Assembly: GCF_022179725.1 (NCBI RefSeq)
Contig: NZ_BPRC01000004.1
Coordinates: 186,001 to 250,000 of the forward strand
Length of the DNA: 64,000 nucleotides
Direction: 5' to 3'
Origin: Methylorubrum aminovorans
GTDB taxonomy: Bacteria; Pseudomonadota; Alphaproteobacteria; Rhizobiales; Beijerinckiaceae
Part shown: positions 1-64,000 of the stretch, piece by piece
Layout of the letters: each line of letters begins with the position of its first letter
How positions within the stretch are numbered: position 1 is the stretch's first letter
The notes under the pieces: generated by a model
Database searches by the model: none
The model's input: only the letters and a program-made list of their open reading frames with translations
What the model was told of the DNA's origin: nothing
Program-made: the position numbers and the translations under genes

Positions 1-2
1 CG

Positions 3-392
3 ATGATCTCGCGCGATCTGCGGGCGACGGCCAAACGCGGCGTCGCCGAGGCGCTGCGGACGCAATCGGGACTCGGCGACGCGCTGGTGGACGGCCCGAC
101 CGGGGTCAAGATCCTGCCCTTCGACGACGCGGCCCTGAGCCTCGGCACCGCGGCCTATACCGGCGCGCTCCTGGCAACGGCGGCGTCCTTCAACACGGTC
201 TTCGTGGATATCGGGCTGATCGGCACCGACATTGCCGCCGAGCGCCTCGCCCAGGACCAGCGCTTCCCCGCCCTGCTGCTGACGGCGAGTGCCAAGAGCA
301 GCGCCGTCAGCCGGCTGCAGCGGGCCCTCGACGCCACCGGCCGCGACCGGCGGGTACAGCTCGTGATCACCGACGCGGAGGCCGAGGCGTGA
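3..392 (+). CDS. C-terminal part of an exopolysaccharide-locus protein, possibly BY-kinase/Wzc-like ATPase (partial)
   Basis: The frame is open to the left edge, so the first ATG is probably internal and the gene begins outside the window. What is visible is about 129 residues of alpha/beta character with a hydrophobic strand ending in VFVDIGLIGTD, which resembles the Walker-B region of the tyrosine-kinase-like ATPases that accompany polysaccharide chain-length regulators. No Walker A motif is present in the visible part. Its stop overlaps the GTG start of the next gene (GTGA at 389-392), so the two are translationally coupled. The neighbouring glycosyltransferase, deacetylase and flippase support a role in surface polysaccharide production. 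The family assignment is tentative. Confidence 0.45.
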   Translation: MISRDLRATAKRGVAEALRTQSGLGDALVDGPTGVKILPFDDAALSLGTAAYTGALLATAASFNTVFVDIGLIGTDIAAERLAQDQRFPALLLTASAKSSAVSRLQRALDATGRDRRVQLVITDAEAEA

Positions 393-2444
393 GCCCTCAG
401 CCGCACCGGACGGTGGCGGCGTTCCGCGCGGCCCTATTCACCGCTGTGCTCGTCCTCGGCTCGGCCGCGCCGGGACGGGCCGGCGAGGCGAAGGCGCCCG
501 TGGTCCTGCAGGTCGCGCCCACGGGAGCAGCCGGAACGGGCCGGAAGGACCGCTTCGCCGATCTGCCGCAGGCCCTGGCCCGCGTGGCGGCCCTGCGCCG
601 GCAGGGGGAGGCGCGCGCGATCGTCGTGGAGCTGGAGCCCGGCACGCACCGGATTACCGCGCCCGTACGGATCGGCCCCGAACATTCCGGTGCAGCCGGG
701 GCGCCGCTGACCCTGCGCGGCGCGGCCGACGGATCGAGCCGGCTCGTCGGCAGCGTACCCCCCTGGTCCCTGCCGCGTTGCCGCCGCGCCTGCGCGAGCG
801 GCTGCCCGCGGTCGCGCGCGCGGCGGTGCGGGCCTACCGCCTGCCCGAGGCCCTGCGCCGGGAGCCGGCCTTCCGCGCGCCGCGTACCTTGCGCGAGACG
901 CATCCGCGGGTCACCGAGATCTTCGATGCGGGGGGGCGCTGCGCCCGGCGCAGTGGCCGAATCCCGGTCCTGATCCCGGGCCGAACACCGGGTGGACGAC
1001 GGTGGCCGGCGCCGCGGCCGGCGGCCTGGACTTCATTCTAAGGGACGTGCCGGGCCTGCCCGACCTGTCGCAGGAGCGCGACCTGTGGGTGGAGGGCTTC
1101 TGGCGCTGGGACTGGCTTCTGGAGACGATCCACGTCACGCAGGTCGATCAGCGCCGCCGCCGGCTCGAACTCGACGTCCCGCCCTACGAGGGTATCCGCG
1201 AGGGTGCGCGGATGCGGGTGGTCCACGCGCTGGACGCCCTCGACGAGGCCGGCGAATGGTGGCGCGAGAGCGAGAGCGGCCTGCTGCTCGCTTGGCCCTC
1301 TGCCGGCGCGGCCGAACTGGAAGCGAGCCTCGCGGAGACGCTGATTCGGGCGGAGGGCGCCCGCCACCTGCGCATCGAGCGTCTCAGACTGGAGCGCGCC
1401 CGCGGTGACCTGTTCGTCGCGCGAGGCGGGGAAGATATCGAGATCCGGGCGAGCGCACTGGCCTGGGCGGCGGGCCGCGCGGCGGTGTTCGAAGGTGTCG
1501 CCGGGGGCGGCGTCTCAGGCAGCGCGATCCATGACATCGGCGCAAGCGCGGTCCGCCTCGTCGGCGGCGATCGCGCCTCCTTGCGGCCGGGCGGCCTGTT
1601 CGTGCGCGATTCCCGCTTCACCCGCTTCTCGCGGCTGGCCCAGACCCAAAGTTCGGCAATCGAACTCGACGGCGTCGGCGCGGAGGCGAGCGGGAACTTC
1701 ATCACCGACGCGATCGGCTACGCGGTCTACCTACGCGGCAACGATCACGTCTTCCGCCGCAACGAGGTGGCTCGGCTCATCCACGGCCTGAGCGACACCG
1801 GTGCGATCTATGCCGGCCGCGACTTCACCGCCCGCGGCTCGATCATTGAGGACAACTACGTCCACGACATCCGCACCGTGCCGGGGATGGAGGTGAAGGG
1901 CGTCTACCTCGACGACATGGCGAGCGGCTTCACCGTTCGGCGCAACCTGTTCGTCGATGTCCAGCAGCCAGTCTTCATCGGCGGCGGCAGCGACAACGTC
2001 GTCACGCGCAACGTCTTCGTCGCATCGAGTCCGATGGTGGCCCTCGATGCTCGAGGCCTTACTTGGATGAAGCCGGCGCTGAACGAGCCCGATTCGGAAT
2101 TCCACACCGCGTTTGCCGCGATGCCGCTCGCATCGCCGCCCTGGCGGATGCGCTATCCGAGTCTTGCGCAGGCGCTTTCCGACGAGCCGGGCGTCGCCCG
2201 CAACAACCAGATCGTCGACAACGTCGCCATCGCCAGCGACGGGCTCGCCCTCACCGACATGGCTGATGCGAGCCGGCAGATCATCCTGTTCAACACCCGC
2301 CTCGACGGTCCGCCCCCGCCATCCGGCGACCTCGATGCGCTGGTCCGCTTCGCCGCCGGACGCGGCGTGACGCTCGGGCTCGATCCGCGGGTTCTGCGGC
2401 GCGACGGGTTGCCGGGCTCGCCGTTCACCGATGCGCGCCGCTGA
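389..2444 (+). pseudogene. Secreted right-handed parallel beta-helix protein, broken by two frameshifts
   Basis: Three consecutive reading frames together give one protein of about 680 residues. Frame 1 (389 to about 757) encodes a signal peptide and the start of the beta-helix fold. Reading continues one frame over from about 760 to 935 (ending EIFDAGG), and the third frame from about 936 carries the rest, with repeats such as VRRNLFVDV and VTRNVFVAS typical of pectate-lyase-like beta-helix proteins. The first shift falls in a run of six C (758-763), the second in a run of seven G (930-936). Each could be restored by one added base. Proteins of this fold in polysaccharide loci are often lyases or epimerases, but no catalytic residues can be assigned here. 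Either the gene is dead or the homopolymers are misread. Confidence 0.75.
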
Positions 2445-2563
2445 CCGACTTCTGCGCGAATGCCTCACACCGTTTCCGGCTGATCGGCTCCGTTAGACAT
2501 CCGTCGTTCCGAGGCGCGGAAAGTGGGATGAGCTGATACCGAGGCAGCCGGTCCAAGAGGGGC

Positions 2564-3106
2564 TCAAGCAACCTTGGACGGTGCCTCGGTGAGAATGGAA
2601 AACTCGTTGACGATGGCCTCGTGGACCTGCTTCAGCCAGTCCTCGGCGATGCGCGCGCGCTCCTCGGCAGCCTCCGCCCGCTCCTCCGCCGCGCGGATGC
2701 GCTGCTCGGCCTGGGCCTGCACGGTGGCCGCCTTGGTCTCGGCGGTCCGGACCCGCTCGCTGGCGAGCTTGATGTCTTCGCGAACGCGCTCCAGCAGCTC
2801 GTGCACCCGCTGCTCCTGCTCCTGGGCCTGCGCTTCGACTTCGCGGGTCCGGTGAGCGGCCGCCCGCACACGATCGATCAGGTTCGCCCAATCCTGCGAG
2901 GACGAGGGCGCCGCGGCCGGGATGGACATGCCCGCGTCAGCATCCGTCTGAACGAGCCGCAGAATGCTCGTCAGGCTATCGGCCGGCTTTGACAGATCTT
3001 GAGATACAATAGACATATTTTGAGACTCAGAGCGATCAAAATCAAGCGGACGCTCCCACCGCATCTTCTTGATAATATCCATTTTGAAAAGCTTCCAGCG
3101 AGACAT
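2564..3106 (-). CDS. Coiled-coil hypothetical protein
   Basis: About 180 residues. Roughly residues 75-165 are a continuous Ala/Glu/Arg/Gln-rich helix with heptad spacing, for example RAAEERAEAAEERARIAEDW, which predicts a coiled coil. No signal peptide or membrane segment is seen. The start is uncertain: the first Met would give a basic N-terminus from AT-rich DNA, while an internal Met at residue 31 (MSIVSQDL) would place the start near 3016. It lies opposite to the beta-helix gene and upstream of AT-rich DNA. No function is recognised. It could be a structural or chain-length-associated component of the polysaccharide locus, which is only a guess from position. Confidence 0.6.
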   Translation of the reverse strand: MSRWKLFKMDIIKKMRWERPLDFDRSESQNMSIVSQDLSKPADSLTSILRLVQTDADAGMSIPAAAPSSSQDWANLIDRVRAAAHRTREVEAQAQEQEQRVHELLERVREDIKLASERVRTAETKAATVQAQAEQRIRAAEERAEAAEERARIAEDWLKQVHEAIVNEFSILTEAPSKVA

Positions 3107-3496
3107 GGAGGCGCAGCGGACACATGCGGGCTAGGTATGATCCGCAAAAACACAATCGTTCAAGTTATTCAGCCGAAGCAAGTCAATTTTTTAAGGATAA
3201 AATAGCCACGTTTGCCTTACAGCATGATGTTGTAAAAATATCACAAATCTGCTCTATGCTTGTTTTTGCAAATCGGCAGATCCTATTTAAAAATTTCGAA
3301 TATCAGCGCGCAAGTTCGTCTCAACGCGAGGCTACCAACCCCCTTTCTATTGGTACAGGGTCCGCAGCCTCAACTATCTGATTACTCGATTTCACATTTT
3401 TCGCGCCGGCTAACTTGATCGCCGAGTGAAAACCGCTTCTTCAACCCATCCGGTGGCGACTGGATTTGTGCCCCGCAGGCGGCATCCGCATCGTTA
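3107..3496. other. AT-rich intergenic stretch without a convincing gene
   Basis: This interval is much richer in A and T than its surroundings, especially 3150-3410. Short open frames exist on the plus strand but have no ribosome site or family resemblance. It may hold the promoter of the coiled-coil gene on the minus strand. I see no repeats or RNA gene in it. Confidence 0.5.
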
Positions 3497-4657
3497 TCAG
3501 GCGCAGCCCGCAAGGACCGGTTCAAGGGCATCGATGTAGCCCGTCACGGCCGCTTCCGCCGTGAAATGCGGGAGGGCGCGCTCCGCCGCGCGCCGCAGCC
3601 CCTGGCGGAGACTCTCGTCATCGAGGAGTCTCACGGTCGCCGCGATCCAATCCGCTACGATCATCGGCCGCACCTCACCGCAGCCATGGGCTTCGAGCAG
3701 GCCGCGGGCCGCGCCGGAATGGGGCGAGGCCAGCACCGGCGTGCCGCTCTGGAGCGCTTCCTGCACCACGATCCCCCAAACGTCGCCGCGGCTTGGGAAC
3801 AGGAAGAGCCGCGCCGAGGCGTAGACTTCGGGCAGCGCCTCCTGGCCGAGGAATCCGTCGAACCGGGCGGAGAGCCCGGCCTGGGCGAAACGCGCCTCCA
3901 TCTCGGCCCGCAGCGGTCCGTCGCCCGCGACCCGGACCGACAGCGGCCGGCCCAGCGCGCGGCAGCCGAGCACCACGTCGGTGAAGAAGCGGGCGCCCTT
4001 CACCTCCTCGTTCAGCATGCCGCAGAACAGGAGGTCGTAGGGCCGGGCAGAATCCGGCGGCGGGGCGGACGGCGTCCAGGCCGGGAAGAGCGGGCTGAGG
4101 ACGAAGCGTTCGGGTGGCAGCCCGTAGCGGGCAAGCACGGCACCGCTGCCCGCGCTCGGCCCGATCCCGGCGGCGGCCCCGGAAACGATGGCGCGGCGCA
4201 GCCAGCGATGCGGGGCGGAACCCTGGCCGGGATCGGTCTCGGGCACGCAGTCGGTGCGGATCAGGGTCGGGATGCGCCGCAGGCGCGCGGCGCCGGCCGC
4301 CATCAGCATGGTCGGCGAGAAATCGTTGAGGACGAAGGCCGCCGGCCGGAGCGCGGCGAGCCGCGGCACCACCGCCGGGTTGACGTAGAGGTTACGGATC
4401 GAGGAGCGGTGCCAGCGCAGGCCCGGCAGCACCGCGTGCCGGTAGTGGAGGGGCGGCGGCATCACCCATTGCCGCGCACGCTCGCGCTGTGTGCAGGACA
4501 GGACATGCAGGGCCCGACCGTCCCGGCCGGCCAGCCGCTCCGCCAGACGCTCGTAGAGCACATGGGTGTAGGGCGCGAGCGCCCCGGTCACGACGACGAC
4601 CGGGGGCGGACCGGGCGCATCGGAAACGATGTCGGACGGCCTGGCACCGGCTCGCAT
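3497..4657 (-). CDS. Glycosyltransferase family 4 (GT-B fold)
   Basis: Predicted to transfer a sugar from a nucleotide-sugar donor onto a growing surface polysaccharide. The start is taken at the ATG giving MRAGARPSD, because an upstream in-frame start would run into the preceding deacetylase gene. The N-terminal half begins with a beta strand (PPVVVVTGALAPYTH) and the C-terminal half has the family 4 signature: a donor domain opening (YDLLFCGMLNEEVKG), then DGFLGQEALPEVYASA and the acidic loop SRGDVWGIVVQEALQSGTPV, whose second Glu is the usual donor-binding residue. Length (386 residues) is normal. It lies 76 bp downstream of the deacetylase on the same strand, so the two probably form one transcript. 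Confidence 0.85.
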   Translation of the reverse strand: MRAGARPSDIVSDAPGPPPVVVVTGALAPYTHVLYERLAERLAGRDGRALHVLSCTQRERARQWVMPPPLHYRHAVLPGLRWHRSSIRNLYVNPAVVPRLAALRPAAFVLNDFSPTMLMAAGAARLRRIPTLIRTDCVPETDPGQGSAPHRWLRRAIVSGAAAGIGPSAGSGAVLARYGLPPERFVLSPLFPAWTPSAPPPDSARPYDLLFCGMLNEEVKGARFFTDVVLGCRALGRPLSVRVAGDGPLRAEMEARFAQAGLSARFDGFLGQEALPEVYASARLFLFPSRGDVWGIVVQEALQSGTPVLASPHSGAARGLLEAHGCGEVRPMIVADWIAATVRLLDDESLRQGLRRAAERALPHFTAEAAVTGYIDALEPVLAGCA

Positions 4658-4733
4658 GGGCGGGGACCTCGGGTCGGGCGCTGCGGGCGTGAAGGGTCCG
4701 GCGCCGGTCACCAGTGATAGCTCCGAAATCTTC

Positions 4734-5588
4734 TCAAGCCGTTCCTGCCGCTCTTCGTCGGGTCGGCCCCGTCGCCCGCCATCCCGTCCTGCGGCCACCC
4801 ATCAGGGCCTCGAAATGTGAGACCGGCCAATGCGGCTCGACCACGTGGCGGGGCAGCATGGGAAGATCGGCGGCACTGGTCGCCCGGCCGCGCCGGGTGG
4901 TGAAGAACGTCCGGTAGCCGCTCTCCAGTGCCAGGGCCGGATCAAGGGCCGGGTCGAAATCGTGGCCGGCCACGCCCCAGGGACAGGCGAAATGGCGGAT
5001 CTCCCGGCCGGTGAGGGCGGCAAGCGCGCGGCGCGAGCGAGCGATCTCGTCGGCCACCCGATCACGGCCGAGCCGGCTCAGGCGGTGATGGGTGGCGGTG
5101 TGCGATCCGATGTCGAGCCCGTCGTCGCACCAAGCCGCCACCTCGGCCCGATTCATGTAGAGGCGTCCGCTCGGGGCCAGGGACGTCACCCGATCGAGAC
5201 CGGGCGGGGTCGAGGGCGGCGCATCGATCCAATCGCTGACGAGGAAGACGATGCCGGGAACGCCCAGGGCTTTCAGAACCGGGCGCGCTACTTCGAAGGT
5301 ATCGGCGTAGCCGTCGTCGAACGTGATCAGGAAGGCGCGCTCACCGGCCGGCCATCCCGCGGCCAGACGATCGGCGGCGCTGTCGGCATCGATGAAGTCG
5401 CCATGCCCGCCGAGATGGCGCAGTTGCGCGGCGAAGTGATCCTGCTCGGCTTCCGGCACCTGATGGTAGCACAGGGTGTAGAGGCCGGCCTCGGCATGGG
5501 CCAGGGATGTGAACAGGGCCGTGCCGCGCAGGGCGAGCGCACGCAGAGCCGGCACCCGGCGCAACGTCGTCTTGACCCAGTGTTTCAT
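4734..5588 (-). CDS. Polysaccharide deacetylase (NodB homology domain)
   Basis: Carbohydrate esterase family 4 enzyme, expected to remove N- or O-acetyl groups from a surface polysaccharide or its lipid-linked intermediate. Motif 1 is TFDDGYADTF with the catalytic base and metal-binding Asp pair, and motif 2 is HTATHH with the metal-binding histidines. Motif 3 is FACPWG, where the usual residue before Pro is Tyr, a mild deviation. The protein is 284 residues. The N-terminus has a short hydrophobic stretch (LRALALRGTALFTSL) but no clear cleavage site. The 203-bp gap to the divergent FemAB-like gene probably holds promoters for both directions. The last residues are Arg-rich and may be a low-complexity tail. 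Confidence 0.85.
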   Translation of the reverse strand: MKHWVKTTLRRVPALRALALRGTALFTSLAHAEAGLYTLCYHQVPEAEQDHFAAQLRHLGGHGDFIDADSAADRLAAGWPAGERAFLITFDDGYADTFEVARPVLKALGVPGIVFLVSDWIDAPPSTPPGLDRVTSLAPSGRLYMNRAEVAAWCDDGLDIGSHTATHHRLSRLGRDRVADEIARSRRALAALTGREIRHFACPWGVAGHDFDPALDPALALESGYRTFFTTRRGRATSAADLPMLPRHVVEPHWPVSHFEALMGGRRTGWRATGPTRRRAAGTA

Positions 5589-5791
5589 CCCGGCCCCATC
5601 CTTCGAAGCAGGCGCCTATCACGAAAATGTTCTGGCAGCACCTGTATAAATCGTCCCCAAATACCGTGGTTAATCAGCCAACTTGGTTTCACTATTGATA
5701 AGGGCAGCCTGGCGCGTCGCTTGCTCCGCGGCTCGGGGCAGGCCATGGATCGTCCCGATCTGGGATATTCCGGCACGCGAGGGGCATCAGG

Positions 5792-6790
5792 GTGGGGCAG
5801 GCGACGGTCGTCGATGTGACGGACGATCCCGAATGGGACGCGGCAATCTGGCAGCAGCCGAGTGCCAACATCTACGCTTCGCGCCGTTGGGGCGAGTACA
5901 AGCGGCTCATCGGCTGGGACGTGCGGCGGCTCTCGATCCGCACCGGCGACGGGCAGGCGCTCGCCTTCGCGCAGGTTCAGCGCCGCCGCCGCACGCTCGG
6001 CCACATCGTGCTGGCACAGGGCTGCCCGATCCTGACGCCGCTGGGAGAGAGGCGGGCGGACGCCGTGTTCCGCGTTCTCCTCGATCATCTCGAACTCGGC
6101 CGCTTCGATCTGCTCGGCGTGAACTATCAGCAGTTCCAGTCGCAGGCCGCATTGCTGGCCCTGCTCGGCCACGGATTTGCGCCGGTCGTGACCACGCGGA
6201 CGCATACGCTCGAACTCGATCTCACCCGAGACCTGGATCAGATCCGCGCCCGCATGGAGGGCCGCTGGCGCGACGAACTCAGGACCGCCGAGAGCAATCC
6301 CGACCTCGTGACCCTTTATCCGACCGGCCCGGCGGAGCGGCAGTCCGCCTTCGAGACCTTCAGCCACCTCTATGCCGCCCTGAAACGGCGCAAGGGCTTC
6401 CGCAACAGCCTCGACACCGAGGCCTTCCGCGATCTGGCCGCTAACGACCCGAACCTTCTCTTTCTCGAGATGCGCGAGCGGAATGAACCGATCCTGGTGC
6501 GGATCGTCCACCGGACGGCGAAACGCTGGACGGATTTCTACCTCGCCTCGAACGCGCGGGCCAAGGCGACCGGGGCCGGCCGCCTCGCGCTGTGGCGCCT
6601 GATCGAGCGGGCCCGGCGCGAGGGCGCTTCGGTGCTCGATCTCGGCGGTATCGACCCGGCCGGCAATCCCGGCGTCTACGAGTTCAAGCGCGGGGTCAGC
6701 CGCAACGTCGTCGCGGCCAACCCGCTCTGGCTCTACAGCCGGACCCGGCTGCTGCGCCGCGCCGCGACAGCCGTCCTGGCCACGCGGTGA
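5792..6790 (+). CDS. FemAB/GNAT-like protein of exopolysaccharide loci
   Basis: A 332-residue protein with the tandem acyltransferase fold of the FemAB/peptidoglycan-bridge group. It opens with YASRRWGEYKRLIGWDVRRL and ends with the characteristic LDLGGIDPAGNPGVYEFKRG, where the Gly-rich and GVYEFK parts belong to the aminoacyl/acyl donor site. In alphaproteobacterial polysaccharide clusters such proteins are thought to acylate or aminoacylate the glycan or a lipid carrier; the substrate cannot be read from sequence. The start is a GTG. It is followed 25 bp later by the flippase pseudogene, suggesting a shared transcript. Confidence 0.75.
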   Translation: MGQATVVDVTDDPEWDAAIWQQPSANIYASRRWGEYKRLIGWDVRRLSIRTGDGQALAFAQVQRRRRTLGHIVLAQGCPILTPLGERRADAVFRVLLDHLELGRFDLLGVNYQQFQSQAALLALLGHGFAPVVTTRTHTLELDLTRDLDQIRARMEGRWRDELRTAESNPDLVTLYPTGPAERQSAFETFSHLYAALKRRKGFRNSLDTEAFRDLAANDPNLLFLEMRERNEPILVRIVHRTAKRWTDFYLASNARAKATGAGRLALWRLIERARREGASVLDLGGIDPAGNPGVYEFKRGVSRNVVAANPLWLYSRTRLLRRAATAVLATR

Positions 6791-6815
6791 CAGGGCCAGG
6801 AGCAGGAGATCGGCG

Positions 6816-8156
6816 ATGACCGACGCCCCGACCGCGTTCTCCCGGCCCACGGGCTTCATTCGGCGGTCCGTCAGCCTCGTCCGGCATCCGCCGGCCGCGC
6901 TCGTGGCTCTGGCCGATCAGGGCGTCGTCAGCGGTTTCGGCTTCCTCAGCGGCATCGCCGCCGCCCGGCTGCTCGGGATCGCCGAGTTCGGGCATTTCGC
7001 GATGATCCTGATCGTGCTCGGCTTCGCCCAAGCCCTGCACAATGCGCTGATCACCGCGCCGATGATGACGCTCGTCGGTGCCCGCAGCGGCGTCTCGACG
7101 GCCTACGGCGCGACCATCCTCGCGGGCGCCTTCCTGCTCTGCCTGCCCGGCGCCGTCTTCGTGGTGGCCGCCCTTTTGATCGCCGGGATGTCGGGCGAGA
7201 CGCTGCTCGCGGCCTGCGCCCTGATGCTGGCGCAGAACCTCCAGTTCACCCTGCGCCGCCTGCTGTTTGCCAAGGGCCGGGGCGTGCAGGCCCTGATCAT
7301 GGATTCCGCCCGCGCCGCGAGCTTCCCCCTCGTCGCCCTGCTGATCTGGCTGAGGCACGACGTCGTCGGCGGCAACGGCTTCGTCTGGCTGCTCGCCGCG
7401 ACCTCGTTCGCCACCTGCCTGCCCTTCGTCGTCGCGTTCGGACGGCCGATCCTGCGCCGGCCCGGCTGCGTCTAGGCCGGCACCGTCACGCGGCGTCACA
7501 TCCCGCTCGCGCGCTGGCTCCTGCCCATCGTCTTCATCACCTTCGTGCAGGAACAGCTCATCTGGCTGATGGCCGGTTCGACGCTCGGCCTGGAGGAACT
7601 CGGCGGCCTGCGGGCGGCGCAATACCTCGTCGGAACGGTGCTGCTGCTGCTGGCCGCCACGGAGAACGTGCTGCCGGTGGCCGCGGCACGCGCCCATGCG
7701 GAGGGCGGAGAGGCAGCCCTTCGGTCGTACCTGCTGCGCACGGGCGTGAAGCTCGGCGTGCCGATCATCGCGATCCTGGCCCTTCTCGCCGTTCCCGGCG
7801 AGATGTGGCTGCGGCTGATCTTCGGGACGGAGTACGCGGCCTACGCGACCTGTCTGCGCATCCTCTCGGTCAGCGTCGTGATCGTTCTGGCCCGGGACCT
7901 CACCGCGAATTACTTCCGCGCCAAGCAGAACACCCGCGTGCTGTTCGAGTCGCTCTGCGTGAGCATGGTCGTATCGCTCGCCGTGGTGGTCCCGCTGATG
8001 CACGCCGGCGGTGTCAGCGGCGCGGCGGCGGCGGTGGGCGCCGGGCACCTGGCCTCCCTCGTCTACCTCGTGATCGCGGCTTGGCGGTCATCATGCGCGG
8101 TTGGCCCGGCATTTCCCCGCTGGGGACGCTTGCCCCGGCTTCCGACCCGATCCTGA
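6816..8156 (+). pseudogene. Polysaccharide flippase (Wzx/MATE-like) interrupted by an in-frame TAG
   Basis: One continuous reading frame from 6816 to 8156 encodes a multi-spanning membrane protein with the polysaccharide-export fold: hydrophobic segments such as LLGIAEFGHFAMILIVLGF, then LGLEELGGLRAAQYLVGTVL and a helix pair near the end. It is interrupted by a single TAG at 7473-7475, after 219 residues. The frame then continues with good coding character for another 226 residues, including conserved family features (RAAQYLVG, ATENVLPV). The whole would be about 446 residues, normal for this family. The region after the stop lacks an obvious restart close to the break. The TAG is therefore a nonsense mutation or, less likely, is read through. 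The last 25 residues look non-helical, so the very end may also be altered. Confidence 0.75.
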
Positions 8157-8268
8157 GCCAATACGGCGGCGATGGCCGCCCTCTCGGCCGCCCGAACCGG
8201 GCTCGGAACGGCGCGCGACCGTGGAGGGCCGCCTGTACGCGGCATGACAAAACCCTTACGCTGCATTC

Positions 8269-8781
8269 ATGTTTGATGAGCGTTCCAGGGCCGACCCGCA
8301 CCTGATGCGGACTGCCGAGCTCATGGCCGAGGCCAGCTCTCTCGACGACGTCGTGTCCATCCTCGAGCGGACGGGCCGTCGCATCGCGGGCTCCGATGGG
8401 ATTGCCGTCGTGTTGCGCGAGAATGACGTCTGCGCCTACGTCGCCGAGGACGCGATCGAGCCGCTGTGGAAGGGATCCCGCTTCCCGCTCAATGCCTGCA
8501 TCTCAGGCTGGGCGATGCAGAACCGGGAGACGGCCGTGGTTCCGGATATCGGCACGGATCCCCGCATCCCGACCAGCGCCTACGCCTACAAGGCGATCCG
8601 AAGCCTCGTGATGGTTCCGATCGGCACGCCCGAGCCGGTGGCCGCGCTCGGCGCCTACTGGTGCGCCATGGTCTGGCTCGACGCCGCCACGGTGTCGCGC
8701 CTCGAAGCCCTGGCCGGTCAGGCCACCGCGGCCCTCGCCCGATTGCAGGGGCAACGCAGCACAGAGCCGGCGGCCTCCTAA
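8269..8781 (+). CDS. GAF-domain protein
   Basis: 170 residues forming almost exactly one GAF domain: LMAEASSLDDVVSILERTGR, then ACISGWAMQNRETAVVPDI and IRSLVMVPIG, the usual core of this small-molecule sensing fold. There is no output domain, so it either acts with a separate partner or is a stand-alone binding protein. GAF domains can bind cyclic nucleotides, haem or other ligands; nothing here identifies which. The gene is 112 bp after the flippase pseudogene and has its own ATG. No histidine kinase is adjacent. Confidence 0.75.
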   Translation: MFDERSRADPHLMRTAELMAEASSLDDVVSILERTGRRIAGSDGIAVVLRENDVCAYVAEDAIEPLWKGSRFPLNACISGWAMQNRETAVVPDIGTDPRIPTSAYAYKAIRSLVMVPIGTPEPVAALGAYWCAMVWLDAATVSRLEALAGQATAALARLQGQRSTEPAAS

Positions 8782-8882
8782 CCGACGCCGCGGGCGCGGG
8801 TCCGGTCCGTACATCGATTCATCGTGACCGACGGTGCCGCCGAGGCTATGCAGCGTCGATCGAGAGGAAGCTGGGGGCAGGC

Positions 8883-9101
8883 ATGCCGGTTTTCGTGTTC
8901 AGGGGCGCCCACCGCGCGGCCGATGGTCAGATCGGGCCGACGCTGTTCGAGGAGGCGATCACGGCCGACAATCCGGCCGACGCCGTCCGCCTCGCCAATA
9001 CGCAGGATCTCTCGACCAAGGACGAGCGGGCGAACGCCCTATGGCTCGTCGATGCGCAGGGCATCCTGCACTGGTCCCTGCGGCGCGCGGACCGGGATTG
9101 A
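8883..9101 (+). CDS. Small conserved-type hypothetical protein (72 aa)
   Basis: Start ATG chosen because a purine-rich GAGGAAG lies 14 bp upstream and the product MPVFVFRGAHRAADGQIGP begins cleanly. The protein is a compact 72-residue alpha/beta sequence with no signal peptide, ending in HWSLRRADRD. I do not recognise the family. It sits between the GAF gene and a charged small protein, with intergenic gaps of about 100-240 bp. Confidence 0.5.
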   Translation: MPVFVFRGAHRAADGQIGPTLFEEAITADNPADAVRLANTQDLSTKDERANALWLVDAQGILHWSLRRADRD

Positions 9102-9344
9102 GCGGAAGCAGGCCGCCGCGGCCCCGCGATTGCTTGAGCCGGCCGCGAAGACCGGGGGAAAACCTGCCCCGCTCGGGCTGAATTGGTCTTTGCCGGCGCT
9201 TTCGTGCTAAGTCTTGAGGCAGGAATCCCTGACGATCCCGCTCGGGGTTCTTCTGCCGTCCCACGCCCGATCCTGTCCGCGTCGGGACGCCGCGCGCCGC
9301 CGCCGGGATTTCATGCGGCGCGAGTTCTCGTCGAAAGATTTTTC

Positions 9345-9578
9345 ATGAGCGACGACATCGACGCCAAGACCCGCGCCGCGGAGCGCGCCGAGCGGGCCGA
9401 GCGCATGGCCCGCGAGGGACAGCAGGCGATGGCCGAGCATCTGGCCGCGGTCAAAGCCGTGGACGAGCGCACCGTGCGCCTGCGGGCGCTGCGGCTCGCC
9501 AAGGAAGCCGAGGAGGCCGCGGAGCGGGCCGCCAACCCGCCCGCGCCCAAGCGCGGCCGCAAGAAGGCGACGGCCTGA
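9345..9578 (+). CDS. Small charged helical protein (77 aa)
   Basis: MSDDIDAKTRAAERAERAER begins a protein that is nearly all Ala/Glu/Arg helix with heptad-like spacing, ending in a basic tail (PAPKRGRKKATA) of the kind that contacts nucleic acid. It is followed after only 5 bp by the BrnA-like gene, so both are probably one transcription unit. No function is recognised. Confidence 0.55.
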   Translation: MSDDIDAKTRAAERAERAERMAREGQQAMAEHLAAVKAVDERTVRLRALRLAKEAEEAAERAANPPAPKRGRKKATA

Positions 9579-9583
9579 GCCCC

Positions 9584-9826
9584 ATGGCGATCGACCGCAC
9601 CCGCCGCCCGAGCGACCCGCGCCAAGCGGCCGAGGCCGCCTTTCGTGCCGTGACGCGCAAGGCCCCCGAGGCCGCGCCCGAGGCGCCCAGGGCGCCGGTG
9701 ATCCCCGGCACGCGCGAGACCGTATCGCTGCGCATCGACCGGGCCGTGCTGGAGCATTTCCAGAAGGACGGCCCCGGCTGGCAGGACCGCATCAACGCCG
9801 CCCTCAAGGCCGCCGCCGGATTGTGA
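9584..9826 (+). CDS. BrnA antitoxin-like protein without an adjacent toxin
   Basis: The C-terminal half matches the BrnA antitoxin domain: VSLRIDRAVLEHFQKDGPGW followed by QDRINAALKAAAGL, the ribbon-helix-helix type DNA-binding and toxin-neutralising region. The N-terminal 45 residues are Ala/Pro/Arg-rich linker. BrnA normally follows a BrnT toxin gene. Here the upstream gene is the charged helical protein, which does not look like BrnT, so this is an orphan antitoxin-like regulator. 80 residues. Confidence 0.65.
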   Translation: MAIDRTRRPSDPRQAAEAAFRAVTRKAPEAAPEAPRAPVIPGTRETVSLRIDRAVLEHFQKDGPGWQDRINAALKAAAGL

Positions 9827-9907
9827 GGCGGGGTCCGTGAGGGTGCGGCCGGATGGTCGTGCCCGGATGGCCGCGCCCGCCCCGTCGGCCCGTCCGGGAA
9901 GGGCGCC

Positions 9908-10621
9908 GTGAGCGGACCTTCGGACTGGCTCGGCCTCAGCCCCGACGAGATGACGGCGCTGCTGTTGTCCCTGCGCGTCGCCACGGTGGCGACGCTGGCG
10001 AGCCTGCCGCTGGGCCTGCTGGCGGCGTGGCTGCTGGCGCGTCGGCGCTTTCCCGGTCACGCCTTGCTCGACGGCCTCGTCCACCTGCCGCTGATCCTGC
10101 CGCCGGTGGTGACGGGCTACCTGCTGCTGCTCGCCTTCGGCCGGCGCGGCGTGTTCGGGGCGTGGCTCGCCGAGATCGGCATCGTCTTCTCGTTCCGCTG
10201 GACCGGCGCGGCGCTCGCCTGCGCGGTGATGGGGTTCCCGCTGATGGTGCGGGCGATACGCCTGTCGATCGAGGCGGTGGACCGGCGCCTTGAACAGGCG
10301 GCGGCCACGCTCGGCGCCCCGCCGCCGCTGGTGTTCCTCAGCGTGACCCTGCCGCTCAGCCTGCCCGGCATTCTCGCGGGCGCTGTGCTCGCCTTCGCCA
10401 AGGCGATGGGCGAGTTCGGCGCGACCATCACCTTCGTCTCCAACATCCCCGGCGAGACCCAGACCCTGCCGTCGGCGATCTATACGCTCACCCAGGTGCC
10501 GGGCGGGGAGGCGGGGGCGCTACGCCTCACGCTGATCTCGGTCGGGGTCTCGATGCTGGCGCTCGTGGCCTCGGAGGCGCTGGCGCGGCGCATGAGCCGG
10601 CGGATTGGGGCAGGGCGCTGA
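9908..10621 (+). CDS. modB: Molybdate ABC transporter permease ModB
   Basis: Inner-membrane permease of the molybdate importer. The GTG start gives a 237-residue protein with about five membrane helices, including LSLRVATVATLASLPLGLLA and LIGLPLILPPVVTGYLLL-type segments. The ABC-coupling EAA loop is present: QAAATLGAPPPLVFLSVTLP followed by GILAGAVLAFAKAMGEFGAT, the ending GEFGAT being characteristic of ModB. Normally it stands in modABC, but no modA is in the window and modC lies 2 kb downstream beyond three unrelated genes. Length is typical. Confidence 0.9.
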   Translation: MSGPSDWLGLSPDEMTALLLSLRVATVATLASLPLGLLAAWLLARRRFPGHALLDGLVHLPLILPPVVTGYLLLLAFGRRGVFGAWLAEIGIVFSFRWTGAALACAVMGFPLMVRAIRLSIEAVDRRLEQAAATLGAPPPLVFLSVTLPLSLPGILAGAVLAFAKAMGEFGATITFVSNIPGETQTLPSAIYTLTQVPGGEAGALRLTLISVGVSMLALVASEALARRMSRRIGAGR

Positions 10622-11076
10622 GCGGCAGCCTGCAACGAAGGGCCGCCCTCTTCCCGGCAAGGCTTTGAAGCCCCCCGACGCGCACGACACCGTGTGATCC
10701 GACCTCCGCCCGATCTTCGCGCTTCCTGTTTCCGTCATACGGCGTCCGGTCGTCGTTTCAGCCTGGCCGCGCGATGACGGCGTGGGATCGATCCGAAGCG
10801 ATCAACCGAGAGCGGCCAGAAGCAGGATCGGGGCGTGAGAGGCTGCGCCGCTCATCCATGGCCGAGCACCGGAAGCCATCTTTCCGATAAAATCCGACAC
10901 ACTTATCTATTACAACGAGTGATGAGGTAATTTAATCCGGATTGAAATTTGAACTATGCTCAATTTAATCGCATTTGTTCGAATGTGTTCTTTCGCACTT
11001 AGACGATAAAACTAGGCGTATATTTCAGCAATATGCCTCATGCCTGGGCTACGCCCTGCAATTCAGGAGACATTCT
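10622..11076. other. Intergenic stretch, AT-rich in its second half
   Basis: No gene is supported here. 10,885-11,010 is markedly AT-rich compared with the flanks and may contain the promoter of the small secreted protein that starts at 11,077. This stretch opens the segment that separates modB from modC. Confidence 0.45.
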
Positions 11077-11337
11077 TTGCCTCGCGGATGGATTTATGCC
11101 CTGACCCTGCTCGTAGCCGTCACACCTGCCCTGCTGCCGACATCGGCGGCGGCCCGGCGCACGCTGGATCTCCAGGGCCCCGGCGATCCCAACCGCACCG
11201 CTTGCGACATCGTCGTGAAACGTCCCGGCGGGAACCCGACGCAGGATATGACCGGCTCCATCGGCCACGCGAAGAGCCATCAAAGTGGCGGCGGCCGAGC
11301 GAACCCGTTGATCTGCTATCTGCCCGGAACCCGCTGA
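11077..11337 (+). CDS. Small secreted protein with signal peptide (TTG start)
   Basis: The start is TTG, chosen because CAGGAGA lies six bases upstream and the product then begins with a textbook signal peptide: PRGWIYALTLLVAVTPALLP followed by TSAAA, with cleavage likely after the Ala run. The mature part is about 60 residues with two cysteines (TACDIVV and LICYLPG) that could form one disulfide, plus a Gly/Ser-rich middle. An ATG further upstream would bury the signal peptide inside a longer protein and is less likely. Function unknown; periplasmic or secreted. Confidence 0.6.
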   Translation: MPRGWIYALTLLVAVTPALLPTSAAARRTLDLQGPGDPNRTACDIVVKRPGGNPTQDMTGSIGHAKSHQSGGGRANPLICYLPGTR

Positions 11338-11435
11338 AAGCACGGCTCGGGATCCCATCGGCTGAAGACGCGACCGCATCAGACATCGCGATCAATTCCG
11401 GAAAACAAACCACACATCGAAAAGGGAGGCGAAGC

Positions 11436-11765
11436 GTGAGCGGAACAAGATTGTCCAAGATCACACTCGCCAAGATTACACTCGCCAAGATCGCACTGGC
11501 CAAGATCGCACTGGCCAAGATCGCACTGGCCGGATCGATCGGCCTGATCTCGAACACAGCGGCGAATGCCATGAACCACCCGGCCCAAACCGGCACGGGT
11601 GGCGGCCCGGAGACGACGATCACCGCCCCGCATGTGGCACCAACGGGAAGGGTCATGCCTCGCCCGCGCCCCTTGGACTCACAGACGCGCGGTGAGCCCG
11701 AGCAGACGCTCACCCCTCAGTTCAAGGACAGCTTTCTCATGAAGGGTATCTGCGTCGGCTGTTGA
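11436..11765 (+). CDS. Small secreted protein with pentapeptide repeats in the signal region
   Basis: A GTG start six bases after GGGAGG opens a 109-residue protein. Residues 8-32 are five consecutive copies of Lys-Ile-(Thr/Ala)-Leu-Ala, followed by GSIGLISNTAANA, a hydrophobic stretch with a plausible signal-peptidase site. The mature part is Pro/Thr/Gly-rich and ends in the two-cysteine tail MKGICVGC. The Lys-bearing pentads make the N-terminal region an amphipathic helix rather than a uniform hydrophobic core, so export efficiency could depend on repeat number. It is 98 bp from another small secreted protein and may be related in function. No family recognised. Confidence 0.6.
   Translation: MSGTRLSKITLAKITLAKIALAKIALAKIALAGSIGLISNTAANAMNHPAQTGTGGGPETTITAPHVAPTGRVMPRPRPLDSQTRGEPEQTLTPQFKDSFLMKGICVGC
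11457..11531 (+). repeat. Five 15-bp tandem repeats
   Basis: Five in-frame copies of a 15-base unit. The last three are identical (AAGATCGCACTGGCC) and the first two differ by a few bases, mainly ACA for GCA. A gain or loss of units would keep the reading frame, so repeat number can change without killing the gene. Confidence 0.9.
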
Positions 11766-11893
11766 GCCGAGCCGGATGAGGCCAATCCCGCGGGGACCCG
11801 CTCGCGCGTCCGGTGTCCCGCGCCGTCGTCGGAGGGGTGACCGCGACGGCGCGGGCGAGGGGCCGGGTCGCCGCATCAGCGGCTCTCCGCGCC

Positions 11894-12550
11894 TCAGGCG
11901 TAGGCATAGGGCCCACCCCGCTCCAGCGCCCGCCCGTAGGCGGGCCGGGCGTGGATGCGGGCCAGCCACTCCGTCACCCGCGGCCCCGTGCCCGTCCCGC
12001 GGGCGGCGAAAGCTTCGAGGGGAAAGCTCATCATGATGTCGGCGGCGGTGAAGGCCTTGCCGCAGAAATACGGCCGCTCGGCGAGCTCGTTCTCCCAATA
12101 GGCGGCGTGGCGGCGCAGCTCCGGATCGACGAAGCCGCCGGTCACCTTCCCCGCGATCGCCCGCACCAGCGGACGCAGGAGCGCGGGGCTGCCGGGTGCG
12201 AGCCGCGAGAACACGAGCTTCAGCAGGAGCGGCGGCATCGCCGAGCCCTCCGCGTAGTGCAGGAAGTAGGTGTAGCGGTCGCGCTCCGGCGTGCCCGGCG
12301 CCGGGGTCAGGGCGCCGTCGGCATAGGCGGTGAGGCATTCGACGATGGCACCGGTCTCCGCCACCACTCGCCCGTCGATTTCGATCAGCGGCGACTTGCC
12401 CAGCGGATGCACCGCCCGAAGCTCGCGCGGCGCCAGCATCGTCGCGGCATCGCGCGCGTAGCGCTTCACGGTGTAGTCGAGCCCGAGTTCCTCGAGCAGC
12501 CACAGCACCCTCTGCGAGCGGCTGTTCTCCAGATGGTGGACGGTGATCAT
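11894..12550 (-). CDS. Glutathione S-transferase
   Basis: A 218-residue cytosolic enzyme of the GST superfamily that conjugates glutathione to electrophiles or reduces substrates with it. The N-terminal thioredoxin-like domain reads MITVHHLENSRSQRVLWLLE and contains HPLGKSPLIEIDG and AETGAIVECL, which form the glutathione site (the Pro before LIEI is the cis-Pro, and ETGAI supplies the Glu/Thr that bind the gamma-glutamyl part). The C-terminal helical domain contains YFCGKAFTAADIMMSFPLEA, including the N-capping box. It is on the opposite strand to modB and modC and lies between them. Confidence 0.88.
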   Translation of the reverse strand: MITVHHLENSRSQRVLWLLEELGLDYTVKRYARDAATMLAPRELRAVHPLGKSPLIEIDGRVVAETGAIVECLTAYADGALTPAPGTPERDRYTYFLHYAEGSAMPPLLLKLVFSRLAPGSPALLRPLVRAIAGKVTGGFVDPELRRHAAYWENELAERPYFCGKAFTAADIMMSFPLEAFAARGTGTGPRVTEWLARIHARPAYGRALERGGPYAYA

Positions 12551-12674
12551 CGCGCGCCTTGTTCGATCCTGCGCCGACAACGCGCCAGTCCGCCCATCGC
12601 GCCCCTTGTCTCGGCAGCGGTTTTGCTGAGAAGCGCCAAAGCGGTTTCCAAGAAGGTTTCCTGGTCGAGGCCCT

Positions 12675-13769
12675 ATGACCATCGACGTCGACGTCACCCT
12701 CCGCCGCGGCGGCTTCGCGCTCGACGTCGCCTTCAGCGCGGGCGCCGGGCTCACCGCCCTGTTCGGGCGCTCGGGCTCGGGCAAGACCACGGTGATCGAC
12801 CTGATCGCCGGTCTGGCGCAGCCGCAGCGCGGACGCATCGTCGCCGACGGCACGGTGCTGCTCGACACGGCGCACGGTATCCGCGTGCCGGTGCATCGGC
12901 GGCGGATCGGCTGCGTGTTCCAGGAAGCCCGGCTGATGCCGCATCTCAGCGTACGGCAGAACCTACGCTTCGGCCGCCTCTTCTCCCGCGGCCCGGGCGG
13001 ACCGAGCCTCGAGGCGGTGGCGGATCTGCTCGGCATTGCCCCGCTTTTGGAGCGGCGGCCCGCCGGACTGTCGGGGGGCGAGCGGCAGCGGGTGGCAATC
13101 GGCCGGGCTCTGCTGGCGCGTCCGCGGCTGCTGCTGATGGACGAGCCGCTCTCGGCTCTCGACGAGGCCCGCAAGCGCGAGATCCTGCCCTATATCGAGC
13201 GGCTGCGCGACGAGGCGGGCCTGCCGATCGTCTATGTCAGCCACGCGGTGGCGGAGGTGGCGCGCCTCGCCTCCACCGTGGTGGTGTTGGAGGCCGGCCG
13301 CGTGGCGGCGAGCGGGCCGGTCGATGCCGTGCTGCGCCGGCCCGACCTGATCCCCGACGGCGCGGAAGCCGGCAGCGTGCTCGCCATGCGGGTCGAGCGC
13401 CACGACCCCGCGACCGGTCTGACGCGCCTGACCGGGCCGGCGGGTCCGCTCGACCTGCCGTTGATCGACGCCCCCGCGGGCCGCCGCCTCAACCTGCGGG
13501 TACCCGCCCGCGACGTGCTGCTGGCGCTGGCGCGGCCGGACGGTTTGAGCGCACGCAACGTCCTGCCGGGCCATATCCTCTCCATGCGGGAGGAGGGGAC
13601 GGCCTGCCTCGTCGAGGTGACCTGCGGAGAGGCGACGCTGGCCGCCCGCCTCACCCGCGCGTCCGCCCGCGACCTGGGTCTCACGGTCGGGCGCCCGGTC
13701 TTCGCCATCGTGAAGAGCGTAGCACTCGATGCAGGAGGCGCGCCGGGGGGCGGACGGATCGAGATCTAG
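12675..13769 (+). CDS. modC: Molybdate ABC transporter ATP-binding protein ModC
   Basis: ATPase of the molybdate importer. Walker A is GRSGSGKTT (about residues 31-39), the signature is LSGGERQRVAIGRALL, and Walker B with the switch region is LLLMDEPLSALD. After the ATPase (about residue 230) comes a C-terminal MOP/TOBE-type molybdate-binding domain (SARNVLPGHILSMREEGTA onward), which separates ModC from general importers. 364 residues is normal. The gene is divergent from the GST, 124 bp away, and separated from modB, so it must have its own promoter. Confidence 0.92.
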   Translation: MTIDVDVTLRRGGFALDVAFSAGAGLTALFGRSGSGKTTVIDLIAGLAQPQRGRIVADGTVLLDTAHGIRVPVHRRRIGCVFQEARLMPHLSVRQNLRFGRLFSRGPGGPSLEAVADLLGIAPLLERRPAGLSGGERQRVAIGRALLARPRLLLMDEPLSALDEARKREILPYIERLRDEAGLPIVYVSHAVAEVARLASTVVVLEAGRVAASGPVDAVLRRPDLIPDGAEAGSVLAMRVERHDPATGLTRLTGPAGPLDLPLIDAPAGRRLNLRVPARDVLLALARPDGLSARNVLPGHILSMREEGTACLVEVTCGEATLAARLTRASARDLGLTVGRPVFAIVKSVALDAGGAPGGGRIEI

Positions 13770-13863
13770 AACACCTTCGGAAGGATGCGCCGGGCGGCAG
13801 GGCGGTAACCGGCATCGATCTTTTCGATCAAGCCCCTTGGCATAGGGTGGTCGGCCCGGAGCA

Positions 13864-14889
13864 TCATGGACAGGTGTAGCGGAAGCGGCCCGATGCCGGC
13901 GGGGCGGCCGCGAGGTGATCGAGGCCCCGCGCCATGTCGCGCCCGCCCGCCTGCCAGCGGTCGCGGATCGAGGAGGGCGAGAAGTCGAAGCTTTTCGACG
14001 CGAGCTGGTCGGCACCGGCCCGGTAGACGAGGTGCAGCAGCGTCGCCACCGGCCCGTCCGGGTCGAGCCACTCGCGCAGGGCGTAGTTGCGCGCGAGCCC
14101 CGAGACCGCGCGCCGGGCGGCGCTGGCGAAGATGAGGTCGTTGGCCCGTTCCAGCACCGCGTCGAGCGAGCGCGGCGGGTCGGCCTGCAGGCAGAACAGG
14201 TCGAGGGCGATGCAGAGCAGATCGCGGGCCGGCTCGGGCTCGAACAGCGGATCGAGGGGCAGGTTGTTGGTGTAGCCGGCATCGCACAGAAGCCGCCCGT
14301 CCACCTCGACCGGCGGGAAGGCCGGCAGCAGGGCCGCGCTCGCCAGGATGTGCTCGGGCCGGATCGTCTGGCGGGTGTTGTCGAAAAAGACCTCCTCGCC
14401 GGTCGCCACGTCGATGCAGGCGATGGTGAGCCGGATCTCGGCCCGGTTCAGGCGCTCGAAATCGACCAACCGCCCGAGCGTGTCGAGGAGCGGCCGGTGA
14501 TCGAACAGGGCAACGTCGTTGGGCACCCAGGGCAGCGCCGACCACAGGCCGGGATAGCGGTGCGTGAAAATGCTGGGCCGCCCCCAGGCCAGCGTCAGGA
14601 GCGAGTGCAGCGCGTTGTAGTACTGGCGCGGCTTGAGGAGATCGGTGCCGGAGAAGCCGGTGTGCAGGGTCGCCTCGTTCCAGAATCGGTGGAGCCGCTC
14701 GATCCGCTCCTCGGGCGCGTTGCCGGCGATGATCGCGCCGGTGATCGCTCCCATGGATGCCCCCACCATCCAGTCCGGTCGGATGCCGCGGGCCTGCAGA
14801 ACCTCGAAGGCCCCGGCATGGTAGGCGCCGAGCGCGTTGCCGCCGCCGAAGACGAGCGCGATGTCGCGGTTAGGAGACGTCGTGTGCAT
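13864..14889 (-). CDS. Patatin-like phospholipase
   Basis: Serine lipid acyl hydrolase of 341 residues. The oxyanion loop is VFGGGNALGAYHAGAFEVL, the nucleophile elbow is GASMG, and the catalytic Asp is in DAGYTNNLPLDPL, so the Ser-Asp dyad is complete. No signal peptide is present; the enzyme is probably cytosolic and may be membrane-associated. It is convergent with modC and lies downstream of dnaE2 on the same strand, with about 100 bp between. The start is the ATG giving MHTTSPNRDIALV. Confidence 0.88.
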   Translation of the reverse strand: MHTTSPNRDIALVFGGGNALGAYHAGAFEVLQARGIRPDWMVGASMGAITGAIIAGNAPEERIERLHRFWNEATLHTGFSGTDLLKPRQYYNALHSLLTLAWGRPSIFTHRYPGLWSALPWVPNDVALFDHRPLLDTLGRLVDFERLNRAEIRLTIACIDVATGEEVFFDNTRQTIRPEHILASAALLPAFPPVEVDGRLLCDAGYTNNLPLDPLFEPEPARDLLCIALDLFCLQADPPRSLDAVLERANDLIFASAARRAVSGLARNYALREWLDPDGPVATLLHLVYRAGADQLASKSFDFSPSSIRDRWQAGGRDMARGLDHLAAAPPASGRFRYTCP

Positions 14890-14990
14890 GCGGTGGGCTG
14901 ACCCTTCCTCTATGCCGCGGAGCTGCGGCCGGCATCGGTGCGGGAACCCGGCGGACGCAGGATCGATGCATTGAAAGGGAGCGCCGCCCG

Positions 14991-17900
14991 TCAGCGAAAG
15001 TTTCGCGCCCGGACCGGCAGCGCCGACGCGCGCGGATCGGGTCGGACGCTCTGGCCGGTCTCGTCGCCGCGGCCGGTGCGCAGGGCGATGGCCGCCTCGT
15101 CCTCGCCGATCCGCCGCAGCAGGCCGGAGCGATCGAAGAGTTCCGCTGCCACGAGGTGAACGACGTCGCCGACCCGCTGCACCCGGCCGCGGCAGGCCAT
15201 CAGCCGGGCACCGAGCACGACCCGGCGCTGCCGGTCGAACAATTCGGGGCGGACGATCAGGTTGGCGATGCCGGTCTCGTCCTCCAGGGTCATGAACATC
15301 GTGCCCTTGGCCGAGCCCGGCCGCTGGCGCATCAGCACGACCCCAGCCACGACGATCTGCGCCCCGTTGCGCGCCCGCTCCAGCGCGGCGCAGGGCCGCG
15401 CGCCGAGACCGGCCAGCGTCTCGCGCAGGAAGACGAGGGGATGCGCGCGCAGGCTGAGGCCCTTGGCGCAGTAATCGGCCACCACCTCGCCGCCCGCGCT
15501 CATCGCGGGCAGCGACACGGCGGGTTCGGGCGCCTGCGCCGGTTCGGCCCCCGTCGTCCCGGAGAGGGCGGCGAAGAGGGGCAGGGGGGCGGGTCCGAGG
15601 GCCCGGACCGCCCAGGCGGCCTCGCGCCGGTTGAGGCCGAGGGAGCGGAACGCGTCGGCCCGCACGAGACAGGTGAGACTGGCCGCCGGGAGCCCGGCCC
15701 GGTCCGCCAGTTCGGGCAGGGAGGCGAAGGGGCGCCGGCCCCGCGTCTTTGCCAGATGCCGACCGTCCCGTTCGGGCAGGCCGCCGGCGAGACGCAGGCC
15801 CAGCCGCACCGCGAACAGCGTCCGGCCATCGCCGAGCGGCTCCAGGGTGCAGTCCCAGTCGGAAAAGTTCACGTCGAGCGGGCGGATCGCGACGCCATGG
15901 GCGCGGGCGTCGCGGACGATCTGGGCGGGGGCATAAAAGCCCATCGGCTGCGCGTTCAGCAGCGCGGCGCAGAACACGTCGGGATGGTGGCACTTCATCC
16001 AGGAGGAGGCGTAGGCGAGCAGCGCGAAGGAGGCGGCGTGGCTCTCGGGAAAGCCGTAGGAGCCGAAGCCTTCGAGTTGGCGGAAGGTGCGCTCGGCGAA
16101 GTCGCGCGCGTAACCGTTGGCGACCATGCCCTCGACGAGACGCTCCTGGAAGCGGTGGACACCGCCGGTGAACTTGAAGGTCGCCATCGAGCGGCGCAGC
16201 TCGTCGGCCTCGGTCGCCGAGAAGCCGGCGCCGACCATCGCCACCTGCATCGCCTGCTCTTGGAACAGCGGCACGCCCAGCGTCTTGCTCAGCACCGCCT
16301 TCAGTTCGGGCGTCGGATAGGTCACCTCTTCGAGGCCCTGCCGGCGGCGCAGATAGGGGTGAACCATGTCGCCCTGGATCGGGCCGGGACGCACGATCGC
16401 CACCTCGATCACGAGGTCGTAGAACTCTTTCGGGGCCATCCGCGGCAGCATCGCCATCTGCGCGCGGCTCTCGATCTGGAACACGCCGAGCGTGTCGGCG
16501 CGCCGGATCATCGCGAAGGTGGCCGGATCGTCGCGCGGGATCGAGGCGAGATCGTGCGGGTCGTTCTTGATCTCCGCCAAAAGATCGAAGGCGCGGCGCA
16601 GGCAGCCGAGCATGCCGAGCCCGAGCACGTCGACCTTCATGAATTTCAGAGCGTCGATGTCGTCCTTGTCCCACTCGATGACCTGACGGTCGGCCATCGC
16701 CGCCGGCTCCACCGGCACCAGTTCGTCGAGCCGATCGAGCGTCAGAACGAAGCCGCCGGGATGCTGCGAGAGATGGCGCGGCGTGCCGATCAGCTCGCGG
16801 GCGATCTCCAGCGTCAGGCGCAGGCGCCGGTCTTCGGGGTTGAGGTTGAGTTCGCGCAGCTCGCGCTCGCCGACGCCCTCGCTGCTCCAGCTCCAGGTCA
16901 TGCGGTTGAGGGCGCCGGTGACGTCCTCGGGCAGGCCCATCACCTTGCCGACCTCGCGAAGTGCCCCGCGCGAGCGGAAGCGGCTGACGATGGCGGTGAG
17001 CGCCGAGCGGTGGCGGCCGTAGGTCGCAAAGATCCACTGGATCACCTCCTCGCGACGCTCGTGCTCGAAATCGACGTCGATGTCGGGCGGCTCGCGGCGC
17101 GCCTCGGAGACGAAGCGCTCGAACAGGAGGTTCTGCTGCGTCGGATCGATCGAGGTGATGCGCAGGCAGAAGCAGACCGCAGAATTGGCCGCCGAGCCGC
17201 GCCCCTGGCACAGGATCTTCTTGTCAGAGGCGAAGCGGACGATCGATTCGACCGTGAGGAAGTAGGGCGCGTAGGCCAGCCGCCCGATCAGGTCGAGTTC
17301 GTGGCGCAACTGGCGCGTCACCGTCTCCGGCACGCCGGCCGGATAGCGCGTTGCGGCACCGGCCCAGGTGAGCGCCTCCAAGCGCTCCTGCGGCGAGAGC
17401 CCATCCTCGCGGGCTTCCGTCGGGTAGGTGTAGGCGAGGTCGTCCAGCGAAAAAGTGCAGGCGTTCGTGATCTCGCCCGCTCGCGCCAGCGCCTCGGGAA
17501 AGCGCGCGAACAGGCGGGCGGTCTCTTCCGGGGGTTTCAGGAAGCGGTCGGCGTGGCGCTCCTTGGCAAAGCCGGCCCGGTCGATGGTGAGCCCGAGCCG
17601 GATACAGGTCACGACGTCCTGCAGGCGGCGCCGTCCCGCGACGTGGTAGAGGATGTCGCCGGTGGCGACGGTCGGCACCCGCGCGGCCCGCGCCGCGGCG
17701 GCCAGGGCCTCGAGCCGTTCCGCGTCGTCGGGGCGGAAGCGGCGGGTCAGCCCGAGGGAGGCGCGGGCGCCGAATTCTTGTTTGAGTCGGATGAGGTTCT
17801 CGGCGAGCGACGGCCCGGTCGCGTCCGGGAGCAGGATTGCAAATAGCCCCTCCTGCCACGCTTCGAGATCGCGCCAGGTCAGGCGGCAGCGGCCCTTGCC

Positions 17901-18200
17901 GCCCCGGGCCCTGCCGAGGCTGAGCAGACGGCAAAGGCGGCCATAGGCGGGCCGGTCGGTCGGATAGACGAGGAGCGGCGCGGCACCATCGTCGAGGTCG
18001 AGCCGGCAACCGACGACGAGGCGCACGCCCGTCGCCTTGGCCGCCTGATGCGCCCGCACCATGCCGGCGAGCGAGCCGTGATCGGTCACGCCGAGCGCAG
18101 GGATGCCGAGCAGGCTGGCTGCGGAAAACAGCTCCTCCGGGCTCGACGCGCCGCGCAGGAAGGAGAAGTGCGTCGTGACGTGGAGTTCGGGCGTGCTCAC
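14991..18200 (-). CDS. dnaE2: Error-prone DNA polymerase DnaE2 (ImuC)
   Basis: Alpha-subunit-type polymerase of the SOS mutasome, which carries out mutagenic translesion synthesis together with ImuA and ImuB. It begins at a GTG overlapping the imuB stop (GTGA at 18,197-18,200). The N-terminal PHP domain starts [20 protein letters not shown]. The polymerase palm carries [15 protein letters not shown] with its Asp residues, then a helix-hairpin-helix region, and a C-terminal OB fold ([19 protein letters not shown]). 1069 residues is normal for DnaE2 and shorter than replicative DnaE. It is the last gene of an imuA-imuB-dnaE2 operon. Confidence 0.95.
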
Positions 18201-19699
18201 GCCTCGCCGAGCCCGTGCAGCCACCAGCGCCCTTGCGCTTCCATCGGCCCGTCGCGAAACAGCCAGAAGCGCTCGCCGGCCTCGGTCTCGACCCGGTAAT
18301 AATCGCGGGTGAGGTCGGCCTCGGCCTCCGCGACCCACCACTCGCCGAGGATGCGTTCCGGCCCGTCGGCGCGGGCGATGCGGTGGCGGGTGTTGCGCCA
18401 GACGAAGAAAAGCGGCGGCGCGTCGGGGATCTCGGCCACGGCCGAGACCGGCTCGGGCGGCGCCAGTAGGCGGGCCGGGCGGGGCAGGTCGGCGGGCCAG
18501 ACCGCGCCGAGGGGGGCGGCGAGCGCCGGCACGCGGCGCACCGCCCGCTCGGGCAGGTCGCTCTCCACGGGGGCCAGCCGGTAGACGCGGGCGGCCCCGA
18601 GGCGCACCAGCAGGGTATCGACCAGGGCGGCGAGGTCGGGCGCCTGCGGGCCGGCGGCGAGATGGCTCGCTTGGCTCTCGGCCAGGGGCTCGACGCGGGA
18701 GGCGCCGAGCCACGCCTCCTCGATGCCGAAGCCGGGATCGACGAGGGCGAGACGCTCCGTCAGCAGCCGGGCGAGGTGGGCGGCGTCGCGGCTCGGCCGC
18801 GCCGTACCGATCCGGACCGCCTGATCGAGGCGGTCGACACGGGCGAAGACGAGGTCGAGCCGGCGCGCGCCGAGGCCGCGCCGCTCCAGCTCCGGCACGA
18901 GCCGGGCGCAGAGATCGGCAACGACCCGCTCCAGGCTCTCGCGCGCGCCGACCGGCTCGGCGAAGCGCAGGGTCACGAGCGGCGTCTCCGGGGCGGCGAG
19001 CGCCGTCAGCGGTTCCGGCTCGTGCCCGAGCGCCCGGTCGAGGCGGAACAGGATCTCGGCGCCGAAGCGCAGCCGCAGGGCGGCCCGCGGCTTGTCCGTC
19101 AGCCCGCCGATGCGGGTCAGTCCGACCTCCTGAAGCGCCCGCACCGCCTCGGCACCGAGCCGCAGCGCCGCGACCGGCAGAGGGGCCAAAGCCTGCGTCG
19201 CACCGCCCGGCGGCACGATTCCGCCCGCGCCGAAGCGGGCCAGCCCCCAAGCACAGCCCGGCGTGTCGGCGAGCGCGAGCCGTGCCGTGATGCCCGTCCG
19301 CTCCAGACGGGCGGAGAGGTCGGCGAGCAGGGGCGCCTCGCCCCCGAACAGATGCGCGGCGCCGGTGACGTCGATCAGGAGACCGTCGGGCGGATCGAGG
19401 GCGACGATCGGCGCGTAGCGCTGGCACCACAGGCCGAGCCGCTCCAGCGCCGCCGCATCCGCCTCGGGCGCGGCCGGCACGAGATGCAGGCCCGGTATCA
19501 TCGCCTGAGCCTGGGCGGCGCTCATGCCGGGCGACAGGCCGAGGCGGCGGGCGGCGGCGTCCAGGCCGGCCAGCACGCGCCGCGCGCCGTCCTGCGCCAC
19601 GGTGACGAGCGGCTCATCGGGCGGCGCGGCGTGGGACCCGCTCCGGCGCAGCCGGTCGGTCGGCCAGGCTGGCAGGTACAGCGAGACGACCCTGCGCAT
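18197..19699 (-). CDS. imuB: ImuB, Y-family polymerase-like protein of the SOS mutasome
   Basis: A 500-residue relative of Y-family DNA polymerases. It begins [20 protein letters not shown]; the acidic residues that bind catalytic metal in true Y polymerases are not visible at the expected place (SLYLPAW instead of an Asp-containing strand), as is known for ImuB, which acts as an adaptor to the beta clamp and DnaE2. A helix-hairpin-helix-like segment follows ([20 protein letters not shown]), and the C-terminus is a long Pro-rich and Trp-rich tail. Its start lies inside imuA, overlapping by 86 bp, and its stop overlaps dnaE2. Confidence 0.9.
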
Positions 19700-20387
19700 C
19701 GCAGGCCTCCACGATCCAAGCTCCCGGCGCCCCGCCGCGGCTGCGCTGCAATTCGAGCCGCCAGCGCGGGCGGCCCATTCGACGCCCGATTTCGTCCGAC
19801 GGGGCGGGCGCCACCCGCCAGCGGGTTCGCGCGGCGGAGGGCTCCGGCTCGACGGCCTCGCCCGCGCAGAGACGATGCACGACGAGTGCGGTGACGCCCG
19901 ATCCCTCCGCGGCGAGCTGGAGCCGGCGGGAAGGCGTGAGCGCCATGCGGGTGAGTTCGCCGACGACGCCGGCGAGCCCGCGGTGGCGCAGGCCCTCTTC
20001 CATGGCCGGCAGCACCTCGGCATCGCGCCACGTCTCGCAATAGACGACGCGATCCGGGTGGAGGCCGACGCGGGCGAGCGCCGGGGCGAACAGGTCGCGG
20101 CTGTGCAGGCACCACAGCACCGGCCCGTCGAGCCGGGCGAGGATGCCGCCGGCGAACAGCACGGCGGTGGCGGCGTAGCGCCCACGCGGCCCGCCCTCGT
20201 GGATCTGGTGGAGCGCACCGAGCGCCAGCCCGCCGCCGGGCAGGGCCGCGTCGAGCCCTGCGACGCCGAAGGGCATGGTGGGGACGATTTCGGGCCCGGC
20301 GCCATGCCCCGTGCCAAGCCCGACAGAGTCCGTCAGCCGGCGAAGCTTGGCCAGGGTCGGCGCAGCGGGGGAGCGGAGAGGGGGCAT
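19614..20387 (-). CDS. imuA: ImuA, RecA-like accessory protein of the SOS mutasome
   Basis: A 257-residue protein distantly related to RecA/SulA, first gene of the imuA-imuB-dnaE2 operon. The N-terminal part reads VAGLDAALPGGGLALGALHQ, the equivalent of the RecA ATP-binding segment but without an intact GKT, as in other ImuA proteins. Later come LWCLHSRDLFAPALARVGL and an Arg/Trp-rich C-terminus. Forty bases upstream is a perfect LexA-type direct repeat, so SOS induction is very likely. ImuA is established as needed for damage-induced mutagenesis in alphaproteobacteria and mycobacteria. Confidence 0.88.
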   Translation of the reverse strand: MPPLRSPAAPTLAKLRRLTDSVGLGTGHGAGPEIVPTMPFGVAGLDAALPGGGLALGALHQIHEGGPRGRYAATAVLFAGGILARLDGPVLWCLHSRDLFAPALARVGLHPDRVVYCETWRDAEVLPAMEEGLRHRGLAGVVGELTRMALTPSRRLQLAAEGSGVTALVVHRLCAGEAVEPEPSAARTRWRVAPAPSDEIGRRMGRPRWRLELQRSRGGAPGAWIVEACDAQGRLAVPASLADRPAAPERVPRRAAR

Positions 20388-20427
20388 GGGTTACGGGTTC
20401 GAGGGTTGAGGTCTACGGCGCTTCTTA

Positions 20428-20442
20428 GAACAAAGAGTGAAC
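20428..20442 (-). promoter_or_regulatory. LexA (SOS) box of the imu operon
   Basis: On the minus strand this reads GTTC-N7-GTTC, the direct-repeat operator of alphaproteobacterial LexA. It lies 41 bp upstream of the imuA start. Confidence 0.85.
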
Positions 20443-20783
20443 ACACCTGAGCCGTAACCCGTCAACCGCTTGTTCGTTGCCATCCCTGTTGAAAATGCGG
20501 ATTTTATTCCGGTTCTCGACTTGACCGCCAAACCGACGAGGTTTTCGCCTTGAAGCCCTGCACGCAACGCGGGTGCGACGGCTTACCCCACCTCAAATCA
20601 GCATGCGTCACCGCGGCGGATGCAACAAAACTGTCTGCTGTTGCCGATGAACGACAGACGTTCGCCCCGGCCGTTCTATCGTAATGTCTGCCGGGAACTT
20701 TGCCGGAGGATGTCGCGTGGGATGCGCAATCTGCGTTTCTCCCGCGAGCTCTCAAGATAAGCCAGGGTCATGAGTGACCGGTC
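20443..20783. other. Intergenic region between imuA and the receiver gene
   Basis: No gene is supported. A short minus-strand open frame (20,504-20,755) lacks a ribosome site and recognisable sequence. A GAAC-N7-GTTC inverted pair near 20,648 is not the direct-repeat LexA form. Promoter elements for imuA (minus strand) and the receiver gene (plus strand) should lie here. Confidence 0.4.
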
Positions 20784-21188
20784 ATGAGTGACGCACGACC
20801 CACCGACCGCCGGCCCGTCATCCTCGTCGTCGAGGACGAGCCCGACGAGCGCTACCTCGCGGCCGAATTGCTGGAGGAGAAGGGCTTCGAGGTGATCGAG
20901 GCCGAGACGGCGGAGCGCGCCCTCGACATCCTGCGCCAGCGGGGCGACGGAATCGACGTGGTGTTCTCCGACGTGCGCACGCCGGGCACGATCGGCGGTT
21001 TCGAGCTGGCCCGGATCATCGGCGTGACCTGGCCGCGCATCCGCCTGCTGCTGACCTCGGGCGATGCGGGCGACCAGCCGAGCGACCTGCGCGTCACGGC
21101 GACCTTCATGCCCAAGCCCTGGCGGGCACCGGAGATTCTGACGTGGCTCGAAGAGGCCGCGGGGCTCCGGGAGCCTCCGGAGGGGTAG
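20784..21188 (+). CDS. Single-domain response regulator (CheY-like receiver)
   Basis: 134 residues, one receiver domain: acidic pocket in ILVVEDEPDERYLAAELL, phospho-acceptor Asp in VVFSDVRTPG, Thr/Ser switch in LLLTSGDAG, and Lys in TFMPKPWRAPEIL. There is no output domain, as in many rhizobial receivers that accept phosphate from HWE/HisKA2 kinases. The start used is the second of two ATGs that arise from a tandem 14-bp duplication just upstream; translation from the first ATG would stop after five codons at the TGA overlapping the second ATG. Confidence 0.85.
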   Translation: MSDARPTDRRPVILVVEDEPDERYLAAELLEEKGFEVIEAETAERALDILRQRGDGIDVVFSDVRTPGTIGGFELARIIGVTWPRIRLLLTSGDAGDQPSDLRVTATFMPKPWRAPEILTWLEEAAGLREPPEG

Positions 21189-21345
21189 GTCAGCTTCACT
21201 GCAAGATGCCCCCTGCCGGGGGATGAAGCGAGGCGGCAGCCGACGGTGAGAAGGCTTGGCCGGAGGAGGCTCATCCTCGGACGTCCCGCACCGCCGCTCC
21301 GGCTGCGCCTACGCTTCCCGCAGACACGACAAGGTGCCTGAGGGC

Positions 21346-21368
21346 CTCTCCCCGCACAGCGGGGAGAG
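21346..21368. terminator. Strong hairpin between convergent genes
   Basis: CTCTCCCCGC, a 3-base loop, and GCGGGGAGAG form a perfect 10-bp stem between the receiver gene and the convergent ppiB. No T tract follows on either strand, so it is either a Rho-independent-like stop of weak type or a 3'-end stabiliser. Confidence 0.5.
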
Positions 21369-21381
21369 GGGAAAAGCGGGC

Positions 21382-21843
21382 TTACGCCGCGGCGACGGTC
21401 GCCTTCACGATCCGGTCGGGGTCGTTCACGGGCTCGCCGCGCTTGATCGTGTCGACGACTTCCATGCCCTCGATCACCTTGCCCCACACCGTGTACTGGC
21501 GGTCGAGGAAGCGGGCGTCGGAAAAGCAGATGAAGAACTGCGAGTTCGCCGAGTGCGGGAAGTTGGTGCGCGCCATCGAGCAGGTGCCGCGCACATGCGG
21601 CTCGGCGTTGAACTCGGCGTTCAGGTCGGGCAGCTCGGAGCCGCCGGAACCGGTGCCGGTCGGGTCGCCGGTCTGGGCCATGAAGCCGTCGATGACGCGG
21701 TGGAACGGCACGCCGTCGTAGAAGCCCTGGGAGGCCAGGGTCTTGATCCGCTCGACGTGGTTGGGAGCGAGGTCGGGGCGCAGCGCGATGACGACGCGGC
21801 CCTTCGTGGTCTCCAGGACGATGGTCTCGTTCGTCTCTGCCAT
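21382..21843 (-). CDS. ppiB: Cytoplasmic peptidyl-prolyl cis-trans isomerase (cyclophilin B type)
   Basis: 153 residues with the complete bacterial cyclophilin core: FYDGVPFHRVIDGFMAQTGD contains the catalytic Arg, then GTCSMARTNFPHSANSQFFI and FLDRQYTVWGKVIEGMEVVD. No signal peptide, so it acts in the cytoplasm on proline bonds in folding proteins. It is 3 bp downstream of a small secreted-protein gene and 0.5 kb from its periplasmic paralogue, both on the same strand. Confidence 0.93.
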   Translation of the reverse strand: MAETNETIVLETTKGRVVIALRPDLAPNHVERIKTLASQGFYDGVPFHRVIDGFMAQTGDPTGTGSGGSELPDLNAEFNAEPHVRGTCSMARTNFPHSANSQFFICFSDARFLDRQYTVWGKVIEGMEVVDTIKRGEPVNDPDRIVKATVAAA

Positions 21844-21846
21844 GGC

Positions 21847-22353
21847 TTAAATTCCCTGTCCTTTGGGTCCGTCGTAGATGAAGCGCAGCGCCAGGGGGCG
21901 CCCCGCGATGGCTCCGCCGAGAGCCGGGGTGAGCCGGACCGGCGTGCAGCGGGCGATCGCGTCGAGCGTCGCCCGTATCAGGATGTCCCGGGTCCGCGTG
22001 TCGCCCGGCGCCTTGGCGAAGGTGATCTGCGGTGTGCCGATCACCGAACCGTCCCGGCGCAGCGAGAGACGCGCCGTGATTTCCGCCCGCTCGAACCGGC
22101 TCAGGCCTTCCGGCACCCGCCAGCAGGCAGCGAGCGCCGGATAGAGCGCTCGCAAGGTGTCGGCCGGGGCCGGCTCCGGCCCTGCCGCGGGCAGCGGCAC
22201 ATGCTGCGTGCCCCGCAAGGTCTGGGGCAGCGTGTGCCAGGGTTCAATGCCCTCGAACGCACACGCCCTGCCCGGTGCGAGCAGGGCGAAGCCGGCCGTG
22301 AAGAGGCCGGCGAGTTGGCCCGCCCGGCGACGCCCGGTGCGTGCGGCCGCTAT
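21847..22353 (-). CDS. Secreted protein of unknown function, unusual start
   Basis: The frame encodes a signal-peptide-like N-terminus (GLFTAGFALLAPGRACAFEG) followed by about 120 residues that resemble a TonB C-terminal-type fold, for example EITARLSLRRDGSVIGTPQI. The stretch with the signal peptide has no ATG, GTG or TTG before it. The only positions are an ATA at 22,351-22,353 that overlaps the ppiA stop TAG (ATAG), or a TTG at 22,216-22,218 that would remove the signal peptide. I give the longer form because of the clear signal sequence and its position in the ppiA-ppiB cluster. Function unknown; periplasmic location inferred. Confidence 0.5.
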   Translation of the reverse strand: MAAARTGRRRAGQLAGLFTAGFALLAPGRACAFEGIEPWHTLPQTLRGTQHVPLPAAGPEPAPADTLRALYPALAACWRVPEGLSRFERAEITARLSLRRDGSVIGTPQITFAKAPGDTRTRDILIRATLDAIARCTPVRLTPALGGAIAGRPLALRFIYDGPKGQGI

Positions 22354-22889
22354 TGGCCGCCTCCAAGGGTCATCTTCACGATCTTGTCGGGGTCCTGCAC
22401 CGAGCCGTTATTGGCCTTGGAGCCCTTCTTGATCTTGTCGACCACGTCCATCCCGGAGGTGACGACGCCGACGACGGTGTAGTTGTTGTTCAGGAACTCG
22501 GCGTCGCCGATGCAGATGAAGAACTGCGAATTGGCCGAGTTCGGATCACCCGAACGGGCCATGCCGACGGTGCCGCGCTTGAACGGGGCCGAGGAGAACT
22601 CGGCCGGGATATTGGGCAGGGTGGAGCCGCCGGTGCCGTTGCCCTTGGGATCGCCCGTCTGGACCATGAAGCCGTCGATGACGCGGTGGAACTTCAGGCC
22701 GTTGTAGAAGCCTTGGCCGATCAGCGTCTTGAGCTGCTTGACGTGCTTCGGCGCGATCTCCGGACGCAGCTCGATCGTGACCCGACCGTCCCTGGTCTCG
22801 AGGGTGACGGTGTTCTCGCCCGCCCGCGCCGGGGCGGCGAGGAGCATGGCGGAGAGGGCGAGGCCGAGGACGGCGTGGCGGCGATTCAT
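22350..22889 (-). CDS. ppiA: Periplasmic peptidyl-prolyl cis-trans isomerase (cyclophilin A type)
   Basis: 179 residues starting MNRRHAVLGLALSAMLLAAP with a signal peptide cleaved after PARA. The cyclophilin core is complete: FYNGLKFHRVIDGFMVQTGD, then GMARSGDPNSANSQFFICIG and the tail DPDKIVKMTLGGG. An upstream in-frame start would mask the signal peptide and overlap coaD, so the internal ATG is preferred. It should assist folding of exported proteins. It lies 25 bp downstream of coaD. Confidence 0.92.
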   Translation of the reverse strand: MNRRHAVLGLALSAMLLAAPARAGENTVTLETRDGRVTIELRPEIAPKHVKQLKTLIGQGFYNGLKFHRVIDGFMVQTGDPKGNGTGGSTLPNIPAEFSSAPFKRGTVGMARSGDPNSANSQFFICIGDAEFLNNNYTVVGVVTSGMDVVDKIKKGSKANNGSVQDPDKIVKMTLGGGQ

Positions 22890-22914
22890 GCGGGCAAAAG
22901 CTCCGTGGTGAGGA

Positions 22915-23418
22915 TCAGGATTTCGCGAAACGCGCGGCGAGTTGCGCGGCCACGACCGGCGGCACGAAGGGCGAGACGTCACCGCCCATGGCCGCGATCT
23001 GGCGCACCAGGGTCGCCGTGATCGGCCGCACGCCGGTGGAGGCGGGCAGGAACACGGTCTGGACCTCGGGGGCCATCGCGCCGTTCATGCCGGCGAGCTG
23101 CATCTCGTAGTCCAGATCGGTGCCGTCGCGCAGGCCGCGGATGAACAGGCGGGCACCGCAGCGCCGGGCGGCCGAGACCGCGAGGTCGTCGAAGGTGACG
23201 ACCTCCAGGCTCGCGCCTTCGGCGGCGGCCAGCGGCCCGCAGGTCTCGCTGAGCAGGGCGGCGCGTTCCTCGGCCGAGAACAACGGCGCCTTGCCCGGAT
23301 GCACGCCGATGGCGAGCACCAGCCGCGGCACGAGGCGGCAGGCCTGCCGCACCACGTCGAGGTGGCCGTTGGTGACCGGATCGAAGGAACCGGCGTAGAG
23401 GGCGGTGCGGGTCGTCAC
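22915..23418 (-). CDS. coaD: Phosphopantetheine adenylyltransferase CoaD
   Basis: Catalyses 4'-phosphopantetheine plus ATP to dephospho-CoA in coenzyme A synthesis. The GTG start gives 167 residues, beginning [20 protein letters not shown] with the nucleotidyltransferase TxGH-type motif, then [19 protein letters not shown], which binds the pantetheine arm, and [20 protein letters not shown] at the nucleotide site. The Lys in [14 protein letters not shown] is the usual phosphate contact. An alternative longer form adds only Arg-rich residues without family support. Confidence 0.93.
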
Positions 23419-23486
23419 GGGAACGGGCCTAGAGCATTTTCCCCGCAAACGGAACCGCCGCCGGCGCCGCTTCGTCACATCCCGCC

Positions 23487-23522
23487 GTCATTCCGGGTTC
23501 CGCTAAGCGGCCCCGGGATGAC
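23487..23522. repeat. REP-like palindrome, family B
   Basis: GTCATTCCGGGTTCCGCT, a short centre, then AGCGGCCCCGGGATGAC. It sits between gyrA and coaD. A near copy is at 43,127-43,161. Confidence 0.75.
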
Positions 23523-23545
23523 ATGGCGTCGGAAGGGGCCGGGCC

Positions 23546-26269
<2,724 letters not shown>

Positions 26270-26366
26270 CGTCGTTCTCTCGTTCTTCTGTTCGGTTCAC
26301 CCGCTGCCAAACGCCACCGGGTCGGACGGAAAGGCCAGCACGGGGCGACCCCTCCGATCCACTCCC

Positions 26367-26466
26367 TCATCCTGAGGTGCCCGCGTCAGCGGGCCTCGAA
26401 GGATCATCCAGCCATCGCGCGGGACCTGGAGGATCCTTCGAGGCCGCTTCGCGGCACCTCAGGAGG
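26367..26466. repeat. Inverted pair of REP-like elements, family C
   Basis: Two arms read CCTGAGGTGCC...CCTCGAAGGAT and ATCCTTCGAGG...GGCACCTCAGG, separated by about 25 bp. Each arm also has its own small palindrome at the centre (CCGCGTCAGCGG and CCGCTTCGCGG). The pair occupies the gap between gyrA and mobA and could form a large cruciform or RNA hairpin. Confidence 0.7.
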
Positions 26467-26585
26467 AGGACGTCGGACGGGACACCCCGCCAGCAGCCAA
26501 AGGCCGTCGTTTCAGTTACTTAAATATGAATTACGAGGCTTCGGCACAACATCCGAGCGCCGGCGGACCGCGCTTTGCCGCGCCC

Positions 26586-27218
26586 TTATCCCCCACGCGC
26601 CAGCATCGCCTCGGCGGCCGCCAGATCCTCCGGCGCGTTGAGGTTGAGGAAGGGATCGACCGGCTCCACCGGCCAGGACGCCACGGCCGCCCCGTGCCGC
26701 TCGATGAAGCCTCCGACCCGCCGCTCGCCGCGCCCGAGCCAGTCACGCAGGTCATGGCGCAGATCGACCGGCCAGAGGGCGGAGGTGAAGTGGCACCGCT
26801 CACCCGACGCCGCCAGCGCAATCGGCTTGCCCTCGGCCGCCGCGGCGACGAGCCGGGCGACGAAGTCGTGCGGCAGGAACGGCGCGTCGCCGGGCACGCT
26901 CGCGACATGAGTGACGCCCGGCAGAGCCGCGGCAGCCTCCATCCCGGCGAGGATACCGGCGAGGGGCCCCGGATGATCCGGGATCGTATCGGGCAGGATG
27001 GCGCCGGAGAACACGTCGCGGAAGCGGGCCGGGTCGCCGTTGGCACTGAGCGCGAGGCCGCCCGCGCATTGCGGCTCGAAGCGCTCGGCGACGCGCTGCA
27101 GCAGGGTGCGCCCGGCAAGACGGCGCAGGGGCTTGTCGCCCCCGCCCATCCGCCGCGACAGGCCGCCGGCCAGGATCAGGCCCAAAACACGCGACCCGGA
27201 GACCGGGGGGAGACTCAC
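26586..27218 (-). CDS. mobA: Molybdenum cofactor guanylyltransferase MobA
   Basis: Adds GMP to molybdopterin to make the MGD cofactor used by DMSO-reductase-family enzymes. 210 residues. The nucleotide-binding N-terminus is LGLILAGGLSRRMGGGDKPL with the Lys, and GDAPFLPHDFV carries the metal-binding Asp. The C-terminus ends PFLNLNAPEDLAAAEAML, a common signature. Start GTG overlaps the mrp stop (GTGA at 27,215-27,218), so it is coupled to mrp. The genes for molybdate uptake lie about 14 kb away in this window. Confidence 0.93.
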   Translation of the reverse strand: MSLPPVSGSRVLGLILAGGLSRRMGGGDKPLRRLAGRTLLQRVAERFEPQCAGGLALSANGDPARFRDVFSGAILPDTIPDHPGPLAGILAGMEAAAALPGVTHVASVPGDAPFLPHDFVARLVAAAAEGKPIALAASGERCHFTSALWPVDLRHDLRDWLGRGERRVGGFIERHGAAVASWPVEPVDPFLNLNAPEDLAAAEAMLARGG

Positions 27219-28393
27219 TCGATGACGATCTTGGGCGCCGCCCGGCCTGCGGGCGCGCCGGTGAGGTTGCCCCAGAGCTTTTGCGCGATCTCGCGGTAGA
27301 CCTTGGCCTGCGGCCCGTCCGGATCGGTCGCCACCACCGGGCGGCCGGCATCCGAGGTCTCGCGGATCGCCATGGTGAGCGGGATCTCGCCGAGGAACGG
27401 CACCTCCAGCCGCTCGGCCTCGTGGCGGGCGCCGCCATGGCCGAAGATCGCCGAGGCATGTCCGCAATTCGGGCAAATGAAGGTCGCCATGTTCTCGATC
27501 ACGCCGAGGATCGGCACCGAGACCTTGCGGAACATGGTCACGCCGCGGCGGGCATCGATCAGCGCCAGATCCTGCGGCGTCGAGACGATGACGGCGCCCG
27601 AGAGCGGCGTCGCCTGGGCCATGGTGAGCTGGGCGTCACCCGTGCCCGGCGGCATGTCGACCACGAGCACGTCGAGCTCGCCCCAGGCCACGTCGCGCAG
27701 CATCTGGGTGATGGCCGACTGCACCATCGGCCCGCGCCAGATCATCGCCGATTCGGGCTCGATCAGCAGGCCGATCGACATCGCCTTCAGCCCGTAGGCC
27801 TGCAGCGGCTCCAGGGTCTTGCCCTCGATCACCCGCGGCTTGCCGGAAAGCCCCAGCAGCTTGGGCACCGAGGGGCCGTAGATGTCGGCATCGAGCAGGC
27901 CAACCTTAAGCCCCTGCGCGCCGAGGGCGAGCGCGAGGTTGCAGGCGGTGGTGGATTTGCCGACGCCACCCTTGCCGGAGGCCACCGCCACGATGTGGCG
28001 CACGCCCGGCAGCGCATTGCCCTGACGCGGCGGCGGCGCCACGCCGGGTCCGGGCGGGCGCGGCGCAGCACCCTGAGCCGGCACGTTCGACCCGCGCTCG
28101 GCGGTGAGGCTCGCCAGCACGCTCGACACGCCGGGCAGGGCCAGCACGCGCCCTTCCGCCTCGCGGCGCACGGACTCGAACCGCTCGGCCTCGCTCGGAT
28201 CGATCCGAATCGAGAACATCACCCGGTTGCCCGGATCGATCACCACCTGCGAGAGCCGGCCGGAGCCGGGCAGGGTGGTGCTGCCGTCGTCCACTGAGAC
28301 GGTCGAGAGCGCCTTCAGCACGTCATCGCGCGTGATCGCCAAAACTCGTACTCCATCGGGCGCCGGGACGGGATCGAGCCCGCTTCCGTTCAT
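27215..28393 (-). CDS. Mrp/ApbC iron-sulfur cluster carrier ATPase
   Basis: P-loop NTPase of the Mrp/NBP35 family that carries and delivers Fe-S clusters. The N-terminal domain (about residues 15-105) is a MIP18-type FeS-assembly domain, then a Pro-rich linker, then the deviant Walker A SGKGGVGKSTTACNLAL. Switch regions are DADIYGPSVPKLLGL and VVDMPPGTGDAQLT. The cluster-binding CPNC motif is in ENMATFICPNCGHASAIFG. 392 residues. Operon with mobA, which fits a supply of Fe-S clusters for molybdoenzymes, though that link is inferred. Confidence 0.92.
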   Translation of the reverse strand: MNGSGLDPVPAPDGVRVLAITRDDVLKALSTVSVDDGSTTLPGSGRLSQVVIDPGNRVMFSIRIDPSEAERFESVRREAEGRVLALPGVSSVLASLTAERGSNVPAQGAAPRPPGPGVAPPPRQGNALPGVRHIVAVASGKGGVGKSTTACNLALALGAQGLKVGLLDADIYGPSVPKLLGLSGKPRVIEGKTLEPLQAYGLKAMSIGLLIEPESAMIWRGPMVQSAITQMLRDVAWGELDVLVVDMPPGTGDAQLTMAQATPLSGAVIVSTPQDLALIDARRGVTMFRKVSVPILGVIENMATFICPNCGHASAIFGHGGARHEAERLEVPFLGEIPLTMAIRETSDAGRPVVATDPDGPQAKVYREIAQKLWGNLTGAPAGRAAPKIVIE

Positions 28394-28434
28394 CTAACCG
28401 CGCCTGCGGGAAACACCAGCCCGGGCGACCCGTC

Positions 28435-28704
28435 TCAGCGCCGTCCCGGCGGAACCGCGATCAGGTTGCACTGTTCCATCGGCCCGCGCACGACTGAACC
28501 ATCGCCGCGCCGGTAGACCCCTCGGCGGACATGCCGGCAGCCGACGGGGCCGCGCAGCCGCTTCACCCGCTCGATATGGACGCTTCGGTAGCGCCGGTTC
28601 GAGAAATCGTGGCCGCCGATGCGCACGCCGGGGCCGAACCGCACCTCGGCGGAGGCCGGCACGGCCAGGGTGACCAGCAACAAGGCAAGCAACGCAACCC
28701 TCAT
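28435..28704 (-). CDS. Small periplasmic protein with signal peptide
   Basis: 89 residues. The signal peptide is MRVALLALLLVTLAVPASA, with cleavage after the last Ala. The mature part is Arg/Gly-rich with two cysteines (GCRHVRR and EQCNLIAVPPG) that could pair. No known family is recognised. It is divergent from the pyridoxamine-oxidase-like gene by 148 bp, and upstream of mrp on the same strand. Confidence 0.65.
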   Translation of the reverse strand: MRVALLALLLVTLAVPASAEVRFGPGVRIGGHDFSNRRYRSVHIERVKRLRGPVGCRHVRRGVYRRGDGSVVRGPMEQCNLIAVPPGRR

Positions 28705-28852
28705 CCCACTCTCCGGCAAAGCTTCGGGGGCGCCCCCTGAACCAAGATCGGCTTCGCTCGTTGTCGAGGCAATCGCCGGGCGGCGAACCCTCGACCAGGG
28801 TCGCCCGCTCAGCCCGGCTCGCGCCATTGACGACAGACGGAGTACGCATTCC

Positions 28853-29356
28853 ATGCACCAGGGCAACCATCGCGACCACGAGGGCGCGAAGAAGCTCTTT
28901 GAGCTGACCAAGGACGTCAAGGTCGCGATGCTGACCACGGCCGACCAGAACGGGACGCTCAACAGCCGCCCGATGTGGAACAACGAGATCGACGAGAACG
29001 GCGACATCTGGTTCTTCACCAAGCTGCACAGCCCGAAGACCGCCGAGATCGGTCGCGACAATCAGGTCAACCTCGCCTACTCGGATCCGTCGAGCCAGAC
29101 CTACGTCTCGATCGCCGGCAAGGCCGAGGTGATCCGCGACCAGAAGCTCATCGACGAGAAGTGGCAGGAGAGCCTCAAGACGTGGTTCCCCAACGGCAAG
29201 AACGATCCCGAGGTCGGCCTGATCCGCATTCACCCTGAGCAGGGCGAGTACTGGGACAGCCCGTCCTCGACGATGGTCCACCTCTACGGTTACGTGAAGG
29301 CCTCGCTCACCGGCGAGAGCCCGAAGACCGAGACCAAGAAGGTCAACCTCGCCTGA
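28853..29356 (+). CDS. Pyridoxamine 5'-phosphate oxidase-family (general stress) protein
   Basis: 167 residues with the FMN-binding split-barrel fold: KVAMLTTADQNGTLNSRPMW, then GDIWFFTKLHSPKTAEIGRD, VNLAYSDPSSQTYVSIAGKA and a C-terminal strand GEYWDSPSS. This is the general-stress-protein-26 subgroup, which binds flavin or F420-like cofactors but lacks residues of true PNP oxidase; the substrate is unknown. The gene ends before a strong intrinsic terminator. Codon use is like typical highly expressed genes of this genome. Confidence 0.85.
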   Translation: MHQGNHRDHEGAKKLFELTKDVKVAMLTTADQNGTLNSRPMWNNEIDENGDIWFFTKLHSPKTAEIGRDNQVNLAYSDPSSQTYVSIAGKAEVIRDQKLIDEKWQESLKTWFPNGKNDPEVGLIRIHPEQGEYWDSPSSTMVHLYGYVKASLTGESPKTETKKVNLA

Positions 29357-29396
29357 TCCTTTCGGGAGTGGGCCTCGCGCCCCTCCACGGATGTTC

Positions 29397-29429
29397 GGCG
29401 TCCCTGCCTGCGGCAGGGGCGCCTTTTTT
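29397..29429 (+). terminator. Intrinsic terminator of the stress-protein gene
   Basis: Stem GGCG-CCCTGCC paired with GGCAGGG-CGCC (one unpaired base on each side), followed by six T. It ends the upstream gene 41 bp after its stop. Confidence 0.88.
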
Positions 29430-29514
29430 GTTATGACGCCCCGCGTCCGCCGCCGTTGATCGCCGGAACGATCCGTCCCAAGCTCGGCCGACGCTCCCCG
29501 AACACGGACGGCCC

Positions 29515-30813
29515 ATGATCGACCTCGCGAAGCGGGTCTACGACCACAACTTCCGCATCGACCCGATCGTGCGCTCGCTGCTCGATACGGATTTCTACAA
29601 GCTGCTGATGGCGCAGATGATCTTCCGCCGTCACCGCGACGTCGACGTCACCTTCGCGATCCAGAACCGCACGAAGAGCGTGCGCGTGGCCGACGAGATC
29701 GATCTCGGGGAGTTGCGGGCGCAGCTCGACCATGCCCGCACGGTTCGCTTGAGCCGGGGCGAATCCACTTGGCTGCGCGGCAACACCTTCTACGGCAAGC
29801 GCCAGATCCTCTCCTCCGACTTCATGGCGTGGTTCGAGGAATTCCGCCTGCCGGACTACGAACTCGAGGTGCGCGAGGGGCAGGTGGCGCTCACCTTCCA
29901 CGGCCCCTGGGTCGAGACCACGCTATGGGAGGTGCCCGCACTCGCCATCCTCAACGAGCTGCGCTCCCGCGCGGTGCTGCGCGGCCTGGGCAAGTTCGAG
30001 CTCCAAGTGCTCTACGCCCGCGCCATGACCCGCGTCTGGGAGAAGATCGAGCGCCTGAAGCGCCTGCCCGATCTCTCCATCGCCGATTTCGGCACCCGGC
30101 GCCGCCACGGCTTCCTGTGGCAGGATTGGTGCGTGCAGGCGATGAACGAGGGCTTGGGCGAGCGGGCTTTTCTGGGCACCTCGAACTGCCTGATCGCCAT
30201 GCGCCGCGAGGTCGAGGCTGTCGGCACCAACGCCCACGAATTGCCGATGGTCTACGCCGCGCTCAGTGGCGACGACGATGCGGCGCTCGCCCAGGCGCCC
30301 TACGCGGTGCTCGCCGACTGGCAGCAGGACTATGCCGGCAACCTCCTGGTGGCCTTGCCCGACACCTACGGCACCACCGGATTTCTCGCCAACGCGCCCG
30401 ACTGGCTCACCGCCTGGACCGGCATCCGCATCGACTCGAAGGAACCGATCGAGGGCGGCGAGGAGGCGCTCGCCTTCTGGCAATCAAGGGACTGCGACCC
30501 GCGCGAAAAGCTCGCAATCTTCTCGGACGGGCTCGACATCGACGACATCGAGGCGATCCACGCCCATTTCCACGGCCGCATGCGGATCGGCTACGGCTGG
30601 GGCACGCGGCTCACCAACGACTTCCGGGGTCTCGTGCCGGAGGGCCGCCTCGACCCGATCTCGGTGGTCTGCAAGGTGACGCAGGCCGAGGGCCGCCCGA
30701 CGGTGAAGATCTCCGACAACCCGAGCAAGGCCCAGGGACCGGCGGCGGAGGTGGAGCGCTACAAGCGGGTGTTCGGGGTTGGCGAGCAGGCGGCGATGGC
30801 GGTGGAGGTGTAA
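29515..30813 (+). CDS. pncB: Nicotinate phosphoribosyltransferase PncB
   Basis: Joins nicotinate to PRPP in NAD salvage. 432 residues beginning [20 protein letters not shown] with the conserved [19 protein letters not shown]. Other family motifs are [31 protein letters not shown], and [19 protein letters not shown]. The C-terminus ([14 protein letters not shown]) binds the phosphate of PRPP. It has its own 85-bp leader after the terminator of the previous gene, and a toxin-antitoxin pair follows 104 bp downstream. Confidence 0.95.
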
Positions 30814-30917
30814 GCCAGATTTCCCTGGACGCATGCTGCCGAAATCGGGCCGTTCTCCATCGCAGTGACTTCGCTCAACCGGCTTTCGAACGCTCTTGAG
30901 TCGTGCATAATGGACGC

Positions 30918-31145
30918 ATGACCGAGCTTCTCAACAGGGCCATCGCGCGTATCCGCGCGCTTCCGCCGGAAACGCAGGACAACATGGCCCGCGTCCTCTT
31001 CAGCCTTGCCGGGGACGAGGAAGCGGCTCTTGCGCTGACGCCGGAGGAGGAAGCCTCGTTCGTCCGGTCTCGGGCCCAGGCTGCCCGTCGCGAGTTCGCG
31101 ACGGATGAGGAGGTTCGGGCAATCTGGGCAAAGCATGGCCTGTGA
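30918..31145 (+). CDS. Antitoxin of a ParE-type toxin-antitoxin pair
   Basis: 75 residues starting MTELLNRAIARIRALPPETQ, an acidic helical protein with no clear DNA-binding ribbon. Several related small proteins of this kind precede ParE/RelE toxins in alphaproteobacteria. Its stop overlaps the toxin start (GTGA at 31,142-31,145), the normal arrangement for coupled antitoxin-toxin genes. An upstream GTG at 30,903 is possible; the ATG is preferred by position. Confidence 0.7.
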   Translation: MTELLNRAIARIRALPPETQDNMARVLFSLAGDEEAALALTPEEEASFVRSRAQAARREFATDEEVRAIWAKHGL

Positions 31146-31435
31146 GACTGCGCTTCACGCCGGACGCCGCCGCTGAACTCGACGCGGTCTTGATGTCGAT
31201 CGCGGATGAATCGCTCCAAGGAGCCCGCCGCGTCCAACGCCGCATTCAGGCTGTGATCGACCTGCTCCTCCGGCATCCGCAGAGCGGGCGGCCGACCAGC
31301 CTCCGGCCCATGCGCCGGATCGGAGCAACACCCTACCCCTACCTGGTCTTCTACGAGGCGACCGAGGAGGAGGTCGTGATCCTCGGCATCCGGCACGCCG
31401 CCCGCGACCCGGCCTCCATGCCGGATCAATCATGA
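31142..31435 (+). CDS. ParE/RelE-family toxin
   Basis: 97 residues with the RelE/ParE fold: VRLRFTPDAAAELDAVLMSI, a helix pair rich in Arg (GARRVQRRIQAVIDLLLRHP), RPTSLRPMRRIGATPYPYL and the C-terminal strand VVILGIRHAARDP. ParE members inhibit gyrase; RelE members cut mRNA, and the two cannot be told apart here. The GTG start sits in the antitoxin stop. Confidence 0.8.
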   Translation: MRLRFTPDAAAELDAVLMSIADESLQGARRVQRRIQAVIDLLLRHPQSGRPTSLRPMRRIGATPYPYLVFYEATEEEVVILGIRHAARDPASMPDQS

Positions 31436-31492
31436 ACGCGACGGGTCGGCATGCCGTGGACGACGGCGCCGGATCTCCACCCGGCGCCGCCC

Positions 31493-32887
31493 TCACTGAC
31501 GTTCCGCGGCGGCCTTCGCCGCCCACTTCGCCGCCGCCTTCTTCCGCCAGGGCGCCTCGGCCTCCCAGTCGCCGGCCATGATGCAGCCGTAGGGCTCCAC
31601 CGTGTCGACGATCTCGGCCAGATCGTACTTGGCGATCTGAACCCGCACGCTCGCGGCATCCTTGTAGGCGCCCGGCAGCTCCGAGAGGTCCGGCTTCCCG
31701 CAGAAGAAGCGCACGTCGATGCCCTCGGGCAGGGCGGGCGCGTGCTCCCGCAGGAAGGCCTTGCGGCTCATGTTGCGGCCCGCCCCGTGCGGGGCGAATC
31801 CGAGCGAAGCCGCGTGATCGCGGTGACGGGTGATCAGGATCGGCTCGGCCATGTTGAGCGGGATCAGCGTGCGCCCGTCATCGTCGGCCGAGAATCCTGC
31901 CCAGGACGGGGTCGCCCCCTTGCCGTGGTAGTAGAGCCCGTCCTCGCGGCGGAAGACGAAGTTGTGCTCGTTCCAGAACCGGTCCGCGACCGCGTTGCCG
32001 ATTTGACGCGCCACGAGGTCGTGGAGCGCGAAGTGGCTGGCCTTGGTCCAGTCCCGCACGATCTGCAAAGCCTCCCAATAGGCCCGGCCGTCCTCGGATT
32101 CCGCCCGGATCCAGGCGTTGTGCGCCGGAACCCGCGGGGCGACGATCGACGTGTGGCGGCGCGCGACCGCCATGCCCTTCTTGTAGAGCTGGGCGCCAAG
32201 CCCCCGCGAGCCGTGATGGGTAACGAGCGCCACCTGCCCCGTCGAGGCGAGGTGTCCGACAGAGGCGAAGTGGTTGCCGTCCCCTTGGCTGGCGAAGTGC
32301 CCGACCGCCATGCCCGCGAATTCGGCGAGGAAGCGGTTGCCCGCGACCCCCGCCATCACCGCGTCCGGCGGTTGGACCACGCCCTTGCGGCCACCAGGAC
32401 CGAAATGCGTGACCGCCTGCATCGCGTCGAGCACGCGCTTCGGGTCGTCGGCGCGGCGGAACACGGTGATCGCCACCGAGCAGCAGATGTCGGCCGAGTG
32501 GAAGCCCGGATGGATCGCGTCCGCGCAGGCCACCGCGCCGCCGACGGGGATCGTGCCCTCCGCCAGCCCCGAAGGGCAGGCATCCGGCATCACCGCGCCC
32601 TTGACGATGGTCGGCACCCGCATGAGCGCGTCCATATGCGTGATCACCGCGGCCGCGTTCGCCCGCTCGGCCTCCGTCTCGGCGTCGAGGAAGACGCCGA
32701 ATTCGAGGCTGTTCGTGCGCATCGGCAATGCGTGGGTGGCAGGGTCGTGGGTAGTCAGGTGCGCGCGGATCGCCGCGTCGTCGCTGCCCTCGAGGCGCAG
32801 GGCGTTGGCAATGGAAACCGCCCGCTTGAACCATTCGCCGGGCTGGAAGCCCCAGGCGATGAGGTCGCGTCCGTTGATCGCGGTCAT
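31493..32887 (-). CDS. rtcB: RtcB-family RNA ligase
   Basis: GTP- and Mn-dependent ligase joining 2',3'-cyclic phosphate or 3'-phosphate ends to 5'-OH ends of RNA. 464 residues. Metal and nucleotide motifs are visible: ADAIHPGFHSADICCSV (Asp and Cys ligands), ASQGDGNHFASVG, VTHHGSRGLGAQLYKKGM, WNEHNFVFRREDGL and FAPHGAGRNMSRKAFL, whose His is the guanylylated residue in characterised RtcB. It follows rsr on the same strand with 140 bp between, a gap that holds a REP element. Archease and RtcA are not present in the window. Association with Ro60 and Y RNAs fits a bacterial RNA repair operon. Confidence 0.92.
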   Translation of the reverse strand: MTAINGRDLIAWGFQPGEWFKRAVSIANALRLEGSDDAAIRAHLTTHDPATHALPMRTNSLEFGVFLDAETEAERANAAAVITHMDALMRVPTIVKGAVMPDACPSGLAEGTIPVGGAVACADAIHPGFHSADICCSVAITVFRRADDPKRVLDAMQAVTHFGPGGRKGVVQPPDAVMAGVAGNRFLAEFAGMAVGHFASQGDGNHFASVGHLASTGQVALVTHHGSRGLGAQLYKKGMAVARRHTSIVAPRVPAHNAWIRAESEDGRAYWEALQIVRDWTKASHFALHDLVARQIGNAVADRFWNEHNFVFRREDGLYYHGKGATPSWAGFSADDDGRTLIPLNMAEPILITRHRDHAASLGFAPHGAGRNMSRKAFLREHAPALPEGIDVRFFCGKPDLSELPGAYKDAASVRVQIAKYDLAEIVDTVEPYGCIMAGDWEAEAPWRKKAAAKWAAKAAAERQ

Positions 32888-32975
32888 GGTGCCGCTCCGC
32901 CCTCGTGAAGTCTTGCTTCTTGAAATCTTCGGGATTGGGGCGGGCGGCAGGGTGCCGTCCGCCCCTCTCGATGGT

Positions 32976-33021
32976 GCATCGTCTCTGTCCGAAAGCCGGA
33001 AGCCACCTTTCGGAACGATGC
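32976..33021. repeat. REP-like element, family A, between rsr and rtcB
   Basis: Begins GCATCGTCTCTGTCCGAAAG and ends CTTTCGGAACGATGC, with the middle GCCGGAAGCCAC. The ends are complementary, so it can fold as a hairpin. Other copies are at 40,119 and 51,709-51,808. Confidence 0.75.
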
Positions 33022-33027
33022 CTCGCG

Positions 33028-34632
33028 TCATCCGCGGATGAAGTCCGCGATCAGCGCGGGCGCCGCCGTGTCGAAGCCGACCACGTCGAGCATGCCCGCA
33101 TCCTCCGGATCGGCGATGCTGAAGCCGTTGGAGACGAGCCCCACGACCACGAGCTTGGCCGGAATCCCGGTCTTCTCCCGGTATTCCCGCAGCGCCTCGG
33201 CCGGGTGGACCGGGCCGGCCCAGGTCTCCGAGTCCGTGTAGACCACGAACGCGTCGGCCCGGACGCCCCGCTCCAGCGCCCAGCGCATCGGCAACGAGCA
33301 GTCCGTCCCGCCGAAGGGCAGGTCGTCGGTCGCCGCAACCGCCTGGTCGAGCCGCATCGACGGCCCGATCGGGAGAGCAGTCAGCGCCGCCCCCTGGCTC
33401 CAGGACTGGCCGGGCTCGGCGGTGAAGCCGAGAACCTGCCAGTGCTCCTCGGTCGCCGCGGTGACGAGCGCCATCGCGGCGGCCGCCTCGCGGGGCGTCA
33501 GCGAAGAGCTCGCGACGGAGCCGCAGCTCATCGAGCCGGAGACGTCCAGCGCCAGCACGAGACGCCGGCCCGTGGGCTCGACGTTTCCGAACGCGGTGTA
33601 GAACGCCGCGTTCAGCGCCTCGACGATTGCCGCCACCGGCTCCCAGGAGAGCCGGCCGCGCTGGCCGCGGCCCGACGCGTAGGTCCGCAGCGCCACCAGC
33701 AGCGCCATCGGATGCAGGCGGGCCTTCAGCAGGCGCTCCCGGTCCGACAGCACGGAGACCACGTGCGCAGTCGCCGCGGTGAAGGGCGCGAGCGCCCCCG
33801 CCGCGGTGAGCCGGCCGAGCTGGCGCACGAGGGCACCGACCGGCATGCGCTCGATCAGGGCCTCGTTCACCGCGCGGCTCGTCATCAGGCCCGTCGGCAG
33901 CGCCTCCCAGGGCAGGTTGTGCGTGCGCACCTGGGCCGCCGCGAAGGCACCGTCGGCGCCCTCCGCCTGCACCGAGGCGAAGGCGTGGACGAGGGCAGGG
34001 GTCTCCTCGGTCAGCGTGCCGCGACAGATCCAATCGAACAGCGCCTTCCGCGCCGGCTCGTCCGTCTCCGGATGGGCCAGCCGCAGGAGGTCGCGGTGCG
34101 ACCAGCCCTGGCGAGCCCGGTACTTCACCGCCTGGTAGGCGAGCGCCTCCACCGGACGCACCCGGTACCAGTCGCCGACCGCCCGCCGGAGCGCCCGGCC
34201 CCAGCCGCGCATCGCCTCGACGGCGCCCGCGAACTTGAACAGGTGCGTGCCGGTGCGGCAGACCCGCGGCAGGGCGGCGAGCGCCAGCCGGCGGGTCGCC
34301 TCCGCTTCCGCGGAGGCCGCGAGGGCCAGCGCGAAGATCGCCGGATCCTGCTTCGGAGCACGGCCCGCCTCGCTCATCGCGACGATGGTCGCGACCGCCC
34401 GCGGGCCGTCCTCGGCAATGCAGAGCATCACCGCGACCGCGTTCTCCCGCGAGAGCGCCCGCTCGCCCGCGTAGTAGGAGCCGCCCTCGGAGCCCAGCAC
34501 CAGGAAGCGGTCGAGCCGCGCCCAATCGCTCAGCGCGAAGACGTGGCCGCCGGCCGAATTCGGCACGGTGCGGGGAAGGGGCTCCGACTGCGGGGTGCGC
34601 CGGAGCGAGAACAGCTTTCCATAGTTCAACAT
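33028..34632 (-). CDS. rsr: Rsr, bacterial Ro60 ortholog (TROVE and von Willebrand A domains)
   Basis: 534 residues. The N-terminal two thirds is a ring of helical repeats of the TROVE type (for example GSEGGSYYAGERALSRENAV, HRDLLRLAHPETDEPARKAL), which in Ro60 binds Y RNA on its outer surface and misfolded RNA ends in its hole. The C-terminal third is a vWA domain with an intact MIDAS: LALDVSGSMSCG, a Thr in FGGTDCSLPMRWAL, and the Asp of VVYTDSETWAG. The start ATG follows GAGAGGAGCGAGC, a good ribosome site. Immediately upstream on the same strand is an array of seven Y RNAs, and rtcB follows. Ro60 proteins act in noncoding RNA quality control; in Deinococcus Rsr works with PNPase through a Y RNA. 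Here the Y RNA set is unusually large. Confidence 0.93.
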   Translation of the reverse strand: MLNYGKLFSLRRTPQSEPLPRTVPNSAGGHVFALSDWARLDRFLVLGSEGGSYYAGERALSRENAVAVMLCIAEDGPRAVATIVAMSEAGRAPKQDPAIFALALAASAEAEATRRLALAALPRVCRTGTHLFKFAGAVEAMRGWGRALRRAVGDWYRVRPVEALAYQAVKYRARQGWSHRDLLRLAHPETDEPARKALFDWICRGTLTEETPALVHAFASVQAEGADGAFAAAQVRTHNLPWEALPTGLMTSRAVNEALIERMPVGALVRQLGRLTAAGALAPFTAATAHVVSVLSDRERLLKARLHPMALLVALRTYASGRGQRGRLSWEPVAAIVEALNAAFYTAFGNVEPTGRRLVLALDVSGSMSCGSVASSSLTPREAAAAMALVTAATEEHWQVLGFTAEPGQSWSQGAALTALPIGPSMRLDQAVAATDDLPFGGTDCSLPMRWALERGVRADAFVVYTDSETWAGPVHPAEALREYREKTGIPAKLVVVGLVSNGFSIADPEDAGMLDVVGFDTAAPALIADFIRG

Positions 34633-34685
34633 TGCTCGCTCCTCTCTCCGCGGGGTTCTTTTGGGATTGTCCCCGAGGCTCGTTG

Positions 34686-34788
34686 CGGTCGCGCGGTCGT
34701 GATTCGTGCAAGGGGTTCCAGCGCCTCGCGGCGCTCAGGATTCGAACCTCAGGACCAGATCACCCTCGCAATCCGGCCCGCGCGGCCG
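34686..34788 (-). ncRNA. Y RNA unit 7 (nearest to rsr), tRNA-like module without D-arm
   Basis: Last unit of the array. Outer stem CGGCCGCGCGG pairs with CCGCGCGACCG with one mismatch; upper stem TGCGAGGG pairs with CCCCTTGCA. Between them the conserved GGGCCGG lies nine bases before GTGATC, matching the 5' signature of the array. The insert has a T-arm with GGTTCGAATCC (34,738-34,748) and an acceptor-like stem AGCGCC, tetraloop GCGA, GGCGCT. There is no D-arm. The 3' strand has CACGACCGCG, the counterpart of CATGACCG in other units. Rsr begins 54 bp further on. Ends are inferred from pairing. Confidence 0.8.
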
Positions 34789-34807
34789 AATACGTTTGTC
34801 TTGTCAG

Positions 34808-34957
34808 CGGCCGTGCGGGCATGGTGGGGAGACTAGGGCTCCGCTTGCGCGGCATGCGTCGCCCGTTCGCCACCCGGGCATCGGACCTCGCGGCCCGTGG
34901 GATTCGAACCCGGCCTTTCGGCCGACGATCACCAGTCTCCATCGGCCCGCACGGCCG
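34808..34957 (-). ncRNA. Y RNA unit 6, tRNA-like module
   Basis: A perfect 12-bp outer stem (CGGCCGTGCGGG with CCCGCACGGCCG) and a 9-bp upper stem (GGAGACTGG with CTAGTCTCC) flank the conserved internal loop (CCGAT opposite CCACCATG). GGGCCGA is nine bases before GTGATC. The module has a hairpin GGCC-GAAA-GGCC, a T-arm with TTCGAATCCC, acceptor-like stem CGGGCC-GCGA-GGTCCG, and a D-arm-like GCCC stem with a loop resembling tRNA-Leu, then CCGC-GCAA-GCGG. Four hairpins end in GNRA loops or tRNA loops. 150 nt, longest of the seven. Confidence 0.85.
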
Positions 34958-35005
34958 ATCTTCTGTCATTTGCGCCCTCGGGCGGATGGTCGTCCGCCTC
35001 CGGGT

Positions 35006-35130
35006 CGCGCGGTCATGGGGTGAGGAACGGGGCGCTCTATCCAACTGAGCTACGGGCCTCTCGACCCGGAGGGATTCGAACCCGCGACCACCTCATTAAG
35101 AATGATAACCATTCCTCTTCGGCCCGCGCC
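35006..35130 (-). ncRNA. Y RNA unit 5, permuted tRNA-like module with complete T- and D-arms
   Basis: Outer stem GCGCGG with CCGCGC, conserved loop GCCGAA opposite ACCCCATGA, upper stem GAGGAA with TTCCTC. GGGCCGA is nine bases before GTTATC. The insert reads, in order: hairpin CATT-CTT-AATG, T-arm (GCGGG-TTCGAAT-CCCTC), acceptor 3' strand CGGGTC, tetraloop GAGA, acceptor 5' strand GGCCCG, TA, D-arm GCTC-AGTTGGATA-GAGC. Thus the tRNA parts are circularly permuted and the acceptor stem is closed by GAGA instead of ending in CCA. This is the clearest tRNA mimic of the array. 125 nt. Confidence 0.88.
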
Positions 35131-35165
35131 TTTTTGAATCTTTTCCTACAACTGAGCCGTGTGCG

Positions 35166-35301
35166 ACCCTGCGGTCATGGGTGTCGGGGACGGGTTTGCT
35201 GAGCTACGGGCGTGATGCCCGGCGAAAGTCGAATTCGCGACCTCCGCAGCGCAGGCTGCGGCGCTCTACCGGTAACCGTCCCCGTTCGGCCCGCAGGGGC
35301 C
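35166..35301 (-). ncRNA. Y RNA unit 4, permuted tRNA-like module
   Basis: Outer stem CCCTGCGG with CCGCAGGG, perfect upper stem CGGGGACGG with CCGTCCCCG, loop GCCGAA opposite ACACCCATGA. GGGCCGA is nine bases before GTTACC. The insert has an anticodon-arm-like hairpin CCGCAG-CCTGCG-CTGCGG, T-arm GCGAA-TTCGACT-TTCGC, acceptor-like CGGGC-ATCAC-GCCCG, then TAGCTCAG as half of a D-arm that is not closed. About 136 nt. Confidence 0.85.
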
Positions 35302-35343
35302 GCCGGGATGGGATGAAGGGATGAGGGGCCGAGCCGGAGCGGC

Positions 35344-35461
35344 GGCCACGCGGGCATGGTGGTGCGGACGGGAATGTCCTTACGGACAACCGAGCCCTCG
35401 GCCCGAAGGCGTCAGGCGTTCGACTCCCTAAGATAACCGTCCGCTATCGGCCCGCGTGGCC
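35344..35461 (-). ncRNA. Y RNA unit 3, degenerate module with UUCG hairpin
   Basis: Perfect 11-bp outer stem GGCCACGCGGG with CCCGCGTGGCC and 8-bp upper stem GCGGACGG with CCGTCCGC, loop CCGATA opposite ACCACCATG. GGGCCGA is nine bases before GTTATC. The insert no longer has a canonical T-loop; it has GCC-TTCG-GGC in the place of the acceptor-like stem and a GTCC-GTAA-GGAC hairpin. 118 nt. Confidence 0.85.
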
Positions 35462-35588
35462 GAGCGTATCTCGCGCGACCGGATACGACCGGATCGACCT
35501 TGGCCGCTCGGACCCTAGACGGGCGAAAGCGGCGACGCAGAGATCGTCGTGTTTCATGCCTTGCTCCGTCGAGGCGGGGCCAATGGGA

Positions 35589-35662
35589 GACGCGGACATG
35601 TGAACGGGCGATCGGATGGTTTCACGTGACAGGTGATAACCGATGCCCACCGGCCCGCGCCG
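35589..35662 (-). ncRNA. Y RNA unit 2, minimal form without tRNA-like module
   Basis: Only 74 nt. Outer stem GCGCGG with CCGCGT (one G-U), upper stem GGGC-ATCGG with CCGATCGCCC (one bulged C), loop with CACATGT on the 3' side. GGGCCGG is nine bases before GTTATC. The apical part is a short arm closed by GGTT with AACC and containing TCACGTGA. It keeps the whole Ro-binding stem while lacking an effector module. A gap of 127 nt follows before unit 3; it has a CGACG-N7-CGTCG hairpin but no complete Y signature. Confidence 0.8.
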
Positions 35663-35761
35663 GTGATGTTGTTCGAGCCAAGAACCGGGTGTGGGTACGA
35701 AGGAGCGAAGCTTTCCCGTACAGGTAAGCGATAACGCTCGTTTCTCCGGCCCGGCTGAGCC
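35659..35761 (-). ncRNA. Y RNA unit 1 (promoter-proximal), non-tRNA hairpin module
   Basis: Outer stem GCCGG with CCGGC, upper stem CGAGC with GCTCG, and a larger internal loop (GCCGGAGAAA opposite AACAACATCA). GGGCCGG is ten bases before GTTATC, one more than the others. The insert has a hairpin with a GTACG/CGTAC stem and no T-loop. Its 3' end overlaps the 5' end of unit 2 by a few bases, so ends are approximate. It begins 10-15 bases downstream of a promoter-like sequence. Confidence 0.72.
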
Positions 35762-35771
35762 GATGGGCTGG

Positions 35772-35800
35772 TGCTTAAGGTTGTACCGCGGGTGCGTCAA
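35772..35800 (-). promoter_or_regulatory. Predicted promoter of the Y RNA array
   Basis: On the minus strand TTGACG (35,795-35,800) and TAAGCA (35,772-35,777) are separated by 17 bases. The -35 is good and the -10 weak, which is common in alphaproteobacteria. Transcription would start near 35,761-35,766, at the 5' end of unit 1. No sigma-54 element (TGGCAC-N5-TTGC) is seen, unlike RtcR-controlled repair operons. Confidence 0.5.
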
Positions 35801-35843
35801 CCGGAAACTTGAAAATTCTTTCAGTTTCGACCATCTCCGCCCT

Positions 35844-36173
35844 ATGCTCACCCCCGCCAACCCGCCTGCCATCACCCCCGCCCAGATCCGCGCCGGCCGC
35901 GGCCTTCTCAAATGGACGCAAGGGGTTCTGGCTCATCGTGCCAGCATCTCGGCGGTGACGCTCAACATGATCGAGAGCGATCAGGTCGCCCCGCGGATCA
36001 AGACTCTCGACGCGATCCGCTCGGTGCTCGAAGGGGAGGGCATCCGCTTCATCGGCGACGAGAGGGAAGGCTTCGGCGTGATGATGCGACCGCGGGCCGC
36101 GAGCTCGGCGAGCCCTGATCCATCGGAGACGCCTCAGGGGAAAACGTCGAGATCCATGCGGGCTGCCGGGTGA
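35844..36173 (+). CDS. XRE-family helix-turn-helix regulator
   Basis: 109 residues. The HTH region is AQIRAGRGLLKWTQGVLAHR followed by ISAVTLNMIESDQVAPRIKT, then LDAIRSVLEGEGIRFIGDE, a pattern found in many short alphaproteobacterial XRE proteins. The C-terminal 35 residues are low-complexity. The gene is divergent from the Y RNA array (44 bp between the predicted -35 element and the ATG), so it could repress that promoter and its own. Its stop overlaps the pxpA start (GTGA), so it may alternatively belong with pxpA. Both views are inference from position. Confidence 0.8.
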   Translation: MLTPANPPAITPAQIRAGRGLLKWTQGVLAHRASISAVTLNMIESDQVAPRIKTLDAIRSVLEGEGIRFIGDEREGFGVMMRPRAASSASPDPSETPQGKTSRSMRAAG

Positions 36174-36961
36174 GCGCCCGCATCGATCTCAACGCCGACC
36201 TCGGCGAGGGCTTCGGTCCCTGGCGCATGGGCGACGACGCCGCGCTCCTCGACATTGTTACTTCGGCCAATGTCGCCTGCGGCTTCCACGCAGGCGATCC
36301 CGACATCATGGTCGAGACGGCGGCTGCTGCGAAGGCGCGAGGTGTCGCTCTTGGCGCCCATCCGGGCTTTTCGGATCTGCGCGGCTTCGGCCGCCTGCGC
36401 ATCCAGGAGAGTCCGCGACGGATCGAGCGGGACATCGCCTACCAGATCGGCGCACTCCAGGCCTGCGCTGCGTTGGCGGGCGCCCGCATCACCCACGTCA
36501 AGGCGCATGGCGCGCTCGCCAACCTCTCGAACGAGGACGCGGCGGTCGCCGACGCGCTCGCCCGCGCCGTGGCCGGCGTCGATCCGGGCCTCACCCTCGT
36601 GGTCATGCCGGGGCTCGCCGCCGAGCGCGCCGGAGAACGGGCCGGGCTCACCCTCGTGCGCGAGATCTACGCCGACCGCGCCTATGCCGAGGGCGGCACG
36701 CTCGCTCCCCGCGACGCGCCGGGGGCGGTGATCCACGAGGCGCAGGAGGCGGCGGCGCGGGTCGTCCGCATGGTCGGGGAGGGCGCGGTCTTCACGCTGG
36801 GCGGACGCCGCATTCCGGTCGCGATCGACACGGTCTGCGTCCACGGCGACAACCCGGAGGCCATCGCGATGGCGCGCGCGGTGCGCACGGGGCTGGAGCG
36901 GGCGGGCTTTAGCCTCCGGCCCTTCGCTCAATCCTCCGCCCGATCATCCGCAGCGTCCTGA
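36170..36961 (+). CDS. pxpA: 5-oxoprolinase subunit A (LamB/YcsF family)
   Basis: 263 residues starting with the diagnostic RIDLNADLGEGFGPWRMGDD. Other family motifs are VACGFHAGDPDIM, HPGFSDLRGFGR and the C-terminal VCVHGDNPEAIAMAR. PxpA works with PxpB and PxpC to open 5-oxoproline (pyroglutamate) to glutamate with ATP; PxpB and PxpC are not in the window. The GTG start overlaps the XRE gene stop. Confidence 0.92.
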   Translation: MSARIDLNADLGEGFGPWRMGDDAALLDIVTSANVACGFHAGDPDIMVETAAAAKARGVALGAHPGFSDLRGFGRLRIQESPRRIERDIAYQIGALQACAALAGARITHVKAHGALANLSNEDAAVADALARAVAGVDPGLTLVVMPGLAAERAGERAGLTLVREIYADRAYAEGGTLAPRDAPGAVIHEAQEAAARVVRMVGEGAVFTLGGRRIPVAIDTVCVHGDNPEAIAMARAVRTGLERAGFSLRPFAQSSARSSAAS

Positions 36962-37154
36962 CGACCACACCGGTACGGCAACGTTTCCGGGATCGAATTC
37001 CGCCTGCTCACGGTTTCTTGAGTTCAGGCGCCCTGGCGCGCCGCCTGCCGCGCGAGCCCGCGCGGCCCCTGAGCAGGACGAAGGACCCGCGATCGCGATG
37101 CGATCCGTTGGGCCCTCGATCGAAGCGTGGCGTAAGAGAGAAGTTCGGCCTGAC

Positions 37155-39194
37155 ATGAAGCGTATATCCCCCGGTGAGGGCTTCATCGTGCCGCCCCGCC
37201 CCACGCGGGTCGCCGCCGCCGAGACGCCCAAGGGTCCGCTCGCCTCCTCTCTCGTCGTGTTCGCGATCATCGTCGCGGGTCTGTTTTTCGCGCGCGAGGT
37301 GCTGATCCCGATCGCGATCGCGGTGCTCCTGTCCTTCGTGCTCGGTCCGCTGGTGAACTTCCTGCGCCGGCTGCGGCTGGGGCGGGCGGTGGCGGTGCTG
37401 GTCTCAGTGCTGTTCGCCGCCGGCCTCATCGGCGCAGTGTCGACCGTGATCGGGGTGCAGGTCGCCGAACTCGCGCAGGACGTGCCGCGCTACCAGCGCA
37501 CCGTCGAGCGCAAGATCGAGGGCCTGCGCAACGGCTCGCTCGGCCAGACCATGGACTACATCGCCAACATCAACCGGGCGATCCACCAGGGCGGCGAGGA
37601 GAACAAGGAGAGCGCCGAGCGGGCCAAACGCGAGCAGGCCGCCCGCGACAACGCCCGCAAGGTCGAGCCGGAGCCGGCCAAGCCCTTGGTGGTGCAGGTG
37701 GAGGAACGGCGCCCGAGCCCGCTCGAACTCGCCACCACCGTTCTCTCGCCGGTGGCGCAGCCGCTGGCCACCGCCGGCATCGTCATCGTCGTCCTTCTCT
37801 TCATCCTGATGCAGCGGGAGGATCTGCGCGACCGCCTGATCCGGCTCGCCGGCTCGAGCGACCTCCACCGCACCACCGTGGCGATGGACGACGCGGCGCG
37901 GCGCCTCTCGCGCTACTTCCTGGGCCAGCTCGCTCTCAACACCGCCTTCGGAATCGTCATCGGCGTCGGGCTCTGGTTCATCGGCGTGCCGAGCCCGGTG
38001 CTGTGGGGCATCTTCGCGCTGGTCATGCGCTTCGTGCCCTATATCGGCGCCGTGCTCTCGGCGGTGCTGCCGATCGCGCTCGCGGCCGCCGTCGATCCGG
38101 GCTGGAGCATGGTGCTGGCGACCTTCCTGCTCTTCGCCCTCGTCGAGCCGATCGTCGGGCATGTCATCGAGCCGTTGGTCTACGGCCATTCCACCGGTCT
38201 TTCGCCCTTCTCAGTGCTGGTCTCGGCCCTGTTCTGGACCTGGCTGTGGGGACCGGTGGGGCTGCTGCTCTCGACGCCGCTCACCGTCTGCCTCGTCGTG
38301 CTCGGGCGCCACGTCGACCGGCTCGAATTCCTGGACGTCCTGTTCAGCAACCGACCGGCGCTGACCCCGGTCGAGAACTTCTACCAGCGCATGCTCGCCG
38401 ACGACCCTGAGGAGGCGCAGGAGCATGCCGATCTGATCCTGCGGGAATGCTCGCTCTCGGCCTATTACGACGACGTGGTGCTGCGGGGCCTCGAACTCGC
38501 CGCCCGCGACGCCGCCCGCGGCGTGCTCACTCCCGACCAGAAGGACGAGATCCGCGCCTCGATCACCGCGCTGGTGGAGGATCTGGAGACGCGCGAGGAC
38601 GCGGTGCCCGATCCCACCTCGAAAGCCTCCCGCCTGCTCGGCGACGGAGCGGGCGACGGAGAGAGCGCCTGCCAGAGCGATCCGATGCCCAAGCCCGACC
38701 CCGACGACCTGCCCGAGGCGTGGCGCGCCGACGGTGCGGTGCTCCTCGTCTCTGGCCGCGGCTTCCTCGACGGCGCGGCGACTGCCATCGCCGACCAGCT
38801 CCTGCGCAAGCGCGGCTTCGGCACGCGGCAGGTACCCTTCGCCGAGGTGGCACGGGTGCGCATCGGTGCCTGGGAGCCGGGCCCGGCCCAGGCCGTCTGC
38901 GTGATCTCGCTGGCGCTTTCGGGCGAGCCGACCCATCTGCGCCGCCTCGTCTCGCGGCTGCGCCAGAAGATCGATGCCGTGCCGATCGTCGCCGGGTTGT
39001 GGCGCCTCGACGATCCGATGCTCTCCGACGAGGCCCTGCGGGCCAAGCTCGGGGCGGACGATCACGTCACGTCGCTGCGCGACCTGATCGAGACGATTCT
39101 CGCCATCGCCCGTCATGAGGGTGGCACCGAGGGAGCACCCGAGCGCCGCGACGCGGCGACCCCTCCGCGTCAGGCCCTGCCCGAGCCGGCCTGA
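37155..39194 (+). CDS. AI-2E-family transporter with long cytoplasmic tail
   Basis: Membrane protein of the AI-2E/PerM family, about 679 residues. N-terminal helices (LVVFAIIVAGLFFAREVLIP, IAIAVLLSFVLGPLVNFLRR, VAVLVSVLFAAGLIGAVSTV) are followed by a charged loop of about 100 residues, then the conserved pore-side segment GIFALVMRFVPYIGAVLSAV and LVEPIVGHVIEPLVYGHSTG. The last 280 residues are soluble, with acidic helices and an alpha/beta part (GAVLLVSGRGFLDGAATAIA). Family members are about 350 residues, so the tail is an extension. Substrates are unknown. The start is ATG 37,155 (MKRISPGEG); ATG 37,098 is an alternative. Confidence 0.85.
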   Translation: MKRISPGEGFIVPPRPTRVAAAETPKGPLASSLVVFAIIVAGLFFAREVLIPIAIAVLLSFVLGPLVNFLRRLRLGRAVAVLVSVLFAAGLIGAVSTVIGVQVAELAQDVPRYQRTVERKIEGLRNGSLGQTMDYIANINRAIHQGGEENKESAERAKREQAARDNARKVEPEPAKPLVVQVEERRPSPLELATTVLSPVAQPLATAGIVIVVLLFILMQREDLRDRLIRLAGSSDLHRTTVAMDDAARRLSRYFLGQLALNTAFGIVIGVGLWFIGVPSPVLWGIFALVMRFVPYIGAVLSAVLPIALAAAVDPGWSMVLATFLLFALVEPIVGHVIEPLVYGHSTGLSPFSVLVSALFWTWLWGPVGLLLSTPLTVCLVVLGRHVDRLEFLDVLFSNRPALTPVENFYQRMLADDPEEAQEHADLILRECSLSAYYDDVVLRGLELAARDAARGVLTPDQKDEIRASITALVEDLETREDAVPDPTSKASRLLGDGAGDGESACQSDPMPKPDPDDLPEAWRADGAVLLVSGRGFLDGAATAIADQLLRKRGFGTRQVPFAEVARVRIGAWEPGPAQAVCVISLALSGEPTHLRRLVSRLRQKIDAVPIVAGLWRLDDPMLSDEALRAKLGADDHVTSLRDLIETILAIARHEGGTEGAPERRDAATPPRQALPEPA

Positions 39195-39262
39195 CAGGAC
39201 GGCTTGACGGAACGGCCTCCCGGCGTCTTCGTCTCGGGCGAGCAACGGGAGGCTGCCCCTCG

Positions 39263-40054
39263 ATGAGCGTCGTCGATCTCGCCCAGTTCATGGAAGACCT
39301 CGCCACCCAGTCCGGGGCGGCGATCCTGCCGTTCTTCCGGGCGCATTTCGGCCTGGACGACAAGTCCCACGGGACGGGCCGCGCCTTCGACCCCGTCACC
39401 GAGGCCGACCGCGCCGCGGAAGCGGTGATGCGGCGGATGATCAAGGACCGGCTGCCCAGCCACGGCATCCTCGGCGAGGAGTTCGGCTCCGAGCGGGCGG
39501 ATGCGGAATGCGTCTGGGTGCTCGACCCGATCGACGGCACCCGCGCCTTCATCAGCGGGTTGCCGACCTGGGGCACCCTGATCGGGCTCACCCATCACGG
39601 CGCGGCGGTGCGCGGGCTGATGCACCAGCCCTATCTCGGCGAGCGCTTCCTCGGCGACGGCAAGACCGCGAGCGTGCGCACCGCGAAAGGCGAGCGCCGC
39701 CTACACACCCGCCGCCTCGACTCGCTCGGCGCGGCCATCCTCGCCACCACCGATCCGCGCCTGTTCACCGAGGGCGAGGAGGCCGAGCGCTTCCGGGCGG
39801 TGGAGGCGGACGTGAAGATGTCGCGCTACGGCGCCGACTGCTACGCCTATTGCATGCTGGCGGCGGGCCAGATCGACCTCGTGGTCGAGGCCGGATTGAA
39901 GCCCTACGACATCGTCGCATTGATCCCCATCGTCGAGGGTGCCGGCGGGGTCGTGACGAGTTGGGACGGCGGACCGGCCACGGGCGGCGGCCGGATCGTC
40001 GCGGCTGGCGACCGTCGGCTCCACGAAGCGGCGCTGAAACGCCTCAACCCGTAG
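39263..40054 (+). CDS. hisN: Histidinol-phosphatase HisN (inositol monophosphatase family)
   Basis: 263 residues. Metal-binding motifs of the family are complete: TEADRAAEAVMRRMI, GILGEEFG, WVLDPIDGTRAFISGLPTWG and the C-terminal GLKPYDIVALIPIVEGAGG. The HisN type is recognised by ITSGLPTWGTLIG-like wording near DPIDGTRAF. It should remove phosphate from histidinol phosphate in histidine synthesis; activity on other sugar or inositol phosphates cannot be excluded. 68 bp after the AI-2E-family gene. Confidence 0.88.
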   Translation: MSVVDLAQFMEDLATQSGAAILPFFRAHFGLDDKSHGTGRAFDPVTEADRAAEAVMRRMIKDRLPSHGILGEEFGSERADAECVWVLDPIDGTRAFISGLPTWGTLIGLTHHGAAVRGLMHQPYLGERFLGDGKTASVRTAKGERRLHTRRLDSLGAAILATTDPRLFTEGEEAERFRAVEADVKMSRYGADCYAYCMLAAGQIDLVVEAGLKPYDIVALIPIVEGAGGVVTSWDGGPATGGGRIVAAGDRRLHEAALKRLNP

Positions 40055-40118
40055 GGCCCGGCCTCAGAGCCTCGTGCTGGAACTCAGATCCCGCACGAGG
40101 CTCTGTCCTCTTGTTTGT

Positions 40119-40163
40119 GCATCGTCTTTTTCCGAAAGCCGATGGCCACCTTTCGGGACGAGG
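40119..40163. repeat. REP-like element, family A
   Basis: GCATCGTCTTTTTCCGAAAG, then GCCGATGGCCAC, CTTTCGGGACGAG. Same family as 32,976-33,021. It lies between hisN and the convergent RTX gene. Confidence 0.7.
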
Positions 40164-40247
40164 CTCGAGCGTGTCCGCTCGAGGGATGCGGTTTACCGTC
40201 GGGCGGCGTCGCCGGGGCGCGGGCCGCCTCGGCGACGGGGCTTTCGA

Positions 40248-42554
40248 TCAGGCGAAGATCAGATCCTTCACCTGCCCGGCCAGCGCGGTATCCCACGACC
40301 AGTTGGACTGGCCGACGAGGTCGCTCGTCCGCAGGACATCCAGCGGAACCGCGCCCTGGCCCTCGGCCACGACCTTGTCGTTCTTGATCAGGCGCATGTA
40401 GCCGGCCTCGTCCACGCTCGCCTGCCACTTCGCCATCTCCCCCTCGACGATCGTGTCCAAGGCGGTGATGCGGTGCTTGGTAGAGCCGGTGAGGATCTCG
40501 AACGCCATGTCGTCGCCGTTGCCGACTTGGCCGAGCCAGATGTTGTCGCTGTCCGGGCCGTTGCCGGTATCGAACACACGCTGAAAGTGGCCGTCGTCGA
40601 GATCGTCGAAGCGGACTTCGGCGAACATCTTGAAGGCGCCGTCAATCTCGGGGATGGCCTTGTACGGCGTGATGGTCAGGTCGCTCACCTCGCCGACGAG
40701 GGGCTTGTCCGCCGCCCAATTGGATTTGCCGACGAATTCGTTGACCCGCGCGATATCCTTCGGGACGATGCCCTGACCCTCGGCCAGGAGGACGCCATCC
40801 TTGAACAGGCGCATCCAGCCGGTCTCGTTGACGCTCGTCGTCCACGTCGCCTCCTGACCCTCGACGATCGCCCCCTTGGCCACGACATGGGCGGACTTGC
40901 TGCCGTTCACGATGGTGAACTGCATGTCGCTCGACCTGCCGATCTGCCCGAGAAAGACGTTGTCGGCGCCGGCACCGTTTCCGAAATCGTAGACGCGCTG
41001 CCAGGCGCCGGCATCGAGATCCTCGAACCGGACCGTGGCACTCGCGGTGAAGGCGCCGTGGATGTCGGGCAGATCGTCCTTGAAGGTCAGATCGTAGACG
41101 CCGCCTTTCAGCGCCGTGTCGGCCCCCCAGTTGGACGCGCCCACGAGGTCCTTCACGCGGGTCACGTCGCGCGGCACGACCCCTTGACCCTCGGCGACGC
41201 GTACGCCGTCCTTGGACAAGGACATCCAACCCCGCTCATCGACGGCGGCGGACCAACGCGCCTCCACGCCCTCGGTGATCGCGTCGAGGGCGGTGATACG
41301 ATGCGTGATCGCGCCGTCGAGGATCTCGAAGGCCATGTCGCGTTCGTTGCCGACTTGGCCGAGCCAGATGTTGTCGCTGTCCGGACCGTTGCCGGTGTCG
41401 AAGACGCGCTGGTAGAAGCCGCCCGCGAGATCGTCGAACCGGACCCGCGCGGTGACGCTGAACGCCCCGTCGATCTCGGGGATGTCGGCGCGATAGGCTT
41501 CGTCGGCGGCGGCGTTCAGAGCCATTTCGTAGGTCTCGCCTTGGCCGGCGGCCCCCGTGCCGTAGCGCGCCTGCAGGTGGGCGAGGAGCCCCGACATGCC
41601 GAGCACGGTGTCATCGAAGTTCAATGCGTCGATCGAGGTCAGCGTGTCGATGCTGCCCGAGGCGAGATGCTTGATGGAGACCGAGCCGCCGCCGTTCGTG
41701 TTATAAAGGGCCAGGTAATCCTGGCTGCGGCCTGCGAACACGGCGTTGTCGGTGCCGTCGCCGCCATCCAGCGCATCGCTGCCAGCGCCGCCGATGAGCG
41801 TGTCGTTGCCGGCGCCGCCGAAGAGCCGGTCATTGCCCGCGCCGCCGTCGATCCAGTCGTCGCCCCCATAGGCATAGAAGGTGTCGCTGCGAGTGCCGAG
41901 CGAGAGCTTGTCTGCCCGCTCGGTTGCGATCGGCATCCCCTTGTCCTGCAGCATGGCCAGATCGAGGTCCGAAATGGCCGGACGCCCTCCCCAGGGGGAA
42001 TAAGGATCCATCAGATCCTCGATCCCCGAGACATGCGCGCGGGTTGCGTCGAGCTGGACCGCGCCGCCGAGAACCGTCCGCGTGTTATCGCCGTTGAAGA
42101 CCGGCGCGCCGTTGGCCGAGGTCGTGGCCGCGAAATCGACGAAGCCGATCGCGTGCCCGATCTCGTGCTGGAACAGGGCGAACGCATCGATCTTGTTGCC
42201 CGGAACCGCGGCCGTTCCGGCCGGATCGTAGAACAGGTCTCCGAGCCGATGCTCACCGAGCGTGACGGTGCCCTCCGGGGCCCCGCCGTTCCCGTCATAA
42301 CCTTCGCGCGCTTCGAGGATGGCGGCGTATTCCCACCGCGTTCCGCTCCAGGCCCAGTTGGGACCGCCATTGGCGAGGTAGTTGCCGCCGCCGACGTTGC
42401 CGATACCGATCGTGATACCGATCGTACCCTCACCTTGAAGATACTTGGCCCAGCCGTCCGCCGCACCCTGCGCGGTCGCGAGGATCAGATTGGCTCGGTC
42501 GCCAGCCATCGAGATCGAGTAACTATTCGCCCAGGTGACTGAAATCTTCGTCAT
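40248..42554 (-). CDS. Secreted RTX metalloprotease-like protein with three C-terminal repeat domains
   Basis: 768 residues. The N-terminal domain (1-210) is a metzincin-like protease with HEIGHAIGFVD at 130-140; the third zinc-site position is Asp140 instead of His, and a Met-turn candidate is EDLMDPY (Met182). Residues 229-268 are RTX calcium-binding nonapeptides (YGGDDWIDGGAGNDRLFGG). Then three copies of a roughly 135-residue beta-rich domain (361-497, 498-633, 634-768), each with GAF...VRFDDL, a QRV(F/Y)D..NG motif and AEGQG.VP. These look like LamG/concanavalin-type folds. No N-terminal signal peptide, consistent with type I secretion; no exporter genes are nearby. Confidence 0.8.
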   Translation of the reverse strand: MTKISVTWANSYSISMAGDRANLILATAQGAADGWAKYLQGEGTIGITIGIGNVGGGNYLANGGPNWAWSGTRWEYAAILEAREGYDGNGGAPEGTVTLGEHRLGDLFYDPAGTAAVPGNKIDAFALFQHEIGHAIGFVDFAATTSANGAPVFNGDNTRTVLGGAVQLDATRAHVSGIEDLMDPYSPWGGRPAISDLDLAMLQDKGMPIATERADKLSLGTRSDTFYAYGGDDWIDGGAGNDRLFGGAGNDTLIGGAGSDALDGGDGTDNAVFAGRSQDYLALYNTNGGGSVSIKHLASGSIDTLTSIDALNFDDTVLGMSGLLAHLQARYGTGAAGQGETYEMALNAAADEAYRADIPEIDGAFSVTARVRFDDLAGGFYQRVFDTGNGPDSDNIWLGQVGNERDMAFEILDGAITHRITALDAITEGVEARWSAAVDERGWMSLSKDGVRVAEGQGVVPRDVTRVKDLVGASNWGADTALKGGVYDLTFKDDLPDIHGAFTASATVRFEDLDAGAWQRVYDFGNGAGADNVFLGQIGRSSDMQFTIVNGSKSAHVVAKGAIVEGQEATWTTSVNETGWMRLFKDGVLLAEGQGIVPKDIARVNEFVGKSNWAADKPLVGEVSDLTITPYKAIPEIDGAFKMFAEVRFDDLDDGHFQRVFDTGNGPDSDNIWLGQVGNGDDMAFEILTGSTKHRITALDTIVEGEMAKWQASVDEAGYMRLIKNDKVVAEGQGAVPLDVLRTSDLVGQSNWSWDTALAGQVKDLIFA

Positions 42555-43547
42555 CGTTGAATCCTCGGAGAGCCCTGAGCACCGAGCCGTCGTGGGACTG
42601 ATCTCCCCGGCCGATACAGCGGACTTTGAGATTGGCTTTGCCGAGCCGGCGATCGATATTACGGGTCATCCCCCGCGTCGGTTGCAATCTAGCCCAGTCG
42701 TATTGTTCCGAGATTGACAGCAAGATTAAGATTTTACAAATATATGCTTGTTATACTGCGATCTGTATTGATTTGAATCCGGAATATTATGGCTATGCAT
42801 CCGGCTAGTCGAACAAAATACTGATCCACCACCCGGCCAATCGACCTTCAGGTCGAGAAACCCGAGGCAAAAATTGATAAATGTGAACACCCAAGCACCT
42901 GCTTGGCCTTGCGATCGAGATTGCTGAAACACCGTCATCGGGCGGCGGGTTCGCGCCGGAACACGCTACACATCCGATTCAATACTGCACGCGAGAGCAT
43001 TGAAATCGGTGATACCGTTTTCGATTGATCGCATCGGTTCGACACCTCGCTTCGTCAATTCGGGGCGCCGGAGGTATGCAATCCACGAGTGACCTCGACG
43101 TCATGTCTCAGCGTCGCATCACGGGTGGGTCCCGGGTTCCGCTGCGCGGCCCCGGGATGACGGGGAGGCGGGACCGAAGGGATCAAACGGAAACAGCAAG
43201 AGGCCTTTCGGAACGGAGCGGACACCGAAGCCGCCACGCGCAGGCGACGACGCGCGGCGAAGCTGCAGCGCAATTCGCCGATTGGAAATTGCGTTTCATG
43301 GCCGGCCGCGGTCGCCCGTCCTCCGCTGCAGGGGCCGAGGATGGCCGGAGGGACAGCCTCCTGCAGACCGGCCGCCGCCGGAGGCACCGCAAATCCTGCC
43401 CATCGGATCGGAGCTCGGCTCGGCGGGCTTCCGACCGCAGGTGGCGATCCGATCGCTCTCCGCACGGGGCCGCCGAGACGCACCCGACATGACGGGTGAC
43501 GGGCGCGGACGGCTCCGGAGGGAGCGCGCCCGCGAGGCCCGCCCGTC
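42555..43547. other. Long intergenic region, partly AT-rich
   Basis: No convincing gene in nearly 1 kb. 42,690-42,930 is AT-rich and probably carries the RTX gene promoter. From 43,025 open frames exist on both strands but are ordinary high-GC shadows with no ribosome site or family similarity. One REP-like palindrome is at 43,127-43,161. Confidence 0.5.
43127..43161. repeat. REP-like palindrome, family B
   Basis: GGTCCCGGGTTCCGCTGCG followed by CGGCCCCGGGATGAC, a close match to the element at 23,487-23,522. Confidence 0.7.
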
Positions 43548-44540
43548 TCAGCCGGCGACGGGAAAGGGGAACGCCGTGTCCCTTGCGACGGAACGAGAGA
43601 CGTGGCCGGGGATGAACGCGTCGAACGCCGCCCAGAAATCGGTGCGGATCGCGTCGCACTCGCTCAGGATCTCGTGGCGGGCCCCCGGCAGCACGATCAG
43701 GTGCCCGTTCTTCAATCGGGCGACGAAGCGCTCGATCGTCGGCGTGCCGCAGACGGGGTCGGCCCCCGCCCCGATGATGAGGCAGGGCGTGCGGATCCGC
43801 CGGATCATCGCCGGATCCTGGAGCCGGCGCATCATCCGGAAGGCGGAGGCGAGCCAGGCGATCGTCGGATCGCCGACCGCGCCGGCGCCGACCTCGCGCG
43901 CGGCGGCCGCGTTGCGGGCATAGCGCACCGGATCGGTCGAGAGGCGGTTGCCGGGAAACGGCTTGGTGGCGATCGAGACCTTGCTGCCGGACGGCACGTA
44001 GCAGCGCCCGAGGCCGAGCCGGTGCAGGCCGCGCGCGAGCAGCGAGACCGCCGCCGGCCAGCGCACCATGCGGATCGACAGCATCGGCGCGACGGTGACG
44101 AGGCGCTGGAACGGCAGCCAGCCCTCGGCGGAGCCCGTGAGGGCCACCGCTCCGCCCATGGAATGGGCGAGCCCGAAATACGGCTCGGGCATCATCGGCA
44201 CCAGCACCGTCTCGGTGATCGCCTTGAGATCGAGGCGGTAATCGTCGAAGTGGCGGACATGGCCCTTATGGGCATCGCGGACCTGCCGGCCGGAATCGCC
44301 CTGTCCGCGCCAGTCGAAGGCGACCACGCAGAAGCCGCGGGCGCGAAGATCGGCGATGGTCTCGAAATACTTCTCGATGAACTCGGCCCGGCCCTGGAGC
44401 AGGCAGACCGTGCCCTTCACGCCGCGCGTGGTCGGCTGCCACGTGGCGACGCGCAGGGGCACGCCGTCCTCGGTCTCGACCGGCACGAGGCGGGCACCGG
44501 GCGGCACCGGATTGCCGGGGGTGGGTCGCAGGCTCAGCAC
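43548..44540 (-). CDS. Alpha/beta hydrolase, lysophospholipase (PldB) type
   Basis: 330 residues. The nucleophile elbow is FGLAHSMGGAVALTG, the oxyanion region is CLLQGRAEFIEKYFETI, the conserved strand is VAFDWRGQGDSGR, and the acidic and His members are in LIIGAGADPVC and VLPGARHEILSECDAIR. This pattern is that of monoacylglycerol lipase/lysophospholipase enzymes. No signal peptide, so probably cytoplasmic or membrane-associated. Divergent from hsp20. Confidence 0.85.
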   Translation of the reverse strand: MLSLRPTPGNPVPPGARLVPVETEDGVPLRVATWQPTTRGVKGTVCLLQGRAEFIEKYFETIADLRARGFCVVAFDWRGQGDSGRQVRDAHKGHVRHFDDYRLDLKAITETVLVPMMPEPYFGLAHSMGGAVALTGSAEGWLPFQRLVTVAPMLSIRMVRWPAAVSLLARGLHRLGLGRCYVPSGSKVSIATKPFPGNRLSTDPVRYARNAAAAREVGAGAVGDPTIAWLASAFRMMRRLQDPAMIRRIRTPCLIIGAGADPVCGTPTIERFVARLKNGHLIVLPGARHEILSECDAIRTDFWAAFDAFIPGHVSRSVARDTAFPFPVAG

Positions 44541-44585
44541 GGCAGGTGGGCCCCTGAAAATTTTTCGCTCAAGCTCACGCGAAAA

Positions 44586-44614
44586 CCGCGCAAGCAGACC
44601 CTTGCGCGGTTTTT
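44586..44614 (+). terminator. Terminator-like hairpin in the hsp20 upstream region
   Basis: CCGCGCAAG, loop CAGACC, CTTGCGCGG and then five T. It is directly preceded by another hairpin (TTTTCGC with GCGAAAA, 44,562-44,585). No gene runs into it on the plus strand, so it is either an attenuator in the hsp20 leader or the end of a small RNA. Confidence 0.6.
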
Positions 44615-44722
44615 GGCTCCCACCAATATCAGAGACGCGCCGGCCGAGACGGCGGCGCGACGGTCCGGCCCACGGGCGGACCCGAATACATCGAGCATGT
44701 TGCTTCTTTTGGAGGATATGTG
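44615..44722 (+). promoter_or_regulatory. ROSE-like RNA thermometer in the hsp20 leader
   Basis: The 3' end of the leader reads GTTGCTTCTTTTGGAGGATA, in which TTGCT-CT pairs imperfectly with the ribosome site GGAGG, the arrangement of ROSE elements that mask the start of rhizobial small heat-shock genes at low temperature. Upstream are two further hairpins (GCGCCG with CGGCGC, and GGTCCG with CGGACC), as in multi-hairpin ROSE leaders. Assignment is by pattern. Confidence 0.6.
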
Positions 44723-45193
44723 ATGCGTCAGTTCGATCTGGCTCCCCTGTACCGTTCCACCGTCGGTTTCGACCGCCTGTTCTCGGCCCTCGACGGTTTC
44801 GTCAGCACCGAGGCTGCGCCGACCTACCCGCCCTACAACATCGAGCGGACGGGTGAGAACGTCTACCGCGTCACCGTCGCGGTCGCCGGCTTCACCGAGG
44901 CCGACCTGTCGATCGAGGTGAAGGAGAACGCCCTCACCATCAAGGGCGAGCGTAAGCCCGCCGAGGGCAAGTCGTCCGAGGTGCTCTACCAGGGCATCGC
45001 GGCCCGCGCCTTCGAGCGCCGCTTCCAGCTCGCCGACCACGTTCAGGTGACCGGCGCCGCGCTCGAGAACGGCCTCCTCCACGTCGATCTCGTCCGCGAG
45101 GTCCCGGAGGCGAAGAAGCCGCGCCGCATCGAGATCGCCAGCCGGCCGTCGAGCCAGCCGGTCATCGAGGGCTCGGTCCAGCAGGCCGCGTAA
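44723..45193 (+). CDS. Small heat-shock protein (Hsp20/alpha-crystallin)
   Basis: 156 residues of the class A rhizobial small heat-shock type (IbpA-like): MRQFDLAPLYRSTVGFDRLF, then the alpha-crystallin domain (YPPYNIERTGENVYRVTVAV to LHVDLVREVPE) and a C-terminal tail RRIEIASRPS where the usual IxI/V anchor is IEI. ATP-independent holdase that binds unfolding proteins. The ATG is seven bases after GGAGG; a GTG directly before it would be too close. It ends before a strong terminator and is controlled probably by a ROSE leader. Confidence 0.93.
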   Translation: MRQFDLAPLYRSTVGFDRLFSALDGFVSTEAAPTYPPYNIERTGENVYRVTVAVAGFTEADLSIEVKENALTIKGERKPAEGKSSEVLYQGIAARAFERRFQLADHVQVTGAALENGLLHVDLVREVPEAKKPRRIEIASRPSSQPVIEGSVQQAA

Positions 45194-45231
45194 CCGCTCG
45201 GCCGTAGCGACGACAGTCCTGAAGGGGAGCG

Positions 45232-45262
45232 CCCCGGCCGTCACGGCCGGGGTGTTTTCGTT
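45232..45262 (+). terminator. Intrinsic terminator of hsp20
   Basis: CCCCGGCCG, loop TCA, CGGCCGGGG, then a T-rich tail (TGTTTTCGTTT). Confidence 0.85.
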
Positions 45263-45270
45263 TCGAGGTC

Positions 45271-45585
45271 TCAGAAATCGCCGAAGCGGTCGCCGCGGCT
45301 CGGCTCGTAGCAGGTGAAGCCGACGAAGCAGCCCGGCGTGTCGCGGGTCGGCACGAAGGCGCGCCGGCCGATCTCGGTCACCTCGCAGAACGAGCGGTCC
45401 CGCACGAAGCGGTCGAAGGTCGCGCCGCCGGTACCGAGCACCGCCGCCCCCTGCCGCATGACCACGGCCCGGGCCTGGGCGCAGGTGAGGTTCGTGGTGG
45501 AGAGGCGCTGCGCTAGGGCAGAGCCGGTGCCGGCGATGAGCAGGGCCGTGGAGGCGAGGGCGCATCGCGAGAGGAGGCGTCGCAT
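45271..45585 (-). CDS. Small periplasmic protein with four cysteines
   Basis: 104 residues from the ATG giving MRRLLSRCALASTALLIAGT, a signal peptide cleaved near ALA. The mature domain has Cys in LTCAQARAVV, RSFCEVTEIG, TPGCFVGF and TCYEPSRGD, which can form two disulfides. Family members of this kind are common in Methylobacterium-like genomes but their role is unknown. Convergent with hsp20. Confidence 0.65.
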   Translation of the reverse strand: MRRLLSRCALASTALLIAGTGSALAQRLSTTNLTCAQARAVVMRQGAAVLGTGGATFDRFVRDRSFCEVTEIGRRAFVPTRDTPGCFVGFTCYEPSRGDRFGDF

Positions 45586-45630
45586 GGGAGGGATCCGGCG
45601 CGAGGAAATCTGTCTCCTCAACAGCGTCGG

Positions 45631-46044
45631 TCACGGATGTATCCCGTCGAGTTCCGGCAGCAGGACCACGCTCTCCTGCTCGTTCGGATCGGTGCGGGCG
45701 ATGATCGCCGTGCAGGGCTCGCTCGGGCTCGGATTGTAGGGCAGGTGCGGCACGCCGGCCGGGATGTAGAAATACGCGCCGGGTTGCAGCTCCGTGTGGT
45801 GCTCCAGCCGCTCCCCCCACCACGTGCAAGAGGTGCCGGAGAGCGCATAGATCGCGGTCTCGTGGCCCTCGTGCTTGTGGGCCTTGGCGCGGGCGCCGGG
45901 CGGGATCGTCACCATCTGCAGGTGGATGCCGGTCGCGCCCGTCGTCTCCGCCGAGATACCGGGGGCGTAGGACAGCCCCTGCTTGCCGACGAACGCGTCG
46001 CCGGGCCGCACCAGCCGGCAGAGCCGCTCGCCCGTCCCCGTCAT
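45631..46044 (-). CDS. Cupin-domain protein
   Basis: 137 residues of a single cupin barrel. Motif 1 is AKAHKHEGHETAIYALSG, which supplies two or three His and a Glu as metal ligands; motif 2 is YFYIPAGVPHLPYNPS with the last His. Such proteins bind a divalent metal and may be isomerases, dioxygenases or regulators; no substrate is apparent. Just 3 bp from the helix-turn-helix gene on the same strand. Confidence 0.8.
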   Translation of the reverse strand: MTGTGERLCRLVRPGDAFVGKQGLSYAPGISAETTGATGIHLQMVTIPPGARAKAHKHEGHETAIYALSGTSCTWWGERLEHHTELQPGAYFYIPAGVPHLPYNPSPSEPCTAIIARTDPNEQESVVLLPELDGIHP

Positions 46045-46047
46045 CGC

Positions 46048-46494
46048 TCACAGATCTCCGAACGCGAATTGCCCCTGGGGCGCGGCCGGCTTCTTCGCCG
46101 CGCGGGGCGCATCCTTTCGGGCGAGGGGTTTTGCGCGCGGCCTCGGCTGCGGCTTGGGGTCGGCGCGCATCCGCGCCTTCGCCCGGTCACGCGCCACCGC
46201 CTCGGGGGCGTGCGGATCGTCGTCGAGCCATTTGCCGCGCTTGATCACCTCGTTGACCCGGCCCTGGTTCACCCCGACCTTGAAGGCGATCTCCTGCTGG
46301 GTCATGCCGGTGGAGGCGTGCAGCTCCAGGATCGCGCGGGCGAGGTCGGGCGTCATCTTCTGGCCGGTGATGCGCCGGGCCGGGCGGATGGTGCGGGTCT
46401 GCCGGTCGCGCTCGCGCAGGCGTTCCAGCAGGGCGAGCGCCATGTGCATGCCGTGCTCGCGCAGAGCCTCCTCGAATTCCTTCAGCGTCGCCAT
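46048..46494 (-). CDS. Helix-turn-helix protein of unknown role
   Basis: 148 residues. Central HTH: TPDLARAILELHASTGMTQQ then EIAFKVGVNQGRVNEVIKRG, which suggests sequence-specific DNA binding. The C-terminal 50 residues are basic and Pro/Ala-rich, ending in QFAFGDL. It stands in tandem with the cupin gene on the same strand and is divergent from the Kdo hydroxylase gene. Confidence 0.75.
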   Translation of the reverse strand: MATLKEFEEALREHGMHMALALLERLRERDRQTRTIRPARRITGQKMTPDLARAILELHASTGMTQQEIAFKVGVNQGRVNEVIKRGKWLDDDPHAPEAVARDRAKARMRADPKPQPRPRAKPLARKDAPRAAKKPAAPQGQFAFGDL

Positions 46495-46722
46495 GGCAGG
46501 CTCCTCGTCCGGGGGGCAGACGTCTGGCGGGAAACACCGCATCCATGCCCCAGGTTGCGGACCAGGAGGCGCGCGCGCGAGCGGCGGGGCAAGCCGACGC
46601 GATGCTTCGTCCACCGCAAAAGAACGGAACCGGACCAAAGTCCGCGGCCGCTTAACAAGTTGGCAGGACCCGAACCGGTCGGTTACACCGCGCACCATCG
46701 TATCGTGCGGAAACGACCAGCC

Positions 46723-47592
46723 ATGATCAGCCCCGTCCTTCCCGTTTCGCGCTCCGAGGCGGCACCGGGGGCGCCCGCCCTCGTCGAGGCGCTGGAGAGC
46801 GGCTCGGTCCTCGTTTTCCGCGACCTCGACTTCCCCTTCGATGCCTTCGAGCAGCGTTTCGTCGAGCGCCCCTTCGCCGACGGCAAGGCCAAAAACGTCT
46901 CGATCCGCAACGAGACCGCCGAGCTGCGCGGCGGGGCCGGCAGCGAAGAGGAGCAGGCACGCCTGCGCGACCTTCTGGTGCGCTACCGCCGCTTCGCCCA
47001 AGAGCTGATCGACACCTATCTCCCGGCCTACCGTGAAAAGGTCTCGCTCGCGGGCACCTCCTACCGGCCGTTCGACGTCGACAAGCGCAAGCTGAGCTGG
47101 CGGCGCGACGACACGCGCATGCATGTCGATGCCTTCCCCTCCAATCCGATCGGCGAACGGCGCATCCTGCGCATCTTCCGCAACATCAACGCCGAGGGTC
47201 AGCCGCGGCTGTGGCGGGTCGGCGAGGATTTCGGCTCGATGGCCGAAAAGTTCCTGCCCAAGCTTCCCGGCTATTCCGGCCTCTCGGCGAGCGTGCTGGC
47301 GGCCCTCAAGATCACCAAGGCCAAGCGCTCGGAATACGACCACCTGATGCTGCATCTCCACGATGCCCTGAAGCGCGACCTCGACTATCAGGCCAACGCG
47401 CCGCAGGCGGATGTGCGCTTCCAGCCCGGCGAGACCTGGGTGACGTTCTCCGACCTCGTGATGCACGGCGCCATGGGCGGTCGCTACATGCTGGAACAGA
47501 CCGCCTACATCGCGGTCGCCGACCAAGCCGACCCGGAGAAGAGCCCGCAGCGGATCCTGGCGCGCAAGCTCGGACGGCCGCTCAAGCATTGA
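46723..47592 (+). CDS. kdoO: Kdo hydroxylase (KdoO family, Fe(II)/2-oxoglutarate dependent)
   Basis: 289 residues matching the Kdo-hydroxylase family, which converts a Kdo residue of lipopolysaccharide to Ko. The iron ligands are probably His and Asp of RMHVDAFPSNP and a later His in VMHGAMGGRY; other markers are RRILRIFRNINAEGQPRLWR and RVGEDFGSMAEKFLPKLPGY. No signal peptide, so it acts on the cytoplasmic side of the inner membrane. Together with the AcpXL genes 3 kb away it suggests an unusual lipid A and core region. Confidence 0.8.
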   Translation: MISPVLPVSRSEAAPGAPALVEALESGSVLVFRDLDFPFDAFEQRFVERPFADGKAKNVSIRNETAELRGGAGSEEEQARLRDLLVRYRRFAQELIDTYLPAYREKVSLAGTSYRPFDVDKRKLSWRRDDTRMHVDAFPSNPIGERRILRIFRNINAEGQPRLWRVGEDFGSMAEKFLPKLPGYSGLSASVLAALKITKAKRSEYDHLMLHLHDALKRDLDYQANAPQADVRFQPGETWVTFSDLVMHGAMGGRYMLEQTAYIAVADQADPEKSPQRILARKLGRPLKH

Positions 47593-47601
47593 GGCTTCAC
47601 A

Positions 47602-47638
47602 CCGAATCCGATCGATCCCTTCGGGATGGCGGATTCGG
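47602..47638. terminator. Large hairpin between convergent genes
   Basis: CCGAATCCG pairs with CGGATTCGG, with an inner ATCCC-TTC-GGGAT stem. It lies between the Kdo hydroxylase and the convergent AI-2E-family gene and could stop transcription from both sides, although neither side has a strong T tract. Confidence 0.6.
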
Positions 47639-47699
47639 ACTTCGCTCAAGAGCCGCGCGGGCTCGACACGGTCTTCGCTTCGATGATGCGGCGACCGCG

Positions 47700-48779
47700 T
47701 CAGTCCGCCGCCTCCGGTCCCTCCGTCAGCTCCCGCCACAGCAGGATCAGCGCGGCCATCACCGCCGGTCCGACGAACAATCCGAGCAGGCCGAAGGTCT
47801 CGACGCCACCGAGGATGCCGAGAAGCACCCACAGGAAGGGCAGGCGGGTGGTGCCGCCGATCAGCGCCGGGCGCACGAAGTGGTCGGCCACGAAGGTGAC
47901 GACGAAGCCCGCCGCCAGAACGATCGCGGCGGGGATCACCGCACCGCCGGCCAGCAGCAGCAAAGCGGCGAGCCCGAAGGCCAAAGGCGCACCGAACGGG
48001 ATCATCGCCGCGACCGCGGTGAGCGCCCCGAACAGCACCGGATGCGGCACGCCGGCCAACGCGTAGACGATGCCGAGCAGGAAGCCCTCGCCGAGTCCGA
48101 CGATGACGAGCCCATCGACGGTGCCGTGGATGGAGGCCACCATCTGGCGCGCCACCCGCTCGCCGCGCGGCCCGAACAGGCGCTGGCTCGCCCGACGCGA
48201 CTGGGCGACGACGGCGTCGCCCTCCCGGAAAAGGAAGAACAGCGCCAGCAGGCAGAAGCCGAACAGCACCACCCGATGCACGAGTCCCGCCCCGACGGTG
48301 CGGGTGAGATCGCGGCTCGCGGTGGTGTTGAGCCGCTCGGTGAGTTCGTGCGCCAGCCCCGCATGGGCGAGGTGGGCGTTCCACCACTCCGTCACGGCCG
48401 CCGCGCCGTAGGGCAGGCGGGCGATGAAATCCGGCACCGGGATGCCGTTGCGCTCGGCCTCGCGGGCATAGGCCAAGAGGTCGTGCGCTTCGCGGCCCGC
48501 CTCGACCGCCAGCACGGCGATGGGCAGCAGCAGGAGCAGGGCGACGAGGCCGGTGAAGACCGCCGGCCAGAGAATGTTGTGCCGGCCCGGTGGGAAGCGG
48601 CGGCGGGCGCGGGCGAAGAGCGGCCACAGAGCGATGGCGAGCACGACCGCCCAGATCAGGGCACGCAGGAAGCCGGACACGATGACAAGGCCGAGCGCCA
48701 GCAGCCCGGCGACGAGGAGCGCGCGCAGCACCCACTGGCCGCGGGCGGTCTCGATCCTGACCTCATCGCCACCGCCCAT
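47700..48779 (-). CDS. AI-2E-family transporter
   Basis: 359 residues, eight hydrophobic segments: WVLRALLVAGLLALGLVIVS, LWPAVFTGLVALLLLLPIAV, then the family core GTVDGLVIVGLGEGFLLGIV and LTAVAAMIPFGAPLAFGLAA, and PFLWVLLGILGGVETFGLLG. Unlike the copy at 37 kb it has no soluble extension. Role and substrate unknown. Start taken at MGGGDEV; 14 residues more are possible upstream. Confidence 0.85.
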   Translation of the reverse strand: MGGGDEVRIETARGQWVLRALLVAGLLALGLVIVSGFLRALIWAVVLAIALWPLFARARRRFPPGRHNILWPAVFTGLVALLLLLPIAVLAVEAGREAHDLLAYAREAERNGIPVPDFIARLPYGAAAVTEWWNAHLAHAGLAHELTERLNTTASRDLTRTVGAGLVHRVVLFGFCLLALFFLFREGDAVVAQSRRASQRLFGPRGERVARQMVASIHGTVDGLVIVGLGEGFLLGIVYALAGVPHPVLFGALTAVAAMIPFGAPLAFGLAALLLLAGGAVIPAAIVLAAGFVVTFVADHFVRPALIGGTTRLPFLWVLLGILGGVETFGLLGLFVGPAVMAALILLWRELTEGPEAAD

Positions 48780-49048
48780 CACCGCCTCGCTCGCTCGTCG
48801 CCGCCGTGGCAGCGCCGGCAACCTATGGCGGCCGAGGCCTCATTCCAGAGGGTGCCTCACGCCACCGCACGATCAGGTTTCCACATCCTGCTTCGATTTC
48901 GCCCGGCGCAACCTGTCGATTCGACACCGCGTTTCGGGAACGAACTGCGAACAAACACTTGACCTCCCCGGCGCCCGGACGCACTGTTCATGGAACGTTC
49001 CAGACCGATTCGCTGCTCTCTCAGCGGTGGGCAAGGCAGGAGGCTTCC

Positions 49049-49537
49049 ATGATCGAGATCGGCTTCGACGACGACGCGCTCGACCGGCCCACTCCTGCAG
49101 CGCAGGGGCCGTCTCCCGATCGGGACTGGCGCATCCTCGACGACGGTCTCGAGCACGTAGCGAGCGGCTATTTCATCGCCCGCGAAGAGATCGAAAGCCG
49201 TCGTGGTGACGGATTGTGGACCTGGCCGATGCAGCTCGCCGAGAAGGCGTGGTGCGCACCCTTGGGCTTCCGCCGGGTCTTCCTGGCCGCGCTCGAGCGC
49301 TACGGCGTAGCGGCGGATGCCGATCTCGCCCGCTCCTTCGCTCTGGGCTTCGGCATCCAGGATGCGGGACAGCGGCACAACGACCGCTTCGTCGCGCTCG
49401 GCGAACTGGTGCGCCCGCGCACGCCGGAGCGCAAGCGGACTCTGCCCGTCGAGGGCCGCCGCTCCGGCCGCGAGCGTCCGCGGCAGGGCGCGGACACCCG
49501 CATGCCGGCCCTCGACCTCAGCCGCTCGGCCGGCTGA
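49049..49537 (+). CDS. Hypothetical protein (162 aa)
   Basis: MIEIGFDDDALDRPTPAAQG begins after GGCAGGAGG, a good ribosome site. It contains WTWPMQLAEKAWCAPLGFRR and FALGFGIQDAGQRHNDRFVA and a basic C-terminus. No family is recognised; it looks globular and cytoplasmic. A perfect palindrome TGGAACGTTCCA lies about 50 bp upstream and may be an operator. Confidence 0.6.
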   Translation: MIEIGFDDDALDRPTPAAQGPSPDRDWRILDDGLEHVASGYFIAREEIESRRGDGLWTWPMQLAEKAWCAPLGFRRVFLAALERYGVAADADLARSFALGFGIQDAGQRHNDRFVALGELVRPRTPERKRTLPVEGRRSGRERPRQGADTRMPALDLSRSAG

Positions 49538-49760
49538 GCAAGGGCGGACCGGGCAACACGAGAGGCAGGTCCTCGCTCCACGCAACGCCCGAGGTTGCCC
49601 GCGCTCCACCGCTTCGTGTAAGGGGTCGCGATCTTTTCAGACGCGCCATCGGGAACCGGCGGCGGAGCGGGGCCGCAGACCGGCTCGGGCGCCATGGGGG
49701 CGTGCCGCGTGAGAGGTCGGCGACGCCGGACACGAAGTATCGAGAAAGCGGCCAGCCCTA

Positions 49761-50057
49761 ATGTCGAACGAGACCGCCACCTTCGACCGCGTCGCGGACA
49801 TCATCGCCGAGACGGCGGACATCCCGCGCGACAAGATCACGCCCGAGAGCCACGCCATCGACGATCTCGGCATCGATTCGCTCGCCTTCCTCGACATCGC
49901 CTTCGCGGTCGACAAGGCCTTCGGGATCAAGCTGCCGCTGGAGCGGTGGACCCAGGAGGTCAACGAGGGCAAGGTCCCGGCCGAGCAGTACTTCGTGCTG
50001 AAAAACCTCTGCGCGCGCATCGACGCGCTGGTCGCCGAGAAGGCCGCCAAGGCCTGA
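49761..50057 (+). CDS. acpXL: AcpXL, acyl carrier protein for very-long-chain fatty acids of lipid A
   Basis: 98 residues, very close to rhizobial Acp[22 protein letters not shown], then [20 protein letters not shown] with the phosphopantetheine Ser40, and [20 protein letters not shown]. AcpXL carries the growing (omega-1)-hydroxylated very-long-chain acyl chain transferred to lipid A. First gene of an operon with fabZXL, two ketosynthases and a ketoreductase. The lipid A acyltransferase lpxXL is not in the window. Confidence 0.93.
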
Positions 50058-50085
50058 TCCGTCGGGCTGCGGGGATTCACGCGCG

Positions 50086-50550
50086 ATGCGGCTCGAATAT
50101 TTCGAGATGATCGATTCCGTGGTGCGGCTCGACCGCGCCGCCGGCCGCATCGAGGCGCGCGCGCTCGTGCCTGAGGCGAGCCCCGTCTTCGAAGGGCATT
50201 TCCCCGGCCATCCGCTGGTGCCGGGCGTGCTCCTCACCGAGACCATGGCGCAGGCCTCCGGCTACCTCGTGCTCGCCCACCTCGACTTCGCGCAGATGCC
50301 GTTCCTCATGGCCGTGGACAAGGCGCGATTCCGCTCCTTCGTCGGCCCCGGCGCAGCCCTCGACATTACGGCGAGCCTGGAGCACGACGGCTCGGGCTAC
50401 GCGGTGACGAAGGCCGCCATCCGCCACGAGGGCAAGGCGCTCTGCGACGCCGAACTCCGGTTCCGCACCATGCCGTTCCCGGCCGGCCTCGACGCGCCGA
50501 TGCGCGAGCGCGCCCGAAAGATCGGCCTCCTGGACGGAGAACAGCCGTGA
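50086..50550 (+). CDS. fabZXL: 3-hydroxyacyl-ACP dehydratase (FabZ-like, XL cluster)
   Basis: 154 residues with the hot-dog fold of FabZ. The catalytic His is in FEGHFPGHPLVPGVLLTETM, followed by the Glu of TETMAQASGYLVL. It dehydrates the 3-hydroxyacyl intermediate during elongation on AcpXL. 28 bp from acpXL, and its stop overlaps the next gene by 4 bp (GTGA). Confidence 0.9.
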   Translation: MRLEYFEMIDSVVRLDRAAGRIEARALVPEASPVFEGHFPGHPLVPGVLLTETMAQASGYLVLAHLDFAQMPFLMAVDKARFRSFVGPGAALDITASLEHDGSGYAVTKAAIRHEGKALCDAELRFRTMPFPAGLDAPMRERARKIGLLDGEQP

Positions 50551-51707
50551 GCCGCCCGCAGACCCGCGACCTCAAGACCCGCGACGTCGTCGTCACGGGA
50601 ATCGGTCTCGTTTCCTGCGCCGGCGAGGGGATCGAGGCGCATCTGACCGCCTTCGCCTCGGACGCGCCGCCGCGCACCGATACCGAGACCTTCGCGCCCT
50701 ATCCGGTGCATCCGGTGGCGCCGCTCGCCCTCGATACGCAGATCCCGAAGAAATCGGACCAGCGCCAGATGGAACTCTGGCAGCGGCTCGGCGTCTACGC
50801 CGCCGGCCTCGCCCTCGACTCCGCCGGAGTAAAGGACGATGCGGGCTTCAAGTCGGCCCTCCCGCTCGTGGTGGCGGCGGGCGGCGGCGAGCGCGACTAC
50901 GCGGTCGACGGGACGATTCTCACCGGTTTGCGCGGGACCAACGATCCCGGCGCGTTCCTCAACGAGCGGCTCCTGAACGACCTGCGGCCGACGCTGTTCC
51001 TGGCGCAGCTCTCGAACCTGCTCGCGGGCAATATCAGCATCGTCCACGGCGTCACCGGCGCCTCGCGCACCTTCATGGGCGAGGAGTCGAGCGGGGTCGA
51101 TGCGCTGCGCATCGCGCATGCCCGGATCGCCTCGGGTCAGGTCGAAACCATGATGGTGGGCGGCTCCTACAACGCCGAGCGGCCGGACGTGATGGTCATC
51201 CACGAAATGGGCGGCTACCTCCTGAAACCCGCCTACCGGCCGGTCTTCGAGCGTGGGGGCGAGGGGAATGGCGGGTTCGTGCTCGGCAGCGCCGCCGCCT
51301 TCCTCGTCCTGGAAGCGGCCGAGCACGCCGCCGCCCGCGGCGCACGAGCCTTCGCCCGGCTGATGCCGGTGGCCAACGACCGGATCGCCCGCACGCCGGG
51401 CAGCGTCTCGGCGAGCCTGACCCGCCTGATCGGCGAGGCAGCAATCGAACGGCCGGACGTGGTTCTCTCCGGCGCCACCGGTCTGTCGGATCTCGCCGCG
51501 GAAGAGATCGCGGGCATCCACGCGGCACTGCCGGGTGTGGGCATCCGCGCCACGGGCGACATAGCCGGCCACCCGATGGAAGTCGCGGCTCCGTTCGGGG
51601 CCGCCTTGGCATCCGCGCTCTGCGCGGTCGGCTCGGCCCGTGAGGTGGCGGTCACCTCCGTCGGCCACCGCCGCGGCGAGGGCGTCATCCGCGTCGTGAA
51701 AGTCTAG
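50547..51707 (+). CDS. fabF2XL: Ketosynthase-like protein lacking the catalytic Cys (FabF2XL; chain-length-factor-like)
   Basis: 386 residues of the thiolase/ketosynthase fold. The start VVVTGIGLVSCAGEGIEAHL is typical. At the nucleophile position the sequence is VHGVTGASRTFMGEESSGVD; there is no Cys, and the surrounding Ala and Ser replace it. Downstream the usual His motifs are degenerate. The pair with the active ketosynthase 0.2 kb later is like the KS-alpha/KS-beta (chain-length factor) pair of type II polyketide synthases. In rhizobial clusters the equivalent gene is fabF2XL. Confidence 0.85.
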   Translation: MSRPQTRDLKTRDVVVTGIGLVSCAGEGIEAHLTAFASDAPPRTDTETFAPYPVHPVAPLALDTQIPKKSDQRQMELWQRLGVYAAGLALDSAGVKDDAGFKSALPLVVAAGGGERDYAVDGTILTGLRGTNDPGAFLNERLLNDLRPTLFLAQLSNLLAGNISIVHGVTGASRTFMGEESSGVDALRIAHARIASGQVETMMVGGSYNAERPDVMVIHEMGGYLLKPAYRPVFERGGEGNGGFVLGSAAAFLVLEAAEHAAARGARAFARLMPVANDRIARTPGSVSASLTRLIGEAAIERPDVVLSGATGLSDLAAEEIAGIHAALPGVGIRATGDIAGHPMEVAAPFGAALASALCAVGSAREVAVTSVGHRRGEGVIRVVKV

Positions 51708-51708
51708 C

Positions 51709-51808
51709 GCATCGTCTCGAAAGGTGGCCTCCGGCTTTCGGAACCGGACGATGCGGATACAACAGCCGAAAGCATCGTCCCGAAAGGCGGCCGTCGGCTT
51801 TCGGAAGA
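51709..51808. repeat. Two REP-like elements, family A, in tandem
   Basis: Copy one runs 51,709-51,754 (GCATCGTCTCGAAAGGTGGC to GGACGATGC); copy two runs 51,772-51,808 (GCATCGTCCCGAAAGGCGGC, then GGCTTTCGG). Both are in the orientation opposite to the copies at 32,976 and 40,119. They separate the two ketosynthase genes. Confidence 0.75.
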
Positions 51809-51899
51809 CAACAAGGCAGGAAAGAGGGCCACCGGTCCGGAGAGCGCCGCCGCCGCGGCCCGGATGCGTGCCGGCCTGAAACGATGGTCTGAGGCCCCG

Positions 51900-53186
51900 A
51901 TGGCAGAACCGCGCTCCTCATCCACCCACGACGCCCAGGGACGCCCGCTCGTCGCGGTGACGGGCCTCGGCATCGTCACCTCGCTCGGCCGTGGCGTCAC
52001 CGAGAACTGGGACGCGCTGACCGCCGGGCGCTCCGGCATCCGTGCGATCAGCCGCTTTCCCATCGAGGGCCTGCGCACCCGCATCGCCGGCACCGTCGAT
52101 TTCCTCGACACCGACCCGCTGGTGGCGCCGCTCCTGTCGGAGCGCTTCGCCATGGTGGCGGCCGAAGAGGCGGTGACGCAGGCCGGCATCGGCGCGGGCT
52201 TTCCCGGCGGTCTGTTCGTGGCGGTGCCGCCGGTGGAGATGGAATGGCCGCAGCGCCAGGCGCTGGCGGAGGCCGCGGGCGAGCCGGGCGAGGTGAGCTA
52301 TGCCGGCCTCCAGCGCGCCGCCGCGACCCGCCGTTTCGACGCGTGGCACGACCTGTTCATCTTCGGCACGGTGGCCGACCGGATCGCCGACCGCTTCGGC
52401 ACCCGTGGCTCGCCGATCTCGCTCTCGACCGCCTGCTCATCGGGGGCCACCGCGATCCAGCTCGGCGTCGAGGCGATCCGCCGGGGCGAGATGGAGGCCG
52501 CGCTCTGCATCGGTACCGACGGCTCGGTGAACCCGGAATCGCTGATCCGCTTCTCGCTGCTCTCGGCGCTGTCGACGCAGAACGACCCGCCGGAGGCTGC
52601 CTCCAAGCCGTTCTCGAAGAACCGCGACGGTTTCGTCATGGGCGAGGGCGCAGCCGCCCTGGTGCTGGAAAGCGCCGAATCCGCGCGGGCGCGCGGGGCA
52701 AAGATCCTCGGCTACGTGCTCGGCTGCGGCGAGAAGGGCGACGGCTTCCATCGCACCCGCTCCAGCCCCGACGGGGCACCGGTGATCGCGGCGATGCGCG
52801 CGGCGCTCGACGACGCGGGGATCGGGCCGGATCAGATCGATCACGTCAACGCGCACGGCACCTCGACGCCGGAGAACGACAAGATGGAGGCGCTCGGTTG
52901 CTCGGCGGTGTTCGGCGAGCGGATCGCAGGCCTGCCGATCTCGTCCAACAAGTCGATGATCGGCCACACGCTGACGGCGGCCGGCGCGATCGAGGCGGTG
53001 GTCTCGCTGCTGACGATCCGCGAGGGACGCATCCCGCCGACGATCAACTACGCTCTGCCCGATCCCGCGCTGCTCCTCGACGTGGTGGGCACCGCCCGCG
53101 ACACGCGGGTCTCGCGGGTCCTGTCGAATTCCTTCGGCTTCGGCGGGCAGAACACCTGCCTCGTCCTGGGAGACGAGCCCGCATGA
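51900..53186 (+). CDS. fabF1XL: 3-oxoacyl-ACP synthase (FabF1XL)
   Basis: 428 residues. The catalytic Cys is in SLSTACSSGATAIQLGVEAI, the two His in VNAHGTSTPENDKMEALG and SNKSMIGHTLTAAGAIEAVV; all three are intact. It condenses malonyl-ACP with the growing acyl-AcpXL. The start ATG gives MAEPRSSSTHDAQGRP; an upstream in-frame start would be in the repeat region. Its stop overlaps the ketoreductase ATG. Confidence 0.92.
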   Translation: MAEPRSSSTHDAQGRPLVAVTGLGIVTSLGRGVTENWDALTAGRSGIRAISRFPIEGLRTRIAGTVDFLDTDPLVAPLLSERFAMVAAEEAVTQAGIGAGFPGGLFVAVPPVEMEWPQRQALAEAAGEPGEVSYAGLQRAAATRRFDAWHDLFIFGTVADRIADRFGTRGSPISLSTACSSGATAIQLGVEAIRRGEMEAALCIGTDGSVNPESLIRFSLLSALSTQNDPPEAASKPFSKNRDGFVMGEGAAALVLESAESARARGAKILGYVLGCGEKGDGFHRTRSSPDGAPVIAAMRAALDDAGIGPDQIDHVNAHGTSTPENDKMEALGCSAVFGERIAGLPISSNKSMIGHTLTAAGAIEAVVSLLTIREGRIPPTINYALPDPALLLDVVGTARDTRVSRVLSNSFGFGGQNTCLVLGDEPA

Positions 53187-53956
53187 GCACGGACATGAGC
53201 GGAGCGCCGAAATCCGTCCTCGTTGTCGGCGGCGCCTCGGGCCTCGGCGCGGCGATCGTCCGTGCCCTGGCCGCGGCCGGCCACGCCGTGACCTTCACCT
53301 ACCGCTCCTCGCCGGAGCGCGCCGGGGCGCTCGCCGACGAACTGGTGCAGACGCACGGCGAAGGCCGGATCACCGCCCGCGCCCTCGACCTGTCGGACCG
53401 CGAGGCGGTGGAGGCATTCTGCGATTGGGCCGAGGCCGAGGGCTTCTACGGCTACGTCCACAATGCCGGCCAGTCGGCGGACGCGCTCGCGGCCATGCTC
53501 GACCGCGACCGGTCGGAAGCCGCGATGCAGGTGAATTTCTGGTCGATGACCCGGATCGCCAAGGCGCTGGTGCGCGGCATGATCCGGGCGCGCGCCGGCC
53601 GCATCGTCGCCATCGGCTCGGTGGCGGCGCTTCAGGCCAATGCCGGCAACGCGGCCTACGCGGCGACCAAGGGCGCGCTGATCGCCTATTGCCGGACGCT
53701 GGCGATCGAGTCGGCCAAGCGCGGCGTCACCGTCAACGTCATCGCGCCCGGCTTCATCGATACCGAGATGCTGGCGGGCTATGCGAGCCACCGCGAGGGC
53801 ATCGAGCGCCAGATCCCGCTCGGGCGCTTCGCGAGGCCGGAGGAGGTCGCGGCGCTGGCCGCCTTCCTCGTCGGCGAGGGCGGGGCCTACATCACCGGGG
53901 CGGTGCTGCCGGTCGATGGCGGGTTGACCGCAATGATGGGCATCCATCGGACCTGA
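53183..53956 (+). CDS. 3-oxoacyl-ACP reductase (FabG-like SDR)
   Basis: 257 residues, classical short-chain dehydrogenase: nucleotide-binding VLVVGGASGLGAAIVRALAA, catalytic Ser in IVAIGSVAALQ, Tyr and Lys in AAYAATKGALIAYC. It reduces the 3-ketoacyl intermediate in the cycle served by the neighbouring genes. Start ATG overlaps the stop of fabF1XL (ATGA). In rhizobial XL clusters I know the usual next gene is the alcohol dehydrogenase; here this SDR stands instead and that gene lies 4.4 kb away. Confidence 0.9.
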   Translation: MSTDMSGAPKSVLVVGGASGLGAAIVRALAAAGHAVTFTYRSSPERAGALADELVQTHGEGRITARALDLSDREAVEAFCDWAEAEGFYGYVHNAGQSADALAAMLDRDRSEAAMQVNFWSMTRIAKALVRGMIRARAGRIVAIGSVAALQANAGNAAYAATKGALIAYCRTLAIESAKRGVTVNVIAPGFIDTEMLAGYASHREGIERQIPLGRFARPEEVAALAAFLVGEGGAYITGAVLPVDGGLTAMMGIHRT

Positions 53957-53968
53957 CGCGCAACCGCG

Positions 53969-54253
53969 ATGCCCCGCTCCCTGCCCGCCCTCGCCGTCGC
54001 CCTCATCCTCGCGGGCGGCGTCTCCGTTCGGGCGGCCGAGACGTTCCGGGTCGAGGGCCTACCGCGGGACGACAGCCTGACGATCCGCGAGGCGCCGGAT
54101 GCGGGCGCGCCGGCGCTGGGACAGATCCCGGCCGGCCGCCGGGTCCTCGGCTTCGGCTGCACCAACGAGACGCCAAGCGGCCTGACATGGTGCCGGGTGA
54201 AGTTCGAGCACACCCTTGGTTGGGCCCGGCGGCGCTACCTCACGCCGGATTGA
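53969..54253 (+). CDS. Secreted bacterial SH3-domain protein
   Basis: 94 residues with a signal peptide (LPALAVALILAGGVSVRAAE) and one SH3-type domain: DSLTIREAPDAGAPALGQIP, then a Cys pair (GFGCTNET and TWCRVKFE) and the final strand LGWARRRYLTPD. Such domains bind peptidoglycan or protein partners in the periplasm. 12 bp after the ketoreductase, so it is probably cotranscribed, but no known role in lipid A synthesis. Confidence 0.78.
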   Translation: MPRSLPALAVALILAGGVSVRAAETFRVEGLPRDDSLTIREAPDAGAPALGQIPAGRRVLGFGCTNETPSGLTWCRVKFEHTLGWARRRYLTPD

Positions 54254-54369
54254 GCGGTCCTCGGAACGCCACCCGAGAGGCGGCCGCAGGCTCTTGGCGG
54301 AAGGCGCGTCGAAACATGGGCCGAGAGCATCGCCCCGGCCGATATCCCGGACGCTCCTCGGGCGTCGAT

Positions 54370-57300
54370 CTACGGCTCGGCCAGCAGCGTGTCGGCGAGG
54401 AAATGGACGACGCGCTTCAGCTCGACCGGCTTCTGAAGGCGCTCCACATCCGCGAAGTCCGGCGGGATCACGCCCTCGTCGTAGCCCGTGATGAACACGA
54501 AAGGCACGCCGCGCTCGCGCAGGAGGGCCGCCAGGGTGAAGGACGGTCCGGAGCCCAGGTTGATGTCCACCAGAGCCGCCGCCGGCCTGCCGTCTTCAAG
54601 GGCCTCGCGAGCGGCCTCCTCAGTCGGGCAGGGGCCGATCACCTCCGCCCCCGCGCCCTGAAGCGCGCGGGCGGTGTCGGTCGCGAGGTAGTAATCGTCC
54701 TCCACCACGAGGACGCGGTGGCCGCTCAGGTTGGCTTGGCCGGTCATGTCGAGCGCTCCTCCGGACACGGTCGCGCGTTGCGGGGCATCCGTTTCCAGAA
54801 TGCTCGCTCCGTCGCGCAGCGGAAATTCGAGGCGGCACCGGGCCCCGTCCGGGCCGATCTCCAGGCGGCCGCGTCCGCCCAGCTCGTAGGGCAGGCGCCC
54901 CTCGACCAATTCACGGCCGAAGCCGCCGCGGACGGAGGCGGGGTGCCCGTTCCGGCTCACGTCCTGCGCCGAGTTTGGAGCGCCCGCCTCGACCCAATCG
55001 AAGCCCAGCCAGGTCTCGCCGCGCTTCTCGAACAGAGCCCAGCGCACCCGCACGCGGCCCTCCGGCACTCCCAGCGCTCCGTATTTCAGGGCGTTCGTCG
55101 CCAGTTCGTGCACCGCGAGGGTCAGGATCTCCGCGGCCTTGGGCGACAGCTCGACCTCGGGTCCGGACAGGTCGTACTGGTCCTCGCGCAGGGCCTGGGC
55201 GCTGACCTCGTCGTGAACGATGGTCGCCACCGGCACGCCCGCATTGGCGGAGCGGGTCAGAAGCGCCTGGACGCGGGAGAGCGTGAGAAGCCGCCCGCCG
55301 ACGAGAGACGCGTAATCCGCTACGGACTCCGCCCGCTCGCCGGTGCGGGCGACGATCGAGCGGGTCACCGCCATGATGTTGCGCACCCGGTGCTGTAGTT
55401 CGGCCAACAGCACGGCCTGGTGCCCGGTCAACAGCTTGGCCTCGGTGGTGTCGGAGGACAGGCCACCGATGCGCCGCACCCGACCCTGCTCGTCACGCAG
55501 GGGGAAGAGCGTGCTGCGGATCCAGCGGAAGGCGCCGTCGCTGGGGCGCTGGATCCGGAACTCGTTGACCAGCGACTGGCCGCTCGCCACCCGTTGCAGA
55601 TTCATGAAGCTGCGCTCGCGATCCTCCGGCAGCATGTGTCGGGCCCATTGCCGGACATCGCCCCCGAGAATATCCGGATCGACGCCGTACACGGTCCGCA
55701 GCGCCGGACTGATGAACTCCATTTCGAGCGTCTCCGCGTTGCGGATCCAGAGCACGTCGGACGACGCCTCGGCGAATTGCCGGAAGCGCTCCTCGCTCTC
55801 GCGCAGGCGCAGCTCGGCGCGTTTCGCCCGAAGGGCGTGCCAGATCGCGGGCGCCAGCGCCTCGACCGCCTCCAGATCCTCCGGGCGGTAGCCACCCGGG
55901 CGGTTGCCGAGACCGATCAGGCCCCGGGTCTTGTCGCCCTGCTTCAGCGGGACACCGAGAAAGGCGGTCAGCGGCACGTGGCCGGCGGGCGTGCCGATGC
56001 GATCGGGGTGGGAGGCGAGGTTGTTGACGATGAAGCTTTCCCCGTCCCGCAGCACCCGCCCGTAGATACCGTGGACGGCAAGACCCAGGGCCAATTTGCC
56101 CGGTGGGAGGCCGCTGCCCCCCTCGCCCGCCAGCGCGGCATAGTGGGCCCGGCTCCGGTCGCTGAAGAACAGGCCGTCGAGGCGTCCGGTCGCCTCGTCG
56201 ATCTCGCCCATGAAGCCGATGGCGCTGTCGGTCAGTTCCTCGGCCAGATCGAGGGAGATGCGCGCCAGACTCTCTTCCGATGAGGCGCCGAGCGTCTCGC
56301 TGAAGACGAGATTGATCGCCTGGAGAACGGCGTTGTTGCGCCTGACGCGCTCCTCAGCCTGCCGTCGCTCCGTTACGTCGATCGAGACGCCGACGAAGCG
56401 GCCATCCTCCAGTGGCCGGCCCGAACTGCTGAGCCAGCGGTACTGCCCGTCGGCGCGGCGGAACCGGGCCTCGTCGGCGAAGGGACGCCCTTGCGCGAAC
56501 GCCTCCCGAAAGAGAGCGACGTGCCGCTCCGCATCCGCGGGATGCAGGAACCTCTCCCAGCCGTCGCGCGCGAGGACGTCGAAGTCCACGCCGAAGAAGG
56601 CGAGGTAGTGCTCGTTGACGAAGATGGCGCCCTGAGTGTCCACGTCCCAATGGAGGACCGGCGCGGCGTCGGCCATGGTGCGCAGCCGCATGTCGGCCTC
56701 GCGCACGCTCCTCTCGGCCCGGGCCCGCTCCATCGCCGCCCAGATGCGCTCTCCGGTCTCGACGACGAGCGCGACCTCCGACTCGGTCCAGGCGCGCGGC
56801 TCAGCGCAGACGACGTTGAGCGTCCCAACCAATTCGCTGTGCTTGACGAGGGGCGCTCCGATCCAGGCGACGAACTGACCCTCCTGCAGGATCGCCCGAT
56901 CCGCCTCCGGTATCAGATCGGAGGCGGCGACATCGGTCAGGACGGCCGGATTCGGGGCCCGATAGAGCGGGGTTAGCCAGCGGACACGCGAGAGGGGATG
57001 CATGCCCACATAGGCGTGCCGCAACGGCCTGCGCAGATATTCCCGCTCCACGACCAACTGGTCCTTGGGCAGGTCGATCGCCGCGCAGAAAGTGCGGTCC
57101 GCATCGAGCTGGTCACCCAGGAGGCGGCAGGCTTCGGCCTGAATCGCGGCGGTATCGGCGAGGGGACGAAGCGCGTCACTGAGCCGGAGCAGGAAGGCCT
57201 GCTGCTCCTCGCGTTGGCGAAGGGCCTGTTCGGTGATCTTGAAATCGTGGATGTCCTCGGTGGTCCCGTACCAGCGGACGATCCTGCCCTGCGCGTCGCG

Positions 57301-58110
57301 GCGCGGATAGGCGCGGGAGCGCAACCAGCGATACGCATCGGAGGCGCCCATACGCACACGGTGCTGGATATCGAGCGGCTCGCCGGTGCGGACGCTTGTC
57401 ATCCAGTGCTCGATCGTGGCGCGGGCGTCGATCGGGTGCTGCACCTCGATCCAGCTCTTGCCGTAACCGCTCACGCCCGTCCATTCGCGGAACCGCGTGG
57501 GTATGAAGTCGATGGCCCCGTCCCGGTCGGCCGTCCACGAGATCTGCGGGTTGAACTCGACGGTGTAGCGCAGGTGCTCCTCGTTTTCCCGCAGAGCCTG
57601 TTCGGCGAGGATACGCGCCGTATTCTCCAAGACCACGGCGTACAGGCCTCGGATCGTGCCGGCCTCGTCCCGGAGCGGGATCCAGCTCGCGGTGAACCAG
57701 CCGACCGGTTGCTCCGCGCGCGACGGCAGTTCGAAGAACTCATCCGTGTGTCGCTGCGTCTCGCCCCGGAGCGCCGCCGCGATCATCCCGTGATCGGACA
57801 CTTCAGGCCAGACTTCGGCCAGCGGAGACCCGAGCGCCGCCGCGTGTTTCGCGCCGAGGATGGGGATGTAGGCGTCGTTGTAGAGGAGTGTGAGGTTCGG
57901 CCCCCAGGCGAGCAGGCTCGGTAGGGCTGAGCCGACCGTCATCTCCACGGCCGTCTTCAGGCTCTGCGGCCAGTCCTGCATCGGACCCAGGCCCGTCGTC
58001 GCCCAGGCAAAGGACCGAATACGCTCGACCATCTCGCCGTTGCCGACCGGCCAGACTGTCATGTTCCCGCTCATCCAAGCGCCAGAACCACGTTCAAATC
58101 GGAAAGTCAC
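54370..58110 (-). CDS. HWE-family hybrid histidine kinase with multiple PAS/GAF domains and receiver
   Basis: 1246 residues, no membrane segments. Domain order, approximately: PAS-like (20-150), PAS (170-290; YTVEFNPQISWTADRDGAID), GAF (310-465), PAS (475-600), GAF (615-775), PAS (780-900), HWE kinase (905-1110), receiver (1125-1243). The phospho-accepting His is in ELQHRVRNIMAVTRSIV, the ATP site has HELATNALKYGALG and GFGRELVEG, and the receiver has VEDDYYLATD, ALVDINLGSG and LQKP. Cytoplasmic sensor with unknown ligands. It is on the opposite strand and splits the XL gene cluster. The start is a GTG; an ATG 13 codons later (MSGNMTVWP) is possible. Confidence 0.9.
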   Translation of the reverse strand: MTFRFERGSGAWMSGNMTVWPVGNGEMVERIRSFAWATTGLGPMQDWPQSLKTAVEMTVGSALPSLLAWGPNLTLLYNDAYIPILGAKHAAALGSPLAEVWPEVSDHGMIAAALRGETQRHTDEFFELPSRAEQPVGWFTASWIPLRDEAGTIRGLYAVVLENTARILAEQALRENEEHLRYTVEFNPQISWTADRDGAIDFIPTRFREWTGVSGYGKSWIEVQHPIDARATIEHWMTSVRTGEPLDIQHRVRMGASDAYRWLRSRAYPRRDAQGRIVRWYGTTEDIHDFKITEQALRQREEQQAFLLRLSDALRPLADTAAIQAEACRLLGDQLDADRTFCAAIDLPKDQLVVEREYLRRPLRHAYVGMHPLSRVRWLTPLYRAPNPAVLTDVAASDLIPEADRAILQEGQFVAWIGAPLVKHSELVGTLNVVCAEPRAWTESEVALVVETGERIWAAMERARAERSVREADMRLRTMADAAPVLHWDVDTQGAIFVNEHYLAFFGVDFDVLARDGWERFLHPADAERHVALFREAFAQGRPFADEARFRRADGQYRWLSSSGRPLEDGRFVGVSIDVTERRQAEERVRRNNAVLQAINLVFSETLGASSEESLARISLDLAEELTDSAIGFMGEIDEATGRLDGLFFSDRSRAHYAALAGEGGSGLPPGKLALGLAVHGIYGRVLRDGESFIVNNLASHPDRIGTPAGHVPLTAFLGVPLKQGDKTRGLIGLGNRPGGYRPEDLEAVEALAPAIWHALRAKRAELRLRESEERFRQFAEASSDVLWIRNAETLEMEFISPALRTVYGVDPDILGGDVRQWARHMLPEDRERSFMNLQRVASGQSLVNEFRIQRPSDGAFRWIRSTLFPLRDEQGRVRRIGGLSSDTTEAKLLTGHQAVLLAELQHRVRNIMAVTRSIVARTGERAESVADYASLVGGRLLTLSRVQALLTRSANAGVPVATIVHDEVSAQALREDQYDLSGPEVELSPKAAEILTLAVHELATNALKYGALGVPEGRVRVRWALFEKRGETWLGFDWVEAGAPNSAQDVSRNGHPASVRGGFGRELVEGRLPYELGGRGRLEIGPDGARCRLEFPLRDGASILETDAPQRATVSGGALDMTGQANLSGHRVLVVEDDYYLATDTARALQGAGAEVIGPCPTEEAAREALEDGRPAAALVDINLGSGPSFTLAALLRERGVPFVFITGYDEGVIPPDFADVERLQKPVELKRVVHFLADTLLAEP

Positions 58111-58394
58111 GCCCCTATTACTGAACAGTCGCTTGCCTCAATGGATCAATCGGCAAAGACATCGGCGGGACCGTTCAACCTCGGATTGATTTTCTGCTTT
58201 CATGATCTGGGCCAAGGCTCCTGCCCTTGTTCGAGCCGGAGCCCGCCACCGGATTGAGCCGCGGCCGATTTCGAACGATAAGCCCCGCTGCCCGGACACG
58301 TCCGGCGCCGCGAAGCGGGACAGGGTTTCCGCGCGGCAATCGCCATATTCGAGGAGGGTGACGAGCCCCCTCCGCGCAGACGAGATCGATCCTG

Positions 58395-59417
58395 ATGCAA
58401 GCCCTCCAGCTCTTCGGCGACCGCGACCTGCGCCTGACCGACGTCGAGCCGCCGCCCGCGCCCGGGCCGGGCGAGGTGCAGATCCGGGTGCGCGCGGTCG
58501 GACTCAACTTCATCGACGTGTGGGGCTTTCGCGGCATGGCGTTTGCCAAGCGCAAGCTGCCGCTCGCCGTCGGCGCGGAGGCCGCGGGCGAGATCGCGGC
58601 GGTCGGCGAGGGCGTCGAGGGCTTGTCCGTCGGCGATGCCGTGGTGCCCTACGGCGCCTTGACCTGCGGGAAGTGCCGCGCCTGCCGCGAGGGCCGCGAC
58701 AACCTGTGCGAGGACGTCTCCGGCGTTATGGGCTTCCATCTCGACGGCTTCGCCCGCGAGCGCGTCAACCTGCCGGCCCGGCTCGTGGTGCGGGTGCCGG
58801 GTGGCGTCGATCACGTCCAGGCAGCCTGCGCCGGCATCGCCTTCGGCACCGTCCAGCACATGCTGTTCGACAACGCGCGGCTGGAGCCCGGCGAGTCGAT
58901 TCTCGTCCAGGCCGGCGGCTCCGGGATCGGCACGGCGGCGATCAAGATGGCCAAGGCGATCGGCTGCACCGTCTACACGACGGTGGGCGACGACGCGAAG
59001 GGCGAGAAGGCGAAGGCGCTCGGCGCCGACCACGTCATCAACTATCGCGAGGAGCGCTTCGAGGGCGAGGTGCGGCGGCTGACCAAGCGCAAGGGCGTGG
59101 ACGTGGTGTTCGAGCATGTCGGGCCCGAGACGTGGAACGGATCGCTGCTCTGCCTCAAGCCCGGCGGGCGGCTCGTCACCTGCGGCTCGACCTCGGGTGT
59201 CTCGGTGCAGATGAACCTGATGCAGTTGTTCCAGCAGCAGTACCGCATCACCGGCTCGTTCGGCTGCCGCATCGCCAATATGAGCCAGAGCCTCGACAAG
59301 ATGGCCGCCGGCCTCACCCCCGTCGTCGATACGGTGCTGCCGCTCGCCGACTTCGCGCAGGGGCTGGAGCGCCTGGAATCGCGCAAGGTGTTCGGGAAGA
59401 TCATCGTGACGCTGTGA
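58395..59417 (+). CDS. Zinc-type alcohol dehydrogenase of the AcpXL cluster
   Basis: 340 residues, MDR superfamily. The N-terminal half has the zinc-site sequence GALTCGKCRACREGRDNLCE with four Cys, and NADP/NAD binding occurs at VQAGGSGIGTAAIKMAKAIG. Sequence features such as VWGFRGMAFAKRKLPLAVGA and TCGSTSGVSVQMNLMQLFQQ are those of the rhizobial gene (adh2XL) next to fabF1XL. It is likely to oxidise or reduce an intermediate in making the hydroxylated very-long-chain acyl chain. Here it is separated from the cluster by the HWE kinase gene. Confidence 0.88.
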   Translation: MQALQLFGDRDLRLTDVEPPPAPGPGEVQIRVRAVGLNFIDVWGFRGMAFAKRKLPLAVGAEAAGEIAAVGEGVEGLSVGDAVVPYGALTCGKCRACREGRDNLCEDVSGVMGFHLDGFARERVNLPARLVVRVPGGVDHVQAACAGIAFGTVQHMLFDNARLEPGESILVQAGGSGIGTAAIKMAKAIGCTVYTTVGDDAKGEKAKALGADHVINYREERFEGEVRRLTKRKGVDVVFEHVGPETWNGSLLCLKPGGRLVTCGSTSGVSVQMNLMQLFQQQYRITGSFGCRIANMSQSLDKMAAGLTPVVDTVLPLADFAQGLERLESRKVFGKIIVTL

Positions 59418-59433
59418 GGTCGGCGCCCCTCCC

Positions 59434-59877
59434 TCAGCGCAGGCAGACGAGAACGAGGCCGCCGATCATCAGGGCGCAGCCGAGGATGCGCCAGGGATCG
59501 GCACTGTGCTGGGCGAACCCGACCCAGCCGAAATGGTCGAGCACGACCGAGGTGATGATGGCCGCAGTCACCGTGATCCCGGTGAAGACCGCCGCCCCCA
59601 GCCGCTCGGCGAGGAAGATCGTGGCCAGCACGTAGCTCGCGCCCATGACGCCGCCGAGCCAGGCCCACCACGGCACGCTTGCGAAGCGCTGGGCGCCCGG
59701 CCAGCCGATCCCGGCGAAGGGCGCGGCGGCGAGATAGACGGCGACGTTGGCCGCCGTCACGACGAGCGCGGCGAGGATCGGCTGGCCGAGCGCCTTGTTC
59801 AGGGTCGCGTTGGCGCCCGACTGGACCGTGTTGAGAATGCCCGCGACCGTGACCGCGGCGACGATGAGGATCGGCAT
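59434..59877 (-). CDS. DMT-superfamily small membrane protein (DUF606/YdcZ type)
   Basis: 147 residues, five hydrophobic helices with little else: MPILIVAAVTVAGILNTVQS, then PILAALVVTAANVAVYLAAA, a Pro-rich loop (PWWAWLGGVMGASYVLATIF) and LGAAVFTGITVTAAIITSVV. This is the half-size DMT family that often works as a pair; function unknown. Convergent with the alcohol dehydrogenase. Confidence 0.82.
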   Translation of the reverse strand: MPILIVAAVTVAGILNTVQSGANATLNKALGQPILAALVVTAANVAVYLAAAPFAGIGWPGAQRFASVPWWAWLGGVMGASYVLATIFLAERLGAAVFTGITVTAAIITSVVLDHFGWVGFAQHSADPWRILGCALMIGGLVLVCLR

Positions 59878-59933
59878 GGGTCGGTTCGTCTCTCCGGCTC
59901 CTGTTCCGGAGGGTGAAGCCTCGGCGGGCCGGT

Positions 59934-61145
59934 TCAGGTCCCGCGCACGGTCATGTCCGGGTTGAGGTCGAGCCAGCGGCGCTCGGCGGCGGCGCGGTAG
60001 AGCGCCTCGATCAGGCGTACGTCGCGCAGGCCCATCTCGCCGGGCGTGCGCACCGCGCCGCCCTCGGCAACGATCTGCGAGAAATGGTCGAGCTCCCCAG
60101 TGAACTGGGCCGCGCTGGTCTCCTGCGTCAGCACCTCCTCCGACTTCTTGGCGTTCGCAACGACCAGGCGGTTGCCCTGATAGGCCGTGGCCGGATCGAG
60201 GGTGGCCACGAGCCGGTCACCCCACAGGTCGATGCGCTTCTTGTCGGCGGTGTAGCCCGAGGAGATCGTCGCCCGCCGGCCGGACGGGAAAGCGAGTTCG
60301 GCGGTGAAGACATTCTCCACCTCGGCAAAACGCGGATCGCCGGGCGGCGACTGCATCGAGGCCGCGACGGCGTTCGGGCTCTCGTCGAAGAACCATTGCA
60401 GGCCGTTCAGGGCGTAGATGCCGATATCGACGAGCGAGCCGCCGCCAGCCACCGCCCGCTTCACCCGCCACTGGTCGCGGGGCCGCGACGGATCGAGAGG
60501 ACGGTGGTGATCGGAGGACGCGAACCAGACCGCCCCCAGTTCGCCCGCATCGAACATCTGCTTGGCGCGCAGATTGTGCGGCTCCCAATGCGCCCGGTAC
60601 GCGACCATCAGCCGGCGGTCGGCGGCCCGCGCGGCGTCGATCATCCGCTGGCACTCGGCGGGCGAGTTCGCCATCGGCTTCTCGCAGATCACGTGATTGC
60701 CGGCTTCGAAGGCCTTCACCGTCAGCTCGGCATGCGAGGCGTTCGGCGTGACGATGTAGACAACGGCGACCTCGGGATTGTCGGCAAGCCGCTCCATCGC
60801 GTCGTAGCCGTAGAGCGATCGCTCGTTCACGCCGTAGCGGGCGGCCACGCTCCGCGCCTTGTCCGGATTGCCGGAGACGAGGGCGACGGTCCGCGAACGG
60901 CGGGAGCGGGCGAGGGCGGGCAGGACGTAGGCCTGCGTGTAATGCCCGAGGCCGACCACCGCCCAACCGACGCGCTGCTCGAGGGCGAGCGGCGGCTCCT
61001 CCTCGAGCTGCGGCTCGGGTCGCCCGACGGGCCCGGGCGGGATCGCCGTCGCCGGCTGCGCCGCCGCCCGGCCCGCCGCGAGGGCACCGAGGCCGAGGGC
61101 GCTTCCGGCAAGGAACAGGCGGCGCGCGTTCGAGTGGTCTTGCAA
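59934..61145 (-). CDS. Gfo/Idh/MocA-family oxidoreductase with Tat signal
   Basis: 403 residues. The N-terminus NARRLFLAGSALGLGALAAG is a twin-arginine signal, so the enzyme is exported folded with its bound NADP, as in glucose-fructose oxidoreductase. The Rossmann start is VGWAVVGLGHYTQAYVLPAL, and the substrate-side motifs are EKPMANSPAECQRMIDAARA and GGGSLVDIGIYALNGLQWFF (containing the family Asp and His-equivalent region). It probably acts on a sugar in the periplasm. Confidence 0.9.
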   Translation of the reverse strand: MQDHSNARRLFLAGSALGLGALAAGRAAAQPATAIPPGPVGRPEPQLEEEPPLALEQRVGWAVVGLGHYTQAYVLPALARSRRSRTVALVSGNPDKARSVAARYGVNERSLYGYDAMERLADNPEVAVVYIVTPNASHAELTVKAFEAGNHVICEKPMANSPAECQRMIDAARAADRRLMVAYRAHWEPHNLRAKQMFDAGELGAVWFASSDHHRPLDPSRPRDQWRVKRAVAGGGSLVDIGIYALNGLQWFFDESPNAVAASMQSPPGDPRFAEVENVFTAELAFPSGRRATISSGYTADKKRIDLWGDRLVATLDPATAYQGNRLVVANAKKSEEVLTQETSAAQFTGELDHFSQIVAEGGAVRTPGEMGLRDVRLIEALYRAAAERRWLDLNPDMTVRGT

Positions 61146-61271
61146 GCGGATCTCCGGCAGCGTCCCGCTCGGCCATTCGCCCGGCAGGTCCGGGGCGGCA
61201 TCACCCCGTCAGGCAACGCGAGAGCGCTTCCCCGCAGCGCTGCGGCATGATGCCGTCGAGACAGCTCGTCG

Positions 61272-61712
61272 TCAGCGCCGCGGGGTCGGGCGCCAATCCT
61301 CCGGCGCCATCTCGAAGCCCGCGAACTCGAAACCCGGCGAGACCGTGCAGCCGACGAGCGTCCAGGCGCCGAGGCTGGTCGCCGTCTGCCAGTGGCCCGC
61401 GGGCACCACGATCTGCGGGCGCTGGCCGCGCAGGAGGTCGGGTCCGAGATGGTGGGCCGAGGCGTCATGGCCGTTGGGGCTCATGGTGATCACCATCGGT
61501 GCGCCGGCATGCCAGTGCCAGATCTCGGCCGCGTCGACCCGGTGCCAGGCCGAGGTCTCGCCCACACCCAGCAGGTAGTAGATCGCAGTGCCGACCGATC
61601 GACCCTCCACCTGGCGCGGATCGCGAAACGTCTCGCGGTAATGGCCGCCCTCCGGATGGGGCTGGAGCGCGAGCGCGTCGATCACCTGCGCCGCCGTCAG
61701 GGTGTCGCTCAT
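61272..61712 (-). CDS. DUF985 cupin-like protein
   Basis: 146 residues with the DUF985 pattern: LQPHPEGGHYRETFRDPR, IYYLLGVGETSAWHRVDAAE, WHWHAGAPMVITMSPNG and TLVGCTVSPGFEFAGFEMAP. The His residues in WHRVDAAEIWHWHAG are candidate metal ligands. Role unknown, possibly sugar isomerisation or binding. Start ATG overlaps the stop of the upstream gene (ATGA). Confidence 0.85.
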   Translation of the reverse strand: MSDTLTAAQVIDALALQPHPEGGHYRETFRDPRQVEGRSVGTAIYYLLGVGETSAWHRVDAAEIWHWHAGAPMVITMSPNGHDASAHHLGPDLLRGQRPQIVVPAGHWQTATSLGAWTLVGCTVSPGFEFAGFEMAPEDWRPTPRR

Positions 61713-63397
61713 GGGGTCTCTTCCTCTCTCCCGTCGCAGCGGACCAGCCAGCCGCGGTAATGCACGAGCAGCCCGACGAGCGGCAGGAACAGGGCCACGT
61801 CGAAGCGGAAACGGCCCTCTGCATCGACCCGCTCGCTCGCCCGCGTCGTCGGCCGCAGGGCACGCGGCAGGGGCAGCGGGCCGAGCCGCCAGCCCGTCAC
61901 CGCCATGTCGAGCCCGTCCGCGTGGCCGGTCACCGCGAGATCCATCGCGAACGGACCGAAATGCTCGCGCACCCGCCCGCTCCCGTCGGGCCCGACGTAC
62001 TGCATCCGGCTGGAGAAGCGGCGACCCGGAAACCAGCGCGTCCAACGCTCCACGCCGGCCTCGAGGTCGGGCTCCATCGTCACGCGGATCGGTCCGTCCG
62101 CCATGGCCGGCGGCAACCGGAACAGCAGGGCGACGAGGGCGACGACGGGGCTGCGTCCGCGCCGGACTTCGGCTCGGCCGCGGAACGCGCCGTCGCCGAC
62201 CGAGCCGTGCAGCGCGCGGACCGCCTCGGGCATTTGCGCGAAGCCGGCTCCGAGCGCCCGCTCGATCAACGGCACGGGGTGATCGACGGCGCGGCGGGTG
62301 CGGATGGCGAGGCGGCCCATCTCCGCCTCGATCGCAGCGAGCGGCAGCACGCCGACGCACGGATAGGCGCCCGCCGGGATCGGCGCGGCGAAGGGATCGG
62401 TGAGCCGGCGGATTGCGGCGAGGGCGGGCAGGGTCGGAACAGAGGGTCCGTCGCCGCCTTCAGCGACGAGGCTCCAGACCGCGCGGGTCGGCCTGCCCGT
62501 CGCATCACGCCCCAGAACCTCGACGCTCATGCCGCCGCGGTCGCTGCCGAAGCGGTCGAACCAGCCGGCGATGACGAGGAAGGGGCGGGCGAACGGGTTG
62601 AGCGAGGGCAGCAGGCGCCACCGCACCGGCAGGCTCGCGAGGCTCAGGCCCAAATGGAGAACCGGCAGTTCGAGCCCGGCGCGGAACAGAGCTGTGCGCA
62701 GGCGGGGAAACCGGGCGGGCAGGATGTCGAGGTCGGGCGTTTCGCACAGGCTGGCGAAGCGCCGGCCGAGGCCCGGCACGGTGATCCGGCGGAGCAGGCC
62801 CCAGCCGGGCCGGTTCCGCCACGTGCCCGCCTGCAGGACCCGCACGGGCCGGCCGGCATAGGAGAGGATTGCCCGCATCACCGAGAGGCCACGGGGCGCC
62901 CGGTTGCCCGGGACGATCGCGACCCGCACCGTCTCGATCGAGCGCCAGCCGTCGGTCAGCGCATCGAGCGCCGCGTTCGACAGGGCAGGGGTCGAACTCG
63001 CGCCGGTGAGCGCGACGACACCGTTGGCCCGTGCCAGCGGGTCGAGGGCGGGGAAGGCCGCCACGAAGTCACGGCCATCGGCGAGGTCGAGATAGGGCAG
63101 GCCGGCCTCGATCGCCGCGCGGGCGAGCGTCGGCGCGCCGCCCTGGAATGGTCCGGCCGCATCCACCACGATGGCGGCGCCGAGCGCGCGCAGGTCGGCC
63201 GCCTCGACCCGCGTCGCGTCGAGACGCGCCGCCCGGCCGCGCCCCTCCGGCACGGTGCGGGCCACGGCTTCCGCCCTAGCCCGGTCGCGGCCGGCGACGA
63301 TCACGGTGAGATCGGTGGTGGTGGCGAGCCCGGCGACGAGCCGCGCCCCAAAGGCGCCGGCCCCGCCCACCACGAGGATGGCAGGCGGCTGCGTCAG
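61709..63397 (-). CDS. Saccharopine dehydrogenase-like NAD(P)-binding protein with DUF4166-type C-terminal domain
   Basis: About 562 residues. The Rossmann opening ILVVGGAGAFGARLVAGLAT and VDAAGPFQGGAPTLARAAIE with YLDLADGRDFVAAF are those of saccharopine-dehydrogenase-type proteins. The second half (from about residue 340) ends in a domain with RWFPGRRFSSRMQYVGPDG, typical of DUF4166. Reaction unknown. The start is uncertain: the stop of the upstream gene overlaps a CTG (CTGA at 63,394-63,397) and the first canonical start is a GTG eight codons later. Confidence 0.75.
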   Translation of the reverse strand: MTQPPAILVVGGAGAFGARLVAGLATTTDLTVIVAGRDRARAEAVARTVPEGRGRAARLDATRVEAADLRALGAAIVVDAAGPFQGGAPTLARAAIEAGLPYLDLADGRDFVAAFPALDPLARANGVVALTGASSTPALSNAALDALTDGWRSIETVRVAIVPGNRAPRGLSVMRAILSYAGRPVRVLQAGTWRNRPGWGLLRRITVPGLGRRFASLCETPDLDILPARFPRLRTALFRAGLELPVLHLGLSLASLPVRWRLLPSLNPFARPFLVIAGWFDRFGSDRGGMSVEVLGRDATGRPTRAVWSLVAEGGDGPSVPTLPALAAIRRLTDPFAAPIPAGAYPCVGVLPLAAIEAEMGRLAIRTRRAVDHPVPLIERALGAGFAQMPEAVRALHGSVGDGAFRGRAEVRRGRSPVVALVALLFRLPPAMADGPIRVTMEPDLEAGVERWTRWFPGRRFSSRMQYVGPDGSGRVREHFGPFAMDLAVTGHADGLDMAVTGWRLGPLPLPRALRPTTRASERVDAEGRFRFDVALFLPLVGLLVHYRGWLVRCDGREEETP

Positions 63398-64000
63398 GGA
63401 ATCGCCCCCTGCGGCAGGGCCGAACCCGGCGCGCGCGGCGGCGGCGCGCCGGGAGGCGGCTTCACGCCCGCGGCTTTCGCGGCCTCGCGCGCCGCGGCCT
63501 TGGCGGCCTTCTCCGCCTTCTCCGCCTCCGCCGCGACGGCCTCGGGCGTGGGCGCCATGCGGCGGGCCTTGGGCGGCGGCAGCAGCTTGCCCGAGGGCGC
63601 GGTCCCGCATTCGCGGAAGCGCAGCTCAGCCAGCGGCTCGCCGGTTTCGGCGTTGATCGGCAGGCTGTCGGGAAGCGCCACCAGGGAGGGGTTCCACTGG
63701 ATCTTCCCGCCGATGGTCCCCTCCAACGTCGCTGGCGATCCTCCGCGGCGAAGGGAGAGCAGGTCCGGCCCGTAGGCGGTGGCGACCTTGCCGGCGAGCA
63801 CGACCTGGAGCACGCGGGTGACGTCGGGCGTGAGCGGGCGCAGGGGGTTGTCGATGGTGATGGTGCCGCTGCGCGTCACCCACAGATCGAGATTCTTGGC
63901 CCCCTGATAGCGGACCGCCTGGTCCGGCTCGCAGACCACCGGCGGCGCGGCGAAGTTCGTCGCGGCGGGCGGCGGGACGGCGACGGGAGCCGGATCGGCC
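63394..64000 (-). CDS. C-terminal part of an unrecognised protein (partial)
   Basis: The frame is open to the right edge, so the N-terminus is outside the window. The visible part begins Pro/Ala-rich (VPPPAATNFAAPPVVCEPDQ), continues with a beta-rich region (NLDLWVTRSGTITIDNPLRP, GGKIQWNPSLVALPDSLPIN) and ends in a helix of Lys/Glu/Ala repeats (AAEAEKAEKAAKAAAREAAK) and a Pro-rich tail. No family recognised. Its stop overlaps the next gene. Confidence 0.6.
   Translation of the reverse strand, partial: ADPAPVAVPPPAATNFAAPPVVCEPDQAVRYQGAKNLDLWVTRSGTITIDNPLRPLTPDVTRVLQVVLAGKVATAYGPDLLSLRRGGSPATLEGTIGGKIQWNPSLVALPDSLPINAETGEPLAELRFRECGTAPSGKLLPPPKARRMAPTPEAVAAEAEKAEKAAKAAAREAAKAAGVKPPPGAPPPRAPGSALPQGAIP

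Follow-up and report, generated by a model that had tools for sequence, protein, structure and literature searches.

What occupies the DNA between rsr, the gene for a bacterial Ro60 orthologue, and a divergent XRE-type gene in Methylorubrum aminovorans, and how many kinds of RNA might a single Rsr protein serve there? In the window (the whole stretch of DNA analyzed here, 64,000 nt of contig NZ_BPRC01000004.1), seven tandem stems of the Ro60-binding (Y RNA) type were found on the minus strand at 34685-35762, immediately upstream of rsr (Table 1). Each stem combines GGGCCGR, a spacer of nine bases (ten in U1) and a GTTATC-like element (GTGATC as the second half of the motif in U6 and U7) with a distal strand of the CATGNCC type. 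The units thereby have the stem that characterizes bacterial Y RNAs (GGNCCGR, approximately nine bases, a GUUAUC-like element and a distal strand, forming two helices), U1 being the weakest example, and they have the characteristic position beside rsr. The first-pass annotation of this DNA had described seven tandem Y RNA-type units in front of rsr, and a motif search, a stem scanner and a unit-counting rule all agree with that description. It had also placed the array directly before a Ro60 orthologue with TROVE and vWA domains; both domains were recovered with Pfam, and the protein matches PDB entries 2nvo (RSR, E = 5.2e-116) and 1yvp (Ro, E = 8.4e-116). Approximately 50 nt separate the end of the array from the rsr start codon on the same strand.

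Table 1. Array units and neighboring features, in window coordinates
Feature	Position	Strand	Description
rtcB, RNA ligase	31493..33022	-	Pfam RtcB, E = 9.5e-29; start provisional
rsr, bacterial Ro60 orthologue, 534 aa	33028..34632	-	Pfam TROVE, E = 1.1e-38; vWA_Ro60, E = 6.7e-64
U7 (type G)	34685..34789	-	Ro60-type stem with T arm and acceptor-like hairpin only
U6 (type F)	34807..34958	-	Putative tRNA-like domain with long variable arm (class II)
U5 (type E)	35001..35135	-	YrlA-like unit: T arm, closed acceptor, D arm
U4 (type D)	35163..35302	-	Ro60-type stem predicted to enter a four-arm permuted tRNA-like domain via the D loop
U3 (type C)	35342..35463	-	Ro60-type stem with two inner hairpins
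U2 (type B)	35584..35666	-	Mini-Y, stem alone, ~72 nt
U1 (type A)	35677..35762	-	Ro60-type stem, motif GGGCCGG-N10-GTTATC; no tRNA-like part
Operator/promoter-like block	35795..35822	-	GAAAGAATTTTCAAGTTTC...TTGACG; conserved in named loci
Divergent XRE-type helix-turn-helix gene	35844..36173	+	HTH_3, E = 1.5e-6

The pattern GGGCCGR-N9-GTTAYC occurs four times in the 64-kb window, each time inside the array, and was absent from 100 dinucleotide shuffles. A stem scanner in which a match needs both helices as well as the distal strand, run on both window strands, scored six array units at 33-55, compared with a top score of 32.5 outside the array; U2, at 33, therefore barely exceeds the background, and U1 (25.5) is weak. 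Two covariance models were also used, R1 built from type D units and R2 from type B. In the window, R1 matched U4 (143.9 bits, by construction), U3 (52.8), U5 (49.6), U7 (40.0) and U6 (26.6), with the next match (25.9 bits) on the strand opposite U4, whereas R2 matched U2 (91.5 bits, by construction), U3 (31.2), U7 (24.5) and U5 (21.7), with a top match outside the array of 16.1 bits. R1 gave no match to U1 or U2 and R2 none to U1, U4 or U6, which leaves U1 unmatched by either model in the window.

The distal strands first assigned were upheld for the units other than U1. When U1 was compared with the 24 remaining type A copies (some of poor quality), its strand was placed at CACACCCGG (35693-35685); most of the copies from relatives have CATGTCCGG, CACGTCCGG or CATGACCGG aligned to it. 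The strand originally proposed, CATCACCGG, overlaps the start of U2 and was rejected; a script chose it in 2 of 25 type A copies (L003 and L032; L and G numbers denote loci and genomes). No convincing distal strand was obtained in the type A copies of L015, L016, L045 and L047.

Conservation beside rsr in related strains had been named as a check on the Y RNA interpretation, and the array was found to be kept. R1 and R2 matched an identical set of 29 out of 111 genomes of the genus, and all 29 are rsr-positive. The thirtieth rsr-positive genome, G085 (L104), has rsr as fragments only, one of them with a stop, and gave no R1 or R2 array match. A single rule was used to count units within 1.5 kb ahead of rsr; it was applied to 31 regions, comprising the 29 genomes and two loci of one Acetobacteraceae MAG. 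Four units were counted in 3 genomes, five in 12, six in 7 and seven in 7, the window's own genome giving seven; the Acetobacteraceae loci have four and five. On the reverse strand, the same rule returned no unit in 18 regions and one unit in the remaining 13. Across the genus, the units mostly follow the order A-B-C-D-E-F-G, with losses and replacements: types F and G also occur as variants Fp and Gp, type C was not recognized in L010-L017, and units E and Fp abut without a spacer in L010 and L017. Typing by eye of 28 genomes recovered type B in 28 and type D in 27 (the type D of L040, recognized by eye, fails the unit-count rule). No plasmid copies of the array were found. Seven units had been thought exceptional, a view that does not survive this comparison: four to seven is normal in the genus, and an Anaerolineaceae MAG locus (L024) has at least eight such motifs. 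Seven is not a record, and the number alone is not exceptional.

In one genome of the set (G069, L103), all seven array units are intact (297-1991, minus strand), and rsr is cut to its first 80-90 residues (the match covers residues 1-92) and continues in frame into RtcB, giving an open frame of 564 aa; provided that the assembly is correct, the array has been retained there in the absence of a complete Rsr. More broadly, of 398 genomes sampled from the phylum, the TROVE family was detected in at least 9, a lower bound given that G141, where another search found the whole protein, is missing from the count.

Covariation, the other comparative check that had been named, was found for types D and E. 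The type D alignment (26 sequences, 37 pairs) had 95.1% of cells paired, compared with at most 49.0% in slid controls, and nine pairs changed on both sides versus 3.7 ± 1.4 in shuffles; these figures, as well as those for type E, lean toward structure, because the shuffles take no account of relatedness and each structure was drawn on a single row. Two doubly changed pairs fall in the type D T arm and two in its 7-bp extra arm; none falls in the upper stem or the D stem. The latter (GAGC/GCTC) is paired in 25-26 of the 26 sequences but invariant, and therefore speaks neither for nor against the fold. In the acceptor-like helix, pairing is lower (84.7% of cells), which variation in helix length among species explains in part. 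For type E (25 sequences, 33 pairs), 94.2% of cells were paired versus at most 49.5% in slid controls, and 41 cells were doubly changed versus 14.7 ± 2.5 in shuffles. Doubly changed pairs numbered nine versus 6.3, a value equaled or exceeded in 22 of 500 shuffles; the value for further pair types was equaled or exceeded in 152 of 500. Taken as a whole, these comparisons support the Y RNA interpretation offered in the first-pass annotation.

The main point was absent from that annotation: the units appear to bear different tRNA-like domains, with the tRNA-like parts of U4 to U7 seemingly wired in different ways. U5 matches the Rfam YrlA family (RF02553) with 44.2 bits (E = 3.7e-8, model positions 24-84 of 114) and has the permuted tRNA-like domain of that family (T arm, closed acceptor, D arm), its acceptor closing over a 4-base loop. 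This score lies under the gathering score of 69, and U5 is therefore called YrlA-like, not a listed member. Type E copies of L008 and L010 scored 52.1 and 50.3 bits. The match of RF02553 to U4 is weak (21.5 bits, E = 0.14), and there was none to U1-U3, U6 or U7. In U4, the order is Y strand, GG-TAGAGC, 7-bp arm, AGGTC, T arm, closed acceptor, TAGCTCAG and Y strand, from which all four tRNA arms are predicted in permuted arrangement, with the Y stem within the D loop. An extra arm replaces the anticodon arm; by reading, it has approximately seven pairs and a loop of 4-5 bases in most sequences, and is thus without a normal anticodon loop. U6 may resemble a tRNA-Leu with its long variable arm: for type F and for type Gp, the consensus fold obtained separately contains a GGCC-GAAA-GGCC hairpin, a T arm and an acceptor-like hairpin, and the GGCC hairpin lies ahead of the T arm, matching the layout of tRNAs whose variable arm is long. 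When types F and Gp were aligned jointly, the consensus fold did not contain the GGCC hairpin, and the single-sequence fold of U6 did not contain the T arm. U7 retains the T arm and the acceptor. No tRNA arms were seen in U1-U3; by reading, the type C copies of L008, L009 and L046 have a T-arm-like hairpin that U3 does not. U2 and U3 gave full-length matches to nematode stem-bulge RNA (RF01656; 22.9 bits, E = 0.08, and 25.3 bits, E = 0.018, respectively; gathering score 38).

To which tRNAs the heads are most alike was assessed by simple local alignment to own tRNAs (a set of 42 distinct sequences, from 46 loci of 49 matches), with 12 shuffles per unit. For type D, the best own tRNA was Asp in seven of the eight genomes tested, and in the eighth Asp came second to Ala. 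For type F, it was Leu in all nine copies (one a tie between two Leu), which are close relatives and not nine independent results. All type D and type F scores exceeded the best of their 12 shuffles. The Gp copies, class II units from other species, gave Leu in three of five, one being under its shuffles, and the Fp copies of L007, L011 and L014 were under theirs. Type E exceeded its shuffles in eight of eight copies, without a consistent isotype. Among the copies of types A, B and C tested, 4 of 13 exceeded their shuffles, including U2 of the window (29.0 versus a shuffle maximum of 22.5); the excess was absent from the same type in L005, L008 and L010.

Ordinary tRNA genes were rejected as the identity of the units. 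ARAGORN found no tRNA gene in the window, the top Rfam tRNA score was 21.7 versus the 29 required, and the array units do not show the usual tRNA succession of acceptor, D, anticodon and T arms, complete with an anticodon. No Rfam family reached its gathering score in the window, and a match to the snoRNA sR40 on the plus strand opposite U4 (E = 0.0029) was taken as chance.

The neighboring genes set the array within a partly conserved locus. As first noted, rtcB adjoins rsr in the window, an arrangement typical of RNA repair operons; it does not belong to a conserved core, being found beside rsr in only 6 of 17 named relatives (of the eleven misses, L011, L012 and L017 have less than 1.5 kb downstream). 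The divergent gene is of the XRE type, not the rtcR of RtcR-controlled RNA repair operons, and such a gene was found at all 17 named Methylobacterium loci, in G069 and at both loci of the Acetobacteraceae MAG. All 17 named loci also have a CTGAAAGAATTTTCAAGTTTC-like sequence followed by TTGAC, beginning 46-48 nt before the motif of the first unit. This arrangement suggests that the array may have one promoter under XRE control. A sigma-70 scan of the window locus gave no promoter match, and neither a promoter nor a terminator match was obtained within the array on the minus strand. Elsewhere in the window, a small open frame downstream of rtcB (31142-31435, plus strand) gives the impression of a ParE/RelE-type toxin, and the translation of a long open frame (40248-42554, minus strand) shows a HEIGHAIGF motif like that of zinc proteases together with GGAGND-type repeats, and has repeated domains after these.

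We consider it probable (roughly 0.7) that the array comprises seven predicted Y RNAs with one stem and different heads, which are co-transcribed, cut apart and loaded onto one Rsr. The tandem stems, their largely kept order, the linkage to rsr and the unit-specific inner sequences, all established by sequence and comparison, form the basis of this reading. A single promoter in the block before U1, under the XRE-type protein, would drive both the array and rsr, and processing would release each RNA from the joint transcript, since no internal promoter or terminator match was obtained. The Y RNA stem binds the outer face of Ro60 in known Ro60-Y RNA complexes, and the stems described here would bind Rsr in the same way. 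The separate RNAs would then likely load the same Rsr ring with heads that are tRNA-like, T-arm-only or empty. The heads of U4 (Asp-like), U5 (YrlA-like), U6 (Leu-like) and U7 (T arm only) may dock Rsr to different partners, candidates being PNPase and tRNA-modifying or tRNA-processing enzymes, and U1-U3 may act mainly as gates that block the Rsr ring. With different heads docking differently, the bound Y RNA would set the cargo of Rsr. Given that four of the seven predicted Y RNAs have different predicted tRNA-like parts, the single Rsr probably works with several tRNA mimics instead of one RNA partner.

The variation in unit number (four to seven among species) and the apparent absence of types from whole groups, such as type C in L010-L017, would also be expected if the units were interchangeable Y RNAs kept for dosage, with heads that drifted without separate functions. 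Such redundancy is unlikely, given that the order of types is largely kept genus-wide, that types B and D were near-constant in the genomes typed by eye, and that compensatory changes preserve a fold particular to type D. Less likely again is that the array forms one long structured 5' leader of the rsr mRNA, by which Rsr binds its own message and no RNA is released. The strand, the proximity to the start codon and the lack of internal promoter or terminator matches would all suit a leader; known bacterial Y RNAs, however, are described in the part of PMC8394870 drawn on here as separate RNAs of 90-150 nt, the abutting E and Fp units of L010 and L017 suit cutting, and tRNA-like heads would have no obvious use in a leader.

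A third explanation, that these are decaying tRNA genes with leftover arms and that only U5 is a working Y RNA, draws on the tRNA-like pieces in U4-U7 and on the tRNA arrays that adjoin rsr in other phyla. We find it scarcely credible, as the window has no tRNA gene, the covarying Ro60-type stem common to the units is foreign to tRNAs, and the whole array is kept and linked to rsr in 29 genomes.

If the units are indeed Y RNAs with tRNA-like heads, how might a tRNA-like domain come to be joined to a Ro60-binding stem? Y stems inside tRNA-like units of normal arm order were found in MAG loci named Anaerolinea, Anaerolineaceae and Gemmatimonadetes and in further Chloroflexota and Gemmatimonadota genomes. 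These linear units have the Ro60-type stem in the anticodon loop and lie upstream of rsr (L019, L020, L022, L024, L028, L122, L125, L137, L138 and L140). In L019, for example, the units at 4209-4330 and 4510-4633 each match the Rfam tRNA model over their full length, with a 56-nt insertion that falls precisely at the anticodon loop; another unit of this locus (4701-4830) is a tmRNA in one Rfam listing and a tRNA in another. Seven tRNA matches of at least 121 nt were obtained across L019, L020, L022 and L024, and ARAGORN tRNAs stand in front of the Y units in L020 (32) and L024 (23). The YrlA model fits the linear loci in a shifted register, at 26-39 bits versus 41-49 for the tRNA model.

The register was scanned in 16 loci, a linear call requiring a T arm, a D arm and an acceptor of at least 6 of 7 pairs; scoring by 7-base complements alone did not separate linear from permuted, and the D arm was therefore also required. 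The scan found 60 motifs in 15 of the 16 loci, 36 of them with a T arm. D arm and acceptor lay upstream (linear) in 16 of these 36, distributed over 10 loci, and downstream (permuted) in two, one of which is also linear. In an alignment of 18 linear units, all seven pairs of the acceptor helix had changes on both sides, and 16 of 28 pairs were doubly changed versus 8.8 ± 1.5; the upper Y stem was the weakest part (75.4% paired). A model of the linear reading, R3, matched every genome in two sets (200/200 and 301/301), its short matches being tRNA-sized. By itself it is unspecific, and therefore only matches of at least 100 nt were used. Among the matches listed (E to about 1e-11), 6 and 11 genomes had matches of this length, and all of these belong to the 9 and 14 rsr-positive ones (the rsr match of G966 spans 37 residues).

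L028 apparently contains both forms: a linear unit at 3534-3658 (116.4 bits, R3) and a second Y unit at approximately 4597-4736 (30.2 bits, R1), which by reading ends at the lower stem and has a T arm and a closed acceptor. The loci of Labedaea (L023) and the Acetobacteraceae MAG were read as permuted, the latter by reading only. A linear tRNA reading across neighboring Methylobacterium units (R3 scores of 68.2 bits in L010, 66.5 in L017, and 47.3 and 43.6 in the window) was rejected, because the stems are specific to, and covary within, each permuted unit and the U5 acceptor is closed. Relatives of Rsr are also encoded in 340 of 50,697 phage records. Y-like units precede the rsr relative (R1; L170-L173) in two phages (two and three units) and one plasmid (two units); a third phage read, Phosso, had no Y-like unit by R1.

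These loci lead us to a broader proposal, which we advance tentatively and rate at somewhat below an even chance. One Ro60 would work with isotype-specific tRNA impostors (U4 as an Asp-like four-arm form, U5 as a YrlA-type form, U6 as a Leu-like class II form and U7 as a T-arm-only form), and bacterial Y RNAs would have arisen when a Ro60-binding stem replaced the anticodon loop in arrayed tRNA genes. The heads would thus probably derive from tRNA genes, and a half-unit shift in the register in which tandem linear units are read would give the permuted order of YrlA RNAs. We infer the register shift from the occurrence of linear units in Chloroflexota and Gemmatimonadota loci, of apparently both forms in L028 and of permuted units elsewhere. 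The linear tRNA-Y units would offer a concrete route by which bacterial Y RNAs could have acquired a tRNA domain in circularly permuted form. In the Methylobacterium-type genus, in turn, a single Rsr is accompanied by as many as seven naturally occurring heads borne by the same stem; each head can therefore be removed or exchanged, so that why Ro60 needs Y RNAs becomes testable.

In the literature searched, which lacked the main primary papers on bacterial Y RNAs, no name was found for the linear tRNA-Y units and no paper joined Y RNA with Methylobacterium; Ro60 and Methylobacterium occurred together in two papers, medical reviews to judge by their titles. According to the portions of the sources cited here, a bacterial Y RNA has already been described in print as circularly permuted relative to tRNA (PMC11472068), the tRNA-like, permuted YrlA is modified by DusA and TruB, and a tether for PNPase is described (PMC7790460, PMC8394870, PMC4726728, PMC9569102, PMC11472068, PMC7824862). 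YrlA-type RNAs (RF02553) share with the array the Ro60-type stem, the position beside rsr and, in U5, the permuted succession of T arm, acceptor and D arm. In contrast, the Salmonella operon rsr-yrlBA-rtcBA, as described in part of PMC7790460, has two Y RNAs, whereas the array has seven, with other head topologies and upstream of rsr; RtcR is the regulator there, and an XRE-type gene adjoins the array here. The RYPER complex of Deinococcus radiodurans, in which Rsr sits on the Y RNA stem and the exoribonuclease PNPase at the other end (PMC4726728 and PMC8394870, both in part), provides the model for the roles of stem and head, PNPase binding being only presumed for the units described here. 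Animal Y RNAs and nematode stem-bulge RNAs (RF01656) resemble U2 and U3 in their proximal motif and stem, although both units score below the gathering threshold and bacterial heads are tRNA-like or absent. The linear tRNA-Y units of Gemmatimonadota and Chloroflexota likewise place a Ro60-type stem and a tRNA-like body upstream of rsr, often several to a locus, but differ from the array in their normal arm order, their open acceptor and a stem that fills the anticodon loop.
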